From Bacteroidia bacterium (GTDB lineage Bacteria; Bacteroidota; Bacteroidia; B-17B0; Aurantibacillaceae), in NCBI GenBank assembly GCA_026415195.1, contig JAOAHO010000003.1, positions 1 to 64,000 of the forward strand: 64,000 nucleotides of DNA. Direction: 5' to 3'. Position 1 is the first letter of the stretch. The number at the start of each line of letters is the position of its first letter. The position numbers and the translations under genes were made by a program. The notes beneath the pieces were generated by a model. That model saw only the letters and a list, made by a program, of their open reading frames with translations. It was not told the DNA's origin and did not search any database. Shown in pieces: positions 1-64,000 of this stretch.

Positions 1-100
1 AATCAGGCAACTTAAGTGCTTGTTTTTCAATGAGATATATACAGAAATTTCTAATGACCGCCATTAGAAAATGCCCCCTAATGACAATTTTGGGTTCAAA
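1..100 (-). mobile_element. 5' end of a second IS1380-type copy (partial, runs off window)
   Basis: Positions 20-100 align with 728-809 in the same orientation at a constant offset of 708-709. Shared blocks are TTGTTTTTCAA (20-30 and 728-738), a palindrome (48-70 and 757-777) and TGACAATTTTGGGTT (from 82 and 791). The 728-809 copy lies just upstream of the IS1380-type transposase start, so this block is read as the equivalent 5' end of another copy whose transposase would lie beyond position 1. The junction near 100 cuts straight into the transposase of the first copy, which suggests insertion of one copy into the other. The alignment is seen; the insertion order is inferred. Confidence 0.5.
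48..70. repeat. Palindrome, copy 1
   Basis: Perfect inverted repeat with arms TTTCTAATG (48-56) and CATTAGAAA (62-70) around a 5-base centre. A sister copy sits at 757-777. Both are in the presumed leader of an IS1380-type transposase, so a role as operator or mRNA hairpin is possible but untested. Confidence 0.75.
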
Positions 101-660
101 TTATTCGAAGTGTAACAATCTCCACTACGCAACCAAAAATTAGCTACCATTTTACAATCCGACACAAACGCCATCAACAGATGATGGGATGGCCTGCCGC
201 GCTTCTTGGGATTATATCCCTTCTTTGCTCCTTGTTGTTGTCCGTATCGGGTCAGAATACTGCTGTCAATATCTAAGGTAAAATTGTCAAAATGAAGATG
301 AGTAAAAAACCAATTGAATAACGACAAAAACACTCTTTGGTTAGTGGTCTGGTCAAACTTATTGAAAAAGCGTTGGAAGGCCTTGTACCCGGCCATTCTT
401 TTAAAGTTCCAAAACCTCCTTATCACCTCATCCTGCCGGGTTACCTCGGTATGTTCAAATTTGTTTGCACCACACCAAACACTGGTCATAAACTGTTTGA
501 TCAGTTGATGAGGTGGATAACCCCGATTACTCCCTTGTGGGGGAAGCGGCAAGTCGTTTAAACAAGCATCAAAATCCATTCTCTCCAGCATCTTGACCAT
601 CATCAATATTCCTGACCAGGGGGGTATTTCTTTGTCTGTAAATTCAATTTTGTAATCCAT
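64..660 (-). pseudogene. IS1380-family transposase, 3'-truncated
   Basis: The N-terminal ~187 residues match my knowledge of IS1380-family transposases: FTDKEIPPWSG near the start, NRGYPPHQLI, VWCGANKFEHTEVTRQDEVI, the first DDE segment around DIDSSILTRYG, then GYNPKKRGRPSHH and ANFWLRSGD. Family members are roughly 400 residues or more, so over half is missing, including the later catalytic residues. After about position 102 the frame enters the repeat at 20-100 and ends at TAA (64-66), adding about 11 unrelated residues. The ATG is at 660. It cannot be active on its own. The break coincides with the 5' end of a second copy, which points to nested insertion or recombination rather than point decay. 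Confidence 0.85.
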
Positions 661-727
661 TTTTAAAGTAAGATTTTCTTTCGCTAAAAATCAATTAAAT
701 TTTAGAAGATTTGATATTAATAATTCA

Positions 728-809
728 TTGTTTTTCAAAAAGTTAACAACAAAAAATTCTAATGGCCGCCATTAGAAAATTAATCCTTATTGACAATTTT
801 GGGTTTAAA
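728..809 (-). repeat. 5' terminal region of the truncated IS1380-type element
   Basis: This block upstream of the transposase start at 660 repeats at 20-100. It contains the palindrome at 757-777 and TGACAATTTTGGGTT. Homology stops at 809, where the sequence changes to an IS30-type end, so the element boundary is probably there. No matching inverted end is visible, as expected if the other half was lost. Confidence 0.55.
757..777. repeat. Palindrome, copy 2
   Basis: Perfect inverted repeat with arms TTCTAATGGC (757-766) and GCCATTAGAA (768-777) around a single C. It lies about 100 bases upstream of the transposase ATG on the minus strand. The copy at 48-70 keeps the symmetry although the centre differs, which hints that the fold or dyad is kept. 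Confidence 0.8.
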
Positions 810-838
810 AAATTGCACTTATTTGTTGAATCCAGCTT
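804..838. repeat. Orphan IS30-type terminal sequence
   Basis: These 35 bases are the exact reverse complement of 29982-30016, the left end of the IS30-type element at 30 kb, including about 8 bases outside the part shared by both ends of that element. No transposase is attached here. It overlaps the boundary of the IS1380-type repeat at TTTAAA, so the IS1380-type copy may have landed in an older IS30 copy. Confidence 0.7.
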
Positions 839-1024
839 ACTTTAAATTTATCTAAAATGTTTAAAAAGATAATTAATGACCCGTCGGTAAAATATAAAAT
901 TCATTTATGTCAGTTTCAGGACATGGAATTTAATTTAGGATTACATTAAAAAAATTATTATGAAAAAAAATTTATTCAAAGCATTATAATAACTATTATT
1001 TAAAATTACGGCAATTTAGAATTT
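839..1024. other. AT-rich intergenic stretch without recognisable content
   Basis: This lies downstream of the minus-strand beta-helix gene and next to the IS debris. I see only very AT-rich sequence and short AT hairpins, with no coding frame of substance, no tRNA and no convincing terminator. Confidence 0.5.
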
Positions 1025-4000
1025 TTACTCTTTAAGTAACTTGAAAGAATGTTTTTCAATGGAACCGTCTTCCATAATTCTGTAGGTTTGGATTAAATAC
1101 AATCCCTGAGGTAGACCTGCTGCAGGAATACTGTGATGGCCGGGAGGCAAGGTTCCTGAAGAGATCACAGTACCTTTAATATCAATGAATTCATAACGTA
1201 CAAAAGCGCCGTTCATAATAAAAAACTGATCTTTTGCAGGGTTGGGATAAACCAATACGGATGATTTTTGGATAAGCTCATGACTTTTAACGGAGAGTAA
1301 CGAAGAGTCACATTTTTGCCAGATGAGAATTCTGGAAGACCAGGGGGCGACGGTGACGGAGTTAATCACCACATTGCTGTCGGTGTCTAAATACACATAA
1401 CAGGGATTTAGGTTAAATGAAGCCGGATTATCCGATGGATTCAGAAAGATGGGATAATAAAAACTCAGCGGTTTGACAGAAGAGGTATCAATTTTTTCAA
1501 ACTTCAGGAATTTTAGCCAAACCGTATCATTTTTTTGAACGTAGATTCTGAACATGTTGTTATATTGGAAGAGCCGAGGTTTGTAATAGATTTCAAACGT
1601 ATCGGGTTGAAGTCCTTTGAAGGCAGGAAAAACGAAGTAATCTCTTCCACCGAGTTGGTCGCCGGTTTTGGGATGCTTCATGTTGAAATTCATAAAGCCG
1701 TCATATTCTTTCTTTTTGGCAGCAGCAAGGACGAAAGAAATTTTATAGACGTCGTGAGGTGAAAGTGTAGAGGAATAAAGGGGGTTAAGGGTGGTGGTCA
1801 GAAATCCGGCACCCCAGGATGGAGGATTGTTGGTGCAGGTAATACGGACAGCCAATCCGCCAAGGGGGGAAGCAGCAACGGTAGCCACCTGGGCGCCGCC
1901 AAAGGCGCTGATAGGTAAGGGATTGGTGGTGAAGGAAGAATTATTTATTAAATTGGAAAGGATAATGTTAGAGTTGTTCCAGTATTTATGCTTGGCAAAT
2001 TGCCCCCAGTAACTGATGGGAGATGCTTCGTATGGAGTGTTGTTTTTAATTCCATAAAAACCGGTAACGAGCATGGTTCCATTACCATAACGGTATATAT
2101 AATGTGCTCCACGGTTAGGGAGAAAATATCTGTTTTTATTCATCACCCAAAGGGTGTCTTTGAAATTATCGTTGGAAGCATCGTTCACCATGACAGCCCC
2201 GTCGGCCTGGGTCAGATGAAAGAATAAATTTTCTTCCACCCTGCAAGAATCAATTTTGGAATTACTATCACCTGAGGAAACATAATCGATTTCCTTCATG
2301 GTAGCGCCATAGAGTGTGTTTTTCTTACTGTAGATTTTTTTGATAAAAGTTCCGCCGGGGAAATTGTGATGATTAATATCTGCACCTACTGATGTATTGC
2401 TCTCAAAAGTTGCCGTATGAGCATTTACATCTGAATAAAGCCCGTAACCATTCCCACCATAGTGTGTAAGCGTAAAACGGTAGTCGGCTTGCCAGGTCTT
2501 GTTGCGATTGTGTTTACCCCAAATATCTTTATATAAAATATTGTTTTTAATGATGCTTCCATTTAAAAAACTATAAGCTTTAATACCTCCACAGTCAGAA
2601 AAATCAGTGCAATAATTGGTAATATAGTTTTTTTCAATTATAAATGGAATTTTTCCTGGATATTGGTTATTCCAGTTCGTTTCGGTCATATAAAAATTTG
2701 AAATTACAATTCCTCCCTGGCTTACACTGTCTATTCTGTTTTTTCTGACGATTACACTATCAACATTTCTGCCAAGATTCATGGAGTAATCTTCCTGTGT
2801 GTGTGTGTTAGTAAGGGTATTGTAAAGTGGCTCTGTTCTCCACCGGTTTTCCCAACCTGTATATTTAATAAGGTTATTTTCAATTAATACCCTTTTAGTC
2901 ATGGCCGCCGGATTTCCCTCATATCCGGCTACCATTCTGCCTCCAACCGCAATAGCAAGATATTCATTAAATAAAAACTTATTACCTGTTATTTTCATAT
3001 CTTCTCCGAGGAATGTCCATAATGCTCTGAAAAATCTTATGAAATTACAATTCGAAATTTCAACATGTTTCACCCCGGCCATGCGAATAGCTTCCTGACC
3101 ATGTTCAAACTGAAGATTTTGAATATTAACTCTTTGAATTGGATTGGAAGGCATGGCAGTGTAACCCTGGGAATGGGTGAGTATAAAAATTCTCGGCTCA
3201 TTTGCACTTGGATTAAGTTGGGAAAATTGAATTTCATAATCGGCTTTATTAAAGCTGGTGACGTTTTGCGGAAGGAGGAAATATAAAGTATCGGTGTTTT
3301 TGTCGAAATACCATTCTCCGGGTTTGTCAAGGAATTCTCTTTTGTTTTCCAGGTAAAAACGATTTCCTCTCATGGGGCCGGCATGAAAATCGCCGGGGCT
3401 GACGCGCAGTAAATTCGATTGTTTGTCGAGCACATGGGATATCCCCCACGAATAACCGCTCATGGTTGCCCAAATGACGGCACCCTGGCAATGTGCATTG
3501 GGAATGGAATTAAGGGCCGAAGAATAAAGGGAATCGATGGTATTGGCAGCGGTTTTGGATTGCTCTACCAAAAGCGTGGAATCGTTGGGAAAACGGGCCA
3601 GCACCATGGGTTTTCCTTTGTAAAACATGCGCGTAACCACAAAATTGTTGTGCGGAAGAAAAGGATTACTGATTTTGATAAGGTTTCCCTGCTGGATAAC
3701 ATTACCTGAAGGTGTTTGGTCAAGCCGGAGCGATGATTTTAAGACAGGCAGCGGAGCAGAGGAAGGGCCGTAATCACGCAAGGTAATATATTGTGTTCCT
3801 GAAGATGTAAAAACGGTGCCATTGAAAGATACTCCCATGGATACCAAAGTGGGTGTGATACGCGCGAATCTGAACGTGTCTCCCCTGAGGAAGTAAATGG
3901 TATCTCCACGTTGCAATTTTTTTCCGTTGAACGTATTTCCGCTTAAAAGGGACTGCAGGCGGTCTGTGGATTTCCATGGGGAAGACGGGGAAATACCCGT

Positions 4001-4105
4001 ATTGTTGTCGTTACCCCCGGAAGAGGAAAAATACCATGAGGTGGGTTGGGTAAATAACGAGATGCAAGAAGTTATTAAAAGAAATGAAAAAAAGTTTTTT
4101 CTCAT
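1025..4105 (-). CDS. Secreted right-handed beta-helix protein with T9SS type A sorting domain
   Basis: 1026 residues. An N-terminal signal peptide (MRKNFFSFLLITSCISLF) is followed by WYFSSSGGNDNNTG, typical of the start of pectate-lyase-like parallel beta-helix proteins. The middle (about 330-620) is rich in short Asn/Ile turns such as IENNLIKYTG and IIKNNILY, as in beta-helix coils. A carbohydrate-binding-like beta region lies around 730-880. The last ~80 residues (VLVYPNPAKDQFFI to KHSFKLLKE) form a T9SS type A C-terminal domain, so export through the outer membrane is expected. No catalytic residues can be assigned; a polysaccharide-acting enzyme or an adhesin are both possible. Its ATG overlaps the stop of the upstream lectin gene by 4 bp (ATGA), so the two are co-translated. 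Confidence 0.85.
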   Translation of the reverse strand: MRKNFFSFLLITSCISLFTQPTSWYFSSSGGNDNNTGISPSSPWKSTDRLQSLLSGNTFNGKKLQRGDTIYFLRGDTFRFARITPTLVSMGVSFNGTVFTSSGTQYITLRDYGPSSAPLPVLKSSLRLDQTPSGNVIQQGNLIKISNPFLPHNNFVVTRMFYKGKPMVLARFPNDSTLLVEQSKTAANTIDSLYSSALNSIPNAHCQGAVIWATMSGYSWGISHVLDKQSNLLRVSPGDFHAGPMRGNRFYLENKREFLDKPGEWYFDKNTDTLYFLLPQNVTSFNKADYEIQFSQLNPSANEPRIFILTHSQGYTAMPSNPIQRVNIQNLQFEHGQEAIRMAGVKHVEISNCNFIRFFRALWTFLGEDMKITGNKFLFNEYLAIAVGGRMVAGYEGNPAAMTKRVLIENNLIKYTGWENRWRTEPLYNTLTNTHTQEDYSMNLGRNVDSVIVRKNRIDSVSQGGIVISNFYMTETNWNNQYPGKIPFIIEKNYITNYCTDFSDCGGIKAYSFLNGSIIKNNILYKDIWGKHNRNKTWQADYRFTLTHYGGNGYGLYSDVNAHTATFESNTSVGADINHHNFPGGTFIKKIYSKKNTLYGATMKEIDYVSSGDSNSKIDSCRVEENLFFHLTQADGAVMVNDASNDNFKDTLWVMNKNRYFLPNRGAHYIYRYGNGTMLVTGFYGIKNNTPYEASPISYWGQFAKHKYWNNSNIILSNLINNSSFTTNPLPISAFGGAQVATVAASPLGGLAVRITCTNNPPSWGAGFLTTTLNPLYSSTLSPHDVYKISFVLAAAKKKEYDGFMNFNMKHPKTGDQLGGRDYFVFPAFKGLQPDTFEIYYKPRLFQYNNMFRIYVQKNDTVWLKFLKFEKIDTSSVKPLSFYYPIFLNPSDNPASFNLNPCYVYLDTDSNVVINSVTVAPWSSRILIWQKCDSSLLSVKSHELIQKSSVLVYPNPAKDQFFIMNGAFVRYEFIDIKGTVISSGTLPPGHHSIPAAGLPQGLYLIQTYRIMEDGSIEKHSFKLLKE

Positions 4106-4938
4106 ATTATTGATATTTTATTGAATGAAAAATTCCCGTTATTATCTATGATTTTAATAAGCAAGATACCCTGTTCAAGATTTTCAGCAGGAATAAAAAT
4201 TTTGCCTTGATTCAATTCATTTTCTGTATGATAAATAAGCTTACCGTCAATTCCATAAATCTCAACAAATTTAATGTCGGAAGCTTGGTTTATGATGATA
4301 TTATTATTTTCTAAATGAACAGGATATTTGGAATAAGATTTAACGGATTTGTTTAAGCCGGTTGTTCCTGAAAGTTCCACTATAAAGTACAGGGAATTAT
4401 TAGTACTAATGTCATTCCATTCACCGGCATTTCCGTAGGGCCAAGACGTGAGAGCAAGCCCAAGGCCATCCTGATTTCCGGCATCATCAGGTTCACCTCC
4501 GTTTACGCTTCCCCAGGCATTAAATAAACCATTTACGGGATTGCCGCTTAAATAATTTCCTTGCCAGAATTGAATACCGCTAAGGTTTCCATCCCCGTCC
4601 CAAATCCATTTGCCTTCTGTTTGAATGTCGTTTCCTCCAATCCATATATAAGATGCCGAGCCACCATCGGGAGCGGTGGTACTGGCAGTATTAATTCCCG
4701 CTTTGTTTTTGGCATAATGAAACAGGGAATCATTTTCCTGCTTACTCATGACTTCTGCAAGTTTTCCTCCTCTTTGAACAGCACAAGCTGCCGCTGCGGT
4801 CCAGGTCATGTTCACCTTAATGATTTCATAGCTCTTATTGTTCACTGTGAATGAGTAGATTGAATTTGAGGGGATGTTACATTGAGAATAAAGCTTTAAT
4901 GCTAATAATAGGATTGTAGCTAAAAGTATTTTTTTCAT
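4102..4938 (-). CDS. C-type lectin-domain protein with T9SS type A sorting domain
   Basis: 278 residues with a signal peptide (MKKILLATILLLALKLYSQ). Residues ~25-190 look like a C-type lectin fold: the opening MTWTAAAACAVQRGGKLAEV, a central YIWIGGNDIQTEGKWIWDGD, a GGEPDD segment at the position of the EPN/QPD ligand loop, and GEWNDIS matching the WND motif. These are the usual calcium/sugar-binding positions, so carbohydrate binding is plausible. The C-terminal ~75 residues resemble a T9SS type A sorting domain (VEIYGIDGKLIYHTEN, LEQGILLIKI). It is the first gene of a two-gene unit with the beta-helix protein, suggesting a surface pair acting on glycans. Confidence 0.85.
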   Translation of the reverse strand: MKKILLATILLLALKLYSQCNIPSNSIYSFTVNNKSYEIIKVNMTWTAAAACAVQRGGKLAEVMSKQENDSLFHYAKNKAGINTASTTAPDGGSASYIWIGGNDIQTEGKWIWDGDGNLSGIQFWQGNYLSGNPVNGLFNAWGSVNGGEPDDAGNQDGLGLALTSWPYGNAGEWNDISTNNSLYFIVELSGTTGLNKSVKSYSKYPVHLENNNIIINQASDIKFVEIYGIDGKLIYHTENELNQGKIFIPAENLEQGILLIKIIDNNGNFSFNKISII

Positions 4939-5017
4939 AGGATTAGTTTTTTTGCAATTATAACTTAAACTTAGATTGCATTTTACAATTCATAAGTGAA
5001 AGTATATTATGAATTAG

Positions 5018-5025
5018 CAAAGATA
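5018..5025 (-). promoter_or_regulatory. Possible -7 element for the lectin/beta-helix operon
   Basis: The minus strand reads TATCTTTG, matching the Bacteroidota -7 consensus TAnnTTTG, about 80 bases upstream of the lectin ATG. No TTG is found at the usual -33 distance, so support is weak. Confidence 0.3.
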
Positions 5026-5098
5026 TATTTAAGACGATTGAAGAGTGTTTTTGAATGAGTGAATATAAATTTTAAATGAGGGAGTGTTTAAAAAAAAA

Positions 5099-7342
5099 TT
5101 AAAAAACTACATCAAATGTTAAAATTTTATTTTTTCTTAATAATTTCCCCTGATATTTTTTTCCTATTTCTAATTCAGATAGAATTTTCATGTAATCCTG
5201 AACATTGTTTATTTTCTTTCCGTTAAGTTCCACCAGTACGTCACCTGCTTGTATACCCGCTTTATGAGCGGGTTTTCCTTCCGTCACTCCGTCAATTTTC
5301 ATGCCTTTTCCTTCATACGTATAGTCGGGCATGATGCCCATGGTCACTTTAAATTTGATGCTACCCTTATCGGGGTTACGGGTTGGGGTGAATTTTAATT
5401 CATGTTCTTTAGGCATGTTTTCAATAATGTGAATAATATATTCCAGAATTTTTTTCTCTCCAAAGTAATTGATCTTATCAGCATCATCCGAAGGTTTATG
5501 ATAATCTTTATGTTGCCCGCTGAAAAAATGTAGGACGGGGATATTTTTAAGATAGAAAGAAGTTTGGTCGCTGGGGCCTATTCCGCTGCTGTCTTTCACT
5601 AACTTAAACATAAATTTTTCGTTGCATTGTTCAAGCAGGGGGACCCAAACCGGGCTTGTCCCCACGCCATACACCATCAGCGATCGGGTACTGTCGTTCA
5701 AGCGCCCGACCATATCCAGGTTGATCATGCATACAACACTATTCAGAGGAAAATTCGGATTTTCAGTCCACTTTTTTGAGCCTATCAATCCGAGTTCTTC
5801 GCCGGAGAAGGCCATGAAAAGCATGTTGTATTGATTGAAAGTCGGATGCAGTGCAAAGTATCGTGAAAGCTCCAGTATGCCTGCCGTGCCGCTGGCATTG
5901 TCATCGGCTCCGTTATGGATTTTTCCTTCCGGCCGAGGGTCTAAGCTGTTGTGATCATAGCCTAGTCCTAAATGGTCGTAATGCGCGCCGATGATGATGG
6001 TTTTTGCTGCACCCTTGTCCAGAAATCCCACTACATTGTGCGATTTCACCTCAGGCAAACCAGCAGTAGCAGAGTCGTGAGGTTTATTTTTTTTTCTGAA
6101 TTTGAAAGAATAAAAATAACTTTGTTTTTTTTCTGAAGAATCGAACAGAGGTTTTAATCCGTATTTTTTGAAATATGAAGCAATATATTCTGCTGCTTTT
6201 TTTTCTTCTTCAGTTCCGGTTCCTCGCCCTTTTAAGTCGTCCGATGCCAGGTATTCTATGTGTTTTCTGAGTTCAAAAGTACGGATGCTGTCGGGCGAAG
6301 GGTTTTCCACCCATTCGGCGATAAAAACATTGGTTTCTTTGGGGTTTTCACCTAATCGGTTACTGGAAAAAACCAGGTATTTTCCATCTGGTGAAAACAT
6401 GGGGAATGCATTAAAATGGTTTTCAAAGGTGATTTGCCTCAGATTCTCACCCGTGGTGTCGATCATGTAAAGCTGAAAATCAAAACCACGTGAACTGTGA
6501 TGATTAGATGAAAAAATAATTTTTTTTCCGGAAGGGTGGAAGAAAGGTGCCCAGTTGGCTTTGCCGAGTTGGGTAATTTGCTTAAGATTTTTTCCGTCGG
6601 CATCGCACATGAAAATTTCCATGTTGTTTGGAGCCACCAGTCCTTGTTTGAGCAACTCTTTGTATTCCCTGATTTGTTCTTCGGTTTTAGGTCGTGAAGC
6701 CCGGAAGACAATTTTTTTACCGTCGGGTGAAAAAAATGCTCCACCGTCATAACCAAGCTCGTGGGTTATTTGTTTGGCATTTTTTCCGTCGATGTCCATG
6801 ACCCAAAGTTCAAGGTCACCGCTACGGTCGCTGGTAAAAACTATTTTGTCACCTTTGGGGGATATGGTGGCTTCCGCATCATAACCCGGATGATGGGTTA
6901 GCTTTTTTTTAATTTTACCGTCTAATCGCGCTATATATATATCATATTCTTTAAAAACAGGCCAAACATATTTTCCTTCGGGTTTTTTGAACTCAGGACA
7001 TGACGGATTGTTTTCATGCGTGGAGGCATACAAAATATGTTTTCCGTCGGGCATGAAATATGGACAAGTGGTTCTGCCTTTTCCGTTTGAAATCCGATTC
7101 AGTTGCGGAATTTTTCCTCCGACTGTATCTGATATTGAGAAATAAAAAATCTGATCGCAGGGAACATTTTTATCGGGATTGGTGATTTGCAGACAGAGCT
7201 TGTCTCCGGCGGGATTGAAATAAGCCTCGGCATTATCGCCTCCTGAAGTGAGCTTGCGGATGTTTTTCAGATGGATCTCCGGTGAGTATTGTGCGGTTAA
7301 ATAAAATATGCCACAAAAAATAAAATGCGAAAACTTGTGCAT
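5099..7342 (-). CDS. Secreted PD40 beta-propeller / M28 aminopeptidase / PDZ protein
   Basis: 747 residues in three parts. After a short signal peptide, residues ~30-345 carry repeated TolB/PD40-type blades (SPKGDKIVFTSDRSGDLELW, FSPDGKYLVFSSNR). Residues ~360-640 are a zinc M28 peptidase with the ligand set visible: H454 in GAHYDHLG, D480/D481 in GADDNASG, E515/E516 in SGEELGL, D543 in NLDMVGR and H615 in DYHKPSDD. Residues ~665-747 form a PDZ domain (GIQAGDVLVELNGKKI). All metal positions are intact, so it should be active, probably releasing N-terminal residues from peptides in the periplasm or outside. There is no T9SS domain. It stands alone, with gap upstream on the same strand. Confidence 0.9.
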   Translation of the reverse strand: MHKFSHFIFCGIFYLTAQYSPEIHLKNIRKLTSGGDNAEAYFNPAGDKLCLQITNPDKNVPCDQIFYFSISDTVGGKIPQLNRISNGKGRTTCPYFMPDGKHILYASTHENNPSCPEFKKPEGKYVWPVFKEYDIYIARLDGKIKKKLTHHPGYDAEATISPKGDKIVFTSDRSGDLELWVMDIDGKNAKQITHELGYDGGAFFSPDGKKIVFRASRPKTEEQIREYKELLKQGLVAPNNMEIFMCDADGKNLKQITQLGKANWAPFFHPSGKKIIFSSNHHSSRGFDFQLYMIDTTGENLRQITFENHFNAFPMFSPDGKYLVFSSNRLGENPKETNVFIAEWVENPSPDSIRTFELRKHIEYLASDDLKGRGTGTEEEKKAAEYIASYFKKYGLKPLFDSSEKKQSYFYSFKFRKKNKPHDSATAGLPEVKSHNVVGFLDKGAAKTIIIGAHYDHLGLGYDHNSLDPRPEGKIHNGADDNASGTAGILELSRYFALHPTFNQYNMLFMAFSGEELGLIGSKKWTENPNFPLNSVVCMINLDMVGRLNDSTRSLMVYGVGTSPVWVPLLEQCNEKFMFKLVKDSSGIGPSDQTSFYLKNIPVLHFFSGQHKDYHKPSDDADKINYFGEKKILEYIIHIIENMPKEHELKFTPTRNPDKGSIKFKVTMGIMPDYTYEGKGMKIDGVTEGKPAHKAGIQAGDVLVELNGKKINNVQDYMKILSELEIGKKYQGKLLRKNKILTFDVVF

Positions 7343-7416
7343 AATAAAAACAAGTTAAAATAACATAATCATATGGAAATTGGTTTGGCGAGAAATACCC
7401 GAAACAGGGTATTTTA

Positions 7417-8880
7417 TCAATAATACACAGGCCTTCTGACTTCGCAAATATGCTTGGCAAAGCGGATTACCTGGCGGGTATATCCGTATTCGTTATCGTA
7501 CCACACGTATAAGACCACCGATTTTTTATCGGGCGACACGATGGTGGCCTGGCTATCGAATACGCTTGGACAGGGATTACCAATAACATCGGAACTTACC
7601 AGTTCATTACTGAAGGCATACTGAATTTGTTCAACCAAATGCCCTTCCAAAGCATATCTTCGGACTATTTCATTGACTTCTTCCTTGGTAACTTCTCTTT
7701 TAACCTGAGCGTTAATAATAGCCAAAGATACATTCGGCGTGGGCACACGGACAGAATTAGCCGTAAACTTTCCCGAAAGTTCGGGAAGCACTTTTTTAAT
7801 GGCACTTTCGGCTCCCGTTTCGGTGATTACCATATTCAGCGGAGCGCTACGTCCGCGACGGTATTTCTTGTGGTAATTGTCTAAAAGGTTTTGGTCGTTA
7901 GTGTAAGAGTGTACGGTTTCGATATGCCCTTTTTCAATACCCAATTCCCTGTTGATTACATAAAGGATGGGCATGATGGCGTTTGTTGTGCAACTTGCAG
8001 CAGAAAAGATTTTTGTGTTTTTGATGTCTACGGACCCATGGTTAACGCCATGGACCACATTAGGGATATTCCCTTTTCCTGGAGCTGTGAGTAAAACTTT
8101 ATCAACGCCTTTTGCTTTCAGATGACGTCCAAGACCGGCCTCGTCTCGATACACTCCGGTATTGTCAATAACCAGGGCGTTTTGAATTCCGTATTGGGTA
8201 TAATCCACATCTTCCGGATTATTGGCACTGATCATGTATACGGTGTGGCCGTTAATAATCAGGGCTTTGTTTTCCAGGTCTTCAATTACGGTACCGGGGA
8301 AGGGGCCGTGAACCGAATCGGTACGAAGCAAGTCGGCACGTTTGATGATTTCTTCGTCGGAATTACCACGGGTAACGATAGCACGAAGCCGAAGTTGCTC
8401 GCCTTTTCCTGCCTGGGCAATGAGCTCACGGGCAGCCAACCGTCCAATACGTCCGAATCCATACAGTACTACATCTTTAGGTTTGATGGTATGCCCGTTG
8501 GCCTTCAGCCCGGCAAGTTTGATATTAATAAATTGTGCAACATCAGCAAATTTGGATTGCTCGTTGTGCCATTCATAGGCCAGTTTTCCGATGTCGATGC
8601 GGCTGGGACCGATGTCGGATTTATAAATGGCTTCCGAGAGCATGGCCGTATCGTGAACGGTGATGGGCTTTTTCACGATGTTTTTCGCATACAGGTGCAG
8701 GTTCATGATTTCACTGGCACTGCGATCGTGCAATTGGTTGCGGAAGAGCACCAATTCAATAGAGCGCTCCAACCACAATTTACTGACATAATTTATTAAA
8801 TCAACGGCCTTTTTTTCGTGTTTTATCCATTCGCCTAATTGTGCCTGATAATCTTTGCTTACTTTTTCCAATGTATCCAT
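7417..8880 (-). CDS. gap: Glyceraldehyde-3-phosphate dehydrogenase, long form
   Basis: 487 residues from the ATG at 8880; a TTG at 8889 is in frame but overlaps a TAAATTTG -7-like element. The Rossmann motif GFGRIGR is at ~141-147 and the catalytic SAASCTTN has its cysteine at ~297. An N-terminal extension of ~130 residues absent from classical ~335-residue GAPDH is typical of a long form I know from Bacteroidota. It oxidises glyceraldehyde 3-phosphate to 1,3-bisphosphoglycerate, or works in reverse; cofactor preference is not evident. It follows ndk after 35 bases, so the two may be partly co-transcribed. pgk, the next glycolytic step, is elsewhere in this window (43573-44763). Confidence 0.93.
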   Translation of the reverse strand: MDTLEKVSKDYQAQLGEWIKHEKKAVDLINYVSKLWLERSIELVLFRNQLHDRSASEIMNLHLYAKNIVKKPITVHDTAMLSEAIYKSDIGPSRIDIGKLAYEWHNEQSKFADVAQFINIKLAGLKANGHTIKPKDVVLYGFGRIGRLAARELIAQAGKGEQLRLRAIVTRGNSDEEIIKRADLLRTDSVHGPFPGTVIEDLENKALIINGHTVYMISANNPEDVDYTQYGIQNALVIDNTGVYRDEAGLGRHLKAKGVDKVLLTAPGKGNIPNVVHGVNHGSVDIKNTKIFSAASCTTNAIMPILYVINRELGIEKGHIETVHSYTNDQNLLDNYHKKYRRGRSAPLNMVITETGAESAIKKVLPELSGKFTANSVRVPTPNVSLAIINAQVKREVTKEEVNEIVRRYALEGHLVEQIQYAFSNELVSSDVIGNPCPSVFDSQATIVSPDKKSVVLYVWYDNEYGYTRQVIRFAKHICEVRRPVYY

Positions 8881-8915
8881 AATATTCAAATTTAAATAAA
8901 ATCTTTAACCGATGG

Positions 8916-9335
8916 TTAAAAACATTCCAGTTCTGAAAAGAAAAATGCCGATTCGATTTTGGCATTTTCATCACTGTCGGAACCGTGGATGGCATTTTCA
9001 CCGATGGATTTGGCAAAAAGTTTGCGGATAGTGCCTTCTTCGGCTTTGGCGGGGTCGGTGGCACCAATCAGTTTACGAAAATCGGCCACGGCATTTTCTT
9101 TTTGCAAAATGGCCGCCACGATGGGGCCGCTGCTCATATAATCTATCAGTTCTCCGAAGAAAGGCCGTTCTTTATGAACGGCATAAAAAGCTGCGGCTTT
9201 TTCTTTGCTCAGGCGGGTATATTTCATGGCCACAATTCTAAATCCCGCTTTATTGATCATATTCAAAATGGGCCCGATATTATTATCGCGAACGGCATCA
9301 GGCTTAATCATGGTGAAAGTAATGTTTCCTTGCAT
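8916..9335 (-). CDS. ndk: Nucleoside diphosphate kinase
   Basis: 139 residues from the ATG at 9335, starting [15 protein letters not shown]. The frame stays open to 9404, but the added 23 residues are not family-like, and a TACCTTTG -7 element at 9357-9350 lies between the two starts, which favours the shorter protein. The active-site histidine is in [12 protein letters not shown] and is followed by the usual EIxFFF-like end ([10 protein letters not shown]). Length and motifs are those of a normal bacterial enzyme that transfers the gamma phosphate between nucleotides in the cytoplasm. gap follows on the same strand. Confidence 0.95.
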
Positions 9336-9349
9336 AATTTTTGGGTGTG

Positions 9350-9357
9350 CAAAGGTA
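9350..9357 (-). promoter_or_regulatory. -7 element of ndk
   Basis: The minus strand reads TACCTTTG (consensus TAnnTTTG), which would start transcription about 8 bases before the ATG at 9335. No clear TTG is present at -33. It helps decide the ndk start. Confidence 0.45.
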
Positions 9358-9486
9358 ATATTTTTTGGGAAAAGGGCGTTAACAGAATGTTTTTGAATTT
9401 TCAAATATTGAAACTAACCAAATTTGAAACTTCTATCAATTATAGCAGGGTTTCGTGAAAAACAATATTAAAATCATAAAATTCTT

Positions 9487-10857
9487 TTAATCATAATCAA
9501 ATGAACTCCTTATACCGAAGGTTATAAGTCTGAAATTTGGGCCTTTGTTCTTTAAAAACATTCCGTTCAGGCTATATTCACTGAAAAAATGGAAATCCCG
9601 GTAACCGATGGAGGCATGTAACTTAAACTGTAACGGATTTAAATTAAAGTTATCTTTCCTGATCATTTCAATTTCATAATTGTTTTTTACAAGAAAAAGT
9701 TTTTGACTTGAACCTATCATCCATGCAACAAGAGCACCAGAGATGAATGAAAATCTGTTTTTTTCTCCAAACCGAAATTCAAACATAAACGGAAAATGAA
9801 TATTGAAGTTTCTCAGCGCACTGCTTTTATAAGATGCAGCATTGACAGTATCAAGATATCCATGAAAATAGGAGGTATCGGCGTTCAGGATAGCATTTTT
9901 TTGCAATCTGAATATCCTCCATTCCACTCCAATACCCGAAAAAAGTGTAATCTTATTAGAATAAATGCGAAAATTTTGCTGATACGGATTCAGTTGTATG
10001 TTTAAAGAATTGGAATAGTTTTGTTCAAAAAAGCGGTATTTACCCACCATTCCAAAAGAATTATTTTCATTCAACACAGAATTTATTCCCAAAGAAACGC
10101 CCTGCCATCCGTAATATTTCTTGCGTTTTTTTGAATTTAACTTTTCTGGAAATGGATGTTCTCCGTAAGTGAAATTTTTTGTTTTTAAAGAGTCGTTTGT
10201 CAGATTTCCAGACTCGTTATTTCTGTTTATCTTGGAAAAATTATACGATTGCACTTTGAATAAAGCAGGATTTCCAAAAATTTTGACGCTTGAAAAATCT
10301 CTGGATGTGCCTTCCACGGCATAATCGGAATTAAGTTTGAGTTTGGAATAATCTTCCGATTCAAAATAAATCTCTTTCGCATTCATTCCGCTCAAATCAG
10401 CGTTGGAAAAATCATTGCTGTTAAGTATGACCTTGTCGGATTTTCCTTTAATATTTAAATGTGCATAATCGTTTGAGCAAATATTCAGTTTTTTACATTT
10501 CAGTGTAACCTCAATATGTGCATAATCCATGGCATTAATGTTGATGCTATCGCTCTCTAAAGCTCCTTGAACCAAAATTTTTGCATAGTTATTAGCTTGC
10601 AATGCCTGAACCTTACTTAATGGCAACCTGAGTGTAATTTTCCCCCCTTTTTTTAATTCCAAAACACCGTTCTCAAAATGATAATCGGTGATATTTCCTG
10701 AGATAGTAGTCAAAGATTCAAAAGAATCCATGACTTCCAGAATAATATTTTTATTTGCGTTGATTTGCCTTACCTCACCGCTTAAAGTAAATGTAGTGGT
10801 TTGTGAAGCAGCGATTTTCGCTGAGAGTAGGGAAATGACAAGTACTAATTTTTTCAT
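9487..10857 (-). CDS. GIN-domain (DUF2807-like) surface protein with C-terminal barrel-like region
   Basis: 456 residues with a signal peptide (MKKLVLVISLLSAKIAASQ). Residues ~25-225 show the repeating pattern of the head GIN domain: xxDYAHIEV, SNDYAHLNIKG, SNDFSNADLSG, SEDYSKLKLNS, a beta-helix of short Asp/Asn-Tyr/Phe turns. Residues ~250-456 alternate hydrophobic and polar residues with aromatic belts and end with a hydrophobic strand (LITFGIRSSFDYD), as in small outer-membrane barrels. It is the last gene after the ECF sigma and its membrane partner (61-bp gap), so it is likely a target of that system. The exact function is unknown; adhesion or envelope sensing are possible. Confidence 0.7.
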   Translation of the reverse strand: MKKLVLVISLLSAKIAASQTTTFTLSGEVRQINANKNIILEVMDSFESLTTISGNITDYHFENGVLELKKGGKITLRLPLSKVQALQANNYAKILVQGALESDSININAMDYAHIEVTLKCKKLNICSNDYAHLNIKGKSDKVILNSNDFSNADLSGMNAKEIYFESEDYSKLKLNSDYAVEGTSRDFSSVKIFGNPALFKVQSYNFSKINRNNESGNLTNDSLKTKNFTYGEHPFPEKLNSKKRKKYYGWQGVSLGINSVLNENNSFGMVGKYRFFEQNYSNSLNIQLNPYQQNFRIYSNKITLFSGIGVEWRIFRLQKNAILNADTSYFHGYLDTVNAASYKSSALRNFNIHFPFMFEFRFGEKNRFSFISGALVAWMIGSSQKLFLVKNNYEIEMIRKDNFNLNPLQFKLHASIGYRDFHFFSEYSLNGMFLKNKGPNFRLITFGIRSSFDYD

Positions 10858-10918
10858 AATATTTTTTTGCGATTAGACGAACTTGGATACTTTTTTGTTA
10901 CAGATATATTTAAAAATT

Positions 10919-11863
10919 TTATTCTTCACGGAAACTTGCGAAAAATACGGGCTTAGGAATTTTAATTTTTTCCATTTCCGATTTCATTTTTTCTAACAGT
11001 CCGACGTTATGCATAATTTGTGAAGTAACAGATGTGTCTGTATCCGCTTCAACGGGTACACTTTCAATAGAATGATAGGTTATCACCTGTGGGTCTTCCA
11101 TTGAAATTTTTGTTTCAGAAGTGAAGTTATTTTTTACTGCTTCTTCTTTTGAAGCAATGCTGTTTGGTTCACTTGCAGTAAGTTCAAAAGAATTTTCAAT
11201 ACGCTCAACTTCAGGTTGATGCGGACTCTGAGTTAACGGGCTCTGAGCAGAGTTTATGATTTTTGATTTTTTCTTATGAGCTGTTTTTTGATTTTGCTGA
11301 ACTACATCATGGGGTGTTTGGATAATAGGATTGTTCGTAAATGATGGTAAAGATTTCACACCATTTGACTTATTGGCAACAGTAGTTTTTTGTGTGTTCC
11401 TGAATATATTATCATTTAATCGGATAAACAGGTATCCCAAAAACAGAATGCCTGCCAAAACGGCCGCCCATCTGATTAACGGGAAAATGAAAATTTCATC
11501 TTTTTTCTTCAATCTTTGCTTGTGGGGAAATAAAACAGATTTATCGGGAATTAACCTGGCCTGTTTGAATAATTTTATTTCCTTTTCAAGAATTTTATCG
11601 TTTTCAGCCAACGCCTTTATTAAATTTTCTTCAACCCGGCTTAAATTTCCCTCCACGAAGTTTATCAGCTTTATTTCATTCGGTTTTTTTAAAGATTTTT
11701 TATTCTTAAATATCTCGTTTATTTCAGGCAGACTAAATTCATTTTCCAGGTATTCCGGATGTAGGGCAAGGAACTGCATGAGTTCCACGGAATCCGCTTC
11801 ATTTAGCATACCCAGATGATACTGTTGCAAGTAAACGTGAATATTTTTTTTGTTAATTCTCAT
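10919..11863 (-). CDS. Single-pass membrane protein, probable anti-sigma factor
   Basis: 314 residues. The N-terminal ~125 residues are cytoplasmic in character (LNEADSVELMQFLALHPEY; acidic and helical), then one membrane helix (IRWAAVLAGILFLGYLFIRL, ~130-150) and a polar, Ser/Gln/Lys-rich periplasmic tail. The ATG overlaps the stop of the upstream ECF sigma gene by 4 bp. This size, topology and coupling fit a Bacteroidota anti-sigma factor that holds the sigma at the membrane. I see no clear zinc-binding ZAS motif, so assignment rests on context. The periplasmic tail could sense envelope state or contact the GIN protein encoded next. Confidence 0.65.
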   Translation of the reverse strand: MRINKKNIHVYLQQYHLGMLNEADSVELMQFLALHPEYLENEFSLPEINEIFKNKKSLKKPNEIKLINFVEGNLSRVEENLIKALAENDKILEKEIKLFKQARLIPDKSVLFPHKQRLKKKDEIFIFPLIRWAAVLAGILFLGYLFIRLNDNIFRNTQKTTVANKSNGVKSLPSFTNNPIIQTPHDVVQQNQKTAHKKKSKIINSAQSPLTQSPHQPEVERIENSFELTASEPNSIASKEEAVKNNFTSETKISMEDPQVITYHSIESVPVEADTDTSVTSQIMHNVGLLEKMKSEMEKIKIPKPVFFASFREE

Positions 11864-12357
11864 ATCAGGTTTTCCATTTTTCCTATCATTTCCCGCATCT
11901 TCATCCTTGCCCTGAAGATGTACACTCTCACTTGTTCAACGCTCAGGCCGGTAATTTGGGCAATTTCATCATAGGCATATCCTTCATAATCCCTTAGCAG
12001 CAACACCGATTGTTGCGCGTGGGGTAATTTTTCAAGTAATGAAAATAAAACCTCTTTGATGTTTTTCTTACCATGAATTTGTATATAATTTTCCTGTATG
12101 TCGGATTCTTTTTCTATTTCTATTTGTATAAGCTTGTTTTTTCTTCTAAGTAAATCGATGGCAGTATGATGGCAGGCGGTGAAAAGATAAGACTTGGCTT
12201 TGACAAACGAAACTTCATCATGCTTTTTCCACATTTTTTCAAAGCAATCCTGCACCACGTCTTCCGCATCTTGTTCCAATTTTACCAGACTTAAAGCAAA
12301 GCGATACAGCCCGTCGCTGTAAAGGTCAACGCATTGGTTATATTCGGATATGGTCAC
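11860..12357 (-). CDS. ECF-type RNA polymerase sigma factor
   Basis: 165 residues starting at GTG (12357); no ATG is available upstream. Region 2 is at ~15-80 (SLVKLEQDAEDVVQDCFEKMWKK, then SYLFTACHHTAIDLLRRKN) and region 4 at ~105-160 (LPHAQQSVLLLRDYEGYAYDEIA, then GLSVEQVRVYIFRARMKM). It is a standard sigma-70 ECF protein. It overlaps the downstream membrane gene by ATGA and is followed by the GIN/barrel gene, making a three-gene regulatory operon. The signal is not known. Confidence 0.93.
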   Translation of the reverse strand: MTISEYNQCVDLYSDGLYRFALSLVKLEQDAEDVVQDCFEKMWKKHDEVSFVKAKSYLFTACHHTAIDLLRRKNKLIQIEIEKESDIQENYIQIHGKKNIKEVLFSLLEKLPHAQQSVLLLRDYEGYAYDEIAQITGLSVEQVRVYIFRARMKMREMIGKMENLI

Positions 12358-12409
12358 GCCTTTCGAGGTAAGACGAATTTATTCCAAAAAAGTTACAATA
12401 TCCTAATAT

Positions 12410-14491
12410 TTATTCCTGAATGAGTTTTTTTACAATTGATTTTCCGTTTTTTAGGGTTATTTTGGAAAAAATAATGCCTTTTGAAGTATTGATTTGAGGA
12501 TAAACTACATATTCATTTTCATAAATTTTCTGAGTAACGTTAGAAATTTTTTGTCCCAATAGGTTAACTAATTCAATGCTTTGGATTTCATAGCTTGAAA
12601 TTAAGCGGAAGCATTCTTTAAAAGGATTGGGATAAACACTCAAAAGATTAGCTGGTGAAAATTCATCCCAACCAACCACTTCGGACTTGTTCCAGATTTT
12701 GATTGTTGCGGAGTTCCAAACGGTTCTTTTTCTGAGATCTGTGTCTGACTCTTCCACAAAAGCCACCAAATAGGTGTTTTCCGCATTATTCATGAAAGCA
12801 TAAGATGGCTTTGGGGGCAAGGTATAACTGATGGCCATGGTATAAGTTTGCCCAAGTGAAGTGCCGTTGCCAGGAATGATGCCTGTTTGCCCTGCCCATG
12901 GGGTAATGTTTTTCCGAAAAACATGCATGTGCTTGTATTGCCAGGCATTAAGGATGTAAGCATTATTTAACGGATCGTAATAACCTTTCTGAAACCAGGG
13001 AGATGAAGGTACTGTATAAAAACTGCTCCATTGGTTAAACCCGTTTGCGGAAGTATCGGCAAGCGTACCGCTGACATGGTTTTCTTTAAGAAAAACGTGA
13101 ATTCTGAAATCACCCTGCAGGGCTGCAGAACAAGAGACATTCACCACCGCTTGTGCGACCCGCGATGCCGAGTCGTAAGTCAGATTTGTAAAAAACACCC
13201 TAACGGGAGAGATGGATGTTTGATTGGCACTGATGGTGCAAAATTGGAATGAAGGAAAATAAAAACGCTGTGGTTGAAATTGATAATTTCTGTTCATCAG
13301 GATTTGTGAATTTTTCATTTGATATGCGTTATGCCATTGGGTGCTGCCTATACTTTCAAGGGAATCGCCGATGTGCATGCATAGAGGGATGACGGATGAC
13401 GAGGTACAACTCAGTATGGATTGCATGATACCCGGGCTGTTTTTATGTTTGGCTCCCATGGAAATTTCAAGCAGAGATGTACGGTTATGATTTTGAACCG
13501 GCACATAAATGATTGTAGTAAGGGTATCATTTGACGGATTGAGGTCGGGGCTTTGGTTTAATGAAAGTATCCACGCTTTCAAGGTATAAGTGCCGGGAGC
13601 ATTGAACTGGACGGGCGTAGAGAAAGCAAATACACGTTCGGTATCAAAATAAACCGGTATGGAAGGAACAAAAGTTTGAAAAACAGGTGTGGAATTGTTT
13701 ATGCGATAGGCCAGCGATATGGTGTTCAGAGGGGCAGCGGAATAATTGGTAAGCACAACCCTGACGGTGTCGGGACTACCCTGGTTAAGACACCGGTTGG
13801 ATGCATAATAAGTTATGCCAGCATCTCTGGCAAATGAAATCCCTTCGGTTTTGAAATCATCGAAATGGATTTGAAATCGGTTTTTGGCCTGATGCCTTAT
13901 GGCAAATCTGAAACCGATTAGGAAAAAAGATGAAACATCAAGCGATCTTTTTATCCAAAAAGGATACTCCCCACCTCCCTGAGTGTTATTGTCGGGAAGC
14001 GAAAATGCAGGAGTATAGGATGAAGTGATATCAGTGGGGTTGTTAACGGTAAGTGTTGAGGGCAGCAGGTAAACGGAATATCCGTCGCGGTAATTCGGAT
14101 CCGGGGAGCGTGCCATCCAGCTGAATACGCTGTTAGGATTGTTCACCGTAATTGAAGGGGATATGATCCATCGGTCAACAGAGAATTTTGTAGAGTCGAT
14201 CCAACTGGTTCCCACCAGAAAGGTATCATTTTCCACGGGGTCGTAGTAAACTGCAAATCGTGCGTTTTTCATCAACGGATCGTGAAAGGGCATATTGGGG
14301 TTGATGGCTGGGCCGGCTGCATTAGCCCAACCGTCGCCAAACATTTTCCAGGTAATGAAAGGTAAAGTATGCGAGGAGATGCTGTTTGGTGTAGTATATG
14401 TAGTTAAAGTGTAGTTGGTCCAGGACTCGTCAAAAAAAACCTGTGATCTTACAAAAGATAAGATAAAAAAACAAATTAGTAAGCGCGACAT
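12410..14491 (-). CDS. T9SS type A cargo with choice-of-anchor-J-like domain
   Basis: 693 residues with a signal peptide (MSRLLICFFILSFVRSQ). Residues ~20-215 resemble the jelly-roll choice-of-anchor J domain: DRWIISPSITVNNPNSVFSW, RDGYSVYLLPSTL, and RFQIHFDDFKTEG. An Ig-like section (AGITYYASNRCLNQGSPDTVRVVLTNY) follows, then a region like Omp28-type cargo. The last ~80 residues (LLSVYPNPFKECFRLI to KKLIQE) are a T9SS type A sorting domain. The gene starts 2 bp after the AsmA stop, so it is probably in the same transcript. Function beyond a secreted or surface role is unknown. Confidence 0.83.
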   Translation of the reverse strand: MSRLLICFFILSFVRSQVFFDESWTNYTLTTYTTPNSISSHTLPFITWKMFGDGWANAAGPAINPNMPFHDPLMKNARFAVYYDPVENDTFLVGTSWIDSTKFSVDRWIISPSITVNNPNSVFSWMARSPDPNYRDGYSVYLLPSTLTVNNPTDITSSYTPAFSLPDNNTQGGGEYPFWIKRSLDVSSFFLIGFRFAIRHQAKNRFQIHFDDFKTEGISFARDAGITYYASNRCLNQGSPDTVRVVLTNYSAAPLNTISLAYRINNSTPVFQTFVPSIPVYFDTERVFAFSTPVQFNAPGTYTLKAWILSLNQSPDLNPSNDTLTTIIYVPVQNHNRTSLLEISMGAKHKNSPGIMQSILSCTSSSVIPLCMHIGDSLESIGSTQWHNAYQMKNSQILMNRNYQFQPQRFYFPSFQFCTISANQTSISPVRVFFTNLTYDSASRVAQAVVNVSCSAALQGDFRIHVFLKENHVSGTLADTSANGFNQWSSFYTVPSSPWFQKGYYDPLNNAYILNAWQYKHMHVFRKNITPWAGQTGIIPGNGTSLGQTYTMAISYTLPPKPSYAFMNNAENTYLVAFVEESDTDLRKRTVWNSATIKIWNKSEVVGWDEFSPANLLSVYPNPFKECFRLISSYEIQSIELVNLLGQKISNVTQKIYENEYVVYPQINTSKGIIFSKITLKNGKSIVKKLIQE

Positions 14492-14493
14492 AT

Positions 14494-17298
14494 TTATTTT
14501 TTGGCTTCTTCTGCTTTTGCCTGAGCTTTCGCGCGGGCCTCTTCCATGATCTTATTGCATTTGGCTTCGGTTTCGTCGTTCAGCTTTTTGCATTGTTCAT
14601 CCACTTTCTTTTTGGCAGTTTCTGCCGCTTTTTTGGCAGCCATTTTTTCCAACGGATTTTTGGCTTCTTCCACCAGTTTGTCGGCAGCGGCATATCCTTC
14701 CTGACGGATTTTTTCAATTTGGGCAGCAGTCTCGGCACGAAGTTTGTCCACTTGTGCCTGAGCTTCGTTCAGAATTTTCTGGGCTTCTTCAGCGGCTTTA
14801 TCCACAGCAGCATTGTAAGCCTGAGTGGTTACCGTCGAAACAGCGCTTTGGGCACTTTCTTTCAATCCTGTTTTTACGGTGGGATTGGTTACGGTGCCGC
14901 CAAAAAGTACATTCACATTAATTTTTTCGCCCAACTGAACATTGGTTCCGGCTGCAGCATTCGCTTTGTTCAACAGACCTGCAAGGGCCTGATTGGCCTG
15001 GTTGCCCAGCATACTGCGTGGAATTTCCATGTTCCATTTGTAGTCAATGGTCTGATCCAAACCCGTGCTTCCGGTAATCTCCACAGGAATCTGATTAATC
15101 TTGGTTTTGAATGGATCAAAGTATATTCTGCCATCTTTGATCTGATACGTAAGATTGAGGTCCGAAACTTTAGTTTCTTTCAATTGATCCATTTTCAATG
15201 CTTCACCCAGTTTAACCAAGGCCGGCAATCCGCCAACGGTGATTTCTTTAGTTCTCAGAGTTCCCTTTGCATTAACTGATTTTAGATCCGGTTCCATTTT
15301 CTCGTTCAACAAAACGTTAAAATTTTCAAGCGTTGTGCTGAAGAATCCTTTGGCATACTTGGCAGCCGGGGCCAGTTGTTGCATGGTGTTGAAAGTGATG
15401 AATGCTTTTTGGATATCAAAATGATCAATGTTCAGGTTCAATCCGGTTTTGGCGGTTTTGCTGTTGGGGGTTTCGTAAAATCCGCTTAATCCCAAAGTGC
15501 CGTCGAGCATGTTCATTTTGAGGTTTTGAAGAATGGCTTTTTTATCTCGGACGATAATGGTGCCCACGATGTTCGAAATTTCCATGTTTTGAAAAATTAC
15601 TTTATTCAGCTTAGAGTCCAGGACAAAATCTATGTTACCCGGTACTTCAGCCACGGCGGTGGAGGTGGAGGCAGCAGTGGAAGCTGAAGTTGAGGTGGAA
15701 GAGGGGGTTGCCGATGTAGAAGAAGAACTTCCCATAAGTTCATTCAGGTCGAGGTAGTCGGAGTTGAATGTAAACTTACCTTTAAGGGCTTCATTGCGGA
15801 ACAAATAGCCCATAAAATTGTCGATGCGTCCGGCCATATGTATATCCGATTTACCAAGATTTCCGTCAAATTTTTTCAGCTCCACAAAAGCATGGGAAAA
15901 TTGAAGGTTCAGCGTTTGAATGGAGATGGGATAAGCCACTGCTGTGGTGGTGTATTTCATGTTTTCGATGTTCAACATGCCGTCGGCCTGAAATTTGTCG
16001 TATTGGTTTTTATCAATATAACTCATGCGCCCGTCCACTGCGATATTCGAAGAAATAATGCCGTTCAGTTCGTCGGTCTTGTCGAGTGGAATAAATTCTT
16101 TCACTGAACTTAAATCAATTTTGCCGATCACTTTGGCAAAGAAGTTCGGATCGGAAACCGGAGTTGATACTTTTGCCACCAGGTCAATAGGATTTTGTGC
16201 CATTTCAAGGTGGAGTTTGTTCAGGTTGATGAGCGTATTGTCGGGTTTGCCGTCTTTATTCGAAACGGCAAGGTCCAATTGGATATTGTTTACTGATTTA
16301 GGCAATGACGGATATTTGAACATGGCATCTTCCACTTTCAGGTTGAGGCCAAAAGCGGGATATTGATTGCCCAGGTAAGTTCCTTTCGCAAAGGCATCGA
16401 AAGCAATTTTACCTTTGGCCTGAAGGTTTTTAAAGTCGTGCGTATAGATGGCAGGGATGAGCGATAGAATGGTTTTGAAATCTGCTTTGAGCAAGGAAAG
16501 CTTGATGTCCATATTAATGGCGGAGTCGGGCATGGCCACAAAGCCGTCCCATTTGAGCCCCAGGTCGTTGATGTAGAATTCGTTTTCTTTAAAAGTAAAC
16601 TTCATGGCTTTCATGTCGGCATCCAGGTCGGATTTAAAATTCAACGAGGCCTTCGTCAGGTAGTTTACGCCGGACATTTTAAAGCTGGTTTGGGCAATTT
16701 GGAGCAGGATATTAAGCAGAAAATTGTCTTGAGTAAAATCGCCCTTGAGGTTAAAATTCAGGGTGTCGAGCAGGCCGTGCATTTTCGAGGCGCGGTCGTC
16801 ATAGGAAATGCGGGCATTTTCAATCTGCAATGATTTCAGGGAGAGTTTGAAGGGCGTTTCTTCTTTCTTTTCTTCCGGTTTTTCGGGAACGGTATCGACT
16901 GAGGGTTTGGCGATGTCCCAATTGGCTTTGCTGTTTTCCAGCACTATGGCATTGATTTTGGGATTACCCACGTAAATTTCGTTTATTTGGTAAGGTCCCC
17001 CGCTGATGAGCGATTTAATGTTAAGATCCAACTTGATTTTTCCAATGTTGGCCAAGGTGTCTTTTTCGAATTCATTTACGCCGGCCACGGTGATGTTTTC
17101 AATTTCAAAGCGGAAATCAGGGAAGGAAGAGATAATGGAAAGGTCGAATTCCCCGAAATCCACTTTGGCATTAAGGTTTTCGTTGGTTTTTTCTTTCACC
17201 AGGGCAATAATTTTGCCTTTAAAAAGAAAGGGTGCTGCAATCAAAAAAGCGACCAGCACCAACAGAAAAATAAAAAAGTATTTGATTATTTTTTTCAT
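14494..17298 (-). CDS. AsmA-family envelope protein with C-terminal coiled coil
   Basis: 934 residues. One N-terminal membrane helix (~6-25) is followed by an AsmA N-terminal-type region (FKGKIIALVKEKTNENLNAKVDFGEFDL) and long beta-rich repeats as in AsmA/TamB/VPS13-like lipid-bridge proteins. A Ser/Thr/Ala-rich linker sits at ~520-550. An AsmA-like C-terminal region is at ~560-800. The last ~100 residues are an Ala/Glu/Lys heptad coil (EEAQKILNEAQAQVDKLRAE), not part of the core family. The family is linked to phospholipid transport and outer-membrane assembly; a role here is inferred. It is followed after 2 bp by a T9SS cargo gene. Confidence 0.85.
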   Translation of the reverse strand: MKKIIKYFFIFLLVLVAFLIAAPFLFKGKIIALVKEKTNENLNAKVDFGEFDLSIISSFPDFRFEIENITVAGVNEFEKDTLANIGKIKLDLNIKSLISGGPYQINEIYVGNPKINAIVLENSKANWDIAKPSVDTVPEKPEEKKEETPFKLSLKSLQIENARISYDDRASKMHGLLDTLNFNLKGDFTQDNFLLNILLQIAQTSFKMSGVNYLTKASLNFKSDLDADMKAMKFTFKENEFYINDLGLKWDGFVAMPDSAINMDIKLSLLKADFKTILSLIPAIYTHDFKNLQAKGKIAFDAFAKGTYLGNQYPAFGLNLKVEDAMFKYPSLPKSVNNIQLDLAVSNKDGKPDNTLINLNKLHLEMAQNPIDLVAKVSTPVSDPNFFAKVIGKIDLSSVKEFIPLDKTDELNGIISSNIAVDGRMSYIDKNQYDKFQADGMLNIENMKYTTTAVAYPISIQTLNLQFSHAFVELKKFDGNLGKSDIHMAGRIDNFMGYLFRNEALKGKFTFNSDYLDLNELMGSSSSTSATPSSTSTSASTAASTSTAVAEVPGNIDFVLDSKLNKVIFQNMEISNIVGTIIVRDKKAILQNLKMNMLDGTLGLSGFYETPNSKTAKTGLNLNIDHFDIQKAFITFNTMQQLAPAAKYAKGFFSTTLENFNVLLNEKMEPDLKSVNAKGTLRTKEITVGGLPALVKLGEALKMDQLKETKVSDLNLTYQIKDGRIYFDPFKTKINQIPVEITGSTGLDQTIDYKWNMEIPRSMLGNQANQALAGLLNKANAAAGTNVQLGEKINVNVLFGGTVTNPTVKTGLKESAQSAVSTVTTQAYNAAVDKAAEEAQKILNEAQAQVDKLRAETAAQIEKIRQEGYAAADKLVEEAKNPLEKMAAKKAAETAKKKVDEQCKKLNDETEAKCNKIMEEARAKAQAKAEEAKK

Positions 17299-17312
17299 AT
17301 TATTTACTTTAG

Positions 17313-17320
17313 CAAAAGTA
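17313..17320 (-). promoter_or_regulatory. Possible -7 element of the AsmA gene
   Basis: The minus strand reads TACTTTTG (TAnnTTTG) 15 bases before the ATG at 17298. No clear -33 TTG accompanies it. Confidence 0.35.
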
Positions 17321-17550
17321 TAGATTTTTAGTTACTTACTGTTTAGACGAATATAAGTTAAAATTTAATAATATGAGTTCGTTGCATAACTCATAAAACC
17401 GACAAAAGGTCATTTAATTTATAAGTACATATTGCAGGAAAATAAAATGTCTTATTCCTAAAGTTCAAATAATGACAAGGCTTTTAAATAATTAATTCAT
17501 TAAAAAGTATTTATAAAAAATATTTATAATTTTTTCATAAACTACTCGAT

Positions 17551-17892
17551 TCAATAGTTTTGTAACGGTCCCATGTTATATGTATATTGCGGATTGGACG
17601 TTGTAAAAACCGTGTTACCTCTGATGGATGAAACCGTCAAAAATTCGTATTTTCCGGCATTATTAATGGCTGTAATATCTCCGAAGGATGAGGTATTGGT
17701 GGTGTTGATGCTGACTCCTTGCATTTGAATGAGCAACACCTTATCCCCGACATTAAAACCTGATGCGGAATTAACGTAAATTCCTCTCCCGCATATATTG
17801 GTAACCGTGGCATAAGCATTTACGGTGCCTCTTATTGTTTGGCTGTGCAAAATGTTAACAAAAAGGATTAATATAATTAACCTGAATTTCAC
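17551..17892 (-). pseudogene. N-terminal fragment of a large T9SS-type surface protein
   Basis: About 113 residues from GTG at 17892 (a TTG at 17907 overlaps a TAATTTTG -7 element). A signal peptide (VKFRLIILILFVNILHSQ) is followed by GIYVNSASGFNVGDKVLLIQ and NAGKYEFLTVSSIRGNTV. In my experience these segments open very large (often over 1000 residues) Bacteroidota surface proteins with Ig repeats and type B sorting ends. Here the frame stops at GPLQNY and no continuation is seen in any frame before the AsmA gene, so it is probably a remnant. A small secreted protein using only this domain remains possible. Confidence 0.55.
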
Positions 17893-17952
17893 AAATGTTA
17901 AAATCAAAATTAAAATAACCTTAGATGGTAATTTTTGACCTAAATCAAAAAG

Positions 17953-18534
17953 TTAAATTTTTTTTGACCTCAAACGGCTTAAGGTCTCCTGGGTGATGCC
18001 TAAGTAGGATGCAATCTGATTTAACGGATACCTGGACATGGCTTTGGGCGCTCTTTTTAAAAGAGCAGCCAGCTTTTCTTCCGCTGATTTAAATAGTAAC
18101 AAGGAAGCCCTGTTTTCCCAATACAAATAACCTTCTTCCAGCAATACTCTGTAGAAATGATGTATTCCCGGATTTTCATTCACCAGTTGAAAAAAATCTT
18201 TGCGACTTATTAAGTAAATTTCGCAATCTTCAACCGGTTCAATGTATTCATGGCTTGGAACATTGTTAATCCAACTTTTAAAGCATGTAATAAAATCGCC
18301 TTCATGTCCGAACCAAAGGGTTACTTGTTTATTTCCCACCCATTGATAGGACACCACACATCCCCTGGCGATGTAATACATCTCATCACAAATCTGTCCC
18401 TCCCTCACCAGTAAGGTTTTGGATTTTAACTCAGTTCTTCTGAAAAAAGAAATGAATAACTTTTCATCTGCTTCCGAAAGAATTTGTCTTTTTCTTATGC
18501 CTTCCCTAAGAGGGATGGATTGCTGGTTATTCAT
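17953..18534 (-). CDS. Crp/Fnr-family transcriptional regulator
   Basis: 193 residues. Residues ~20-135 form a cyclic-nucleotide-binding-like jelly roll (LLVREGQICDEMYYIARGCV, QVTLWFGHEGDFIT). The C-terminal part holds a helix-turn-helix (YPLNQIASYLGITQETLSRL) ending almost at the C-terminus. This is the usual Bacteroidota form, in which the ligand is often unknown; the RxA phosphate-binding motif of true CRP is not seen. The start overlaps the GNAT gene stop by 8 bp, so it belongs to the cysteine desulfurase / GNAT operon. Confidence 0.9.
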   Translation of the reverse strand: MNNQQSIPLREGIRKRQILSEADEKLFISFFRRTELKSKTLLVREGQICDEMYYIARGCVVSYQWVGNKQVTLWFGHEGDFITCFKSWINNVPSHEYIEPVEDCEIYLISRKDFFQLVNENPGIHHFYRVLLEEGYLYWENRASLLLFKSAEEKLAALLKRAPKAMSRYPLNQIASYLGITQETLSRLRSKKI

Positions 18535-18988
18535 TATTATTTACTTTATGAGCATGCCCCATGGCAAAATATGGTTGAACCACAGGTAAATGCTCTTTGC
18601 ACCAATTTAGTTTTTGTTCAATAAAGTAAGGCAATTTATACTTTATTTCAAAGCCAAATGGTAAAAAAAATTTTTCATCTATCGTAATCAAATAAATTTC
18701 CTTTATCCCTTGTTCTAAAAGTTCATTTAACTTTTCATTGAATAAGCACTTTGCAATTCCCCGATTTCGAAATTCAGGTAACACCCCCAAACTGCAAATT
18801 TCAGCTACGCCGTCAGGATGAATTTTATGTCTTATGCAGCCGACTATATTCTCCCCGATTTTGGCCAGTAAAAAATTTTCCGGCTTGCAATCGCGGGCAT
18901 CGAGTTCACAAATGCTAAGAATTTTCAAAATCTCCGGCATTTCGTCGGCATTGGCTCGACAGACCTTATACGCTCCAAAATCTTTCAT
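18527..18988 (-). CDS. GNAT-family N-acetyltransferase
   Basis: 153 residues. The acetyl-CoA motif A reads ICSLGVLPEFRNRGIAKCLF (R/QxxGxG/A form) at ~72-91, preceded by the strand IVGCIRHKIHPDGVAE and followed by IKEIYLITIDEKFFLPFGF (motif B). The overall shape is like ArgA/PanZ-type acetyltransferases. The substrate cannot be told from the sequence. It overlaps the cysteine desulfurase by 4 bp and the Crp regulator by 8 bp, so the three are translated together. Confidence 0.9.
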   Translation of the reverse strand: MKDFGAYKVCRANADEMPEILKILSICELDARDCKPENFLLAKIGENIVGCIRHKIHPDGVAEICSLGVLPEFRNRGIAKCLFNEKLNELLEQGIKEIYLITIDEKFFLPFGFEIKYKLPYFIEQKLNWCKEHLPVVQPYFAMGHAHKVNNNE

Positions 18989-20106
18989 GAAAGAGAAGAC
19001 ACCAATGCTCGTACAAGTTCTTCTGTCGCTTCGAGGGTATTGTGTAATCCGAAGCTGAATCGATATGCATTTTTTACCTTTTCTTTTTCAAAATCCATCG
19101 ACAACAGAACGTGCGAAGGTTCCGGCTTTTCTGATGTGCAGGCCGATCCTGAAGAGAATGAAAAAACTTCCCACAATTCGCCTATGTTTTGCAAAGTCCT
19201 CGGAAAAATTACCATGGATGTATTTCCGATACGGGCTTTGCCTTCAGATACGATAATGGCATCGGGAATTTTTTCTTTAATATGTTTTTCAAAAGTATCA
19301 CGCAAGTGCGATGTATGCTTCAACCATTCCTCGTGCCTACTTTTGATTAATTCACATGCTTTGCCTAACCCCACTATCAATGCCACGGGCAGAGATCCCG
19401 AACGGATTCCTTCCTGATGCCCCCCGCCGGTGATTTGGGCTACGGGGTTCAGACGGACACGTCCTCTTCTTAAGAACAATACCCCTATGCCCTGTGGCCC
19501 GTAAATCTTATGACCGCTGAATGCCAAAGCATGCAGGGGGACTTTTTGCAGGTTGATATCTATTTTACCAACGGCTTGCGTAGCGTCGGTTATCAGAATA
19601 AAACGATGCTCCTCTGCCAGCGATGCGTATTTTTCCACAGGAAAAATTTCCCCGGTTTCGTTGTTGGCCCACATCAAAGCCATAAGTGAAGGTTGAAAAT
19701 TCAAAGCGTATTCGGTTTCGGTTATTTTCTTATAGGGTATGATTTCAACCTGATGGTTTTTGCTTTTGAGGTACGACAAAGTGTCTAGCACGGATTTGTG
19801 TTCAGTGGCCTGAGAAAGAATGCGTGCCCCGTCGGAGAAATAGGCCTCGGTGAGGCCGCGAAGGCAGAGGTTTAATGATTCGGTGGCTCCCGATGTAAAA
19901 AAAATTTCTTCCGGTTGGCATTGCAGCAATGCCGCTGCCTGTTCTCTTGCTTTTTCAACCGCACGCCTCGATTTCCTTCCAAGCCCATGCAGGGAAGAAG
20001 CATTCCCGCATATTCCTTTCATCCAAGGCAACATGGCTTCCAGCACTTCCTCGTGTAAAGGTGTGGTGGCGTTATAATCAAAATAATATGACGCTTCTTT
20101 TGCCAT
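18985..20106 (-). CDS. Cysteine desulfurase (NifS/IscS-like class V aminotransferase)
   Basis: 373 residues from the ATG at 20106 (MAKEASYYFDYNATTPLHEEV). An in-frame start at 20145 adds 13 unrelated residues and would lie upstream of a TACTTTTG -7 element at 20141-20134, so the shorter form is preferred. PLP features: GATESLNLCLRG, NNETGEIFP, DATQAVGKI, and the lysine loop AFSGHKIYGPQGIGVLFLR. The catalytic cysteine lies in SSGSACTSEKPEPSHVLL. It supplies sulfur for Fe-S clusters or tRNA thiolation. No iscU or other partner is next to it; GNAT and Crp genes follow in overlap. Confidence 0.92.
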   Translation of the reverse strand: MAKEASYYFDYNATTPLHEEVLEAMLPWMKGICGNASSLHGLGRKSRRAVEKAREQAAALLQCQPEEIFFTSGATESLNLCLRGLTEAYFSDGARILSQATEHKSVLDTLSYLKSKNHQVEIIPYKKITETEYALNFQPSLMALMWANNETGEIFPVEKYASLAEEHRFILITDATQAVGKIDINLQKVPLHALAFSGHKIYGPQGIGVLFLRRGRVRLNPVAQITGGGHQEGIRSGSLPVALIVGLGKACELIKSRHEEWLKHTSHLRDTFEKHIKEKIPDAIIVSEGKARIGNTSMVIFPRTLQNIGELWEVFSFSSGSACTSEKPEPSHVLLSMDFEKEKVKNAYRFSFGLHNTLEATEELVRALVSSLS

Positions 20107-21016
20107 GGCGTATATTTGCATCCGTTTGCCCGACAAAAGTATCAATAAACACTTAATTCATCTTCACTTCATCGTTTTCCTTTGGGGATTCACCCCTCTT
20201 CTCGGAAGGATTATTACCCTGAATCCGGTATCATTGATTTGGTACAGATGCGGTATAACCTTTATTATTTTGTGGATTTGGTTTACTTATATCCGAAAAA
20301 ACGATGCGGAGAGTAACCATTTTTCGATGAGAGACATCATCAAGGTCGGCTTGAATGGTGTTATCATAGCCGTACATTGGATATTTTTTTACAAAGCCAT
20401 TCAAATTTCCAACATTTCAGTAACGATGATGGGTTTCAGCACCGGAACATTATTCAGCGCGATCATCGAACCGTTGGTATACCGGAGAAAATTCAGAATC
20501 TATGAACTGCTTTTGGGGCTTGGAATAATCGGAGGCGTTACCATGATATTCTACACTACAGATTTATACCGGGAAGGATTGATTATAGGAATACTGGCAG
20601 CCCTCACTTCATCCATCTTTGCCACCTTTAACGGTTTATTCATGAAAACGTATCCTGCATCGTTTATCACACGTTATCAAATGCTGTTTGCATTTTCTTT
20701 GCTCTCGGCTTATATGTTAATCAACGGTAATTTTTCATCATCACACTGGAATATGGACAATCGTTCTTTAATCGGTATGCTGGTGTTAACCCTGGTATGC
20801 ACAGTGTATCCTTACATTGCTACCCTGAATTTAATGAAGCATATCACTCCTTTTACCATAACGCTTACGGTTAACCTCGAAACCATTTATGGCATAACCT
20901 GGGGCATACTGATTTTCAATGAGCACAAGGAAATGACGCATTCTTTTTTCTGGGGTATGGGAATAATTCTGGTGTGCGTTTTTCTGAATCCGATTTTGAA
21001 AAAATATTTTTCGTAA
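20105..21016 (+). CDS. EamA/DMT-type transporter
   Basis: 303 residues with ten hydrophobic segments (for example FIVFLWGFTPLLGRIITL, GITFIILWIWFTYI, VIIAVHWIFFYKAI, IIGILAALTSSIFATFNGLF). Two EamA repeats are visible, with YRCGITF, WIFFYKAIQIS and ETIYGITWGILIFNEH. It is probably an inner-membrane exporter of a small metabolite; the substrate is unknown. Its ATG shares the bases CCATGG with the divergent cysteine desulfurase start, which is unusual; a TTG at 20126 could be used instead. A zinc-ribbon gene follows after 9 bp. Confidence 0.85.
   Translation: MAYICIRLPDKSINKHLIHLHFIVFLWGFTPLLGRIITLNPVSLIWYRCGITFIILWIWFTYIRKNDAESNHFSMRDIIKVGLNGVIIAVHWIFFYKAIQISNISVTMMGFSTGTLFSAIIEPLVYRRKFRIYELLLGLGIIGGVTMIFYTTDLYREGLIIGILAALTSSIFATFNGLFMKTYPASFITRYQMLFAFSLLSAYMLINGNFSSSHWNMDNRSLIGMLVLTLVCTVYPYIATLNLMKHITPFTITLTVNLETIYGITWGILIFNEHKEMTHSFFWGMGIILVCVFLNPILKKYFS
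20134..20141 (-). promoter_or_regulatory. Possible -7 element of the cysteine desulfurase operon
   Basis: The minus strand reads TACTTTTG (TAnnTTTG), about 28 bases before the ATG at 20106 and inside the start of the divergent EamA gene. No exact TTG at the -33 distance. Confidence 0.35.
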
Positions 21017-21025
21017 CTTAAAGGG

Positions 21026-21394
21026 ATGCAAAATGCACAGAAAAAATGCTTGTATTGTGATGAACCGCTGAAGGGAAGGGCCGACAAAAAATTTTGCGAC
21101 GACCAGTGCCGTGCCAACTATAACTATCACCTTACCAAGGATGCCAACAATACGGTGAGAAATATAAATCGCATTTTGAAAAAAAACCGGGCATTGCTGG
21201 AAGAATTCCTGGGTAACGAGAAAATGAAAAAAGTAAATTCCAAACACCTGCTCGACAAAGGGTTCCAATTCAGGTTTAATACCCACACCCTCCAGACCCA
21301 AAAGGGGAATTACAAATTCTGTTATGAATTTGGATATCTTGAAATCGAACCCGGCAAACTCCTGATAGTTAAGAATCCCGACTTGTTAAAATGA
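21026..21394 (+). CDS. Zinc-ribbon protein of unknown function
   Basis: 122 residues. The N-terminus has CLYCDEPLKGRADKKFCDDQ followed by a fourth cysteine in CRANYNYH: a CxxC-x(12-14)-CxxxC zinc ribbon at ~8-30. The middle is helical and basic (VRNINRILKKNRALLEEFL) and the end is beta-rich (FCYEFGYLEIEPGKLLIV). I recognise this as a conserved Bacteroidota hypothetical family of about this length but know no function. It sits 9 bp after the EamA gene. Nucleic-acid or protein binding through the ribbon is a guess. Confidence 0.75.
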   Translation: MQNAQKKCLYCDEPLKGRADKKFCDDQCRANYNYHLTKDANNTVRNINRILKKNRALLEEFLGNEKMKKVNSKHLLDKGFQFRFNTHTLQTQKGNYKFCYEFGYLEIEPGKLLIVKNPDLLK

Positions 21395-21428
21395 TGTGAA
21401 TGGGATGTTAATTACCCGAATTTGGCAC

Positions 21429-21436
21429 TAAGTTTG
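21429..21436 (+). promoter_or_regulatory. Possible -7 element of the TPR gene
   Basis: TAAGTTTG matches TAnnTTTG, 19 bases before the ATG at 21455. No good -33 TTG at 19-base spacing. Confidence 0.35.
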
Positions 21437-21454
21437 TTTTTGTATTTTTAAAGA

Positions 21455-22510
21455 ATGATTAAAAAACTCGCTTCAATCACGACATTTTTCTTTTTACTTA
21501 TAGCTGGTAACGCCCAGGATACAGTCAAAGTGGCTACCGACCTTAGCCCCGAACAGCAAGCACAATTGCATTATAACAATGGCCTTTCGGAACTTAAAAA
21601 GGAAAATTACACCAAAGCACTGGAGTTTTTTAATTCTACTTTGCAAATTAAGCCCGATTTCGAAAAAGCGCTTTACAACCGCTCCCTGGCTTATGTGGGA
21701 TTAAAAGATTATACTTCAGCCCTGAGTGACATTGGGTCATTGTTGTCCAAAAATCCTAAAAATGCTGATGCCTGGTTTGCACGTTCCATGATTTTCATGA
21801 AGCAGCAAAAGCGCGACAGTGCCTTGTTTTATCTTGACAAAACCACCGATGCTGACCCGAGGCACCATGAGGCCTATTATTACAAAGGCCTTATCCAAAC
21901 CGAAAAAAAGGATTACGAAGAGGCCCTGAAGCAATACTCCAAAGCCATTGAAGTAAAGCCTGATTACGCATGGGCATACAATGACAGGGCTTCGGTGAAA
22001 AGAATGATGAACAAATTGGATGAAGCCATTGCCGATTATGAAAAAGCGTGTTCATTAGATCCTAATGCACATTTCATCTGGAACAATCTGGGAAGCGCTT
22101 ATCGCCTGAAAAAAAATTATGCCAAAGCCATAGAGATTTATTCGAAAGTTATTCGGGAAAAACCCGATTATCTTTTGGCTTACAATAACCGCGGAACGGC
22201 CTACCTCGAAAATAATCAACCCGAACTGGCCAAAAAAGATTTTGAGGAAGTGTTGAAAAAAGACCCTAACAATGCCGGGGCATACAATAACCTGGCCTCT
22301 GTTGCACTTAAGCAAAAAGATTATGCTAAAACCAAAGAATATTGTACCAAAGCCATACAAATTAACCCTTCTTATGGTCCGGCCTATTACAATCGCGGTC
22401 TTGCATCCCAAATGCTGAGGGAAGAAGAAAACTCCTGCCGCGACTGGAAAAAAGCCGCCGAACTGGGGGTGGATGCTGCCAAACAATTACAAATTTCCTT
22501 TTGCGATTGA
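21455..22510 (+). CDS. Secreted tetratricopeptide-repeat protein
   Basis: 351 residues with a signal peptide (MIKKLASITTFFFLLIAGNAQ). Residues ~35-345 hold about nine TPR units in tandem (YNNGLSELKKENYTKALEFF, AWAYNDRASVKRMMNKLDEA, AYNNRGTAYLENNQPELAKK, AYYNRGLASQM). It should be a periplasmic scaffold. It is followed after 6 bp by the PorE-like gene, so the two are very likely co-transcribed and may act in the same envelope complex. No enzymatic motif is present. Confidence 0.88.
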   Translation: MIKKLASITTFFFLLIAGNAQDTVKVATDLSPEQQAQLHYNNGLSELKKENYTKALEFFNSTLQIKPDFEKALYNRSLAYVGLKDYTSALSDIGSLLSKNPKNADAWFARSMIFMKQQKRDSALFYLDKTTDADPRHHEAYYYKGLIQTEKKDYEEALKQYSKAIEVKPDYAWAYNDRASVKRMMNKLDEAIADYEKACSLDPNAHFIWNNLGSAYRLKKNYAKAIEIYSKVIREKPDYLLAYNNRGTAYLENNQPELAKKDFEEVLKKDPNNAGAYNNLASVALKQKDYAKTKEYCTKAIQINPSYGPAYYNRGLASQMLREEENSCRDWKKAAELGVDAAKQLQISFCD

Positions 22511-22516
22511 ATTTCT

Positions 22517-24670
22517 ATGAATAAAATACTCCATTGCTTCATTTTTGTTTTATTCTGTCCTCTGATTTTCATGACCCAGAATATTGAATTTGAGAAAAAA
22601 AATTTTCCGGATAAAAAGGACGAACTCAGGGAAATTAAGAAAAAACTGGAACAGGGGATAGAATTGTTTATGGAAGGCAGAAAAGAGTTGGAAGCCGTGA
22701 AAGAGGCCTTTGTGAAGGAAAATAAATACATGCCCGTCAGTGTATATGACTATCAAAAAGCCGGATACAAATTCTTTAAACAGGCCTTACCATTATTTTT
22801 GGAAGCCCAAAAGTTTAATCCTAATAATGCCCGTTTGAACTATATGCTGGGCATTATAAAATTCTTTGATAATCTTTCTCCGGAGGAACATCTTCCATAC
22901 CTGAAAAGAGCATTTGAACTCGACCCTACCGTGGAGCCGGATTTGAATTATTGGTTGGGGTGGTCCTATCACTTAAATTCAAAATGGGATGATGCCATAA
23001 GGCACTACCAGTATCACATTCAGATAATTTCGGAAAAATCGGGTAAGCAAGCTCAAATGGAAGTGGAAGACATGAATAAAAAAATTCAGGAATGTCAGAA
23101 TGGTAAAAAATATTCTGCCAGGCCTTTAAGAGTGTTTGTGGATAATCTCGGGCCCAATGTGAATACGCGCTTCCCGGAATACGGGGCACAAATTACTTCT
23201 GATGAATCAATCATTATTTTTACAGCACGTCGGGATAATTCCACGGGGGGCCAAAAAGACAACGATAATGAATATATGGAAGACATTTACATTTCCGTAA
23301 AAGAAAACGGGAAATGGACCCCATCCCGGCACCTGAGCAAAAACATCAATACTGACAAGCACGATGCCATTGCCGGCTTGTCGCCCGACGGCGGTAAAAT
23401 ATATGTCTATCGTCATAGCGGTAGCGATGGGGGCGACCTGTATGAAAGCGTTCAGTTCGGTAATGATTGGGAAGTACCGGTTCACATGAACAAAAACATC
23501 AACACCAAATACCACGAGAGCAGCGTGAGCTTGAGCTTCGATGGCAGAAAACTCTTTTTTGTCAGCGATAAGCCCTCGGGCTTTGGCAATCGTGACATTT
23601 ACGTCTCGGAATTAGATGTAAAAGGAGAATGGGGGCCTGCCAAAAATCTTGGCCCCGAAATTAATACCAAATACGGAGAAGAAGGGGTAATGATGCACCC
23701 TGATGGCGTCACCATGTATTTCAGCAGTAAAGGGCATGACAACATGGGTGGATATGATATTTTTAAATCGGAATTCAAAAACGGCAAATGGACCAAACCC
23801 GAAAATTTGGGATATCCCATCAACGGGCCGGATGATGACGTATTCTATGTGGTGGCCGGAAGCGGTACGCGTGCCTATTTTGCCTCGGCCAAAGCCGGCG
23901 GATACGGCGACAAAGACATTTACAGAATTACGTTTCTGGGCCCCGAGAAACCTCCCATTACATCCAACGAAGACCAACTTCTGGCAGCGATTGCCAACCC
24001 CGTATCAAACCTGAAACCGGAAAATGAAGTGGAAGTGAAATTGGCAAAGTTGACAATACTGAAAGGCATTGTGTATGATTTCAAGACCAATGAAAAACTC
24101 GAGGCCTCCATTGATTTGATTGATAACGACAAAAATCAGGTGCTGGCCACTTTTAAATCCAATGCCACTACGGGTAAATATTTAGTGAATCTGCCCTCGG
24201 GTAAAAACTATGGAATTGCCGTCAGGAAGGACGGTTATCTTTTCCATTCCGAAAACTTCATTATCCCAGAAGCAGCAGAATACCAGGAATTTGAAAAAAA
24301 CATTCCTTTGAAAAAAGTGGAAGTGGGTAATGTGATTGTGCTGAAAAATATTTTTTTCGATTTCGATAAAGCCACGCTGCGCCCCGAATCCATGAACGAA
24401 CTGGACCGCCTGGTGAAATTACTGAACGACAACCCTACATTAAAAATAGAACTGAGCAGCCACACCGACTCGAAAGGGTCGGATGAATATAATATGAAGC
24501 TTTCCGAAAACCGTTCCAAATCGGTGGTGGATTATCTGATAAGCAAAGGTATTTCGGCTTCGCGCTTAGTGGCCAAAGGTTACGGAGAAACCAAACCCAT
24601 CGACACCAACGACACTGAAGAAGGCCGCCAAAACAACCGCCGCACGGAATTTAAGATTTTGGAAAAATAA
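22517..24670 (+). CDS. TPR / PD40 propeller / carboxypeptidase-regulatory-like / OmpA protein (PorE-like)
   Basis: 717 residues. Domain order: signal peptide, TPRs at ~65-190 (AGYKFFKQALPLFLEAQ, LNYWLGWSYHLNSKWDDAIR), PD40 blades at ~215-480 (SPDGGKIYVYRHSGSDGGDL, MHPDGVTMYFSSKGHD), a beta-sandwich regulatory-like domain at ~505-590 (ILKGIVYDFKTNEKLEAS) and an OmpA peptidoglycan-binding domain at ~605-717 (FFDFDKATLRPESMNELDRL, SHTDSKGSDEYNMKLSENRS, RLVAKGYGETKP). This is the architecture of PorE, a T9SS component in Porphyromonas; several paralogs exist in the phylum, so identity is inferred. No clear lipobox is visible. It likely ties an outer-membrane complex to peptidoglycan. OmpH genes follow. 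Confidence 0.88.
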   Translation: MNKILHCFIFVLFCPLIFMTQNIEFEKKNFPDKKDELREIKKKLEQGIELFMEGRKELEAVKEAFVKENKYMPVSVYDYQKAGYKFFKQALPLFLEAQKFNPNNARLNYMLGIIKFFDNLSPEEHLPYLKRAFELDPTVEPDLNYWLGWSYHLNSKWDDAIRHYQYHIQIISEKSGKQAQMEVEDMNKKIQECQNGKKYSARPLRVFVDNLGPNVNTRFPEYGAQITSDESIIIFTARRDNSTGGQKDNDNEYMEDIYISVKENGKWTPSRHLSKNINTDKHDAIAGLSPDGGKIYVYRHSGSDGGDLYESVQFGNDWEVPVHMNKNINTKYHESSVSLSFDGRKLFFVSDKPSGFGNRDIYVSELDVKGEWGPAKNLGPEINTKYGEEGVMMHPDGVTMYFSSKGHDNMGGYDIFKSEFKNGKWTKPENLGYPINGPDDDVFYVVAGSGTRAYFASAKAGGYGDKDIYRITFLGPEKPPITSNEDQLLAAIANPVSNLKPENEVEVKLAKLTILKGIVYDFKTNEKLEASIDLIDNDKNQVLATFKSNATTGKYLVNLPSGKNYGIAVRKDGYLFHSENFIIPEAAEYQEFEKNIPLKKVEVGNVIVLKNIFFDFDKATLRPESMNELDRLVKLLNDNPTLKIELSSHTDSKGSDEYNMKLSENRSKSVVDYLISKGISASRLVAKGYGETKPIDTNDTEEGRQNNRRTEFKILEK

Positions 24671-24800
24671 TTTTTAATTATTTTGATTTACAACAAATGG
24701 CATTTATATGGCTTTCATGAATTTCTAAAAAAAACCAAAAATATCTCTAAAAGCGCTTTTTTCCGTAACTTGGCACGTTAATTGAATTTAATATCAGGGC

Positions 24801-25319
24801 ATGAAGCAATTGTTACTTGTCACTTTGATTTTAAGCCTAGGTTTCTTATATCCCCAACAGGCGGCCAAATTCGGTTATGTGGACTCGGAATATATCCTTT
24901 CGAAAATACCCGAGTTCAAGCAGGCCCAGCAGGAACTCGACAAGCTCAGTGTGGAATGGCAAAAAGAAATCGAAGCCAAATATGCCGAAGTGGACAAATT
25001 ATATAAGGCCTACCAGGCCGATGCCGTTTTATTGACGGATGAGATGAAGAAAAAAAGGGAAAACGAAATCATCAATAAAGAAAAAGAAGTAAAGGAATTG
25101 CAGAAAAAGCGTTTTGGAGTGGACGGGGAATTATTCAAAAAAAGGCAGGAACTGGTGAAGCCTGTCCAGGACAAAGTATATAATGCCATTAAAGCCGTGG
25201 CTGAAAAGAAAGGCCTTGGCTTTGTGATGGACAAAGCAGGGCAGGTGACCCTGATGTATGCCAACCCGAAATACGACATCAGTGATGATGTACTCACTCA
25301 TCTTGGATATCAAAAATAA
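24801..25319 (+). CDS. OmpH/Skp-family periplasmic chaperone, first copy
   Basis: 172 residues with a signal peptide (MKQLLLVTLILSLGFLYPQ). FGYVDSEYILSKIPEFKQAQ is the typical start of the Skp body, followed by a long charged helix pair (VEWQKEIEAKYAEVDKLYKA, then KKKRENEIINKEKEVKEL) and the closing strand LGFVMDKAGQVTLMYANPKYD. The family binds unfolded outer-membrane proteins and delivers them for folding. A second copy follows after 17 bp. In many Bacteroidota the pair lies next to bamA; here it lies next to the PorE-like gene. Confidence 0.93.
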   Translation: MKQLLLVTLILSLGFLYPQQAAKFGYVDSEYILSKIPEFKQAQQELDKLSVEWQKEIEAKYAEVDKLYKAYQADAVLLTDEMKKKRENEIINKEKEVKELQKKRFGVDGELFKKRQELVKPVQDKVYNAIKAVAEKKGLGFVMDKAGQVTLMYANPKYDISDDVLTHLGYQK

Positions 25320-25336
25320 CATAATATATAAATACC

Positions 25337-25957
25337 ATGAATCCTAAAATCAAAACCCTTGCGTTCTTGGTGCTGGCCGCCATCGGATTTTCTGCAAATG
25401 CTCAGAAAATAGCCCACTTGAACCTTGACTCCCTCATCAGTTCGATGCCGGAATCGAAAACCGTTAAGGAAGAATCTCAAAACTATCTTAAATCCTTGGA
25501 AAACGAGGTGATGGCCATGACGGAAGAGTTTCAGAAAAAATATAATGACTACATGGCCAATGCCGAAAAAATGAGTGAGTTGGTAAGGAAAACCAAAGAA
25601 GAAGAACTTACGGGCATGCAGCGCCGCATTGAAGAATTTAAAATTTCGGCACAGCAGGATTATCAGAAAAAAATGAACGAATATTTGCAACCTTTGGTGG
25701 AAAAAGCCAAGAAAGCCATCGAGGCGGTGGCCAAAGAAAGCGGGTATAAATATGTGCTCGACGTTACGCCCGGAAACTCTAATGTACTTTATAGTGAACC
25801 CTCCGACGATATCTTCAATGCCGTTAAAAAGAAGCTCGACTCTATGCCGCCCGCTCAAATTCCGGGCACCAAATCCAACAATAACCCACCATCAGAAAAC
25901 AAGCCCAAAACCAACCCTCAAACCGGCACAGGAACTAAGCCTAAGTCGGGAAAATAA
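25337..25957 (+). CDS. OmpH/Skp-family periplasmic chaperone, second copy
   Basis: 206 residues with a signal peptide (MNPKIKTLAFLVLAAIGFSANAQ). The Skp pattern is clear: IAHLNLDSLISSMPESKTVK, the long helical arms (EEFQKKYNDYMANAEKMSEL) and YKYVLDVTPGNSNVLYSEPS. Unlike the first copy it has a C-terminal Pro/Asn/Lys-rich tail of ~35 residues (NNPPSENKPKTNPQTG), which is probably disordered. It is in the same operon as the first copy. Confidence 0.93.
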   Translation: MNPKIKTLAFLVLAAIGFSANAQKIAHLNLDSLISSMPESKTVKEESQNYLKSLENEVMAMTEEFQKKYNDYMANAEKMSELVRKTKEEELTGMQRRIEEFKISAQQDYQKKMNEYLQPLVEKAKKAIEAVAKESGYKYVLDVTPGNSNVLYSEPSDDIFNAVKKKLDSMPPAQIPGTKSNNNPPSENKPKTNPQTGTGTKPKSGK

Positions 25958-26003
25958 TTCTTTAAACAAAACAACTTTTTTCTTGTTAGGCATTCATAAT
26001 CCG

Positions 26004-26879
26004 ATGCCTGTTGCCTATTCTGTAAAAGACATAGAATTTATTACCGGCATTCCGGGAACGTTACTCAGGACTTGGGAAAGAAGATATGGCTTCCCCAGGC
26101 CTCGAAGAAACAAGGAAAATAATTTCAGATATTATTCCGATTCTGACCTTTTGCGCCTTTTGCAGGTTCAAATTTTAAATCGCAAAGGATACAGGGTTTC
26201 GGAACTTATTTCCATGAATGATGAGGAAATCCGGGAACTCATCGAGGAATATTTTAAGCCGAATACTTCTTTACCCGGGCGGGAAGATTTATATTACTGT
26301 TTGCATAATTTGGATGAAGAAAAATTTCATACGTGGGTAGATCATTCGGTTGAAAAATTCGGATTTGAATTTACATTTGAAAATTCCATACTTCCTTTTT
26401 TACGTTATGTGGGCGATTTATGGTTTATGAAAATCATCACGCCCGTGCATGAACATTTTGTATCGAACCTGGTCAGGCAAAAGCTTTTTAGAGCTATAGA
26501 TGCATTGCCTAAAGTCAAATCCGATAAGCAAGATACGGTTTGGATTTTTTTTCTGAATGCATATGAATTACATGAACTTGCATTGTTGTATTACTATTAT
26601 CTAGCGAAAAAGAGCGGTAAAAAATCGCTTTATTTGGGACCTTGCGTGCCTTTGGAGGACTTAGCAGTTTCGGCTTCTTTTTTTGGAAAAAAAATCCTGG
26701 TAACCACTTTCACTTCCCCAATACGAAATACCACCCATGAAAATTACATAGAAATGCTGAAGGAGAAAATTAAACCGGACAAATTGTATTTCAGTTGCGC
26801 GCCGGACCTTTTCGATGTAAATAAATTTGAAGAAAACTATTTCAGGAATTATGAGGATTTCAAAAAGCTGTTATTTTAA
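26004..26879 (+). CDS. MerR-family regulator with cobalamin-binding-like C-terminal region
   Basis: 291 residues from the ATG at 26004; the open frame reaches back to 25752 but that part overlaps the OmpH gene out of frame. The MerR winged helix is at ~1-70 (YSVKDIEFITGIPGTLLRTW, ERRYGFPRPRR, NFRYYSDSDLLRLLQVQIL). Residues ~90-180 match the helical B12-binding-2 cap, with the conserved EH (ITPVHEHFVSNLVRQKL). Residues ~190-290 look like a Rossmann B12 domain, but the usual DxHxxG is replaced by ELHELA, keeping only the His. Cobalamin or light sensing, as in CarH/LitR, is therefore uncertain. Confidence 0.85.
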   Translation: MPVAYSVKDIEFITGIPGTLLRTWERRYGFPRPRRNKENNFRYYSDSDLLRLLQVQILNRKGYRVSELISMNDEEIRELIEEYFKPNTSLPGREDLYYCLHNLDEEKFHTWVDHSVEKFGFEFTFENSILPFLRYVGDLWFMKIITPVHEHFVSNLVRQKLFRAIDALPKVKSDKQDTVWIFFLNAYELHELALLYYYYLAKKSGKKSLYLGPCVPLEDLAVSASFFGKKILVTTFTSPIRNTTHENYIEMLKEKIKPDKLYFSCAPDLFDVNKFEENYFRNYEDFKKLLF

Positions 26880-26975
26880 GATTGATATATACGAAACCAT
26901 ACAAATTAGATTATAATCAAAGAATTTTATTTGTCTAAAAACCCGGAAATGGCATAAACGTAATATTTCATAAAA

Positions 26976-27000
26976 TAAAAAATCCCGATTGACGGGATTT
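26976..27000 (-). terminator. Intrinsic terminator of tRNA-Ser(UGA)
   Basis: On the minus strand AAATCCCG and CGGGATTT pair around a 5-base loop and are followed by a T-rich run. It lies directly downstream of the tRNA. On the plus strand it could also end the MerR transcript. Confidence 0.75.
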
Positions 27001-27010
27001 AAGACAGGAG

Positions 27011-27097
27011 CGGAGAGAGAGGGATTCGAACCCCCGGACCCCGCAAAGGGTCAACAGTTTTCAAGACTGCCGCATTCGACCACTCTGCCATCTCTCC
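27011..27097 (-). tRNA. tRNA-Ser (anticodon UGA)
   Basis: 87 bases. The acceptor GGAGAGA pairs with TCTCTCC, discriminator G, with no encoded CCA. The anticodon loop CTTGAAA gives UGA (27061-27063 on the plus strand). The long variable arm (TTGACCC...GGGTCC-type stem) and the T-loop GGTTCGAATC confirm a class II serine tRNA. It has an exact TTG-N19-TAATTTTG promoter just upstream. Confidence 0.96.
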
Positions 27098-27101
27098 GCT
27101 A

Positions 27102-27131
27102 CAAAATTAACTATTTTTCTATACTGCCCAA
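27102..27131 (-). promoter_or_regulatory. Bacteroidota promoter of tRNA-Ser(UGA)
   Basis: The minus strand has TTG (27131-27129), exactly 19 bases, then TAATTTTG (27109-27102), matching the -33/-7 consensus TTG-N19-TAnnTTTG. Transcription would start next to the tRNA 5' end. Confidence 0.75.
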
Positions 27132-27160
27132 TATTTTTTTGAGTAATTTTAATACTATAA

Positions 27161-28642
27161 ATGAGCATTAAATTCAAATTTTGCAAATTTTTGTTCACTG
27201 CCTTTTCTTTGCATTGTATTTCTCAAGCCATTTATTTTCACCATGCCCTCTTTCGTCTCCCCGATGGAAAACCATATCTGGAAACCTATATGGCCGTGGA
27301 CGGCAAATATTTCCCCTATGATAAAAAGGATAACAACCAGTTCCAGGTTAGCGTTTCTTTTAAGGTTTTGCTTAAAAAAGAAAATGATCCCGAAATCCTT
27401 CTGAATCAGTATTCTCTGAAAAGCCCCTTCTTTTCCGACACCAACAAAATCCCCGTATTTCTTGACGTGCAACGTTATGCACTAACTCCCGGCAATCAGA
27501 GAATCATTATTCAACTTCTTGATCATAAAACCAAAACCGTGCTTCAGGAACACCCTATTGCGCTGAATGTACCTTCAAAAACAGAAAAAATATTTTTTTC
27601 CGACATTGAGTGGGTAGAAAGGTACCAGAAAAGCCAAAACACTTCATCTCCGTTTTTTAAGTCAGGACATGAAGTATTTCCGTATCTGGTGAATTACTTC
27701 CCCGAAAAAACCAATACATTATGTTTTTATACCGAGGCGTACTGTTTTTCAAATCTGAATTCTACACTAACGGTTCAATGCAGAATTATGGATGCGGATG
27801 ATAACGTACCGGTGAAGGGATATCTTAAAAAAACGCCTTGGAATGATATCACCAAGCCTTTGCCTCTCCTTGGACAATTCGAAATCAGTGCATTGCCAAG
27901 CGGAAATTATTATCTTGAATTTCGTGTTTTAAATAATAACGATTCAGTATTGGCTTCTGCACTGCATTTTTTTCAAAGGAAAAATTTTTTCGGAAAAAAA
28001 AGTCAGGCCATTACAGCCTCAGGTATGACCATCGAAAAATATGTCCGTCAGATTAAAAATTTTGATACACTTTATATGCATATTGAATGTCTTTACCCGA
28101 TTTCTTCAGAAATTGAAAAGGAACGACAGTTTAATCACCTGAAAACCAAAGACACTTCCAACATGAGGAATTACCTGATTCACTTCTGGACAAAAAAATC
28201 TGCCGACACCATCAATCCTTATGTTCTTTGCAAAAACTACATGCAGCAGGTGTATGAAGCCAATGCCCTTTTTAGGTGCGGAAAGCAAAAGGGTTATAAC
28301 ACCGAGCAGGGAAGGGTGTATTTGCAATACGGCAAGCCCAGCCAGGTGGCAGCCATGTATAATGAAGCCAATACTTTCCCCTATGAAATCTGGCACTACT
28401 ACAGAAGCTTCGACCAAACCGAACAACGCTATGTTACGAACCGCCGCTTTGTATTTGTGAACAACAATATTGCCGACCATTGCTTTCGCCTGGTGCATTC
28501 CGACATGCGCGGTGAAATCAACAACGAACGCTGGCGTTACGACGTAATGAAGCGCTTCAATAACGGCATACAAAACGACAGCAACATCCCCGTGGAGTCG
28601 CAGAACACCCAGATGAACGACCTTTTTCAAACGCCACGCTGA
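27161..28642 (+). CDS. GWxTD-domain secreted protein
   Basis: 493 residues with a signal peptide (MSIKFKFCKFLFTAFSLHCISQ). The last ~120 residues fit the GWxTD family: EQGRVYLQYGKPSQVAAMYN, PYEIWHYYRSFDQTEQRYV, NNIADHCFRLVHSDMRGEI. The front half is beta-rich. The family is conserved in Bacteroidota, is usually ~450-500 residues and has no established function. A glycosyltransferase gene follows after 11 bp. Co-transcription is likely but a functional link is not shown. Confidence 0.83.
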   Translation: MSIKFKFCKFLFTAFSLHCISQAIYFHHALFRLPDGKPYLETYMAVDGKYFPYDKKDNNQFQVSVSFKVLLKKENDPEILLNQYSLKSPFFSDTNKIPVFLDVQRYALTPGNQRIIIQLLDHKTKTVLQEHPIALNVPSKTEKIFFSDIEWVERYQKSQNTSSPFFKSGHEVFPYLVNYFPEKTNTLCFYTEAYCFSNLNSTLTVQCRIMDADDNVPVKGYLKKTPWNDITKPLPLLGQFEISALPSGNYYLEFRVLNNNDSVLASALHFFQRKNFFGKKSQAITASGMTIEKYVRQIKNFDTLYMHIECLYPISSEIEKERQFNHLKTKDTSNMRNYLIHFWTKKSADTINPYVLCKNYMQQVYEANALFRCGKQKGYNTEQGRVYLQYGKPSQVAAMYNEANTFPYEIWHYYRSFDQTEQRYVTNRRFVFVNNNIADHCFRLVHSDMRGEINNERWRYDVMKRFNNGIQNDSNIPVESQNTQMNDLFQTPR

Positions 28643-28653
28643 TAAGCACCTCA

Positions 28654-29673
28654 ATGAAAAAAATCCTGGTAGCCATCTTAAACTGGAACGGCAAACACTA
28701 TTTGGAAAAATTTCTACCTGATATCATACTTCGTTCGGAAGAAGCGGATATTCTGATTATTGACAATGCCAGTACCGACGGAAGCGCCGGGTTTGTTCGT
28801 GATAAATTCCCGAACGTAAAAATTAAAGTACTGGACAAAAACTACGGCTTTGCCGGGGGATATAACAAAGGGTTGGAAGGAGAAGATTATCCTTATTATG
28901 TGCTTTTGAACAATGATGTCGAGGTGAGCGAAGGATGGTTGTTGCCCATGGTGAAATGGATGGAAGAGCATCCCCAAACGGGGGCCTTGCAGCCCAAGTT
29001 GCTGCAATACGACAGAAGGAGTTATTTTGAATACTCAGGAGCATGCGGAGGGCATTTGGATAAATGGGGATTTCCTTTTTGCCGCGGAAGGGTGTTCGAC
29101 ACCCTGGAAGAAGACCGTGGGCAATACGACGAGCCCGGTAAGATTTTCTGGGCATGTGGGGCAGCCATGATGGTCAGGGCCGAGGCATTTAAAAAAGCCG
29201 GCGGATTCGACGATCGTTTTTTTGCCCACATGGAAGAAATTGATTTGTGCTGGAGGTTAAGGCAGATGGGGTATGATATATATAATTGCTCTGCATCGGT
29301 TGTTTATCATGTGGGAGGGGGGACATTGAAAACGCAGAGTGTCCGGAAGTATTACCTGAACTTCAGGAATTCCCTTTATTGCCTGGTAAAAAACCATCCG
29401 AAAAACACATGGAGTATTATATTGATACGATTAATGTTGGACGGGTTGGCTTCATTATATTTCCTGATTAAGGGAAATTTTAAGGTGATGATGGGGGTAT
29501 TGCAGGCCCATGCGGTATTTTATATTCATTTACCTGCATTAATAAAATATCGCCTGAACAGAAAAAAAATCCTGAGCTCTTATATGGATGTATATCCGGA
29601 TTATGAAGGTTCTATTGTTTTAAAGTATTACTTCCTTAGAAAGAATACTTATGAGCAATTAAATAAAAAGTAA
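28654..29673 (+). CDS. Family 2 glycosyltransferase
   Basis: 339 residues. The GT-A fold opens with ILVAILNWNGKHYLEKFLPD and DILIIDNASTDGSAGFV, then NYGFAGGYNKGLEG, the DxD-like LLNNDVEVSEGWLLPM and the acceptor region FFAHMEEIDLCWRLRQMGYD. The C-terminal ~90 residues contain hydrophobic segments (IILIRLMLDGLASLYFLIKG) that may rest on the membrane, as in rhamnosyltransferase-like GT2 proteins. The sugar and acceptor are unknown. The next gene downstream was disturbed by the IS30 insertion. Confidence 0.92.
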   Translation: MKKILVAILNWNGKHYLEKFLPDIILRSEEADILIIDNASTDGSAGFVRDKFPNVKIKVLDKNYGFAGGYNKGLEGEDYPYYVLLNNDVEVSEGWLLPMVKWMEEHPQTGALQPKLLQYDRRSYFEYSGACGGHLDKWGFPFCRGRVFDTLEEDRGQYDEPGKIFWACGAAMMVRAEAFKKAGGFDDRFFAHMEEIDLCWRLRQMGYDIYNCSASVVYHVGGGTLKTQSVRKYYLNFRNSLYCLVKNHPKNTWSIILIRLMLDGLASLYFLIKGNFKVMMGVLQAHAVFYIHLPALIKYRLNRKKILSSYMDVYPDYEGSIVLKYYFLRKNTYEQLNKK

Positions 29674-29732
29674 GAATGTATTACTTTTACTACATAACAA
29701 TAAAAAATGTTATTTTAAATTTTTGAAAAAAA

Positions 29733-29981
29733 CTAATGGAATTTACATTTATTTTCTAGGTATTGCGGATTAATTTTATTAAAAAAGAACCTGATGGTAT
29801 AAAGTTTTGAATTACCTTTTTTAGTTATAAGATAAGAAAGCCCTTGTTTATCAAGCAAAGGATATAATGAAAGATTTTTCATTGATTTCAAATGTTCCGA
29901 TGGGATAAATCCGGTAATATCATATTCACAAACTTTATTAAACATGCAATCATAAAAAGCAATCATTGCTCTGTTTTCCAA
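29733..29981 (-). pseudogene. Possible 5'-truncated gene abutting the IS30 left end
   Basis: About 82 residues (YDCMFNKVCEYDITGFIP, SYLITKKGNSKLYTIRFFFN) with no family I recognise. The only start is a TTG at 29981, a few bases from the left end of the IS30 element, and the frame is closed just upstream inside the IS sequence. This suggests the original 5' part was removed or displaced when the element inserted. It could also be a chance frame in AT-rich DNA. 29674-29732 holds nothing recognisable. Confidence 0.4.
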
Positions 29982-30018
29982 AAGCTGGATTCAACAAATA
30001 AGTGCAATTTTTTAAAAG

Positions 30019-30053
30019 AAGGAAAAATGCCTTTTGAGCATTTTTCCTTTTTG
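30019..30053 (+). terminator. Strong hairpin-T terminator inside the IS30 left end
   Basis: AAGGAAAAATGC (30019-30030) pairs perfectly with GCATTTTTCCTT (30038-30049) over a 7-base loop and runs into Ts. It lies before the transposase ATG at 30083, where it would stop outside transcripts from entering the transposase, a common IS safeguard. Confidence 0.75.
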
Positions 30054-30082
30054 ACTGAGTAGCGCATTTTTGCGTTACCTAT

Positions 30083-31088
30083 ATGAATAAAAAATACAAA
30101 CAACTCAGTCGTGAACAAAGATACCAAATTCACGCGTTACTCAAAGAAGGATATCTTCAAAAAGATATTGCCCAAAATTTGGGTGTCCACCCCTCCACCA
30201 TATGTCGGGAACTTAAACGAAATGTGGGAAAAAGGGGTAGAAGAGCCGGAGAATACCTTCCCGAACGTGCTCACTGCAAAGCCGTTCTTAGACATAAAAC
30301 TAAGCCCAAAAAGATAAAGTTTACTAAAGAAATGAAAGACATGGTGAGTTGGTATTTAAAAGAGGAAAGAGGGAGCCCGGAATTGATCAGCCATGCTGTT
30401 GATCAAGTGGAAGTAAGCCATGAAACAATATATCGTTGGATATGGGAATGTAAGCATTCGTTCAGCCGTTCTTGCAGGCCATACAAAAATTTATACCGAT
30501 ACCTGAGGCATGGAAAAAGAAAACGCAAAAGAGGCTGTAGTTATGATCGTCGTGGGAATACTCCCGATAGGGTTTTTATAGACCAAAGGCCTGTAGCGGC
30601 ATCAAAACGCAGCCGTATTGTATTGGGGACTGGGAAGTAGATTTAATGATGGGAAAAAATCACCAAGGCGCCATATTGGTAATGACCGACAGAACTTCTT
30701 TACACACTCGCCTTGTCAAACTTCCTTCCAAAGATACCCAAGTGGTAGAAAAGGGTATAGAAACTGTTTTAGAAGACCTGAAAAACGTGATGAAGCATCA
30801 TACTTTAACTTTCGATAATGATAAGGCCTTTGCTCTTCATCAACAAATTGCTCGCAAATATGGGGTTAAAACTTATTTTACTCGTCCATATTGCAGCCAG
30901 GATAAGGGAACTATTGAAAATAGAATAGGAACATTAAGAATGTTTATACCAAAAAAACAAACCTTAACTTTGTTACGGAAAAAATGTTAAACACTATACA
31001 AAACAAAATTAATAATCGTCCGGTAAGAAAATTTAACTATCTTACCGCTAACCAAATGCTACTCAAAAAAAATGCACTTATTACTTGA
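30083..31088 (+). pseudogene. IS30-family transposase with two frameshifts
   Basis: The N-terminal part (30083-30640, 185 residues) has the IS30 helix-turn-helix (YLQKDIAQNLGVHPSTICRE). A tandem repeat GTATT-GTATT at 30615-30624 shifts the frame; removing one unit restores SRIGDWEVDLMMGKN, with the first catalytic Asp. The second part (to 30990) carries TLTFDNDKAFALH and GTIENRIGTLRMF, the other Asp and the Glu. A run of seven A at 30951-30957 then shifts the frame again; one more A would restore NNRPVRKFNYLTANQML to the stop at 31088. All DDE residues exist but are in different frames, so the copy is probably dead. Confidence 0.9.
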
Positions 31089-31193
31089 ACTTACAATGTT
31101 TAATTAATCTTTAATGATCAATATCATTTTATAAAAAAATTTTAATGATTTGTATCAACATTATATGGCCAATTAAGAATAATTTTGGCTTTC

Positions 31194-32183
31194 ATGAAAG
31201 TGCTTCATTACAGTACGCATGGCTTTGACAGGAAGTTTCTGGAAATTGCCGGCACTAACATTCATGAGTTTTATTTTACCGAAGATGGGCTAAATTCAGA
31301 AACTGCCGAACTGGCAAAGGGTTTTGAGGCCATAACGTTGTTTACATCGGACGATGCTTCTTCCGAAGTTTTGAAAAAACTTGCCGCATCCGGCATACGA
31401 TATATTTGCCTGCGTTCAGCCGGTTTTGATCATGTGGACTTAAATACGGCTCGTGAACTTAATATACGTGTAGCCAACGTCCCTGCTTATTCTCCACACG
31501 CCGTTGCCGAACATGCGCTTATGCTATTAATGGCATTAAACAGAAAAATTATTCAGGCCACAAAACTTTTCAGCATGAATGATTTCCGGCTCGACACCCT
31601 GGTTGGTTTTAATGTCTTCGGCAAAACGGCAGGCGTGGTGGGCACGGGAAAAATCGGATCCGTATTCGTGCGCATACTTCTTGGTATGGGATGCAGGGTT
31701 TTGGCGTATGATATAAATCCGAGTACGGAATTTTCAGGTACGGAAAATTTTCAATACACGGACTTGGATACATTATGCATGAAATCGGATATCATTTCCC
31801 TTTTTTGCCCGCTAAATTCATCAACACGATATCTTTTCGACAAAAAAAGATTTTCGATTATGAAAAAAGGAGTTATCTTTATTAATACGGCAAGAGGGGC
31901 TATTGTGAATACGTCGGATTTGATCGAGGCAATTGAAAACGGAACGGTCGGAGCCGCAGGCCTGGATGTTTATGAAAATGAAAAACCCTTGTATTTCAAA
32001 GATCTGAGAGGCCGTATCATCAACGATCCTCTTTTTGAAAAACTTCGCAATATGCCACAAGTGTTGTTAACGGCCCATCAGGCATTCCTGACCAAAGAAG
32101 CTTTGGAAGGTATTGCAAACACGACCGTAAGAAATTTATCGGAGTGGGAAAAATTCGGAAAATCAGTAAACGATTTAATTTAA
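31194..32183 (+). CDS. 2-hydroxyacid dehydrogenase (D-lactate dehydrogenase-like)
   Basis: 329 residues from the ATG at 31194; a TTG at 31185 is in frame but overlaps a TAATTTTG -7-like element (31180-31187). The NAD-binding motif is VVGTGKIGSVFVRILLGMG (~145-165). The signature segments SDIISLFCPLNSSTRYLFD and GVIFINTARGAIVNTSDLI are present, with the catalytic Arg, Glu and His in NTARGAIV, GLDVYENE and LLTAHQAFLT. The best fit is fermentative D-lactate dehydrogenase (LdhA). The M50 protease follows after 15 bp. Confidence 0.92.
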   Translation: MKVLHYSTHGFDRKFLEIAGTNIHEFYFTEDGLNSETAELAKGFEAITLFTSDDASSEVLKKLAASGIRYICLRSAGFDHVDLNTARELNIRVANVPAYSPHAVAEHALMLLMALNRKIIQATKLFSMNDFRLDTLVGFNVFGKTAGVVGTGKIGSVFVRILLGMGCRVLAYDINPSTEFSGTENFQYTDLDTLCMKSDIISLFCPLNSSTRYLFDKKRFSIMKKGVIFINTARGAIVNTSDLIEAIENGTVGAAGLDVYENEKPLYFKDLRGRIINDPLFEKLRNMPQVLLTAHQAFLTKEALEGIANTTVRNLSEWEKFGKSVNDLI

Positions 32184-32198
32184 AATTATTTGATTGTT

Positions 32199-33284
32199 AT
32201 GAAAGGTACATTGAATATTGCACGTGTAGCCGGCATACCGGTTAAAATCCACTGGACATTCCTGTTATTGATTGCTTATATTTTCTTTTCAAACTATCTG
32301 TCGGGTAAAGCATCCGATCAGATCATCTGGACACTATTATTTATCCTCAGCATATTTCTAACCGTTTTTCTTCATGAACTGGGACATGCGGCCATGGCAC
32401 GTGTTTTTGGCATCCGCACGCACGATATCACCATCCTTCCCATCGGAGGGGTGGCTCGGCTTTCCGAAATACCCACCAAGCCCTTTGAGGAAATCCTGGT
32501 GTCGTTGGCCGGCCCCATGGTTAATGTGATTTTGTCTATTGTTGTGTATATTCTATATGATATCCGATGGGATAAAATTATTTTGATTAAAGCCGGAGAA
32601 AGTATTTCAGGTGAAAATTTTTTTATTTATTACTTTTTTGTCAATCTTTGGCTTGCCGTATTTAATCTTATTCCGGGCTTTCCGATGGACGGGGGAAGGG
32701 TTTTGCGGGCACTGCTGTCCTACCGGATGGAAAGATATAAGGCCACACGAATTGCCGCCTATATCGGTCAGGCCATTGCGGTAGTATTTATCTTTTTCGG
32801 ATTTTTTTCCAATCCATTTTTAATTTTCATAGGTTTATTTATCATTTTGGGTGCCGAAAGCGAAGCAGAATTCACCCGTTCGGATTATTTGCTCAGCCGG
32901 GTACCGGTAAAATCCATTGTAATGAAAAACTACGGCATGCTTCAAATTACCGATCCGATTTCGGTGGCTGTAGAAAAAATATTGGAAAGCGAAAATAAAA
33001 ATTTTGTGGTTTTTGATAATAACCGCCCTGTGGGAACCCTAAGCAGGGAGGATATTATTTTTGGCCTTGAAAAATTTGGAAAAGACATCACCGTTGAATC
33101 CGTTACAGAAAAAAATCCCTTTAAGATTACCCATAACATGAAGTTGAATGAAGTTTACAAGAATTTTCATCAGGGGGCGCAAGGTTATATACTTGTTTAT
33201 GATGAGCACGGGCATTTCGAGGGTGTATTGGATTTGGAAAATATTCTGGAATATATGGCCTTTAAAAATGTCCTTCATTCATGA
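32199..33284 (+). CDS. Site-2-type M50 metalloprotease with CBS domains
   Basis: 361 residues from the ATG at 32199. Six hydrophobic segments lie in the first ~230 residues. The zinc motif HELGH ([11 protein letters not shown]) is at ~58 and the third ligand is in [18 protein letters not shown] near 162, both intact. Two CBS repeats follow at ~235-355 ([38 protein letters not shown]-like). This is the SpoIVFB-like, CBS-regulated branch, which cuts substrates inside the membrane and can respond to nucleotides. The stop overlaps the ATPase start by 4 bp (ATGA), so the two are translationally coupled. Confidence 0.92.
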
Positions 33285-35863
33285 ACTGGCATTTCTTAAC
33301 CATAGAAGAAACCGAAAAGATTCTGAATACTTCTCCGCAAGGGTTAAAAGCCAATGAAGCAAGGGAACGCCTGCGGTTGCACGGTGAAAATGTCATTGAG
33401 GACAAAAGAAAAAAATCGCCGATAGCTATTTTACTCGGACAGTTCAAAGATGTAATCATCCTTATCCTTTTCGGAGCCGCTGTAATTTCGGGAATTATCG
33501 GAGATGTAACTGATACGATCATCATACTGGTAATTGTTTTTTTAAATGCTCTGGTTGGATTTATCCAGGAATACCGTGCAGAAAAAGCCATGGAAGCATT
33601 AAAAAAACTCACATCACCGGTCGCTTATGTATTCAGGGATGGGCAAACGGTAAAAACGGATGCTCGATTTTTGGTGCCCGGTGACCTCATTTCTCTTGAA
33701 GCGGGCCATATTATACTTGCCGATGTACGCTTTTTAAAAACTTATGGATTGAAAGTGGACGAATCGATGCTGACGGGGGAGTCGCACAACGTGGAAAAAA
33801 AAGAAGAAAATCTTACACCGGGAAATGAATATGCATTAGGAGACATGCATAACATGGGCTTTAAGGGAACTCATGTAACCTTCGGCCGTGCACTTGCCTA
33901 TGTGGTGCAGACCGGAAAAAATACCGAGATTGGTAAGATTGCCGGAATGCTGGGCAGGGACGAGAGCGCTACTCCGTTGCAAAAGCGATTGTCGGCCTTC
34001 GGCAAACGCCTCTCGGCGGTGGTTATTCTGATTTGTGCACTGATTTTCTTTATGGGATGGATTAGGGGTGAAAACCCCGTTACCATGTTGCTGACATCAA
34101 TATCCCTTGCCGTGGCAGCCATTCCCGAGGCCTTGCCTGCCATGGTAACCATTACGCTGGCACTGGGGGCCCGAAAAATGGTAAAGCAGCAGGTGATCAT
34201 ACGCAAGCTTTCGGCAGTTGAAGCCCTGGGTTCTGCCACCTACATTTGTTCAGATAAAACGGGAACCCTGACTGAAAATAAAATGAAAGTGGAAGAGTTG
34301 GTGTCGTTGTATGACGGTACGCGTCATGATTTGCCGGATCATCAACCATTGTTGTTTTGTATGGCCCTGAACAATGACGTAATGAAAGGGGAAGGCGGAG
34401 AATGGTTGGGCGAGGCCACAGAAGTGGCGCTGGCACATTATGCCCTGCAACATTCTTATGATAAACAAAATCTTGAAAACACATTTAAAAGAATAGCGGA
34501 AATTCCCTTTGACTCGGTAAGGAAGTGCATGACAACGATTCATAAAGATGGAAATCACTATTGGATCATTACCAAAGGAGCAGCCGAGAGGATAAAGGAA
34601 ATATCCGTATTGGAAAACGAGAAAGATAAAAATCATTTTGATGAGGTAGCAAACCGCCTTGCGGAAAAAGGATACAGGGTATTGGCTTTCGGAATAAAAA
34701 AAATCCGGTCATTACCTGAATCGGTTAGCCCTGAAACCATTGAACATGGCCTGTTATGCATCGGAATGGCGGGTATGTGGGATCCTCCGCGCCCCGAAGC
34801 CAAAGAGGCCATTAAAGAATGTCTGGAAGCCGGTATAACACCGGTCATGATCACCGGCGATCATCGAATAACCGCAACGGCCATTGCCAAACAGATTGGA
34901 ATCTACAGGCCGGAAACCGATGAAGCGCTTACCGGTAAAGAACTGGAACAATTGACCGAAGCCGAGTTAAGAAAAAAAGTGCGCAATATTAAGGTATATG
35001 CCAGGGTAAATCCTGAACAAAAACTGAAAATTGTGGATGCCCTGCAGGCAGAAGGGGAATTCGTGGCCATGACCGGCGACGGTGTGAATGATGCACCGGC
35101 ACTTAAGGTCTCCAACATCGGCATTTCCATGGGGATAAACGGGACGGAAGTGGCGAAGGAGGCCTCGCACATGGTGCTGCTGGATGATAATTTTGCAAGT
35201 ATTGTTAGGGCCATACGCAGCGGAAGGGTGATTTTTGACAACATCGTGAAGTTTATAAAATATACCATGACCAGTAATTTTGGTGAAATCATTTCCATTT
35301 TGCTGGCTCCCTTTTTCCTTTTACCCATACCGCTCCAGCCCATTCATATCCTATGGATTAACCTTATCACCGACGGATTGCCCGGATTGGCGCTGGCCAT
35401 GGAACCTGAAGAAAAAAATGTGATGAAGCGCAGGCCCCGCAAACCGAATGAAAATATTTTCAATAAATCCTTTACGTTTCATGTCCTTTTTTTCGGTTTC
35501 CTGATGGGCATCGTAACGTTAATCATGCAGGCCCTGGCCATACATCACTACCATGCCCACTGGCAAACGATGGCATTCAGCGTGCTGTGTTTCAGCCAGT
35601 TGGGGCACGTTTTAGCGATAAGATCCGAAGACAGATCGCTATTTGACATCGGAATTTTCAGTAACCTGCCTATGCTTGGGGCAGTATTAATTTCGGTGGT
35701 ACTTCAGTTGGCCATCATTTATGTCCCTTTCTTTAATAATCTGTTTCATACCCGCCCCCTTAGCGCCGATGAACTGGGAATTACTTTATTGTTTTCCACT
35801 TTGGTTTTCTGGGCCGTTGAAGCAGAAAAATGGTTTAAAAGAAAAAGTAACAGGGAACATTAG
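33281..35863 (+). CDS. P-type cation ATPase, Ca2+ (P2A) type
   Basis: 860 residues. The N-terminal cation-ATPase domain begins [20 protein letters not shown]. The actuator motif TGES is at ~166, the ion-binding helix reads [20 protein letters not shown] (the IPEAL motif of Ca/Mn pumps), the phosphorylation motif DKTGTLT is at ~324, and [11 protein letters not shown] is at ~600. Ten transmembrane segments are expected, and the C-terminal cation-ATPase domain has [19 protein letters not shown]. All catalytic residues are intact. It is likely a calcium or manganese exporter in the inner membrane. It is coupled to the M50 protease upstream and converges with the channel-like gene. Confidence 0.93.
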
Positions 35864-35898
35864 TAATTTCGAAATTAATATTCGCTCTCTTCATCCTC

Positions 35899-36255
35899 TT
35901 AGTCGTTTTCGTTTCCTTGTTCAACGTGCAGAATATGTAATAATCTGTGAATAATGGGTGCAAAGAATACGGCTGTAATACTCAAAAATGCAACTCCGCT
36001 GTAAAGCGCATAAAAAGAAGAAAAAATTTTAGCATTGGTTGTCCTGAGTTCCGCAACCGGCCCCATACCTGTTAATATCATGCAAGACATATGAAAACTG
36101 TCAATCCATGAAAGTTCTCCGAAATAATGATAACCTAATGTGCCTGCAATAACTGAGATTGTCGCCAGTCCAAATGCAAACATTCCATATCTGCCTACCC
36201 TTATCAGGAATTTGGGGAAAGAGATAATTTTATGTTTCCGGCTTTCTAATTTCAT
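35899..36255 (-). CDS. Two-TM potassium-channel-like membrane protein with TGMGP filter
   Basis: 118 residues. TM1 is MFAFGLATISVIAGTLGYHYF, then a pore-loop-like segment (LSWIDSFHMSCMILTGMGPV) and TM2 (KIFSSFYALYSGVAFLSITA). Layout and the context DSF-x-MS-x-MxLT, then T-x-x-AKIFSSFYALYSG, match the pore module of two-TM K+ channels, but the filter TVGYG/F is replaced by TGMGP. Proteins with this TGMGP pattern occur in other bacteria to my knowledge and are annotated as channels without proof. Potassium conduction is doubtful. A -7-like TAATTTTG (36279-36272) lies upstream. Confidence 0.7.
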   Translation of the reverse strand: MKLESRKHKIISFPKFLIRVGRYGMFAFGLATISVIAGTLGYHYFGELSWIDSFHMSCMILTGMGPVAELRTTNAKIFSSFYALYSGVAFLSITAVFFAPIIHRLLHILHVEQGNEND

Positions 36256-36425
36256 AAATGTAATCTTTAATCAAAATTAAGTGATAGATTTTAAAACTTT
36301 ATGAATTATGGAATTTATTTCACTAATCAGAAAGAAAAAAACACCCTCCATATGGATATCAACAGAAATTCAAAAACACTTGCCGTGCTTTTCCAACATT
36401 TTAGTATGATTTTTTAAAAAGAATA

Positions 36426-37028
36426 CTAATTTTCTGATATTTTTCTATGGATATCCCACACCTGTTCAATGACAGAATGCTTTTCATCATTTCTTATCAC
36501 ATAATCCGCCAACGGAATCTTTTTTTCATCGGGCCACTGTGCTTCCATGCGTTTTCTGATTTCGTCTTCACTCAGGCCGTCGCGTTTTTTCAGGCGTGCC
36601 ATCCTTAATTCCATGGGGCTTGTTACCAGAATATTTTCAGAGCACTTTTTGTATATACCAGATTCAAACAATAAAGCGCTTTCTTTAATGATGATTTTCT
36701 TGTCGGATTTCTCCGTAAAAGCATCGAACATTTTTCCCACGCACGGATGGATGATGGCATTCAATGCTTCCCTGACGGAACTGTCCTCAAAAATTCTTTT
36801 CCGAATGAAGGGCTTGTTAATTTCCCCTTTATTCAGATAGGCCTCAGGCCCCAGCAGTGAAACAATTTTTTCCCTTATGCCTTCCATGAAATAGGCCTGA
36901 TGTGCGGCTTCATCGCTGTTAAAAACATCGGATCCCAACATTTGGAACAAACGGGCAATCATGCTTTTACCGCTGCCAATGCCACCGGCCAGGCCGATGA
37001 TTTTCTTATCCCACTTTGGTCCAGTCAT
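36426..37028 (-). CDS. coaE: Dephospho-CoA kinase
   Basis: 200 residues. The P-loop GLAGGIGSGKS is at ~12-22. SDEAAHQAYF, IHPCVGKMFDAF and ALLFESGIYKKCSENILVTS are the family segments, and DYVIRNDEKHSVIEQV forms the lid and end. It phosphorylates the ribose 3'-OH of dephospho-CoA, the last step of CoA synthesis. The start overlaps the end of recG by 23 bp, implying co-transcription. Confidence 0.95.
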   Translation of the reverse strand: MTGPKWDKKIIGLAGGIGSGKSMIARLFQMLGSDVFNSDEAAHQAYFMEGIREKIVSLLGPEAYLNKGEINKPFIRKRIFEDSSVREALNAIIHPCVGKMFDAFTEKSDKKIIIKESALLFESGIYKKCSENILVTSPMELRMARLKKRDGLSEDEIRKRMEAQWPDEKKIPLADYVIRNDEKHSVIEQVWDIHRKISEN

Positions 37029-39114
37029 TCACTTCCTGTTTTTGGCTTAAAAATTCCCTGATACATGCATGTTCGGGTTTTTCCAATGAAGGATCATCAT
37101 CCAGCAATTCCAGGGCGGCTTCGCGTGCTTCTTTCAGCAGCGGCCCGTCGGTTATCAGATTAGCTATTTTGAGTTTTTCGGTTCCGCTCTGCCTTGTCCC
37201 CGACATTTCGCCCGGCCCGCGCAGTTCCAAATCCATTTCGCTGATTTTAAATCCGTCGGTGGTTTGCACCATGGCTTCCATACGCCTGCGCGCCTCCCGG
37301 CTGAGTTTATGCCCCGTCATCAGGATGCAATACGACTCTTCCGAACCCCTGCCCACTCTTCCCCTCAGTTGATGTAATTGCGAAAGCCCAAAGCGTTCGG
37401 CGCTTTCAATTACCATCATGGTAGCATTCGGCACATTAACCCCCACTTCTATCACGGTGGTGGCCACCAGGATATTTGTTTTTCCTTCCGCAAACATCCG
37501 CATTTCATGTTCCCTGTCTTCCTCGCTCATCCTGCCGTGCACCATGCCCACATGATACTGTGGTTCGGGAAAATCTGCTACGATGCCTTCAAAGCCCTTT
37601 TCCAGGTTATGATAATCCAGTTTCTCGCTTTCCTGAATCAGCGGAAACACCACATATACCTGCCTTCCTTTGGCAATCTGTTCACGCATCATCCCAATCA
37701 CTCTTAGGCGAGCATTTTCATAAACATGAAAGGTTTTGACGGGCTTACGTCCGGCAGGCAATTGTCGGATCACCGAAACATCCAGGTCGCCATATAGAGT
37801 CAGCGCTAAAGTACGGGGTATAGGCGTGGCACTCATGATCAGGACGTGAGGCGGAGGATTGTAGCCGGTGCTGAGCTTAGCACGCTGTGCTACACCGAAG
37901 CGGTGTTGCTCGTCAATGACGGCCAATCCGAGTTTTTTAAACTTCACCTGTTCTTCGATTAGCGCATGCGTGCCTATGAGCAACTGAATTTGCCCGCTTT
38001 GAAGTTCTTCGTAAATCTTTTGCTTTGGTTGTTTTTTGGTGGAACCTGTCAGTAATGCCACACGCACCGGAAGCCCTTTCAGGATATCACGAATATTGTG
38101 ATAATGTTGCTGTGCCAGGATTTCCGTGGGCACCATCAGGCATGCCTGGCAATCGTTGCCGATGGCAATCAGCATTAAAATCAAGGCCACTATGGTTTTT
38201 CCGCTGCCCACATCGCCCTGCAGCAAACGGTTCATCTGCCTTCCCGAGCGCATGTCTTCATACATTTCACGGATAACGGCTTTCTGGTCGTCGGTTAGCG
38301 GGAAGGGAAGGTGTTTTTCATAAAACTCTTTCAGTAAATCACCGGAAGTTGTGAAAGGAATACCAACAGAATATTTCTTCCGGTTTTTAAGAATTTTTCC
38401 CAATTGCAATTGAATGAAAAACAACTCTTCCCACTTCAGACGCCTGGTGGCATGATGAATATCTTTTTCGCTATCGGGCAAATGGATTTTTTCAAAGGCA
38501 AGCAGGCGGTTCATTAAAAAATATTTTTTTCTTATGGATTCGGGCAGGTTTTCGTCCACGGTTTGATGCAGGTGCATCCTGATGCCGTTGGAGATAACCC
38601 CGAAAAGCCCGTCGGAGTCAAGCCCGGCGCGCTTCATGGTTTCCGTGGGATTGTAAACGGGCATAAAGCGGGGCAGGTTTTGAGCAGTGAGTTTTTCTTC
38701 TTCCAGAAATTCCGGATGGGCAAATTGAATGAGGTTCTGATAACGCCCCGGCTTTCCGAAAATCAGGTAACGCTTTCCTGCCTGCAATCGCTTCGAAACC
38801 CACTGGTGGCCCTGAAACCATACCATAAGGGCTTTGCGGTTCCCCTCCACGCATTCCGCCACCAGGCGTTTGCTTCTTTTTTCCCCTTTCAGTTCCATGC
38901 CCTTCACCCATAGCATCACCTGGACTTCGGAACCGATTTCATCTTCCGGCATACGGTATAATTCTTCCAATGTAAAGATTTTGCTTCGGTTGATGTAGCG
39001 AAAGGGAAAATGAAAAAGCAATTCGTGAAAATAGAAAATCCCCAATTCCTTTTGCAATATTTCCTCGCGCTGGGGGCCAACGCCTTTGAGATATTTTACC
39101 GGCAATGCTTTCAA
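37006..39114 (-). CDS. recG: ATP-dependent DNA helicase RecG
   Basis: 702 residues starting with TTG at 39114; no ATG or GTG lies before an in-frame stop 24 bases upstream, and the protein begins YLKGVGPQRE as expected. The wedge/OB domain is at ~60-200. The helicase motifs are LLQGDVGSGKTIVALI (Walker A, ~300), VIDEQHRFGVAQR (DEQH box, ~397), IMSATPIPRTLAL (motif III), and VIEVGVNVPNATMMVIESAE with QLRGRVGRG (motifs V/VI). It is a fork-remodelling helicase. It overlaps coaE by 23 bp. Confidence 0.95.
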   Translation of the reverse strand: MKALPVKYLKGVGPQREEILQKELGIFYFHELLFHFPFRYINRSKIFTLEELYRMPEDEIGSEVQVMLWVKGMELKGEKRSKRLVAECVEGNRKALMVWFQGHQWVSKRLQAGKRYLIFGKPGRYQNLIQFAHPEFLEEEKLTAQNLPRFMPVYNPTETMKRAGLDSDGLFGVISNGIRMHLHQTVDENLPESIRKKYFLMNRLLAFEKIHLPDSEKDIHHATRRLKWEELFFIQLQLGKILKNRKKYSVGIPFTTSGDLLKEFYEKHLPFPLTDDQKAVIREMYEDMRSGRQMNRLLQGDVGSGKTIVALILMLIAIGNDCQACLMVPTEILAQQHYHNIRDILKGLPVRVALLTGSTKKQPKQKIYEELQSGQIQLLIGTHALIEEQVKFKKLGLAVIDEQHRFGVAQRAKLSTGYNPPPHVLIMSATPIPRTLALTLYGDLDVSVIRQLPAGRKPVKTFHVYENARLRVIGMMREQIAKGRQVYVVFPLIQESEKLDYHNLEKGFEGIVADFPEPQYHVGMVHGRMSEEDREHEMRMFAEGKTNILVATTVIEVGVNVPNATMMVIESAERFGLSQLHQLRGRVGRGSEESYCILMTGHKLSREARRRMEAMVQTTDGFKISEMDLELRGPGEMSGTRQSGTEKLKIANLITDGPLLKEAREAALELLDDDPSLEKPEHACIREFLSQKQEVNDWTKVG

Positions 39115-39130
39115 ACCGAGTTGGGCATAC

Positions 39131-39163
39131 TTGGGCTAAATTATCAAACTTCAAATATCTTTG
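39131..39163 (+). promoter_or_regulatory. Possible promoter between recG and the hypothetical barrel gene
   Basis: TTG at 39131-39133, 22 bases, then TATCTTTG at 39156-39163 (TAnnTTTG). The spacing is a little long. The -7 element ends 2 bases before the ATG at 39166, so either the mRNA is almost leaderless or a TTG at 39193 is the real start. Confidence 0.35.
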
Positions 39164-39165
39164 AC

Positions 39166-39867
39166 ATGCATAAATGGAATAAATTTGAACAATTGAAGCA
39201 TAAATTTTCCATATTATTTTTATGCGTTGCCTATTTTACTCTAAAGGCACAATATTTAGACACCCTGCATGAAGTGTTTATTTCCAAATCATCCCTCGAT
39301 ATCCGCCTTGAAAGCCGATGGTCTTTTTTGGAAGGAAGCCCCATACGCATCGAGGGTTACCGACTGGGGGTTTCTTTCCGAAAAAAAATCCGCATCGGCG
39401 GGGGCATCAGCTGGATGAAAAGTAATTTTTTCAGGAGTAAATTATATCCTGCTCCGAACGGAGATTGGGTTGAAACTAAAGAAAACTTGATGCTGTATTA
39501 TTTTTGTTATTACATAGATTTTGTGTTTCATAAAACGAAGCGCTGGCAACTGAGTACACCTTTGCAGTTTGGTGCGGGTTGGTATTGGTGGCAGGGAGTG
39601 CGGCGGCCGTTTTTTCGCGATTCTAAGTTTGATCATTTTTTGTATTTGTATGAACCCGGCATCAGCGTACAATATAAGGTGTTTCCGTTTTTAGGCGCGG
39701 GCATGGATGTTTGCTACCGCTTCGGGAATGCGGACTCGGGTTATTTAAAATACCGGTTTCATTCCCCTTCCTATGGGGTAAAATTTTTATTTTGGATTCA
39801 TCAGTTGTTTTTCTACTTATTTCCAAACTCACCCATTACAAAGAAATATGGGCCCGTCTCATGGTAA
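39166..39867 (+). CDS. Hypothetical secreted beta-rich protein
   Basis: 233 residues from the ATG at 39166. The frame is open from 39010, but that part lies opposite recG and is not needed; a TTG at 39193 (LKHKFSILFLCVAYF) would give a cleaner signal peptide. After the signal peptide (ending LKAQ) the protein is rich in aromatic alternating strands (GYRLGVSFRKKIRIGGGISW, LSTPLQFGAGWYWWQGV, YLYEPGISVQYKVFPFLGAG), like a small outer-membrane barrel. I recognise no family. trmD follows after 12 bp. Confidence 0.65.
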   Translation: MHKWNKFEQLKHKFSILFLCVAYFTLKAQYLDTLHEVFISKSSLDIRLESRWSFLEGSPIRIEGYRLGVSFRKKIRIGGGISWMKSNFFRSKLYPAPNGDWVETKENLMLYYFCYYIDFVFHKTKRWQLSTPLQFGAGWYWWQGVRRPFFRDSKFDHFLYLYEPGISVQYKVFPFLGAGMDVCYRFGNADSGYLKYRFHSPSYGVKFLFWIHQLFFYLFPNSPITKKYGPVSW

Positions 39868-39879
39868 AATTAAGATTCT

Positions 39880-40551
39880 ATGTTGCATATTGATATCATT
39901 ACTCTGCACCCGGAAATGATGGAAGGTTTTTTTAATTATTCCATCCTGAAGCGTGCGCGTGAAAAGGGCAAAGCCGATATTAACCTCATCAACCTGAGGG
40001 AATACGGATTAGGAAAGCACCGCCAGGTGGATGACTATCCTTACGGAGGCGGTGGCGGCATGGTTTTGATGATAGAGCCGATAGATAATTGCATTTCCGA
40101 TTTGAAGAAAAAAAGAAATTATGATGAAATCATTTATACGGCGCCTGATGGAGCATTATTTGAACAAAAAACAGCCAACCGCCTTTCGCAATTACAAAAC
40201 CTGATTATCTTATGCGGCCATTACAAGGGTGTGGATGAGCGCGTGCGCGAGCATCTGATCACCATGGAAATCAGCATAGGGAATTATGTATTGACGGGCG
40301 GTGAGTTGCCCGCTGCCGTGATTGCGGATGCCTGCATACGCCTGATTCCGGGTGTGCTGGGCGATGAAAGTTCGGCCCTGGACGATTCGTTTCAGGACGG
40401 CCTGGTTTCCCCTCCGGCTTATACGCGGCCGGCCGAATATAAAGGATGGAAGGTGCCGGAAATATTATTAAGCGGCCATGAACAACTTGTAAAAGAATGG
40501 AAATTAGAACAAAGCATCAAAAGGACGAAGGAAAGAAGGCCCCCGAATTAA
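39880..40551 (+). CDS. trmD: tRNA (guanine37-N1)-methyltransferase
   Basis: 223 residues. [20 protein letters not shown] is the classic start. The knotted SAM site is made by [14 protein letters not shown] (~52-65), [18 protein letters not shown] (~107-124) and [20 protein letters not shown], and the C-terminal part by [20 protein letters not shown]. It makes m1G37 in tRNAs reading CNN codons, preventing +1 slips. Length is typical. It is not beside rimM, rplS or rpsP here, unlike in many bacteria. Confidence 0.96.
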
Positions 40552-40599
40552 AAGTTTTTTTCAAACGTAAACCACTCAAAATTTCACTATTTTTATTTC

Positions 40600-42825
40600 G
40601 TGAATAAAGGGCTGCTGATTGTTTTATTAATTTTTTTACATTGCTGTAACGACAAAAAAGACAAACAACCTTCCTTGCAAAATGCACCCTTACCTAAGGC
40701 CCTTCCGGCTCGTGGATATGTGGTTCCCCCCGACAGCATGCGCCCCCCTAAGGTGGTTAGCGTTGACGAAAAAAAACTTAAAAAAATACCGGCAGGCCAA
40801 CCCAAAATAATACCCGCCCATCCTAACGTGCATAAATCCGGCACGCCTAAAACGGTAAAAGCCGGCAAGCCGGGAGTAATAACCCCGGGTACCGATACCT
40901 TCCCTTTACCCAAAGTGGTGCCGGCCATAGACAGCCCCTTTATGGCCAGGCAACCCAAACCTGTTCCTGCCCTGCCCACGCGCATGAAAGATGCAGCTAC
41001 CTGCAATATGCAGTACCTGGACGTGGACCAGGGCATGAATTCTTCTTACGTTTGGTCCATCCTGGAAGACCACAGCGGAAACCTTTGGTTCGGGACAGAA
41101 GGCGGCGGGGTCACGAAATACGACGGGCAACACTTTACGCATTATACCGAAAAGGAGGGCTTAAGTAACAATAACGTTTGGTCCATCCTGGAAGACCACA
41201 GCGGAAACCTTTGGGTAAGCACAGAAAGAGGGCTTACTTGTTTTGTGGTGGGGGGCGCCGGCTTTTCTACCACAAAACTACATAAAAAAAATGAAATTTT
41301 CAACCCCCTCATAATGGTATTTCACAAAGAAGACGGCTTAAAAGCAGAAGATTTTTTTTCTAATTCGGTTTTGCTCGATAGTAAAAACCGCATCTGGTGG
41401 GGCAGCGGAAAAGCCCTTACGATGCTCGATTTAAATGAATTTAAGATGAACAAAAAAGAACCCGAAATACAATTGGATAATATTTACCTGCAGGAAAATT
41501 TTGTGGATTACCGCCATTTACACGATACCATTACAGACAGCGCTATTGTTAATGAAAACAACGAATTAAAAAATATACGGTTCAGGGGTGTTGCAAAGTT
41601 TCATAATTACCCCGAGGGATTAGAACTGCCGTATTATTTAAACCACTTAACATTTTATTTTACCGGCATTGACTGGTATGCCCCGCATAAACTTAAATAT
41701 CAATATAAATTAGAGGGGCTGGATAAAGATTGGAGCCAACTCACCTCCGAGGGCAAAGCAGATTATCGCAATATTCCTTTCGGAAAATACACCTTTAAAG
41801 TAAAAGCCATAGGCAGCGCGGGCAAGTGGAGCAAAACCCTGGAGTATTCCTTTATTATTCACCCGCCCTGGTGGCGCACCGGGTGGGCCTATACCAGCTA
41901 CGTTATCACGGCTATTGCCGCCGTGGTTTTAATTGTACGATGGAACAGCAGAAAATTGCGCGCAAGGGCAAAAATGTTAAAAATAAAAGTAGAAGAAGCC
42001 ACGCAGGAAATCCGCCAACAAAAAGAAATAGTAGAAAAACAAAAACAACTCATTGAAGAAAAACACAAAGAAATAACCGACAGCATCAATTATGCCGAAA
42101 GGATACAACGATCCTTGCTGGCCAGTAAAAAACTACTTGACGAACACCTGAAAGAATATTTCATCCTCTACAAACCCCGTGATGTGGTGAGCGGCGATTT
42201 TTACTGGGCAAGGGCTTTGCCTGACGGACAACTGGCGCTGATGTGTGCCGACAGCACCGGACACGGCGTACCCGGAGCCATCATGAGCATTTTAAACATT
42301 GCTTGTCTGGAAAAAGCCGTCGAAGTGGAAAAACTTACCATGCCTCATGAAATATTAAATTACACACGAAATAAAATCATTGAAACCCTAAAAAACGACG
42401 GCACTCCGGAAGGCGGAAAAGACGGCATGGACGGCTGTTTGCTTTGCTTCGATTCCAAAAATTACATGCTTACCTGCGCTTCCGCACATAACCCCGTATG
42501 GATTGTAAGAGGCAAGAAACTTACGGAAATTAAAGCCGACAAATTCCCTGTGGGAAAACACATTCGTGATGGCCAGCCCTTCACATTGAATGAATTTAAA
42601 CTCTGCCCGGGCGATGCCATCTATTTACTTACGGACGGATTTGGCGACCAGTTCGGCGGGCCTTCGGGTAAAAAATTCAAAAACAAAAACCTTCAGGAAC
42701 TGCTTCTTTCCATAGCCCATGAACCCATGCACATACAAAAGCAAAAACTCGAGAAGGCATTTGAAAACTGGAAAGGAAGTTTGGAACAGGTGGATGATGT
42801 GACGATAATGGGTATCCGGATTTAA
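40600..42825 (+). CDS. Short two-component-type propeller / Y_Y_Y / SpoIIE-like PP2C phosphatase
   Basis: 741 residues from GTG (40600). A lipoprotein-like signal (LLIVLLIFLHCCND) is followed by a Pro/Lys-rich linker to ~125. Only about three propeller blades follow (YVWSILEDHSGNLWFGTEGG; the usual number is about 14), then a Y_Y_Y domain (LDKDWSQLTSEGKADYRNIP), one TM (~425-445), a coiled coil and a PP2C/SpoIIE phosphatase at ~500-741 (DVVSGDFYWARAL, ADSTGHGVPGAIMS, LTDGFGDQFGG). It probably senses outside the membrane and dephosphorylates a serine-phosphorylated partner, such as an anti-sigma antagonist. Two blades share 41 identical bases, hinting at recent loss or gain of blades. Confidence 0.88.
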   Translation: MNKGLLIVLLIFLHCCNDKKDKQPSLQNAPLPKALPARGYVVPPDSMRPPKVVSVDEKKLKKIPAGQPKIIPAHPNVHKSGTPKTVKAGKPGVITPGTDTFPLPKVVPAIDSPFMARQPKPVPALPTRMKDAATCNMQYLDVDQGMNSSYVWSILEDHSGNLWFGTEGGGVTKYDGQHFTHYTEKEGLSNNNVWSILEDHSGNLWVSTERGLTCFVVGGAGFSTTKLHKKNEIFNPLIMVFHKEDGLKAEDFFSNSVLLDSKNRIWWGSGKALTMLDLNEFKMNKKEPEIQLDNIYLQENFVDYRHLHDTITDSAIVNENNELKNIRFRGVAKFHNYPEGLELPYYLNHLTFYFTGIDWYAPHKLKYQYKLEGLDKDWSQLTSEGKADYRNIPFGKYTFKVKAIGSAGKWSKTLEYSFIIHPPWWRTGWAYTSYVITAIAAVVLIVRWNSRKLRARAKMLKIKVEEATQEIRQQKEIVEKQKQLIEEKHKEITDSINYAERIQRSLLASKKLLDEHLKEYFILYKPRDVVSGDFYWARALPDGQLALMCADSTGHGVPGAIMSILNIACLEKAVEVEKLTMPHEILNYTRNKIIETLKNDGTPEGGKDGMDGCLLCFDSKNYMLTCASAHNPVWIVRGKKLTEIKADKFPVGKHIRDGQPFTLNEFKLCPGDAIYLLTDGFGDQFGGPSGKKFKNKNLQELLLSIAHEPMHIQKQKLEKAFENWKGSLEQVDDVTIMGIRI
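41048..41088 (+). repeat. Identical 41-base propeller repeat, unit 1
   Basis: These bases recur without change at 41174-41214, 126 bases (42 codons, one blade) later, inside the propeller of the SpoIIE-like protein. Such identity favours recombination that adds or deletes blades. Confidence 0.9.
41174..41214 (+). repeat. Identical 41-base propeller repeat, unit 2
   Basis: Exact copy of 41048-41088. The encoded segment is NVWSILEDHSGNLW, compared with YVWSILEDHSGNLW in the first unit. Confidence 0.9.
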
Positions 42826-42974
42826 AAATTAAAAAAGGATTTAATCAAACTTTGCACTAATAGTTACTAAAATAAAAATTTATTTATTATATAATTTTCC
42901 TATATTTTCAACCTATAAGTACATTTGGCCGTTTTATATCTATTAAAAAAAATCCTTACTTTTACACTTGAAAA

Positions 42975-43063
<89 letters not shown>

Positions 43064-43079
43064 CTCTAAATTTTTACGC

Positions 43080-43565
43080 TTAATCCCTGAACAATAAAGC
43101 AACCGCGTAAGCATTCACCCCTTCCCTGCTTCCCACATATCCGAGTTTTTCGTTTGTGGTGGCTTTCACCGATACGTCCTCCATTTCAATTTTCAAAACT
43201 TCAGAAATATTTTTTTTCATGGCATCAATATAGTTTTTCAGCTTGGGTTCTTCAAGCACCACCGTAACATCCACATTGCCCACCCGAAAACCTTTTTGGG
43301 TGATGAGTTTATACACCTCCTCCAGTAAAATTATACTGTTGATATTTTTATATTTTTCATCGGTATTGGGAAAATAATACCCGATATCCCTTAAGCCCGC
43401 GGCCCCAAGCAAGGCATCGCACAAAGCATGCAACAAAACATCGGCATCGCTATGGCCGTCGCAACCGGAATGATGCGGAACCTCCACTCCGCCCAACATC
43501 AGCTTCCTCCCCTGCCTGAGCGGATGCACATCAAAACCAAAACCCACCCTGAACGGACATCCCAT
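43080..43565 (-). CDS. ispF: 2-C-methyl-D-erythritol 2,4-cyclodiphosphate synthase
   Basis: 161 residues. FRVGFGFDVHPLRQGRKLML and HHSGCDGHSDADVLLHALCD carry the zinc ligands (Asp/His pair and the later His). DIGYYFPNTDEKYKNINSII and EMEDVSVKATTNEKLGYVG, near the C-terminus, are also family motifs. It closes the cyclodiphosphate ring in the non-mevalonate isoprenoid pathway, so this organism uses that route. It begins 7 bp after pgk on the same strand. Confidence 0.96.
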   Translation of the reverse strand: MGCPFRVGFGFDVHPLRQGRKLMLGGVEVPHHSGCDGHSDADVLLHALCDALLGAAGLRDIGYYFPNTDEKYKNINSIILLEEVYKLITQKGFRVGNVDVTVVLEEPKLKNYIDAMKKNISEVLKIEMEDVSVKATTNEKLGYVGSREGVNAYAVALLFRD

Positions 43566-43572
43566 ATCCTGC

Positions 43573-44763
43573 TTATGCTTTTACGGCTTCCACACCCGGA
43601 AGCGTGCCTTGTTCCACATATTCCAGCATGGCCCCTCCGCCGGTGCTGATATAACTTAATTTATCGGAAAGATTGTATTTGGAGGCCGCCGCCACGCTGT
43701 CGCCCCCGCCTACTAATGAAAAAGCACCTTTTTGAGTGGCCTGTGCAATGGCCTCGCCGATTTTTCTTGTGCCTTCCTGATAATTTTCCATTTCAAACAC
43801 TCCCATGGGACCGTTCCACAATATGCTACCCGATTGCATGATGGCCTTAGAAAAAATTTCTATGCTTTGAGGGCCGATATCCAGCCCCATTTGGCCTTCG
43901 GGTATTTCGTCCGATTTATAAACACTGCCGGGCTTATCTTCAAATGCACTATGAGCCAAAACATCCACGGGAAGCAATATCCTTATGCCCCTTGATTTTG
44001 CGTTATTCAAAATATCAAGTGCATCATTTATCCTGTCAGTTTCACACAACGACTTTCCGATTTTTCCCCCCTGAGCACTAATGAACGTAAAGGCCATGCC
44101 CCCTCCGATAATCACGTTATCCGCCTTTTCCAATAAACTTTTAAGTATCAGGATTTTATCGCTTACTTTGGCTCCGCCGACCACGGCTGTCAGGGGGCGC
44201 CGGGGTTCATAGAGCACCTTATTAAGGTTTTCCACTTCCTTGCCCATCAGAAAACCAAGGCATTTTTTTCCGCTTGCAAAGAAGCGGGCGATAACGGCCG
44301 TGGATGCATGGGCACGGTGAGCCGTACCGAACGCATCGTTCACATAAAAAGTTCCGTGCTTCGAGAGTTTTTCGGCAAAAGCAGCATCGCCTTTTTCTTC
44401 TTCTTTGTAAAAACGCAGGTTTTCAAGCAACAACACTTCCCCCGGCTGAAGCCGGCTGCTGAGTTGAAATGCTTCTTCCGAAATACAATCGGATGCGAAT
44501 TTCACTTTCTGCTTTAAATGATGCTCCAAAGCAGGGAGGGTGTGCCTGAGGGAAAATTTATCTTCAGGCCCTCCTTTCGGCCTCCCCAAATGCGACATCA
44601 AAACCACCGATGCCCCGTTTTCCAGCAGATACTGAATGGTAGGCAAAGAAGCGCGGATGCGCGTATCGTCGGTAACCTGAAAGGCATCGTTGAGCGGCAC
44701 GTTAAAATCCACGCGCACCAAAACCCTTTCACCTTTGAAATTAAAATCGTTTAATGACTTCAT
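43573..44763 (-). CDS. pgk: Phosphoglycerate kinase
   Basis: 396 residues. VLVRVDFNVPLNDAFQVTDD and VLMSHLGRPKGGPEDKFSL hold the phosphoglycerate-binding residues. LTAVVGGAKVSDKILILKSL, ILWNGPMGVFEMENYQEGT and SLVGGGDSVAAASKYNLSD form the nucleotide site. It transfers phosphate from 1,3-bisphosphoglycerate to ADP in glycolysis. Length is normal. ispF follows after 7 bp; dut is upstream on the same strand after 23 bp. Confidence 0.97.
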   Translation of the reverse strand: MKSLNDFNFKGERVLVRVDFNVPLNDAFQVTDDTRIRASLPTIQYLLENGASVVLMSHLGRPKGGPEDKFSLRHTLPALEHHLKQKVKFASDCISEEAFQLSSRLQPGEVLLLENLRFYKEEEKGDAAFAEKLSKHGTFYVNDAFGTAHRAHASTAVIARFFASGKKCLGFLMGKEVENLNKVLYEPRRPLTAVVGGAKVSDKILILKSLLEKADNVIIGGGMAFTFISAQGGKIGKSLCETDRINDALDILNNAKSRGIRILLPVDVLAHSAFEDKPGSVYKSDEIPEGQMGLDIGPQSIEIFSKAIMQSGSILWNGPMGVFEMENYQEGTRKIGEAIAQATQKGAFSLVGGGDSVAAASKYNLSDKLSYISTGGGAMLEYVEQGTLPGVEAVKA

Positions 44764-44786
44764 AAGGCCTTTGTTTAAATTAAGGT

Positions 44787-45230
44787 TTAATGTTTACCCG
44801 TACTTCCGAAGCCGCCGGAACTGCGGGCACTCTCATTGATTTCACTGACCGGTTCCCATTCCACCACGGCATGCATGGCAACCACCATCTGAGCAATACG
44901 GTCGCCGGGCTGAATGACAAAAGTTTCGGATGAGAGATTCACGAGCAATACTTTAATTTCCCCCCTGTAATCGGCATCAATGGTTCCCGGTGTGTTCAGT
45001 ACCGTGATGCCATGCTTCCATGCCAGTCCGCTGCGCGGGCGAATTTGCGCTTCATACCCTTCGGGCAATTCCATAAAGAGCCCTGTTGGGATAAGCTTAC
45101 GCTCCAGGGGCTTTATCTCTTCCGGGGCAGGCAGATTGGCCCGCAAGTCCATTCCTGCCGAAGCTGCAGTGGCATAGGAAGGCAAATCGAAAGGGGAAGT
45201 ATTGATGATTTTAACCTTTAAACTCGGCAT
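44787..45230 (-). CDS. dut: dUTP diphosphatase
   Basis: 147 residues. The five trimeric dUTPase motifs are visible: [55 protein letters not shown] and [12 protein letters not shown]. It hydrolyses dUTP to dUMP, keeping uracil out of DNA and feeding thymidylate synthesis. Its start overlaps the end of the flippase gene by 20 bp. Confidence 0.97.
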
Positions 45231-46707
45231 ACCTTTTTTTGAAAACGGGAAGTTCCCATTTTATCCACAACCACACAAAAGGGATTACTAACAAATTATT
45301 CAAAAATAATTTAAGTGAGATTGAAGAAATATCATCAAACAAATATGAAAACAGGTAAAGCACAACGGCAAATAGGCCGTAAAAGAAAATGGCCCTCGCG
45401 TTGTAAGGTGCGGGATAATGCTTTTTGCCCCATTGCCAGGAAATGATACACATGGAAAAATAAGTGATAAACGTTGCCCAGGCCGATGCATAATAGGAAA
45501 AATACGGTACCAGAAGTAGATTAAGTAAAATCGTTATTCCCGCACCTATCATGGAAATCCAGGCACCATATAAAGTTTGCCCGCTGATTTTATACCACAC
45601 GCTTAAATTAAAGTAAATGCCAAGAAAGGCATTGGCCATCAGCAATACCGGCACTACCCCTATGCCCACCCTGTACTTTTCACCGATAAAATACTGCAAT
45701 ACAGGCAGGTTGAGGGAAGTAAGCAAAAACACCAGAAAACAAAACTGGGAAAATATTTTCAGCACATAGGCATTTAATTTCATCGAGTCATCACGGTTTG
45801 CACGGTTAAAGAAAAAAGGTTCTGCCGCAAAGCGAAAGGCCTGAACAAACAAGGTCATGAAGATGGATATTTTATAGCATGCGCCGTAAATTCCCTGTGC
45901 TTCCATGCCTTCTTCCAAAGGGAGCAGATGCTTCAGCACAATGCGGTCGAAAGTTTCGTTTACCATACCGGCCAGGCCCACCAACACGAGGGGCCATGAA
46001 TATTTCAGGATTTGACGGTATGTATTCCATTCTGCCAAAGGCCTGTAATCCAGCAGAAAAGGCACAAGCAAAATCAGATTAAAAACATTGGCCAACAAAT
46101 TACACAAAAAGGAATATCCGATGCCGGTTTCGGGGTTATACCATGAAGTCCATGATGATTCAGGATTTTCGGCATAAGCCCTTTTGACAAATACAAAAAC
46201 AACTACATGGAGCAGGATATTCACCATCACATTTCCCAGGCGCATGAGGGCAAAAGGAACGGGCTTTTCCAACAACCGGAAGCGTGCCATGGGCAGGGCC
46301 AACAAGGCATCGGTGGCGATGATGCCGATGCACCAGATAATGAACTCGGGATGGCGGGAGTAGTGAAGTTTATCGGCTATGACGGGAACATACTGATAAA
46401 GCGCGATACTGAAAATGAAGGTTGAAAGCAGAATGGAAGAGAACGTTATGCGAAATATTTTTTTTGCATCGCCCGTGGAGTTGGAAAAACGAAAAAAGGC
46501 CGTCTCGAGGCCGTAGGTGAAAATGACATTGAAGAAGGCAATATAGGAATACAATTCCGAATGAATGCCGTATTGAACGGGCTCCGAGAAAATGTAAGTC
46601 AGTAAAGGAGTAAGCAGATAATTCAAAAAACGGGGCAACATGGTGCCCATGCCGTAGAGCACGGTTTGGCTGCCCAGTTTTTTTAAGGAAGAACCCGGTT
46701 TTACCAT
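45211..46707 (-). CDS. Polysaccharide flippase (MOP superfamily)
   Basis: 498 residues with about fourteen hydrophobic segments ([80 protein letters not shown]). The opening and the repeated [14 protein letters not shown]-type segment match RfbX/Wzx-like oligosaccharide exporters. It should move lipid-linked sugars across the inner membrane. No sugar-synthesis cluster is next to it; dut, pgk and ispF follow in the same direction with a 20-bp overlap. In Bacteroidota this flippase next to dut is, in my memory, not rare. Confidence 0.9.
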
Positions 46708-46961
46708 TAAATAAGATACCGTTAAACTACAGATTTTAAAAGTATATAAAACATGTTTTTTTAAATTTTTCCAAAAAAATCTGCATTAAACAAATAACAT
46801 GAGAACAAATAAAATCAATGTAGTATAAATTCTTGAACATATACCATAAATATTAGGTTCATACATTCTCATTCAAAAAATTGAGATTATTGCATGAACT
46901 TGCATCAAAAAAAACGAAACATTTGCTTATTTTCGGCTTAAAATTTGGGAAATAAAATTCC

Positions 46962-49091
46962 ATGAATTTTCTTAAAAATGCCTATATATTATTCATCGTA
47001 TTAATAAAAACGATAAAAGCCACCTGGGGAATATTATTTATTTCATGCTTCGGAGTATTTGCCCTTTTAGAAGTTGATCAGGCCCAGGACATTTTCCTAT
47101 ACATGAAAAATTTTGCAGAAAACAAAGCAAATGAATTTCAACATTTGATTATATATATCTTGGCAATTTTTTTATGGTCAATAACAGCGTGGTATTGCTC
47201 GAGAATACTTTTGCTAAATCATCATTTTTTACCGTATCCGACCAATTTTTCACATGAAAATTATTTTAATTTTTTACAAAAGTACTTGGCAAGATTTTAC
47301 GGATTTATCCCTTTCATAATAAGTTCAATTGCATTTTTCAAAATCAATCATTGGCCATTATTTATCTTTTTTATCGTTATTGGGCTTTTATATATGATTT
47401 TCCTTAAGTTCAGAATTGAAATTATAATTTTTTGGAGGTTAATCAGAAAAAAAAATCTGAACATGGAATACATTAAAACTATCGCCTCAAATTTTAATAA
47501 AATGAGATTTAGTGTAAGAGGAAGAAACATGGAAGGAAAAGAAATTTTCAAAAAATATCTTATAATTAAAATCCTGCTTTTTATACATCTGATGTTATGT
47601 ATTTTATTTATTAACAATAATTTTTATAGCAGAAGCTTAGCATCATTTCTTGGTCCTGCATCCATAATAGTTATTGGAATATCAGCTTCTTGCCTTCTCT
47701 TTGGAATTGTAAATTTCTATGAATACAGGACAAAGCAACCTTTAAGTATAATCGTGATTATTCTTGTATTAATATTTAGTTTGTTTAATGATAATCATTT
47801 AGTAAAAAACATCACTCCGTCTAAACAAACTTTTTTATTAAGATTTTCGGATGAACAATATTTTGAACATTTTATACATAACCTCAACAAGATCTATTGT
47901 AAAAAAGGTCAACAAGAATCAAACCAAACCGTCGATACCATGCCGGTTTTTATCATAGCTGTGGAAGGAGGAGGAATACGTTCTGCTTTCTGGTCGGCTC
48001 ATGTATTGTCATTAATACAGGATACTGTTTTCAAAAAATTTAAAAAAAATTTTCTTAATCACGTATATGCATTCTCTACTGTATCGGGCGGATCTGTTGG
48101 TACGGGTGTTTTTATTGCATCATATGCAGAATATCAAAGAAATTATGGAGAAAAAATTTCAAATTATGATTCATTAAAAGCTTTTTGCACTTCCATGCTT
48201 TCGAAAGATTTTTTATCGGCATTAAATGCCGGTTTGGTTTTTCCTGATATGCTACAAAATTTTATTCCCTTTCCAATCCACAGATTCGACAGATCAAAAT
48301 GGTTGGAAGATAAATGGTCAGATGAGTTTTCGCGTAACATACCCAAGATAAGTAAAAAACATTCCTCGCACACCTTAGATGAAGGCTTTTTAAAATTTTA
48401 CTCCGACACTTCCTTTAATAATTTTTTACCTGCTTTGTTTGTCAATAGTACCCAAGCCCACACCGGAAGTAAAATAATTTTGTGTCCTGTCCGTTCCATA
48501 TTCTCAAATGTGGATACTGTAACCAATCTTTTTGAACAAACAAATAAGGATATACCTTTTAAAACAGTAATGTCGATCAGCTCCAGATTTCCATTGGTTA
48601 CACCGCCTGCCATGGTTCAAATAAACAATAAAAAAATTCATCTGTTAGACGGTGGATATGAAGATAATTCCGGGTTGACCACAGCCATTCTGATTTCTAA
48701 AAATTTCAAAAAAAATTTAAATGAATCTGTAAAAGATACTATAATCATGAATTTTTTAAAGAAAAACATTCTTAAAATTAATTTTATTTTCATCAGTAAC
48801 AATCCCCGTTCATCAGTAAGCACAATGAATAATACCTCGAAAAATAATTTATTACCCGAATTGACCATGCCGGCCTCTACGTTCTATTCGACATGGGAGA
48901 AAAATAACAATAACAACTTTTCTTTTGCAGTAGAATACTGTAATTTTAACAAAATTAATTTTATTGAAATTAAATTAAAACATACTCATAAAGTAATTCC
49001 CTTGGGCTGGTTCCTATCCCCTGAATCCGTGTTAAGTATCCGGCAATGTTCCATAGATAATCTGGAAAAAATATTGAATCAATTTAAATAA
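46962..49091 (+). CDS. Patatin-like phospholipase with polytopic membrane domain
   Basis: 709 residues. The first ~310 have about seven hydrophobic segments (YILFIVLIKTIKATWGILFI, IIYILAIFLWSITAWYCSRI, LSIIVIILVLIFSLFND). The patatin part follows: EGGGIRSAFWSA near 332 (oxyanion glycine motif), SGGSVG with the nucleophile Ser near 376 and LLDGGYEDNSG with the catalytic Asp near 561. The Ser-Asp dyad is intact, so it could be an active lipid hydrolase. The gene is much more AT-rich than its neighbours and stands alone between opposite-strand genes, suggesting an accessory gene. A role in membrane turnover or defence is speculative. Confidence 0.83.
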   Translation: MNFLKNAYILFIVLIKTIKATWGILFISCFGVFALLEVDQAQDIFLYMKNFAENKANEFQHLIIYILAIFLWSITAWYCSRILLLNHHFLPYPTNFSHENYFNFLQKYLARFYGFIPFIISSIAFFKINHWPLFIFFIVIGLLYMIFLKFRIEIIIFWRLIRKKNLNMEYIKTIASNFNKMRFSVRGRNMEGKEIFKKYLIIKILLFIHLMLCILFINNNFYSRSLASFLGPASIIVIGISASCLLFGIVNFYEYRTKQPLSIIVIILVLIFSLFNDNHLVKNITPSKQTFLLRFSDEQYFEHFIHNLNKIYCKKGQQESNQTVDTMPVFIIAVEGGGIRSAFWSAHVLSLIQDTVFKKFKKNFLNHVYAFSTVSGGSVGTGVFIASYAEYQRNYGEKISNYDSLKAFCTSMLSKDFLSALNAGLVFPDMLQNFIPFPIHRFDRSKWLEDKWSDEFSRNIPKISKKHSSHTLDEGFLKFYSDTSFNNFLPALFVNSTQAHTGSKIILCPVRSIFSNVDTVTNLFEQTNKDIPFKTVMSISSRFPLVTPPAMVQINNKKIHLLDGGYEDNSGLTTAILISKNFKKNLNESVKDTIIMNFLKKNILKINFIFISNNPRSSVSTMNNTSKNNLLPELTMPASTFYSTWEKNNNNNFSFAVEYCNFNKINFIEIKLKHTHKVIPLGWFLSPESVLSIRQCSIDNLEKILNQFK

Positions 49092-49099
49092 AAATTTAT

Positions 49100-49849
49100 T
49101 CAGAAGATCTTATATAAGATCGGTCTTGAAGGTGATGCATCGTTGTCGAAGGGTCCGGGAATCAGGTTCAACAGGTAGTTACCGTCGGGTATATGATTGG
49201 GCACATAAACCAGTTCGGTTATGGTGCAGTCCATGCGTGGGTTATCGGGGTAATCCCAGAAAATGCGGTGAGCTGTGAGTTTACCTTCGTCTTGTTCCCT
49301 GTCCACCGATGGCAAATCAATTAAAAGATGACGGATGCCCTTTTCCACAATGAATTTCATGGCATCGGGTTGTAAATACGGTGGGTTGGTATTGGAATAA
49401 TGAGCCGATATTTTTTCCGGAGAATTGTCCAGGGTACGGATAATCAGCGCTTCGGGCTGCAAATTACCCTCAAAAGATGCTTCCATTATGGCTTTGGAAA
49501 TTACGCGGTCTCCGTTGGAAAGTTCTTCAGGCAATACGGTAATCAATTCAGAAATATAAAAAAATATTTTTTGTTCACGGTAAACCGATATCCACTCCGG
49601 CGTGATATGCCCCACCGACTCAGTATGCGTCACATGAGCATGAGGGTTAAAAAAAATATTTCGGAAATTGACCGGGGCACCGCTTTTCACTTCTCCCACA
49701 AAATCTCCCATCATCACGGGGGTAATCTTCGGTTCATCCTGATACCAGCATACCACATTACCTTCTTTTCTGACAGGAATGGATATGTCCAGGGGCTGAT
49801 AAAAATCCACACGAAATTCTTTCCCTTTATGAAACAAAGTTGCAATCAT
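49100..49849 (-). CDS. Cyclase-family (kynurenine formamidase-like) hydrolase
   Basis: 249 residues. It opens with ISIPVRKEGNVVCWYQDEPK. The metal site reads NPHAHVTHTESVGHI in place of the usual HxGTHxDxPxH, so His ligands remain but the Asp is a Glu and the Gly-Thr is altered. The later segment LIRTLDNSPEKISAHYSNTN followed by PYLQPDAMKFIVEKGIRHLL is typical of the family. KynB-type members hydrolyse formylkynurenine; this variant may act on another amide or lactone. No tryptophan-degradation genes are seen nearby. Confidence 0.8.
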   Translation of the reverse strand: MIATLFHKGKEFRVDFYQPLDISIPVRKEGNVVCWYQDEPKITPVMMGDFVGEVKSGAPVNFRNIFFNPHAHVTHTESVGHITPEWISVYREQKIFFYISELITVLPEELSNGDRVISKAIMEASFEGNLQPEALIIRTLDNSPEKISAHYSNTNPPYLQPDAMKFIVEKGIRHLLIDLPSVDREQDEGKLTAHRIFWDYPDNPRMDCTITELVYVPNHIPDGNYLLNLIPGPFDNDASPSRPILYKIF

Positions 49850-49945
49850 AATGATTAAAAATAGTTATTTGCCTTCAAGTGACAGGGGAATAATTTTCAT
49901 GTTTTTACAAACTTTTTGAGTAAAATTGCAGTTAATATTTTAATT

Positions 49946-51124
49946 ATGGGAGCCGACAATTTTCAATATCACGACTATTACCTAGTGGACGAACTGCTGA
50001 CCGAAGAGCACAAGCAAATAAGGGAAATGGTAAGGGCCTGGGTGAAAAAGGAAGTTTCGCCCATTGTGGAAGAGGCCTGCCAGAAAGCAGAATTTCCCAG
50101 GCAATGGATCAAAGGCCTTGCGGAAATCGGGGCATTCGGGCCTTATATTCCGCAGGAGTACGGAGGTGCAGGATTAGACCAAATCTCTTACGGAATCATT
50201 ATGCAGGAGTTGGAGCGAGGCGACAGCGGACTTCGCTCTACGGCTTCCGTCCAAAGCTCGCTGGTAATGTATCCCATTTATACATTCGGTTCGGAAGAAC
50301 AGAAGCGAAAATATTTGCCCCGCCTGGCCAAAGGAGAAATCATCGGCTGCTTCGGATTGACTGAACCCGATTACGGCAGTAATCCGGCAGGCATGATTAC
50401 CCGTTTTACCGATAAAGGAGACCATGTTGTACTTAATGGAGCGAAAATGTGGATTTCGAATGCACCAATTGCCGATATTGCAGTTGTGTGGGCTAAAGAT
50501 GATCATGGTGAAATACGTGGGCTTATTGTGGAAAGGGGCATGGAAGGCTTTACTACTCCCGAAACCCACGGTAAATGGAGCTTACGAGCCAGCGCCACCG
50601 GGGAACTGGTATTTGACAACGTCAAAGTTCCAAAAGAAAATATTTTTCCCAACATTAAAGGCTTAAAAGGCCCGCTGAGTTGTTTGAACAGCGCCCGCTA
50701 CGGCATTGCCTGGGGTGCCATAGGAGCTGCACTCGATTGCTACGATTCTGCCTTACGTTATAGTAAAGAAAGAATACAATTCGGTAAGCCCATTGCCGCA
50801 TTCCAACTTACCCAGAAAAAACTTGCGGAAATGATTACCGAGATAACCAAAGCGCAAGTATTAACCTGGCGGCTAGGTGTATTAAAGAATGAAAACCGCG
50901 CCACCCCTGCCCAAATCAGTATGGCTAAGCGAAACAACGTTCACATGGCATTGACCATTGCACGAGAAGCTCGGCAAATCCACGGAGGAATGGGCATCAC
51001 GGGAGAATATCCCATCATGCGTCACATGATGAACCTGGAAAGCGTGATTACCTATGAAGGCACTCACGACATCCACCTGCTGATTACAGGCTTGGATATT
51101 ACCGGTATCAATGCCTTCAGCTAA
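49946..51124 (+). CDS. gcdH: Glutaryl-CoA dehydrogenase-type acyl-CoA dehydrogenase
   Basis: 392 residues from the ATG at 49946; the frame is open to a TTG at 49916 but the ATG is better placed. FAD/substrate segments: GCFGLTEPDYGSNPAGM, KMWISNAPIADIAVVWAKDD, YSKERIQFGKPIAAFQLTQK and RQIHGGMGITGEYPIMRHM. The C-terminal VITYEGTHDIHLLITGLDIT contains the catalytic Glu in the glutaryl-CoA dehydrogenase signature (YEGTHDIH). It would oxidise and decarboxylate glutaryl-CoA to crotonyl-CoA in lysine/tryptophan breakdown. The subgroup is inferred from this motif. Confidence 0.9.
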   Translation: MGADNFQYHDYYLVDELLTEEHKQIREMVRAWVKKEVSPIVEEACQKAEFPRQWIKGLAEIGAFGPYIPQEYGGAGLDQISYGIIMQELERGDSGLRSTASVQSSLVMYPIYTFGSEEQKRKYLPRLAKGEIIGCFGLTEPDYGSNPAGMITRFTDKGDHVVLNGAKMWISNAPIADIAVVWAKDDHGEIRGLIVERGMEGFTTPETHGKWSLRASATGELVFDNVKVPKENIFPNIKGLKGPLSCLNSARYGIAWGAIGAALDCYDSALRYSKERIQFGKPIAAFQLTQKKLAEMITEITKAQVLTWRLGVLKNENRATPAQISMAKRNNVHMALTIAREARQIHGGMGITGEYPIMRHMMNLESVITYEGTHDIHLLITGLDITGINAFS

Positions 51125-51128
51125 AACA

Positions 51129-52487
51129 TTAAAGTAATTCATTGGCCAGGTTGGCTAGTTCGCTCCGTTCTCCTTTCATTAACGTTACATGGGCATATAA
51201 ATGCTGGCCTTTCAATCGATCGATCATATAACTGAGGCCATTACTTTGCGTATCAAGATATGGAGTATCAATTTGATATATATCACCGGTGAAAACGATT
51301 TTGGTGTTCTCCCCTGCCCTTGAGATAATGGTTTTAACTTCATGGGGCGTTAGGTTTTGAGCTTCGTCCACAATAAAAAACACATTACTTAAGCTTCTTC
51401 CCCTGATATAAGCCAAAGGACATACTACCAGCTTTTCCTGCTCCACCATTTCATTGAGTTGGCGATATTCTTTGTCTTTTTCACTGAACAAACTACGGAT
51501 ATATTTAAGATTATCCCACAATGGTTCCATATAGGGGTTCAATTTAGAATTCACATCACCGGGAAGATACCCGATATCTTTATTACTAAGGGGGACAACA
51601 GGCCGTGCAAGATAAATTTGATGATAGTTTCTTCGTTGTTCCAAAGCTCCGGCCAAGGATAATAATGTTTTTCCGGTTCCGGCCACGCCCTGTAAGGTAA
51701 CTAATCGTATAGCGGGGTTCAATATGGCATCCAGGGCAAAAGTTTGTTCCGCATTGCGGGGGATTACATTATAGCAAGCACTTTTAATAACACGGGTTAG
51801 GGTATTTTCATTATAATTGTATCGGGCAAGGACGCTTTGCTGGCCGTTTTTCAATACATAGTAATGATTGGCTGTTATTTGCGATTTTTTTAATACATCA
51901 TCGGCTTTGCAGAAACCGTTGGAATACAAAGCCTGAATGGCCTCGGGGTCAGCCTTTTCAATTATGGTGTAACCTTTATAGAGTTCATCAACGGTTTTAA
52001 CTTTACCGGTTTCGTAATCTTCAGCAGTGATATTCAGGGATTTTGCCTTTAACCGCAGATTAACATCTTTACTCACCAAAACCACCCTTCGGTTAGGGTG
52101 CATTTCCTGAACGTAAAGGGCGGTGTTCAGGATGCGGTGGTCGGGCTTTTTTTCGTCGAATATTTTTTCTGCATTAATGGTGGAGTCGGTGTGCATTTCA
52201 ATTTTAAACTTACCCCGATTGGGTCCATTGATGGAAGTCCATTCCTGAAGCGAATGATTTCCGCTAAGTTTGTCTATGTAACGGATAAACTCCCTGGCCG
52301 CAAAATTTTTGGTATCGTTCCCTTTTTTGAACTGGTCCAATTCTTCCAGAACGGTGATGGGAATAATGACGTCGTGCTCCGCGAAATTTTTTATGGCCGT
52401 GTGGTCGTATATGATAACAGAAGTGTCAAGTACAAAGATCTTTTTGTCTTTGGCAGCGGCGGGAAGGGGTTTCTTTCTGACGGGCAT
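51129..52487 (-). CDS. PIN-domain / PhoH-like ATPase
   Basis: 452 residues. An N-terminal PIN domain (KKIFVLDTSVIIYDHTAIKN, ~15-150; Asp ligands also in EELDQF) is fused to a PhoH-type ATPase (~250-440) with Walker A LQGVAGTGKTLLSLAG, RPVVPLSNKDIGYLPGD and Walker B FFIVDEAQNLTPHE. This is the YlaK/PhoH2-like form thought to combine RNA cleavage with ATP-driven unwinding. All key residues are present. It converges with the acyl-CoA dehydrogenase (4-bp gap). Confidence 0.93.
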   Translation of the reverse strand: MPVRKKPLPAAAKDKKIFVLDTSVIIYDHTAIKNFAEHDVIIPITVLEELDQFKKGNDTKNFAAREFIRYIDKLSGNHSLQEWTSINGPNRGKFKIEMHTDSTINAEKIFDEKKPDHRILNTALYVQEMHPNRRVVLVSKDVNLRLKAKSLNITAEDYETGKVKTVDELYKGYTIIEKADPEAIQALYSNGFCKADDVLKKSQITANHYYVLKNGQQSVLARYNYNENTLTRVIKSACYNVIPRNAEQTFALDAILNPAIRLVTLQGVAGTGKTLLSLAGALEQRRNYHQIYLARPVVPLSNKDIGYLPGDVNSKLNPYMEPLWDNLKYIRSLFSEKDKEYRQLNEMVEQEKLVVCPLAYIRGRSLSNVFFIVDEAQNLTPHEVKTIISRAGENTKIVFTGDIYQIDTPYLDTQSNGLSYMIDRLKGQHLYAHVTLMKGERSELANLANELL

Positions 52488-52663
52488 AACAATTTGTTAA
52501 ATAACGATAGTCCTAAACTATTAAACGTACTGATTAAAAAAAGGTTAATTCAGGAATTTAATGAACAGGGAAATGTTTAATCAGAAATATAAAAAAAGGC
52601 TTTGAGCTACTTCTGATAAAAGTCATAGAAGTTTTAAAATTTTTTGATATTTTTTCAGGTTAA

Positions 52664-54619
52664 ATGAATTTCCAAAAACCCTCATTTCAAAATAATACCT
52701 GCATATTTTTTTTTATTTCCATCAGCATATGTATGGCTGCATTTTTATTTGAATTATTTTTTTTTAAAACCACATCCGATACAGGTGACGGGATTCAGCA
52801 TTTCCTCATGGCCAAATATGCCTTCAGGCATCCCGAACTTTATCTGGATTTATGGGGGAAGCCAGTTTTTACCCTGTTAGCAACGCCATTCGCACAGTTT
52901 GGTCTTAAGGGTATGTATTTTTTTAATTTTTTATGTTTTGCCATAACATCCTTTCTATTATTCCGGATGCTTGAACATTATGCCTATTCGTGGCTTTTGC
53001 CTTTAATTATATTTTTTTCTCCGATTTATTTCAATGTACTGAATTCGGGCCTAACTGAAATTTTATTTTCTCTTTTTATGGTTTTAGGAATTTATTTGTT
53101 TTATGAAGAAAAATTTATTCCGGCAGCCATTGTATTCTCGTTTTCACCTTTCGTTAGGGCCGAAGGTTATTTTATTATTCCCGCAATAATAATTTACTTG
53201 CTTTTTCTAAGGAAATATAGCGTCATTTTTTTTCTTGGTACTGGAACGGTAATATTAAGTATCATAGGATATTTTTATTTTGGGGATATCTTTTGGATTA
53301 TACATCAAAATTATACAATAGGCCAAAACTACAATTATAAGGGAGAATTCTGGCATTATTTTAAAAAGTATGATGAAATATGGGGATCTATTTCTACTAT
53401 TTTATTCATCGGAGGAATTTCATACGACTTGTATTTATGGAAAACAAAAAAATTTTCACAACAACCTCATCCGTTTTTAAGGATTAAATTTTTTTTAATT
53501 TATCCTTTTATTCTGATCATTTTTACATTACATATCCTGATGAACTGGCTTCCGGGAATTAATTGCAATTTAGGTATGTTACGTTACATGGCAACCTTTA
53601 TACCGCTAAGCGGAATATTGTCGGTTCAGGGCATGGAATGGATGAAATTTATCCGATTTAAAGAAAATTACAAGTTTGTCTTATCATTTTTTTTGATTCC
53701 GTTAATGTTGTTTCAAACATATAATTCTGAGTTATATCCATTCAGGAAAGACCATGATCAAGAAGTAATTCATTATGCCGAAAACTACATTAAAAATTTA
53801 ATCCATGAAAATAAAATCGTTTCCTGGCTACATCCGTACATCAGTTACAAGTTTGATCTTGATCCGTTTGACGTTAATAAAAGTGTTTTAATTTGGACAT
53901 TGGATACAGCAAGGATAAAACATCTTCCCGACAACAGTTTGATCCTTTGGGAAACACATTACTCACCCGTCGAGGGAAAGTTACCTCTGAAAAATTTATT
54001 AAGTTGCAAAAGCATAAAACCCTTAATACAATTCAAATATTCTGACAGCACTTATCCTTTCGATCTATGGATTTTCATCAAAAAGAACAAAGACGATACA
54101 ACACAATTAAATACAACAAAAATGGTGATGGTTTATAATTCTGAATTTTCTCTGAATGAACTTCCTTATGACTCTTTGTATTTTAATTTCGATCATCCGG
54201 TATTTCCCGTTAACCAAACATCATCCGAATATTTTTTGTCCGCTAATAAATCATTAAAATTTACTAAGGAAAATGAATGGGGGCATGTTTTTTCTTTCGA
54301 AAACATAAAGAACAAAAAAATTATTGCCGTTGAAGCAGAATATTATGTTTTTTCAACCGATTCATTGGCTAATACCTTATTTGTGGTTGATTTGGAAAGC
54401 AAAAAAAACGGAAAAAAAACTTTTTGGGAAGGATTTGAAATTTCAAAAAATATCGTATCTAAAGATGGTTCATGGAAATTATTCAAATCATATAAAATCC
54501 TTCCTGACGATTTGAATTTTCAGGAAAATAAGATTCAATTTTACTTTTGGAATCGTTCACTAAAGGAGTTTTATGTTGAAAATTTGAAAATAAAGTTGTA
54601 TTACTTGAATGAATTATAA
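52664..54619 (+). CDS. GT-C-like integral membrane protein
   Basis: 651 residues. About ten to eleven hydrophobic segments occupy ~15-370 (FFISISICMAAFLFELFFFK, FNFLCFAITSFLLFRMLEHY, LLPLIIFFSPIYFNVLNSG). The first loop has acidic residues after TM1 (TSDTGDGIQHFL) and there is an RAEGYFIIPAII segment, both seen in GT-C fold mannosyl/arabinosyl-type glycosyltransferases. The C-terminal ~280 residues are beta-rich and soluble, probably periplasmic. Donor and acceptor are unknown. Very AT-rich, like the patatin gene, and without an operon partner. It converges with the PorP gene (3-bp gap). Confidence 0.65.
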   Translation: MNFQKPSFQNNTCIFFFISISICMAAFLFELFFFKTTSDTGDGIQHFLMAKYAFRHPELYLDLWGKPVFTLLATPFAQFGLKGMYFFNFLCFAITSFLLFRMLEHYAYSWLLPLIIFFSPIYFNVLNSGLTEILFSLFMVLGIYLFYEEKFIPAAIVFSFSPFVRAEGYFIIPAIIIYLLFLRKYSVIFFLGTGTVILSIIGYFYFGDIFWIIHQNYTIGQNYNYKGEFWHYFKKYDEIWGSISTILFIGGISYDLYLWKTKKFSQQPHPFLRIKFFLIYPFILIIFTLHILMNWLPGINCNLGMLRYMATFIPLSGILSVQGMEWMKFIRFKENYKFVLSFFLIPLMLFQTYNSELYPFRKDHDQEVIHYAENYIKNLIHENKIVSWLHPYISYKFDLDPFDVNKSVLIWTLDTARIKHLPDNSLILWETHYSPVEGKLPLKNLLSCKSIKPLIQFKYSDSTYPFDLWIFIKKNKDDTTQLNTTKMVMVYNSEFSLNELPYDSLYFNFDHPVFPVNQTSSEYFLSANKSLKFTKENEWGHVFSFENIKNKKIIAVEAEYYVFSTDSLANTLFVVDLESKKNGKKTFWEGFEISKNIVSKDGSWKLFKSYKILPDDLNFQENKIQFYFWNRSLKEFYVENLKIKLYYLNEL

Positions 54620-54622
54620 ACC

Positions 54623-55669
54623 CTAATAAGATGGCTTCACATCAGGCCTTCCGAGGTTCTTACCATAACCCGCCGAAACATTATAACGCAACATAACTTC
54701 AAAACCGCCCTTAAGGTTAGAAGCCGGAGTAAGTTGGGAAAGATTAATATCATAAGCCATCCCAATGGCATATTTATCCCACATATACAGGACAGCAGGA
54801 ATGATAGCATCTTTAAATCGGTAACTACCCCCAACGGAAAAACTGGAAGGTTTTTTTACGCTGGTAAAGATGGATTGTTCATTCAGAATGAATTTAAACA
54901 TCATACCGGTAATGAATTCCTTGTTTGGGCCTTGCATCATATAGACCATGCTTGGTACCAATACGATTTTGGTATTTCTGATGTTTACTTCTCCGTTGGC
55001 ATAAAAAACGAATTTATTCAACAAGCGTTCATCGCTGATGATAAAAGCTGATTTAGGCATACGAAAATGGTATGCCGCAAATCCGGCATCAAATCGGTTA
55101 CCGTCTTTAGCACTGATATATTTTTCACTTTGAGCATAACTGATATGAACACCGGTACCGATGTCCGTGGAAAGGACTCCGCTTGCAGGACGGGTTTCAC
55201 CGCTTGGAAGTTGCGCATTGTATTGATAATTCACATATTGTGCCCCCCAACGAAGACGATTAGGGTCTAATGTGCGATAAACTAATCCGAAGTTCATGCC
55301 TATGGAACCACGCCATTTTTTGTCCAATACATGCACATAGGAAGCGGATATGGATGGAAATAATTGGGCTAATTTGGCATCACCCGAAATATCACGAAAC
55401 AAATTTATTCCATAGCCGATTCTTCTGTTGCGAAGCTTTTTACCTGTTCCTCCGTCATAAGATACCCCGTACGTTTGATAAGCATTTGGTGCGCCCGTCA
55501 CGCTGGCCCATTGATTACGGTAGGCTGCAATAACGCGGTTATCAAAATACAAACCACATAATGCAGGATTTAAAGTTGTGGGTATATCATTATACAAGGA
55601 AAAATGTATGTCTTGTGCATTAATTTTAAAAATGCTGATAAGTATCCAAAACAAATAAAACTTTTTCAT
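54623..55669 (-). CDS. PorP/SprF-family type IX secretion outer-membrane protein
   Basis: 348 residues with a signal peptide (MKKFYLFWILISIFKINAQ). It opens QDIHFSLYNDIPTTLNPALC, then FDNRVIAAYRNQWASVTG, the hallmark of PorP/SprF. The rest is aromatic, alternating beta strands, ending in MLRYNVSAGYGKN. The gene lies 5 bp downstream of a large type B cargo gene; paired cargo and PorP/SprF genes are common in the phylum, the protein being needed for export or anchoring of its partner at the cell surface. Confidence 0.93.
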   Translation of the reverse strand: MKKFYLFWILISIFKINAQDIHFSLYNDIPTTLNPALCGLYFDNRVIAAYRNQWASVTGAPNAYQTYGVSYDGGTGKKLRNRRIGYGINLFRDISGDAKLAQLFPSISASYVHVLDKKWRGSIGMNFGLVYRTLDPNRLRWGAQYVNYQYNAQLPSGETRPASGVLSTDIGTGVHISYAQSEKYISAKDGNRFDAGFAAYHFRMPKSAFIISDERLLNKFVFYANGEVNIRNTKIVLVPSMVYMMQGPNKEFITGMMFKFILNEQSIFTSVKKPSSFSVGGSYRFKDAIIPAVLYMWDKYAIGMAYDINLSQLTPASNLKGGFEVMLRYNVSAGYGKNLGRPDVKPSY

Positions 55670-55674
55670 GTAAT

Positions 55675-58338
55675 TTACCTGATTAAAGTTACGTTACCTT
55701 TCAAACTTATTTTCTTGTTATCATAGGTGATTCCCTCCAGGCGATATATGTATACGCCTGAATTTAAAGGTTCACCATCAAATGTCCCGTCCCAACCTTC
55801 GCTTTGTTTGGTTGTTTCAAAAACCTTTTGACCCCAGCGGTTAAACACTTGTAGTAACATATTCTTTAAGCAATATCCATAAACTTTAAAAGTCTCGTTT
55901 TCATGATGATCTCGGCCATTGGGCGAAAAGGCATTCGGTATAAACATTTCCCCACAATCTTCCAGTACGATTACATTAATAGTATCTCGTGAAATGCACT
56001 GAGGTACAAAATATCCCTCTACAATGAACTGTTGAGATTGAACCGGAGCTATGGTTTGGAAGGGGCAAGTCAGGCAATTCATGTAAGGATTAGGATACCA
56101 ATTATAATGGGTAGCTCCGGTAGCTGTAAGTGCAATTTGCATACCGAATCTTATGGTAGTATCGCTGGCCAATTGTCCGGGTGGAACTATTGTCGTGTTC
56201 GGGTAATCAAAAACTTTTACCATTTGGTTAATGCCTTTCGTTACGGGGGGGCCATAAGGGTTACCAACAGTTAAGATAACATTATATTTTCCAGGTAAAT
56301 TATAACATACAGTTGGGGCCTGTAATGTGGAAGTAGCTGGATTTCCGCCGGGGAATATCCAATTACAGGTTTGGGGCTCACCGGCATCGGTTGTATTCGT
56401 AAAGGTAATACACTGCCCCGTACATAAAGTATCTTCATTGTTTGTAATGGAAAATGTTACCTGTGTGACATAACGGCAATCAATTATTCGTATGGTAATG
56501 GTGTCCTCGGCATAACAACCGTCAATTCCATTGTATCCCGATCGGACTGTGTAAGTTTTAGTGGATGGCAATTTAGAATTAGGAATAATCAAAACGGAAT
56601 AATCATTAATGGGGCCCACAATAGTGTTATCATTACCGCAAGGTTGGGTGGTTGTACTGATAGCACACCAGGTGAATGTGGGTACAACTCCCGGAGGTAA
56701 AGTATTAGGCGGACCAGCATTCAGGTTTTTGGCAGTTAGGGTAATGGTGTTAGGAATTCCTGTAATATCCCCGGTATAACAAACGGTGTGTACGGGAACA
56801 CCGTTAATAGTTGGAATAAAAGCAGCAACGGTAGGTTGAGCCAAAACTGTAGTATGTACCAGGCGTTGAATAGATACACATCCCCTGCCATCAAACATTT
56901 CTACCGTATAGGTGATTTCTGCTGAAGGTGAGTTTGGCGCTATGGTGGGACATGCCACAACAGTTTGAGCAAGGGGGTTATTAAGTGATGCAGGTGCAGT
57001 CGAGGGTTCTGTCCAACTGTACGTAAATGGTGGCGGAACATTGGTAGCGGTATTGACCACTGTGAAATTAAAACAACTTCCGTTACAGGTTATGGGAGAC
57101 GGAGGAACAACATTAATGGTAACCTGAGGAATCACCGTAACGGTAATAATGGCTGTTCCAGAGCAGACAGAAGTGTAGCCCACCACCGTATATTGTGTAG
57201 ATGTGTGGGGCCTGACCACTACCGTGGGACCGACACAAGGCGTAATGTATTGATCACAAGGTGCCCAGGAATACCATGTTGCACCCCCTGCAATTAATGT
57301 AACCGGCTTGGAATATTTTGGATTGTTTGTGGCGATGCAGGTAGTGTAATCCGATTGGGTTACCAGAATGTTCAATGGCGACAATGTACCTATGGTAATC
57401 ACACTCATGGAAGGACATCCAAAGGAAGGAGCAGTACCCTGAACCGAGTAAGTACCGGGTCCGACGGCAACGGATGGCTGGTTTGAAATGGTTCCGGTGA
57501 TATTTCCACCCCACCAATCAAATGAATTGGCACCGCTTCCGGAGAGTGTGGCATTATAACCGGCACAAACAGCCGTGTGTGATACCGTAATATTCATGGG
57601 GGGGCCTTGTCCGATTACAACAACAGCATTTGCCGTGCCCGTACATCCACCTTGTTCCCCTACCACCACATAGCCGGTTGTGACCGATGGGCTGGCAACC
57701 GGATTTGCTATCAGTGAATTTGAAAGTGAAGAAGAGGGTGTCCATGTGTAATTGGTTGCGCCACTGGCAGTTAAATTTGCCGATTGCCCTATACAAATGG
57801 TTTGGGAACTTGGAGTAATAGAAACATTAGGTGAGTTATTGACAGTCACAACCTGTGAAGCAGTACCAACCACATTAGTCCCATTTAGTGCCACTAAAAC
57901 TACCGTGTAAGTTCCCGATGATGGAAACGTTACTCCAACCTGTGTTCCGCTGGCAGGTGAAAAAATGGCTCCTGCCGGGTTACTTGCCCATGTATAGGAA
58001 GTTGCACCTGCAATGGTTTGAGTAACGGTAGCTTGATTTGATTGGTTAGTACATGCTGTAGACGGAATTGTGAATGTTAAATTTGTAACTTTTATAGCAA
58101 TCCTATCGGCCGAATAAGATAGTTCTGAGCCCATCGGTTCGTTATTAAGCCGGGAAAAATCCCCAATGAAATTAGAAATGAGATTATAATTCTGGATTAC
58201 ATTAAGTAAATAAGAGCTTTCATGTTTGGTAAGCATCCCTACATTGCATCCGGTTTCGATATTTGGCTTCAAACACAAAGCCCGTGAAAAAAAGATACAA
58301 AAACAAAAAAATAAAAACAACGCAAGGATTTTTTTCAT
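55675..58338 (-). CDS. Large Ig/PKD-repeat surface protein with type B (gliding-associated) T9SS sorting domain
   Basis: 887 residues from the ATG at 58338 (MKKILALFLFFCFCIFFSRA). The frame extends to 58404, but a complete TTG-N19-TAATTTTG promoter lies between, so the shorter start is right. It has several Ig/PKD-like repeats rich in Thr/Ser/Cys (VNNSPNVSITPSSQTICIG, TASGATNYTWTPSSSLSNS, TITLTAKNLN). The C-terminal ~90 residues (FIPNAFSPNGRDHHENETFK, VFNRWGQKVFETTKQSEGWD, NSGVYIYRLEG) are a T9SS type B sorting domain. It is paired with the PorP/SprF gene that follows. Probably a cell-surface adhesin. Confidence 0.9.
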   Translation of the reverse strand: MKKILALFLFFCFCIFFSRALCLKPNIETGCNVGMLTKHESSYLLNVIQNYNLISNFIGDFSRLNNEPMGSELSYSADRIAIKVTNLTFTIPSTACTNQSNQATVTQTIAGATSYTWASNPAGAIFSPASGTQVGVTFPSSGTYTVVLVALNGTNVVGTASQVVTVNNSPNVSITPSSQTICIGQSANLTASGATNYTWTPSSSLSNSLIANPVASPSVTTGYVVVGEQGGCTGTANAVVVIGQGPPMNITVSHTAVCAGYNATLSGSGANSFDWWGGNITGTISNQPSVAVGPGTYSVQGTAPSFGCPSMSVITIGTLSPLNILVTQSDYTTCIATNNPKYSKPVTLIAGGATWYSWAPCDQYITPCVGPTVVVRPHTSTQYTVVGYTSVCSGTAIITVTVIPQVTINVVPPSPITCNGSCFNFTVVNTATNVPPPFTYSWTEPSTAPASLNNPLAQTVVACPTIAPNSPSAEITYTVEMFDGRGCVSIQRLVHTTVLAQPTVAAFIPTINGVPVHTVCYTGDITGIPNTITLTAKNLNAGPPNTLPPGVVPTFTWCAISTTTQPCGNDNTIVGPINDYSVLIIPNSKLPSTKTYTVRSGYNGIDGCYAEDTITIRIIDCRYVTQVTFSITNNEDTLCTGQCITFTNTTDAGEPQTCNWIFPGGNPATSTLQAPTVCYNLPGKYNVILTVGNPYGPPVTKGINQMVKVFDYPNTTIVPPGQLASDTTIRFGMQIALTATGATHYNWYPNPYMNCLTCPFQTIAPVQSQQFIVEGYFVPQCISRDTINVIVLEDCGEMFIPNAFSPNGRDHHENETFKVYGYCLKNMLLQVFNRWGQKVFETTKQSEGWDGTFDGEPLNSGVYIYRLEGITYDNKKISLKGNVTLIR

Positions 58339-58374
58339 TTTAAGGCAACTATTATTTCTATACGTAAAATTACC

Positions 58375-58404
58375 CAAAATTAATGAATTATTGGTGATTT
58401 TCAA
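58375..58404 (-). promoter_or_regulatory. Bacteroidota promoter of the type B cargo / PorP operon
   Basis: The minus strand has TTG (58404-58402), exactly 19 bases, then TAATTTTG (58382-58375). Transcription would start about 30 bases before the ATG at 58338. Confidence 0.75.
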
Positions 58405-58425
58405 TAATTTAAATTAGCCGCTTAC

Positions 58426-60204
58426 TCATTTAAAATTGTTATTTTTTAATCTTTCCCATCTTTTTCGGTCTAATCCGTAAATATCCACATACATTTCGTA
58501 TTTATTCCATTCCGTATCGGTTTTGAAAGTATAATAACTTACTTTTAATGGCAAAGCAGACTTAATACGTATTTTTCTTTGTTCGGGTTGCAATAACCAT
58601 TTATCTATAGTATCAAACGGAATTTTCAGGGTATCTTCCCTTATCAGGTATCGTACTAACTCTTGATATTTTTCCACCCTCATGCATCCATGGCTTTGAA
58701 AACGGTAAAAAGTTTTGAAATAGCGTTTGCTGTTCGTATCATGCAAATAAACCCCATACGGGTTATGAAAATTAAATTTTACCACTCCCAAACTGTTATC
58801 TACGCCTATCCTTTGCCTGATTCTTAACGGAAAGTATTCTTTATTGTATCTTTTCCATGGCAATTTACCCGGATTTGCAATAGGTTTACCAAAAGCTCCG
58901 ATTACCTCAAAATTTTTCTTTCTTAAATATCCCGTGTCCCGTTGTACCATGGGAAGTATTTCCTCCGTAGCTATTTTAAAAGGGACATTCCAGTATGGAT
59001 ATATGATTATTTCATTGATTTTACCTTCCAGTAAAGGGGTGGGGGTCTCGGGTTTTCCCACCACCACCCTTGAATACAATACTATGGTGTCTTCTTTGAG
59101 TTTATCTTTTTTTAACTTTAATAATTTTTTCTTTCTAAACTCCTTGCTAAGGAATTTTTTATTATCCATATCAAACAAAATGAAATCAGCCGATGGAATA
59201 TTCAGCCACAAAACCCTTTTAGGCCATTTCTCGGGTTCACGCCTATAACGATCTAGGGCCATCTGAATTTGCCAAAGCCATTCCTCTTTACTGAGTTTAA
59301 GTGCCATTCGTGTATATTTACCGGCTTTTCCGTCAGGTTCCAAATTCCACATCTTTTGAAATTTTTTGAGGGCTTTGGCAACTCTTATGCTGTCATTTCC
59401 TTTTATGGAAGAATCCAGTTCTCCGGTTTTAGTAAACCGAAAAATTAAATATTGACACAAAGAATCTTTATCTATAGAATCCTTCATTAAAGGAGGATAT
59501 TCCGGATAGTTTTTCCAAAATTCCAAAAAGCTACGATAGTGTCCATAAATATGCCTAAACATGGGCGTTTGGGGCAAAAACTCATAAAACAATGTAGTGA
59601 ATTTTTTTTCTTCAAAGCCTTGCTTTAGCTTATTCAGCCATGCCGTATCACAAAATGAAAAATTTTTCGGAACTCGAACTGAATCGTTGAAAAAATACCC
59701 ATATTTTACAGCCTTTGCCATTTGAAAATATATTTCCGTAAACCTCAATTCCAACTCCAATAAATACATCAAGGATTGATTTTTTTCAACGAATCGGATT
59801 AATTTTTGTAATGTATCGAATTTAAAAAATTTTTTTTCAAGGCCGAAAATCTCGGCATTATTCAATAAATTCAGTATGGAATCAGCCAATGGAGTAATTT
59901 TCTTTCCATCCGTAAATACCACTTCATAATGATTTGGATCAAACAATAAAGATAAAGCATAAAAAGTATCTTTCTCCAAAATTAAATATCCTTTAGCCGA
60001 TTTTCGTATATATTCTTTCCATGCCTCATCCAATATTTCTTTTTCCGATTTATTGTCTTTTTTTATGATTTCTGTTTTATGCGTAACATCGTCTTTTTGC
60101 TCTTTTACACAAGCATAACAAAATAAGATATTTAATAATGCAAATAAAAAAACCCCTTCATCTAAAGGGGTCCCGCAAATATTAACAAAAAATCGGTTTA
60201 TCAA
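58426..60204 (-). CDS. L,D-transpeptidase (YcbB-like) with unusual start
   Basis: Up to 592 residues from TTG at 60204. Domains: helical front (~60-250), a peptidoglycan-binding module near 265-310 (ALKKFQKMWNLEPDGKAGKY) and a YkuD catalytic domain at ~330-525 with FRFQSHGCMRVEKYQELVRY, whose Cys is the nucleophile (near 507). The layout follows YcbB-type enzymes that make 3-3 cross-links. The only in-frame start lies upstream of an intrinsic terminator hairpin. An ATG in the hairpin (60161-60159) followed by one extra T in the T7 run would give a clean lipoprotein signal ending at NILFCYAC. A slip, error or true TTG start cannot be told apart. Confidence 0.83.
   Translation of the reverse strand: MINRFFVNICGTPLDEGVFLFALLNILFCYACVKEQKDDVTHKTEIIKKDNKSEKEILDEAWKEYIRKSAKGYLILEKDTFYALSLLFDPNHYEVVFTDGKKITPLADSILNLLNNAEIFGLEKKFFKFDTLQKLIRFVEKNQSLMYLLELELRFTEIYFQMAKAVKYGYFFNDSVRVPKNFSFCDTAWLNKLKQGFEEKKFTTLFYEFLPQTPMFRHIYGHYRSFLEFWKNYPEYPPLMKDSIDKDSLCQYLIFRFTKTGELDSSIKGNDSIRVAKALKKFQKMWNLEPDGKAGKYTRMALKLSKEEWLWQIQMALDRYRREPEKWPKRVLWLNIPSADFILFDMDNKKFLSKEFRKKKLLKLKKDKLKEDTIVLYSRVVVGKPETPTPLLEGKINEIIIYPYWNVPFKIATEEILPMVQRDTGYLRKKNFEVIGAFGKPIANPGKLPWKRYNKEYFPLRIRQRIGVDNSLGVVKFNFHNPYGVYLHDTNSKRYFKTFYRFQSHGCMRVEKYQELVRYLIREDTLKIPFDTIDKWLLQPEQRKIRIKSALPLKVSYYTFKTDTEWNKYEMYVDIYGLDRKRWERLKNNNFK
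60146..60171 (-). terminator. Intrinsic terminator after the small His-rich gene
   Basis: On the minus strand CCCCTT (60070-range end at 60070+ not used; bases 60170-60165) pairs with AAGGGG (60158-60153) over a 6-base loop and runs into seven Ts. It lies about 30 bases after the stop at 60201 and overlaps the 5' end of the L,D-transpeptidase frame. Confidence 0.7.
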
Positions 60205-60428
60205 TGATTGTCTCCGGTTGTATGATTTTGCGTGGATTCTGGGTTATCATGTGTGGCATGTGTATTTACCGCAGCCGAATCAGGGCTGTGTTCTTCACTA
60301 TGCGGAGTAGGATTGAATAAGCCAATAATTAAAAGAATAATTAATATGACTATTAAGCCGGAAATGAGAGGAGCATAAAATGCAACCGGCTTTTGTATTT
60401 CCACATGATTGTTATCGGTATGTCCCAT
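60201..60428 (-). CDS. Small single-pass membrane protein with His/Asp-rich tail
   Basis: 75 residues. One membrane helix (APLISGLIVILIILLIIGLF, ~19-38) separates a short N-terminus (MGHTDNNHVEIQKPV) from a C-terminal tail rich in His, Glu, Asp and Thr (HSEEHSP, THATHDN, NHTTGDNH). I do not recognise the family. The tail could bind metal or be a flexible linker. It has its own exact promoter upstream and a terminator downstream, which supports a real, independently expressed gene. Its stop overlaps the TTG of the L,D-transpeptidase. Confidence 0.7.
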   Translation of the reverse strand: MGHTDNNHVEIQKPVAFYAPLISGLIVILIILLIIGLFNPTPHSEEHSPDSAAVNTHATHDNPESTQNHTTGDNH

Positions 60429-60452
60429 AATTTATTTTTTAGATTAACGCAA

Positions 60453-60482
60453 CAAAATTAACGATTGTTTTTTAAAATCCAA
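60453..60482 (-). promoter_or_regulatory. Bacteroidota promoter of the small membrane protein gene
   Basis: The minus strand has TTG (60482-60480), exactly 19 bases, then TAATTTTG (60460-60453), placed 25-30 bases before the ATG at 60428. It overlaps the last codons of the T9SS cargo gene upstream. Confidence 0.7.
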
Positions 60483-61537
60483 AGACGAAATGTTAAATTA
60501 TTAGTTATATCAACACCTTTTAACAAATAAATGCCTTCTTCCAAATCGGATATGTCCATGACATGATTTGCCATTTCATCCCACTTTTTAATCACCTTGC
60601 CATCCAAATTAATAATTTCTATACCAATGGTTCGAGGTGGTAAATTTTTTAAGTAGATTTTTTCAAAGGCAGGTATAGGAAAAACTATGGGATGGGGTTC
60701 TAAGGGGGAATATTCGTTAGCTGAAGTTAGAGCTAAATAATTATCACGGTAACGGGCTAATGTTGGTGTAAATTGATTTCCAATCATATTGCCCGTAATT
60801 TCCAAGAAAGGAATTTTAGAAGTAGTGGTAAGCCACTGATAGGATCGTTGAACATTTGGGAAGACTAATGGAAAAAATTGATTTTTAATGGAATCGGTGG
60901 AATATTGAGTAGTAATTATTCTGAGACAAGGTGCAGTGCCGTATGGAGTGGTAATGGTGCCCCAACCGTCACATTTGGTAACCCTATAGCCGGTTTTGGT
61001 ATAAACAAACGGAAGCAAAGTGGTGTTCGGTGTGGAAAATCGGAATGTTGTACTGTCATATTTCGGGTAGCTTAAGGGAAAAAAGTATAACTCATCTTTG
61101 TCAGAAAAGTAAGATGGCACAGGTACGTTGGAAAACGTCACACCTAAACCATCCACAATGAAAGCTTGTGTTGGTGTAGTTTGTTTTTTATAAAAATTAT
61201 ATACGTTTGTCATTTTTATCACCCCAAGGTTAATGGTGTCGGCAACTTTTTCTCCATATTCCTGGATTCCTACAAAGAAAAACGCATATGGAGTTTGAAG
61301 GGCATGTTTGAAATCCCTGCGTCCTTGTGCAATGGGAACCAGGCTTGAAAAATTCCATGTAAAATTCGTGCCGGTTTGGGTATAATCGCCCACTGAACTT
61401 AATTGCGCAATAGAATACCTGAGGGTATCATTGGCCCCCGGCATGTGGCTGTTATTTAAAGTTATGGGTTGAGAATAAATCTGATATGCCGGAATTAAGG
61501 TACCAATAAAAAAGCTTAAGAAACGTTTTACATGCAT
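60458..61537 (-). CDS. T9SS type A cargo of unknown function
   Basis: 359 residues from the ATG at 61537 (MHVKRFLSFFIGTLIPAYQIYSQ, a signal peptide). The open frame begins at 61570 but would overlap the divergent barrel gene. The body is beta-rich with no recognised enzyme motif (GDYTQTGTNFTWNFSSL, SPLEPHPIVFPIPAFEKIYL). The C-terminal ~75 residues (IGIEIINLDGKVIKKWDEM, LEEGIYLLKG) look like a T9SS type A sorting domain, though the usual YPNP is PIPA here. Confidence 0.75.
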   Translation of the reverse strand: MHVKRFLSFFIGTLIPAYQIYSQPITLNNSHMPGANDTLRYSIAQLSSVGDYTQTGTNFTWNFSSLVPIAQGRRDFKHALQTPYAFFFVGIQEYGEKVADTINLGVIKMTNVYNFYKKQTTPTQAFIVDGLGVTFSNVPVPSYFSDKDELYFFPLSYPKYDSTTFRFSTPNTTLLPFVYTKTGYRVTKCDGWGTITTPYGTAPCLRIITTQYSTDSIKNQFFPLVFPNVQRSYQWLTTTSKIPFLEITGNMIGNQFTPTLARYRDNYLALTSANEYSPLEPHPIVFPIPAFEKIYLKNLPPRTIGIEIINLDGKVIKKWDEMANHVMDISDLEEGIYLLKGVDITNNLTFRLWILKNNR

Positions 61538-61563
61538 ACTTGTAAATTTACAAAATAAAACCC

Positions 61564-63234
61564 TTGGCAAAAACCAAAAAAAATAAGCCCTTATTATTCT
61601 GCATTATTATCACCTGTTTTGTTATTCATTTTTCCGGCCAAACGACAAAACTGGAATTGTTAACAGGAAACAAAAAAGAAAAATATGTTTTTAGGGATAG
61701 TATGAGTGCTTCAAAATTCATTGAAAATTTGATTATTCAGTTGATATTGGATGGGTACCCGGAATTACATTCGAAAATAATAAAAATTTCATCCAATGAA
61801 TTACTATGTAAAATTGAAAAAAACAAAAAATATAAACACATTTTTATCCATGAGGAAAACGGTAATATGAGGCATGGTCAAAAAAGTCACCGCCACCCTG
61901 AAAAATATGTTTTGGTCCTACTCGAAAAAATGAATAAGGAAGGATATTGTTTTTCATCGGTCAGCATCCATCAAATTGAAAAAAAAAACGATTCAGTATT
62001 TTTTACCCTTCATGTTTTGAAAGGCCCTAAAGTTTTTTTTGACTCCGTACTAAATAAAGGTAAAGCATCCGTAAAGCTTAAGGTATTCAGCCGCATCAGC
62101 GGCATTCGAAATGGTTACGTATTTTCCGACAAGACATTAAATGAAGCTTCAAAGAGAATTAATGCAACGGGATTTATGGTGATATCAGCCCCTCCTGTCA
62201 TCCGATACCAGCAAGGTAAAATGAAAGTTTGGATGTATGCCGATCCTTTAAGCGGATCAAGATTCGATGGCATAGCGGGGCTTCAGCCCGACCCGACTAG
62301 CAATAAAGCCGTACTGACCGGAAATATCCAGATACATTTAAAAAACTCCCTCCTGCATCATGCCGAAGATTTAAAAATGGAATGGAGGCGCGTCAAAGCC
62401 CAAACACAAGAAATCCAGCTATCAGGAAAACTTCCTTATGTATTCGGAACGGGAATGGGAACGGAAGGAAAATTCAATTTGTTCCGCCAGGACTCTTCGG
62501 TTTTAGATGTACAATGGGAAGGCGGATTGCACTTTTTTCTCTCGGGAATGAATTCTGTCAGGATATATTCCTCACAACGCAACAACAGCGGAAAAAGTAA
62601 TGCCGTACCCGGATTTTTATCGGGCGAAAGCAAAACCACCATGGGGGGCATCGGTTTGAATATTGAAAAAACCAACTTCCCCTTAAATCCGACACGGGGA
62701 ATGATCATACAAATCAATGCCGCTACGGGCAAAAGAACCATTAAAACAAAAATTTCAGTTCAGGAAAACGAAAATGTTCAAACGAACCATTATCATGAGT
62801 CCAAAGGATTATTTCAGTTTTTTATTCCCGTAAGCCAGCGTCAATGCATCATGACGGGCATAAGGTGGATGGGGGCTTCTACCTCTTCCCCGCTTTTGCC
62901 TTCCGAACTTTTCAGGGTGGGTGGTCTTCAAACATGGCGCGGCTTCGATGAAAATCAATTCCTGGCAAGTGCTTATGCCATCCATACTTTGGAGTATCGC
63001 TTTGTGTTTTCGACGCTTTCCCACTTGTCCGTTTTTACCGATGCCGGTTGGTTCGAACGATTGCAGGTAAACAGCTACAAAAGTTCGTTCGCTTTCGGTT
63101 ACGGTATAGGCACACAACTCGAAACCAAAGGCGGCATTATCCGATTGGCTTATGCTTTGGGGAACTTATCCGGGCAAACTCCCGACTTCAGGGCCGGAAA
63201 AATTCACGTGGGATTCGTATCGGTTTTTAAATAA
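61564..63234 (+). CDS. BamA/TamA-like outer-membrane beta-barrel protein
   Basis: 556 residues from TTG at 61564; an in-frame stop (61555-61557) and no ATG before the signal peptide (LLFCIIITCFVIHFSGQ) make TTG the likely start. Residues ~70-220 contain POTRA-like sections (VLLEKMNKEGYCFSSVSIHQ, VLKGPKVFFDSVL, INATGFMVIS). The barrel (~240-556) ends with FRVGGLQTWRGFDENQFLAS, the conserved lock-strand RGF motif here as WRGF near 456, and LSVFTDAGWF. Shorter than BamA and with few POTRAs, so a TamA or accessory Omp85-type role is more likely. Confidence 0.8.
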   Translation: MAKTKKNKPLLFCIIITCFVIHFSGQTTKLELLTGNKKEKYVFRDSMSASKFIENLIIQLILDGYPELHSKIIKISSNELLCKIEKNKKYKHIFIHEENGNMRHGQKSHRHPEKYVLVLLEKMNKEGYCFSSVSIHQIEKKNDSVFFTLHVLKGPKVFFDSVLNKGKASVKLKVFSRISGIRNGYVFSDKTLNEASKRINATGFMVISAPPVIRYQQGKMKVWMYADPLSGSRFDGIAGLQPDPTSNKAVLTGNIQIHLKNSLLHHAEDLKMEWRRVKAQTQEIQLSGKLPYVFGTGMGTEGKFNLFRQDSSVLDVQWEGGLHFFLSGMNSVRIYSSQRNNSGKSNAVPGFLSGESKTTMGGIGLNIEKTNFPLNPTRGMIIQINAATGKRTIKTKISVQENENVQTNHYHESKGLFQFFIPVSQRQCIMTGIRWMGASTSSPLLPSELFRVGGLQTWRGFDENQFLASAYAIHTLEYRFVFSTLSHLSVFTDAGWFERLQVNSYKSSFAFGYGIGTQLETKGGIIRLAYALGNLSGQTPDFRAGKIHVGFVSVFK

Positions 63235-63992
63235 TTATTTCCTTCAAGCGCCAACAAAAAAAGCCAGCACATGAAAAGGCCGAAAATCGGTAGCCCCATA
63301 AAAACGGCAATGAAAAGGTGCATGGATATCCCGATCAAAACATAAATTTTTTTTATTTTATTAAGAAAAAAAATTATCGGAAATGTTACCTGATAGGCAA
63401 TAACAATATAAGACAAAGGCATAGAAACGACGGTTGGAAATGAAATTAAAAAAGGATTGAACCAGTCCGAATCAAAAATCCTGTGTATGGCCTGACCGCT
63501 CCGCCAAACCTCAGATTTCAATTTAAACAACCCCGACAAGACATACACCATCATCCATTGTATCCGGCATGCCCGCCAAATAATGTTCTTCAAATCCGCT
63601 TTAATGATGACACCGTCAGGAAAGAAAGCACATAAAAAAACAAAAAGCCCTATCAGGTAATGGCCGTCGTGAATCCATTCAAAATGATAGTGGTTCATAT
63701 TGAGGAGGATAAACCACAGCATGATATCAGAAATGAACAATCTTTTGTATAAAAACAAACCCAGACATGCCGTCAGCATTGCCATGCTCCATAAAGTATA
63801 ATATAAACACCTGCTTTGATAGAAAAAAAGGTGGGTCAGATAGTGTAAAAAATCATCGGAATAATTTTTTTCTAAAACCGTTTTCGGTTCACCGACAATT
63901 ACATATTCCAACAGTGCAAGAACAGAAAAGAAATAGATTCCCCTATGAAAAATATGATAAATTTTTTTTAATTGAAAAATCAAATTAAACAT
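63204..63992 (-). CDS. HTTM-like membrane protein (vitamin-K-carboxylase-related)
   Basis: 262 residues with about seven hydrophobic segments (IYFFSVLALLEYVIV, SMAMLTACLGLFLYKRLFIS, SYIVIAYQVTFPIIFFLN). The central segment RIQWMMVYVLSGLFKLKSEV followed by WRSGQAIHRIFDSDWF matches the pattern of HTTM proteins (helix with SGLxKL, then W-x-x-G-x-A). The family includes gamma-carboxylase relatives, but most bacterial members lack a known activity. It overlaps the 3' end of the barrel gene by 31 bp on the opposite strand. Confidence 0.68.
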   Translation of the reverse strand: MFNLIFQLKKIYHIFHRGIYFFSVLALLEYVIVGEPKTVLEKNYSDDFLHYLTHLFFYQSRCLYYTLWSMAMLTACLGLFLYKRLFISDIMLWFILLNMNHYHFEWIHDGHYLIGLFVFLCAFFPDGVIIKADLKNIIWRACRIQWMMVYVLSGLFKLKSEVWRSGQAIHRIFDSDWFNPFLISFPTVVSMPLSYIVIAYQVTFPIIFFLNKIKKIYVLIGISMHLFIAVFMGLPIFGLFMCWLFLLALEGNNYLKTDTNPT

Positions 63993-64000
63993 TTAAAATC

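Follow-up and report, generated by a model that had tools for sequence, protein, structure and literature searches.

Among described channels, NaK (2ahy and its variants, including the CNG mimic 4zbm) resembles most closely the small membrane protein analyzed here: both consist of TM1, pore helix, filter and TM2 with little else, and the two are homologous by profile. The NaK filter reads TVGDG, whereas the family of the present protein, termed here the GMGP family, carries GMGPV; a loop one residue short, as is usual in this family, is found in the best-scoring CNG-mimicking NaK mutants. To our knowledge, the PxxHRxxH end described below is not known from NaK. Unusual filters have been reported in three further systems. 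NaKTs of Tsukamurella paurometabola (5CBF-5CBH) is a two-TM bacterial channel whose filter, LPMGNGPLSP, also combines Met, Gly and Pro; it is reported to be non-selective, activated by Ca2+ and able to bind Ca2+ in the filter, and its authors came across no comparable filter in any other channel (PMC5052707). By the motif quoted there, NaKTs retains GxG and the canonical length, in contrast to the GMGP family. NirBac1.1 and NirBac1.2 are reported to be non-selective and to pass several monovalent cations, and the function of NirBac2.1 (TTGTD) was not tested by its authors (PMC4607889). These are likewise bacterial K+-channel relatives with non-canonical filters, but they are KirBac members with a cytoplasmic Kir domain, whereas the GMGP protein has 118 aa, a TM2 helix running to residue 116 and no Kir domain; NirBac filters also vary even among close relatives, unlike the near-invariant GMGP. 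Finally, TbIRK of Trypanosoma brucei, a K+-channel relative that lacks the GYG signature and belongs to the inward-rectifier family, has the filter GGYVG and is reported to select K+ over Na+ by a factor above 7 (PMC5429665).

The window, i.e. the whole stretch of 64,000 nucleotides that was analyzed, encodes on its reverse strand a protein in which an earlier note had recognized a potassium-channel fold with TGMGP in place of the TVGYG selectivity filter. Its features are listed below, with residue counts given for the 149 family members.

33281..35863, forward strand: P-type cation ATPase gene (Cation_ATPase_N/C, E1-E2_ATPase), convergent with the channel gene
35899..36255, reverse strand: putative GMGP-filter two-TM/P-loop channel gene, 118 aa from an ATG start, based on the ORF, its homologues and the model
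36121..36219, reverse strand: TM1, residues 13-45 in the AlphaFold2 model; G38 and G41 each in 148 of 149 (one gap), Y42 of low entropy
36073..36108, reverse strand: pore helix, residues 50-61 in the AlphaFold2 model; D52 in 141 and L61 in 149 of 149
36055..36072, reverse strand: filter segment T62-G63-M64-G65-P66-V67; 141 of 149 distinct members carry GMGP
35908..36039, reverse strand: TM2 and cytoplasmic extension, residues 73-116; F78 in 148, G87 in 148, F90 in 145 and P100 in 149 of 149
35926..35958, reverse strand: signature P100-x-x-H103-R104-x-x-H107-x-x-H110 at the presumed cytoplasmic end of TM2, from column counts

On the strand of the channel gene, a coaE-like gene (by eye) lies upstream of it at a distance of 170 bp. 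The convergence with the P-type ATPase gene that had been noted is confirmed, the two stop codons being 35 bp apart. Elsewhere in the window, an IS30-like transposase (by eye) spanning 30083-30990 is broken into two ORFs (30083-30640 and 30646-30990), and a gene for a site-2 protease (M50) with CBS domains (32190-33284) overlaps the start of the ATPase gene (33281-35863). The window protein matched Pfam PF07885 (Ion_trans_2) at 14.4 bits (E 0.036), below the gathering cut-off of 22.5 bits; a second Pfam match was weaker, sub-threshold and chance-like, and no NCBIfam model matched. Ion_trans_2 matches were found in 56 of the 84 members of the family alignment at E<=1 (best 3.4e-4), and scattered Pfam matches among members (SieB, 2TM, Antitox_RHH) were set aside as weak. 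Searched against its own genome, the protein matched itself alone at E<=0.001. This genome (93% complete) has no Ion_trans_2 match above the cut-off, the channel gene being the sole match at E<=1, and no match to TrkH; Kup is present. A K+ transport set of this kind, with one Kup, is unusual if the assembly is complete enough.

An AlphaFold2 monomer model built with 84 sequences (pLDDT 90.2, pTM 0.77) shows TM1, pore helix and TM2 with the filter between the helices, and has a low-confidence N-terminus (mean pLDDT 55 for residues 1-10). When the model was compared to known structures with VIA-align, NaK variants occupied the first 32 of 50 rows, as assigned by title and with the generically titled 6dz1 and 6v8y taken as NaK; the best, 4zbm_B, was aligned over 94 residues with Z 11.9 and rmsd 4.6 Å. 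MthK followed the NaK variants, and GsuK, K2P1, HCN4, Slo2.2 and SthK ranked lower. Foldseek also listed NaK variants first, with nothing at E<=0.001 (best 5e-3, prob 1.00). As a Z of about 12 can be reached by helical bundles through their common arrangement alone, the claim of homology rests on sequence profiles. The profile alignment held 84 of 87 non-redundant sequences, with L128-L130 omitted; L101 and L119 had been dropped earlier as truncated. Searched against the PDB, this profile gave a best E of 1.8e-6, and the top ten of the 52 sequences matched at E<=1 were NaK variants. The top five chains were CNG mimics of NaK (filters e.g. TVGETP, TVGNTP, TVGDTP), wild-type NaK 2ahy was matched at E 9.6e-5, and NaKTs entries were not named among the 52. 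In hhalign comparisons, the family matched canonical two-TM GYGD channels (5 sequences) with 97.1% probability (E 5.6e-11) and, from TM1 to the start of TM2, the Bacteroidota RCK-type two-TM channels L125-L127 (3 sequences) with 97.3% (E 2.2e-11). The latter differ from the GMGP proteins in having a TrkA-N/RCK-like cytoplasmic part (by eye), in keeping T-V/I-G and in lying outside the GMGP family on the tree; their filters, TVGFAE, TVGFTE and TIGFSE, lack the second glycine of GYG and form another non-canonical group. Combined, these results make it almost certain that the protein has the TM1-pore helix-filter-TM2 fold of the tetrameric P-loop cation channel superfamily (two-TM branch), and the view that its two TMs and pore-helix context are channel-like is borne out by the model helices and by the NaK matches in profile and fold.

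The alignments to K+ channels placed G63-M64-G65-P66-V67 on T-V-G-Y-G, which we take to be T75-G79 of KcsA. In this register, Gly stands for the S4 threonine, Met for Val, Pro for Tyr and Val for the last Gly, with the first filter Gly unchanged. The filter is thus not TVGYG, as proposed, but the equivalent segment is GMGPV, so that TGMGP (residues 62-66, DNA 36058-36072) begins one residue early. The pore helix at 50-61 of the model agrees with the GMGPV register, and two printed PDB alignments, both to CNG mimics, run gapless through the filter. The stretch D52-K76 measures 25 residues in 137 of 149 members, 26 in 11 and 27 in one, and the equivalent stretch of the canonical two-TM alignment (D44-K69) measures 26. 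Comparison with NaK/CNG-type filters gives a gapless fit and, in 137/149, a short loop, yet with T and V replaced by G and M. An alternative register, pairing the leading Gly of GMGP with the leading Gly of GYG, would make the filter resemble that of TRPV1, GMGD; it was rejected as it needs a two-residue shift and both HMMER and hhalign chose otherwise.

With a score cut of E<=1.1e-14 as its boundary, the family set comprises 149 distinct proteins from 152 loci, window protein included. A species-genome scan used six peptide patterns, including MILTGMGP, that favour GMGP; the best 80 of at least 483 encoding stretches were used, and these homologues are 56-75% identical and belong to Bacteroidota by title except L042 (titled uncultured bacterium). 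The family was present at the same cut in 38 of 296 genomes drawn evenly across the phylum, own genome included, and 21 more had weak matches alone; 8 of 23 weaker matches were read and turned out to be five small GYGD channels (L120-L124) and the three RCK-type channels. Among 60 close relatives, 35 carry the family, and 20 of these 35 also encode a weakly matching protein of 337-368 aa, taken by its length for an RCK-type channel. Sampling outside Bacteroidota is sparse, the species-genome scan having been limited to one protein. Two plasmids, one from Thioclava and one from Gloeothece, each carry a member annotated as hypothetical protein, and two records of Proteus mirabilis, one of them fetched, match the family. 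A 1101-codon open frame in G339, considered as a fusion protein, was discarded as a GC-rich frame with no recognized domain (by eye), and internal-stop flags in G304, G334 and G348 did not correspond to breaks, the re-read ORFs being uninterrupted over 113 aa.

Viral contigs gave 37 pattern matches, of which two also carry the family. In L132, the GMGP channel gene (2500-2859) is open over 119 codons and lies alongside thymidylate synthase; in L133, the gene (3867-4234) is frameshifted in the TM1 region (by eye) and lies alongside a member of a phage ATP-dependent protease family. One L132 protein is related over 19% of its length to Melnitz phages, and both contigs look like phage DNA. In the named phage collection, neither the window protein nor the L132 copy had a match, and no PHROG was found for the phage copy, which on the tree groups with L087 and L089 (SH-aLRT 99). 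The GMGP channels apparently constitute a conserved, undescribed family found across several bacterial groups and in two virus contigs: in a literature coverage without bioRxiv preprints and most subscription papers, no paper joined GMGP with potassium channel and selectivity filter, and no description of such a channel family was recognized.

GMGP occupies the aligned residues 63-66 in 141/149 members (G63 in 146, M64 in 145, G65 in 148 and P66 in 145), with column entropies of 0.06-0.23 bits compared to a mean of 1.69, and residue 67 is Val in 133. As 80 of the 149 members came from the scan that used MILTGMGP, the overall frequency is favoured, and the pattern-free count is 58 of 66. By source, the motif was found in 80/80 members from the pattern scan, 34/38 from phylum genomes, 23/25 from close relatives, 1/3 from plasmid records, both viral copies and the window protein. 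The eight exceptions read GVGP (L101), GMGL (L109), GLGI (L118), VMGA (L119), GEGP (L128), GQPV (L130, from Proteus), AMGP (L138) and EMGP (L148). The family alignment, which the earlier note had suggested as a check on whether TGMGP is invariant, therefore supports near-invariance of GMGP and not of the leading residue: at position 62, 102 of the 149 have T, and the others have G (32), S (10) or A (5).

This conservation bears on the proposal that the window protein is a decayed K+ channel, which the earlier note would have accepted if homologues had a normal GYG filter. Remote homologues of this kind do exist at the level of the superfamily (L120-L124); within the family, neither GYG nor the K+ signature TVGYG/TVGFG occurs in any of the 149 members. 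Two copies with altered filters, L101 and L119, are N-terminally truncated and could speak for decay. However, the median dN/dS is 0.16 over 24 family pairs with dS 0.1-1.2, values lie between 0.06 and 0.20 in 12 pairs with dS under 0.7, and two distant pairs reach 0.45 and 0.61; judged by these substitution rates, the family is under purifying selection. On a tree holding 47 of the 149 members, a single branch (SH-aLRT 100) separates the 47 family rows from 8 GYG/GF channels, a split to be treated with care as long branches meet there; they also leave the placement of L102, L118, L127, L128, L129 and L130 unsure. On filter counts, selection and tree taken together, decay of a K+ channel is refuted for the family, and as an explanation we regard it as extremely improbable.

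A second signature lies at the end of TM2, which is presumed, from the known channels, to be cytoplasmic. P100 is found in 149, H103 in 142, R104 in 144, H107 in 145 and H110 in 115 of the 149 members, and HRxxH (H103/R104/H107) is complete in 141, including 59 of the 66 found without motif pattern. The pH sensor of KcsA is situated at the cytoplasmic end of TM2, and the His/Arg cluster may, tentatively, act as a gate. HRxxH is incomplete in 8 members (L030, L099, L102, L114, L128, L129, L155 and L162), and a His/Arg gate would consequently not be universal. Near the N-terminus, residue 4 is Glu in 126/149; given the low confidence of the model there, that E4 touches the His cluster is conjecture.

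Gene neighbourhoods were read from mechanically chosen ORFs (minimum length 80 codons), covering up to four genes on each side in 121 loci and three in 19; the lists are unreliable in the GC-rich L144. The link to the ATPase implied by the convergent arrangement did not hold up across the family: counting the window locus, P-type ATPases occur within four genes in 6/121 loci, in varied order and subtype (by eye), and in 0/19 further loci does one lie within three genes. The ATPase was rejected as a conserved partner. Among the 114 loci that extend 700 bp or more upstream of the channel, 15 have DUF1003 as the directly preceding gene (L002, L004, L005, L008, L011, L014, L023, L024, L030, L031, L036, L057, L060, L062 and L065), with an ATGA overlap in 13, and DUF1003 is further off in L017, L035 and L095; its identity in L004 is given by a Pfam E of 1.2e-42. 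It was not found among the three neighbours a side in the 19 further loci, and the window genome has no DUF1003 match. Of the 38 genomes that carry the family, 18 have DUF1003, compared to 83 of the 258 that lack it (Fisher p 0.07). From genomes without the family, 20 DUF1003 loci were fetched, and in the 17 that were readable no channel-like gene adjoins DUF1003 (by eye); in one of the 17, DUF1003 follows a Kup gene. Being clade-limited and weakly co-occurring, DUF1003 was not retained as an operon partner; it may modulate the channel in one clade without being needed. An ABC-type cluster with scattered positions in 15 loci was taken as chance. MscS-type genes lie directly downstream of the channel in two different phyla (L128:5363-6283 and L100:5311-6381), and in L146 an MscL-like gene (by eye) stands before it; these loci were too few to be used as partner evidence.

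We infer the assembly, conduction, selectivity and gating of the GMGP protein as follows, and lean towards a cation channel of four identical subunits whose K+ selectivity is weak or absent and whose gate lies where TM2 ends. Four copies of the 118-aa protein would assemble around a pore in which the carbonyls of G63, M64 and G65 would retain the inner (S3/S4-like) part of the filter, while P66 and V67, together with a loop usually one residue short, would do away with the outer K+ sites (S1/S2), a situation resembling CNG-type filters. With these sites removed, the pore would pass cations with little or no K+ selectivity, and a ring of H103/R104/H107/H110 at the cytoplasmic mouth, perhaps with E4, would provide a pH- or metal-sensitive gate. 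That the protein conducts cations is probable; that its pore is non-selective we favour slightly. Against this reading, a Pro at the Tyr78 position together with a Gly at the S4 threonine could give a dead filter, and the CNG-like short loop has 12 exceptions in 149, 11 of canonical length and one longer. A further reserve comes from TbIRK, in which the odd filter GGYVG is reported still to select K+ (PMC5429665); it offers a precedent for a GMGP channel in which the carbonyls of G63, M64 and G65 give enough K+ sites for K+ selectivity. The window genome, with Kup and neither TrkH nor an Ion_trans_2 match over the cut-off, leaves room for such a channel, but the presence of a putative RCK-type channel in 20 of 35 family-carrying relatives argues against a simple replacement. 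Moreover, the changes from Y78 to Pro and from G79 to Val would remove the S1/S2 carbonyl geometry, and the five best PDB matches have CNG-type non-selective filters; we therefore consider K+ selectivity unlikely.

Slightly less weight still is given to a non-conducting sensor or regulatory subunit that has kept the P-loop fold and perhaps acts with DUF1003. The HRxxH end is strongly conserved alongside the filter, and the overlapping upstream DUF1003 genes would provide a partner; the conservation of the filter, however, suggests that the pore itself is used, and DUF1003 is missing from the matches in the window genome, co-occurs weakly and has no channel-like neighbour in the 17 loci outside the family. 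Conduction of one particular other ion (divalent metal, H+ or ammonium), with the His ring in its path or as a metal-controlled gate, would fit the filter Met present in 145/149 members, the presence towards the end of TM2 of His at 103 and 107, and often also at 110, and the Met/Pro-containing filter of NaKTs, which is reported to bind Ca2+ (PMC5052707). It is not accompanied by a conserved metal-homeostasis context, the P-type ATPases in 6/121 loci being of different subtypes (by eye), and we regard it as improbable.

For the cell, the favoured cation channel might serve as a cation leak or release pathway, which is a guess. It is conceivable, although we hold it to be rather doubtful, that GMGP defines a distinct, evolutionarily fixed filter class that prefers ions of its own and is combined with a cytoplasmic gate, ringed by His/Arg and controlled by pH or metal, in a family of about 118 residues that extends from Bacteroidota to Pseudomonadota, Cyanobacteriota and phages. 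The odd filters that we found published for two-TM bacterial channels are isolated (NaKTs) or variable between relatives (NirBac), whereas GMGP is near-fixed across a large family. A protein that is little more than a pore and carries a near-fixed non-GYG filter lets nature's own experiment show cleanly what filter chemistry is workable, and its size is convenient for structure and flux assays.
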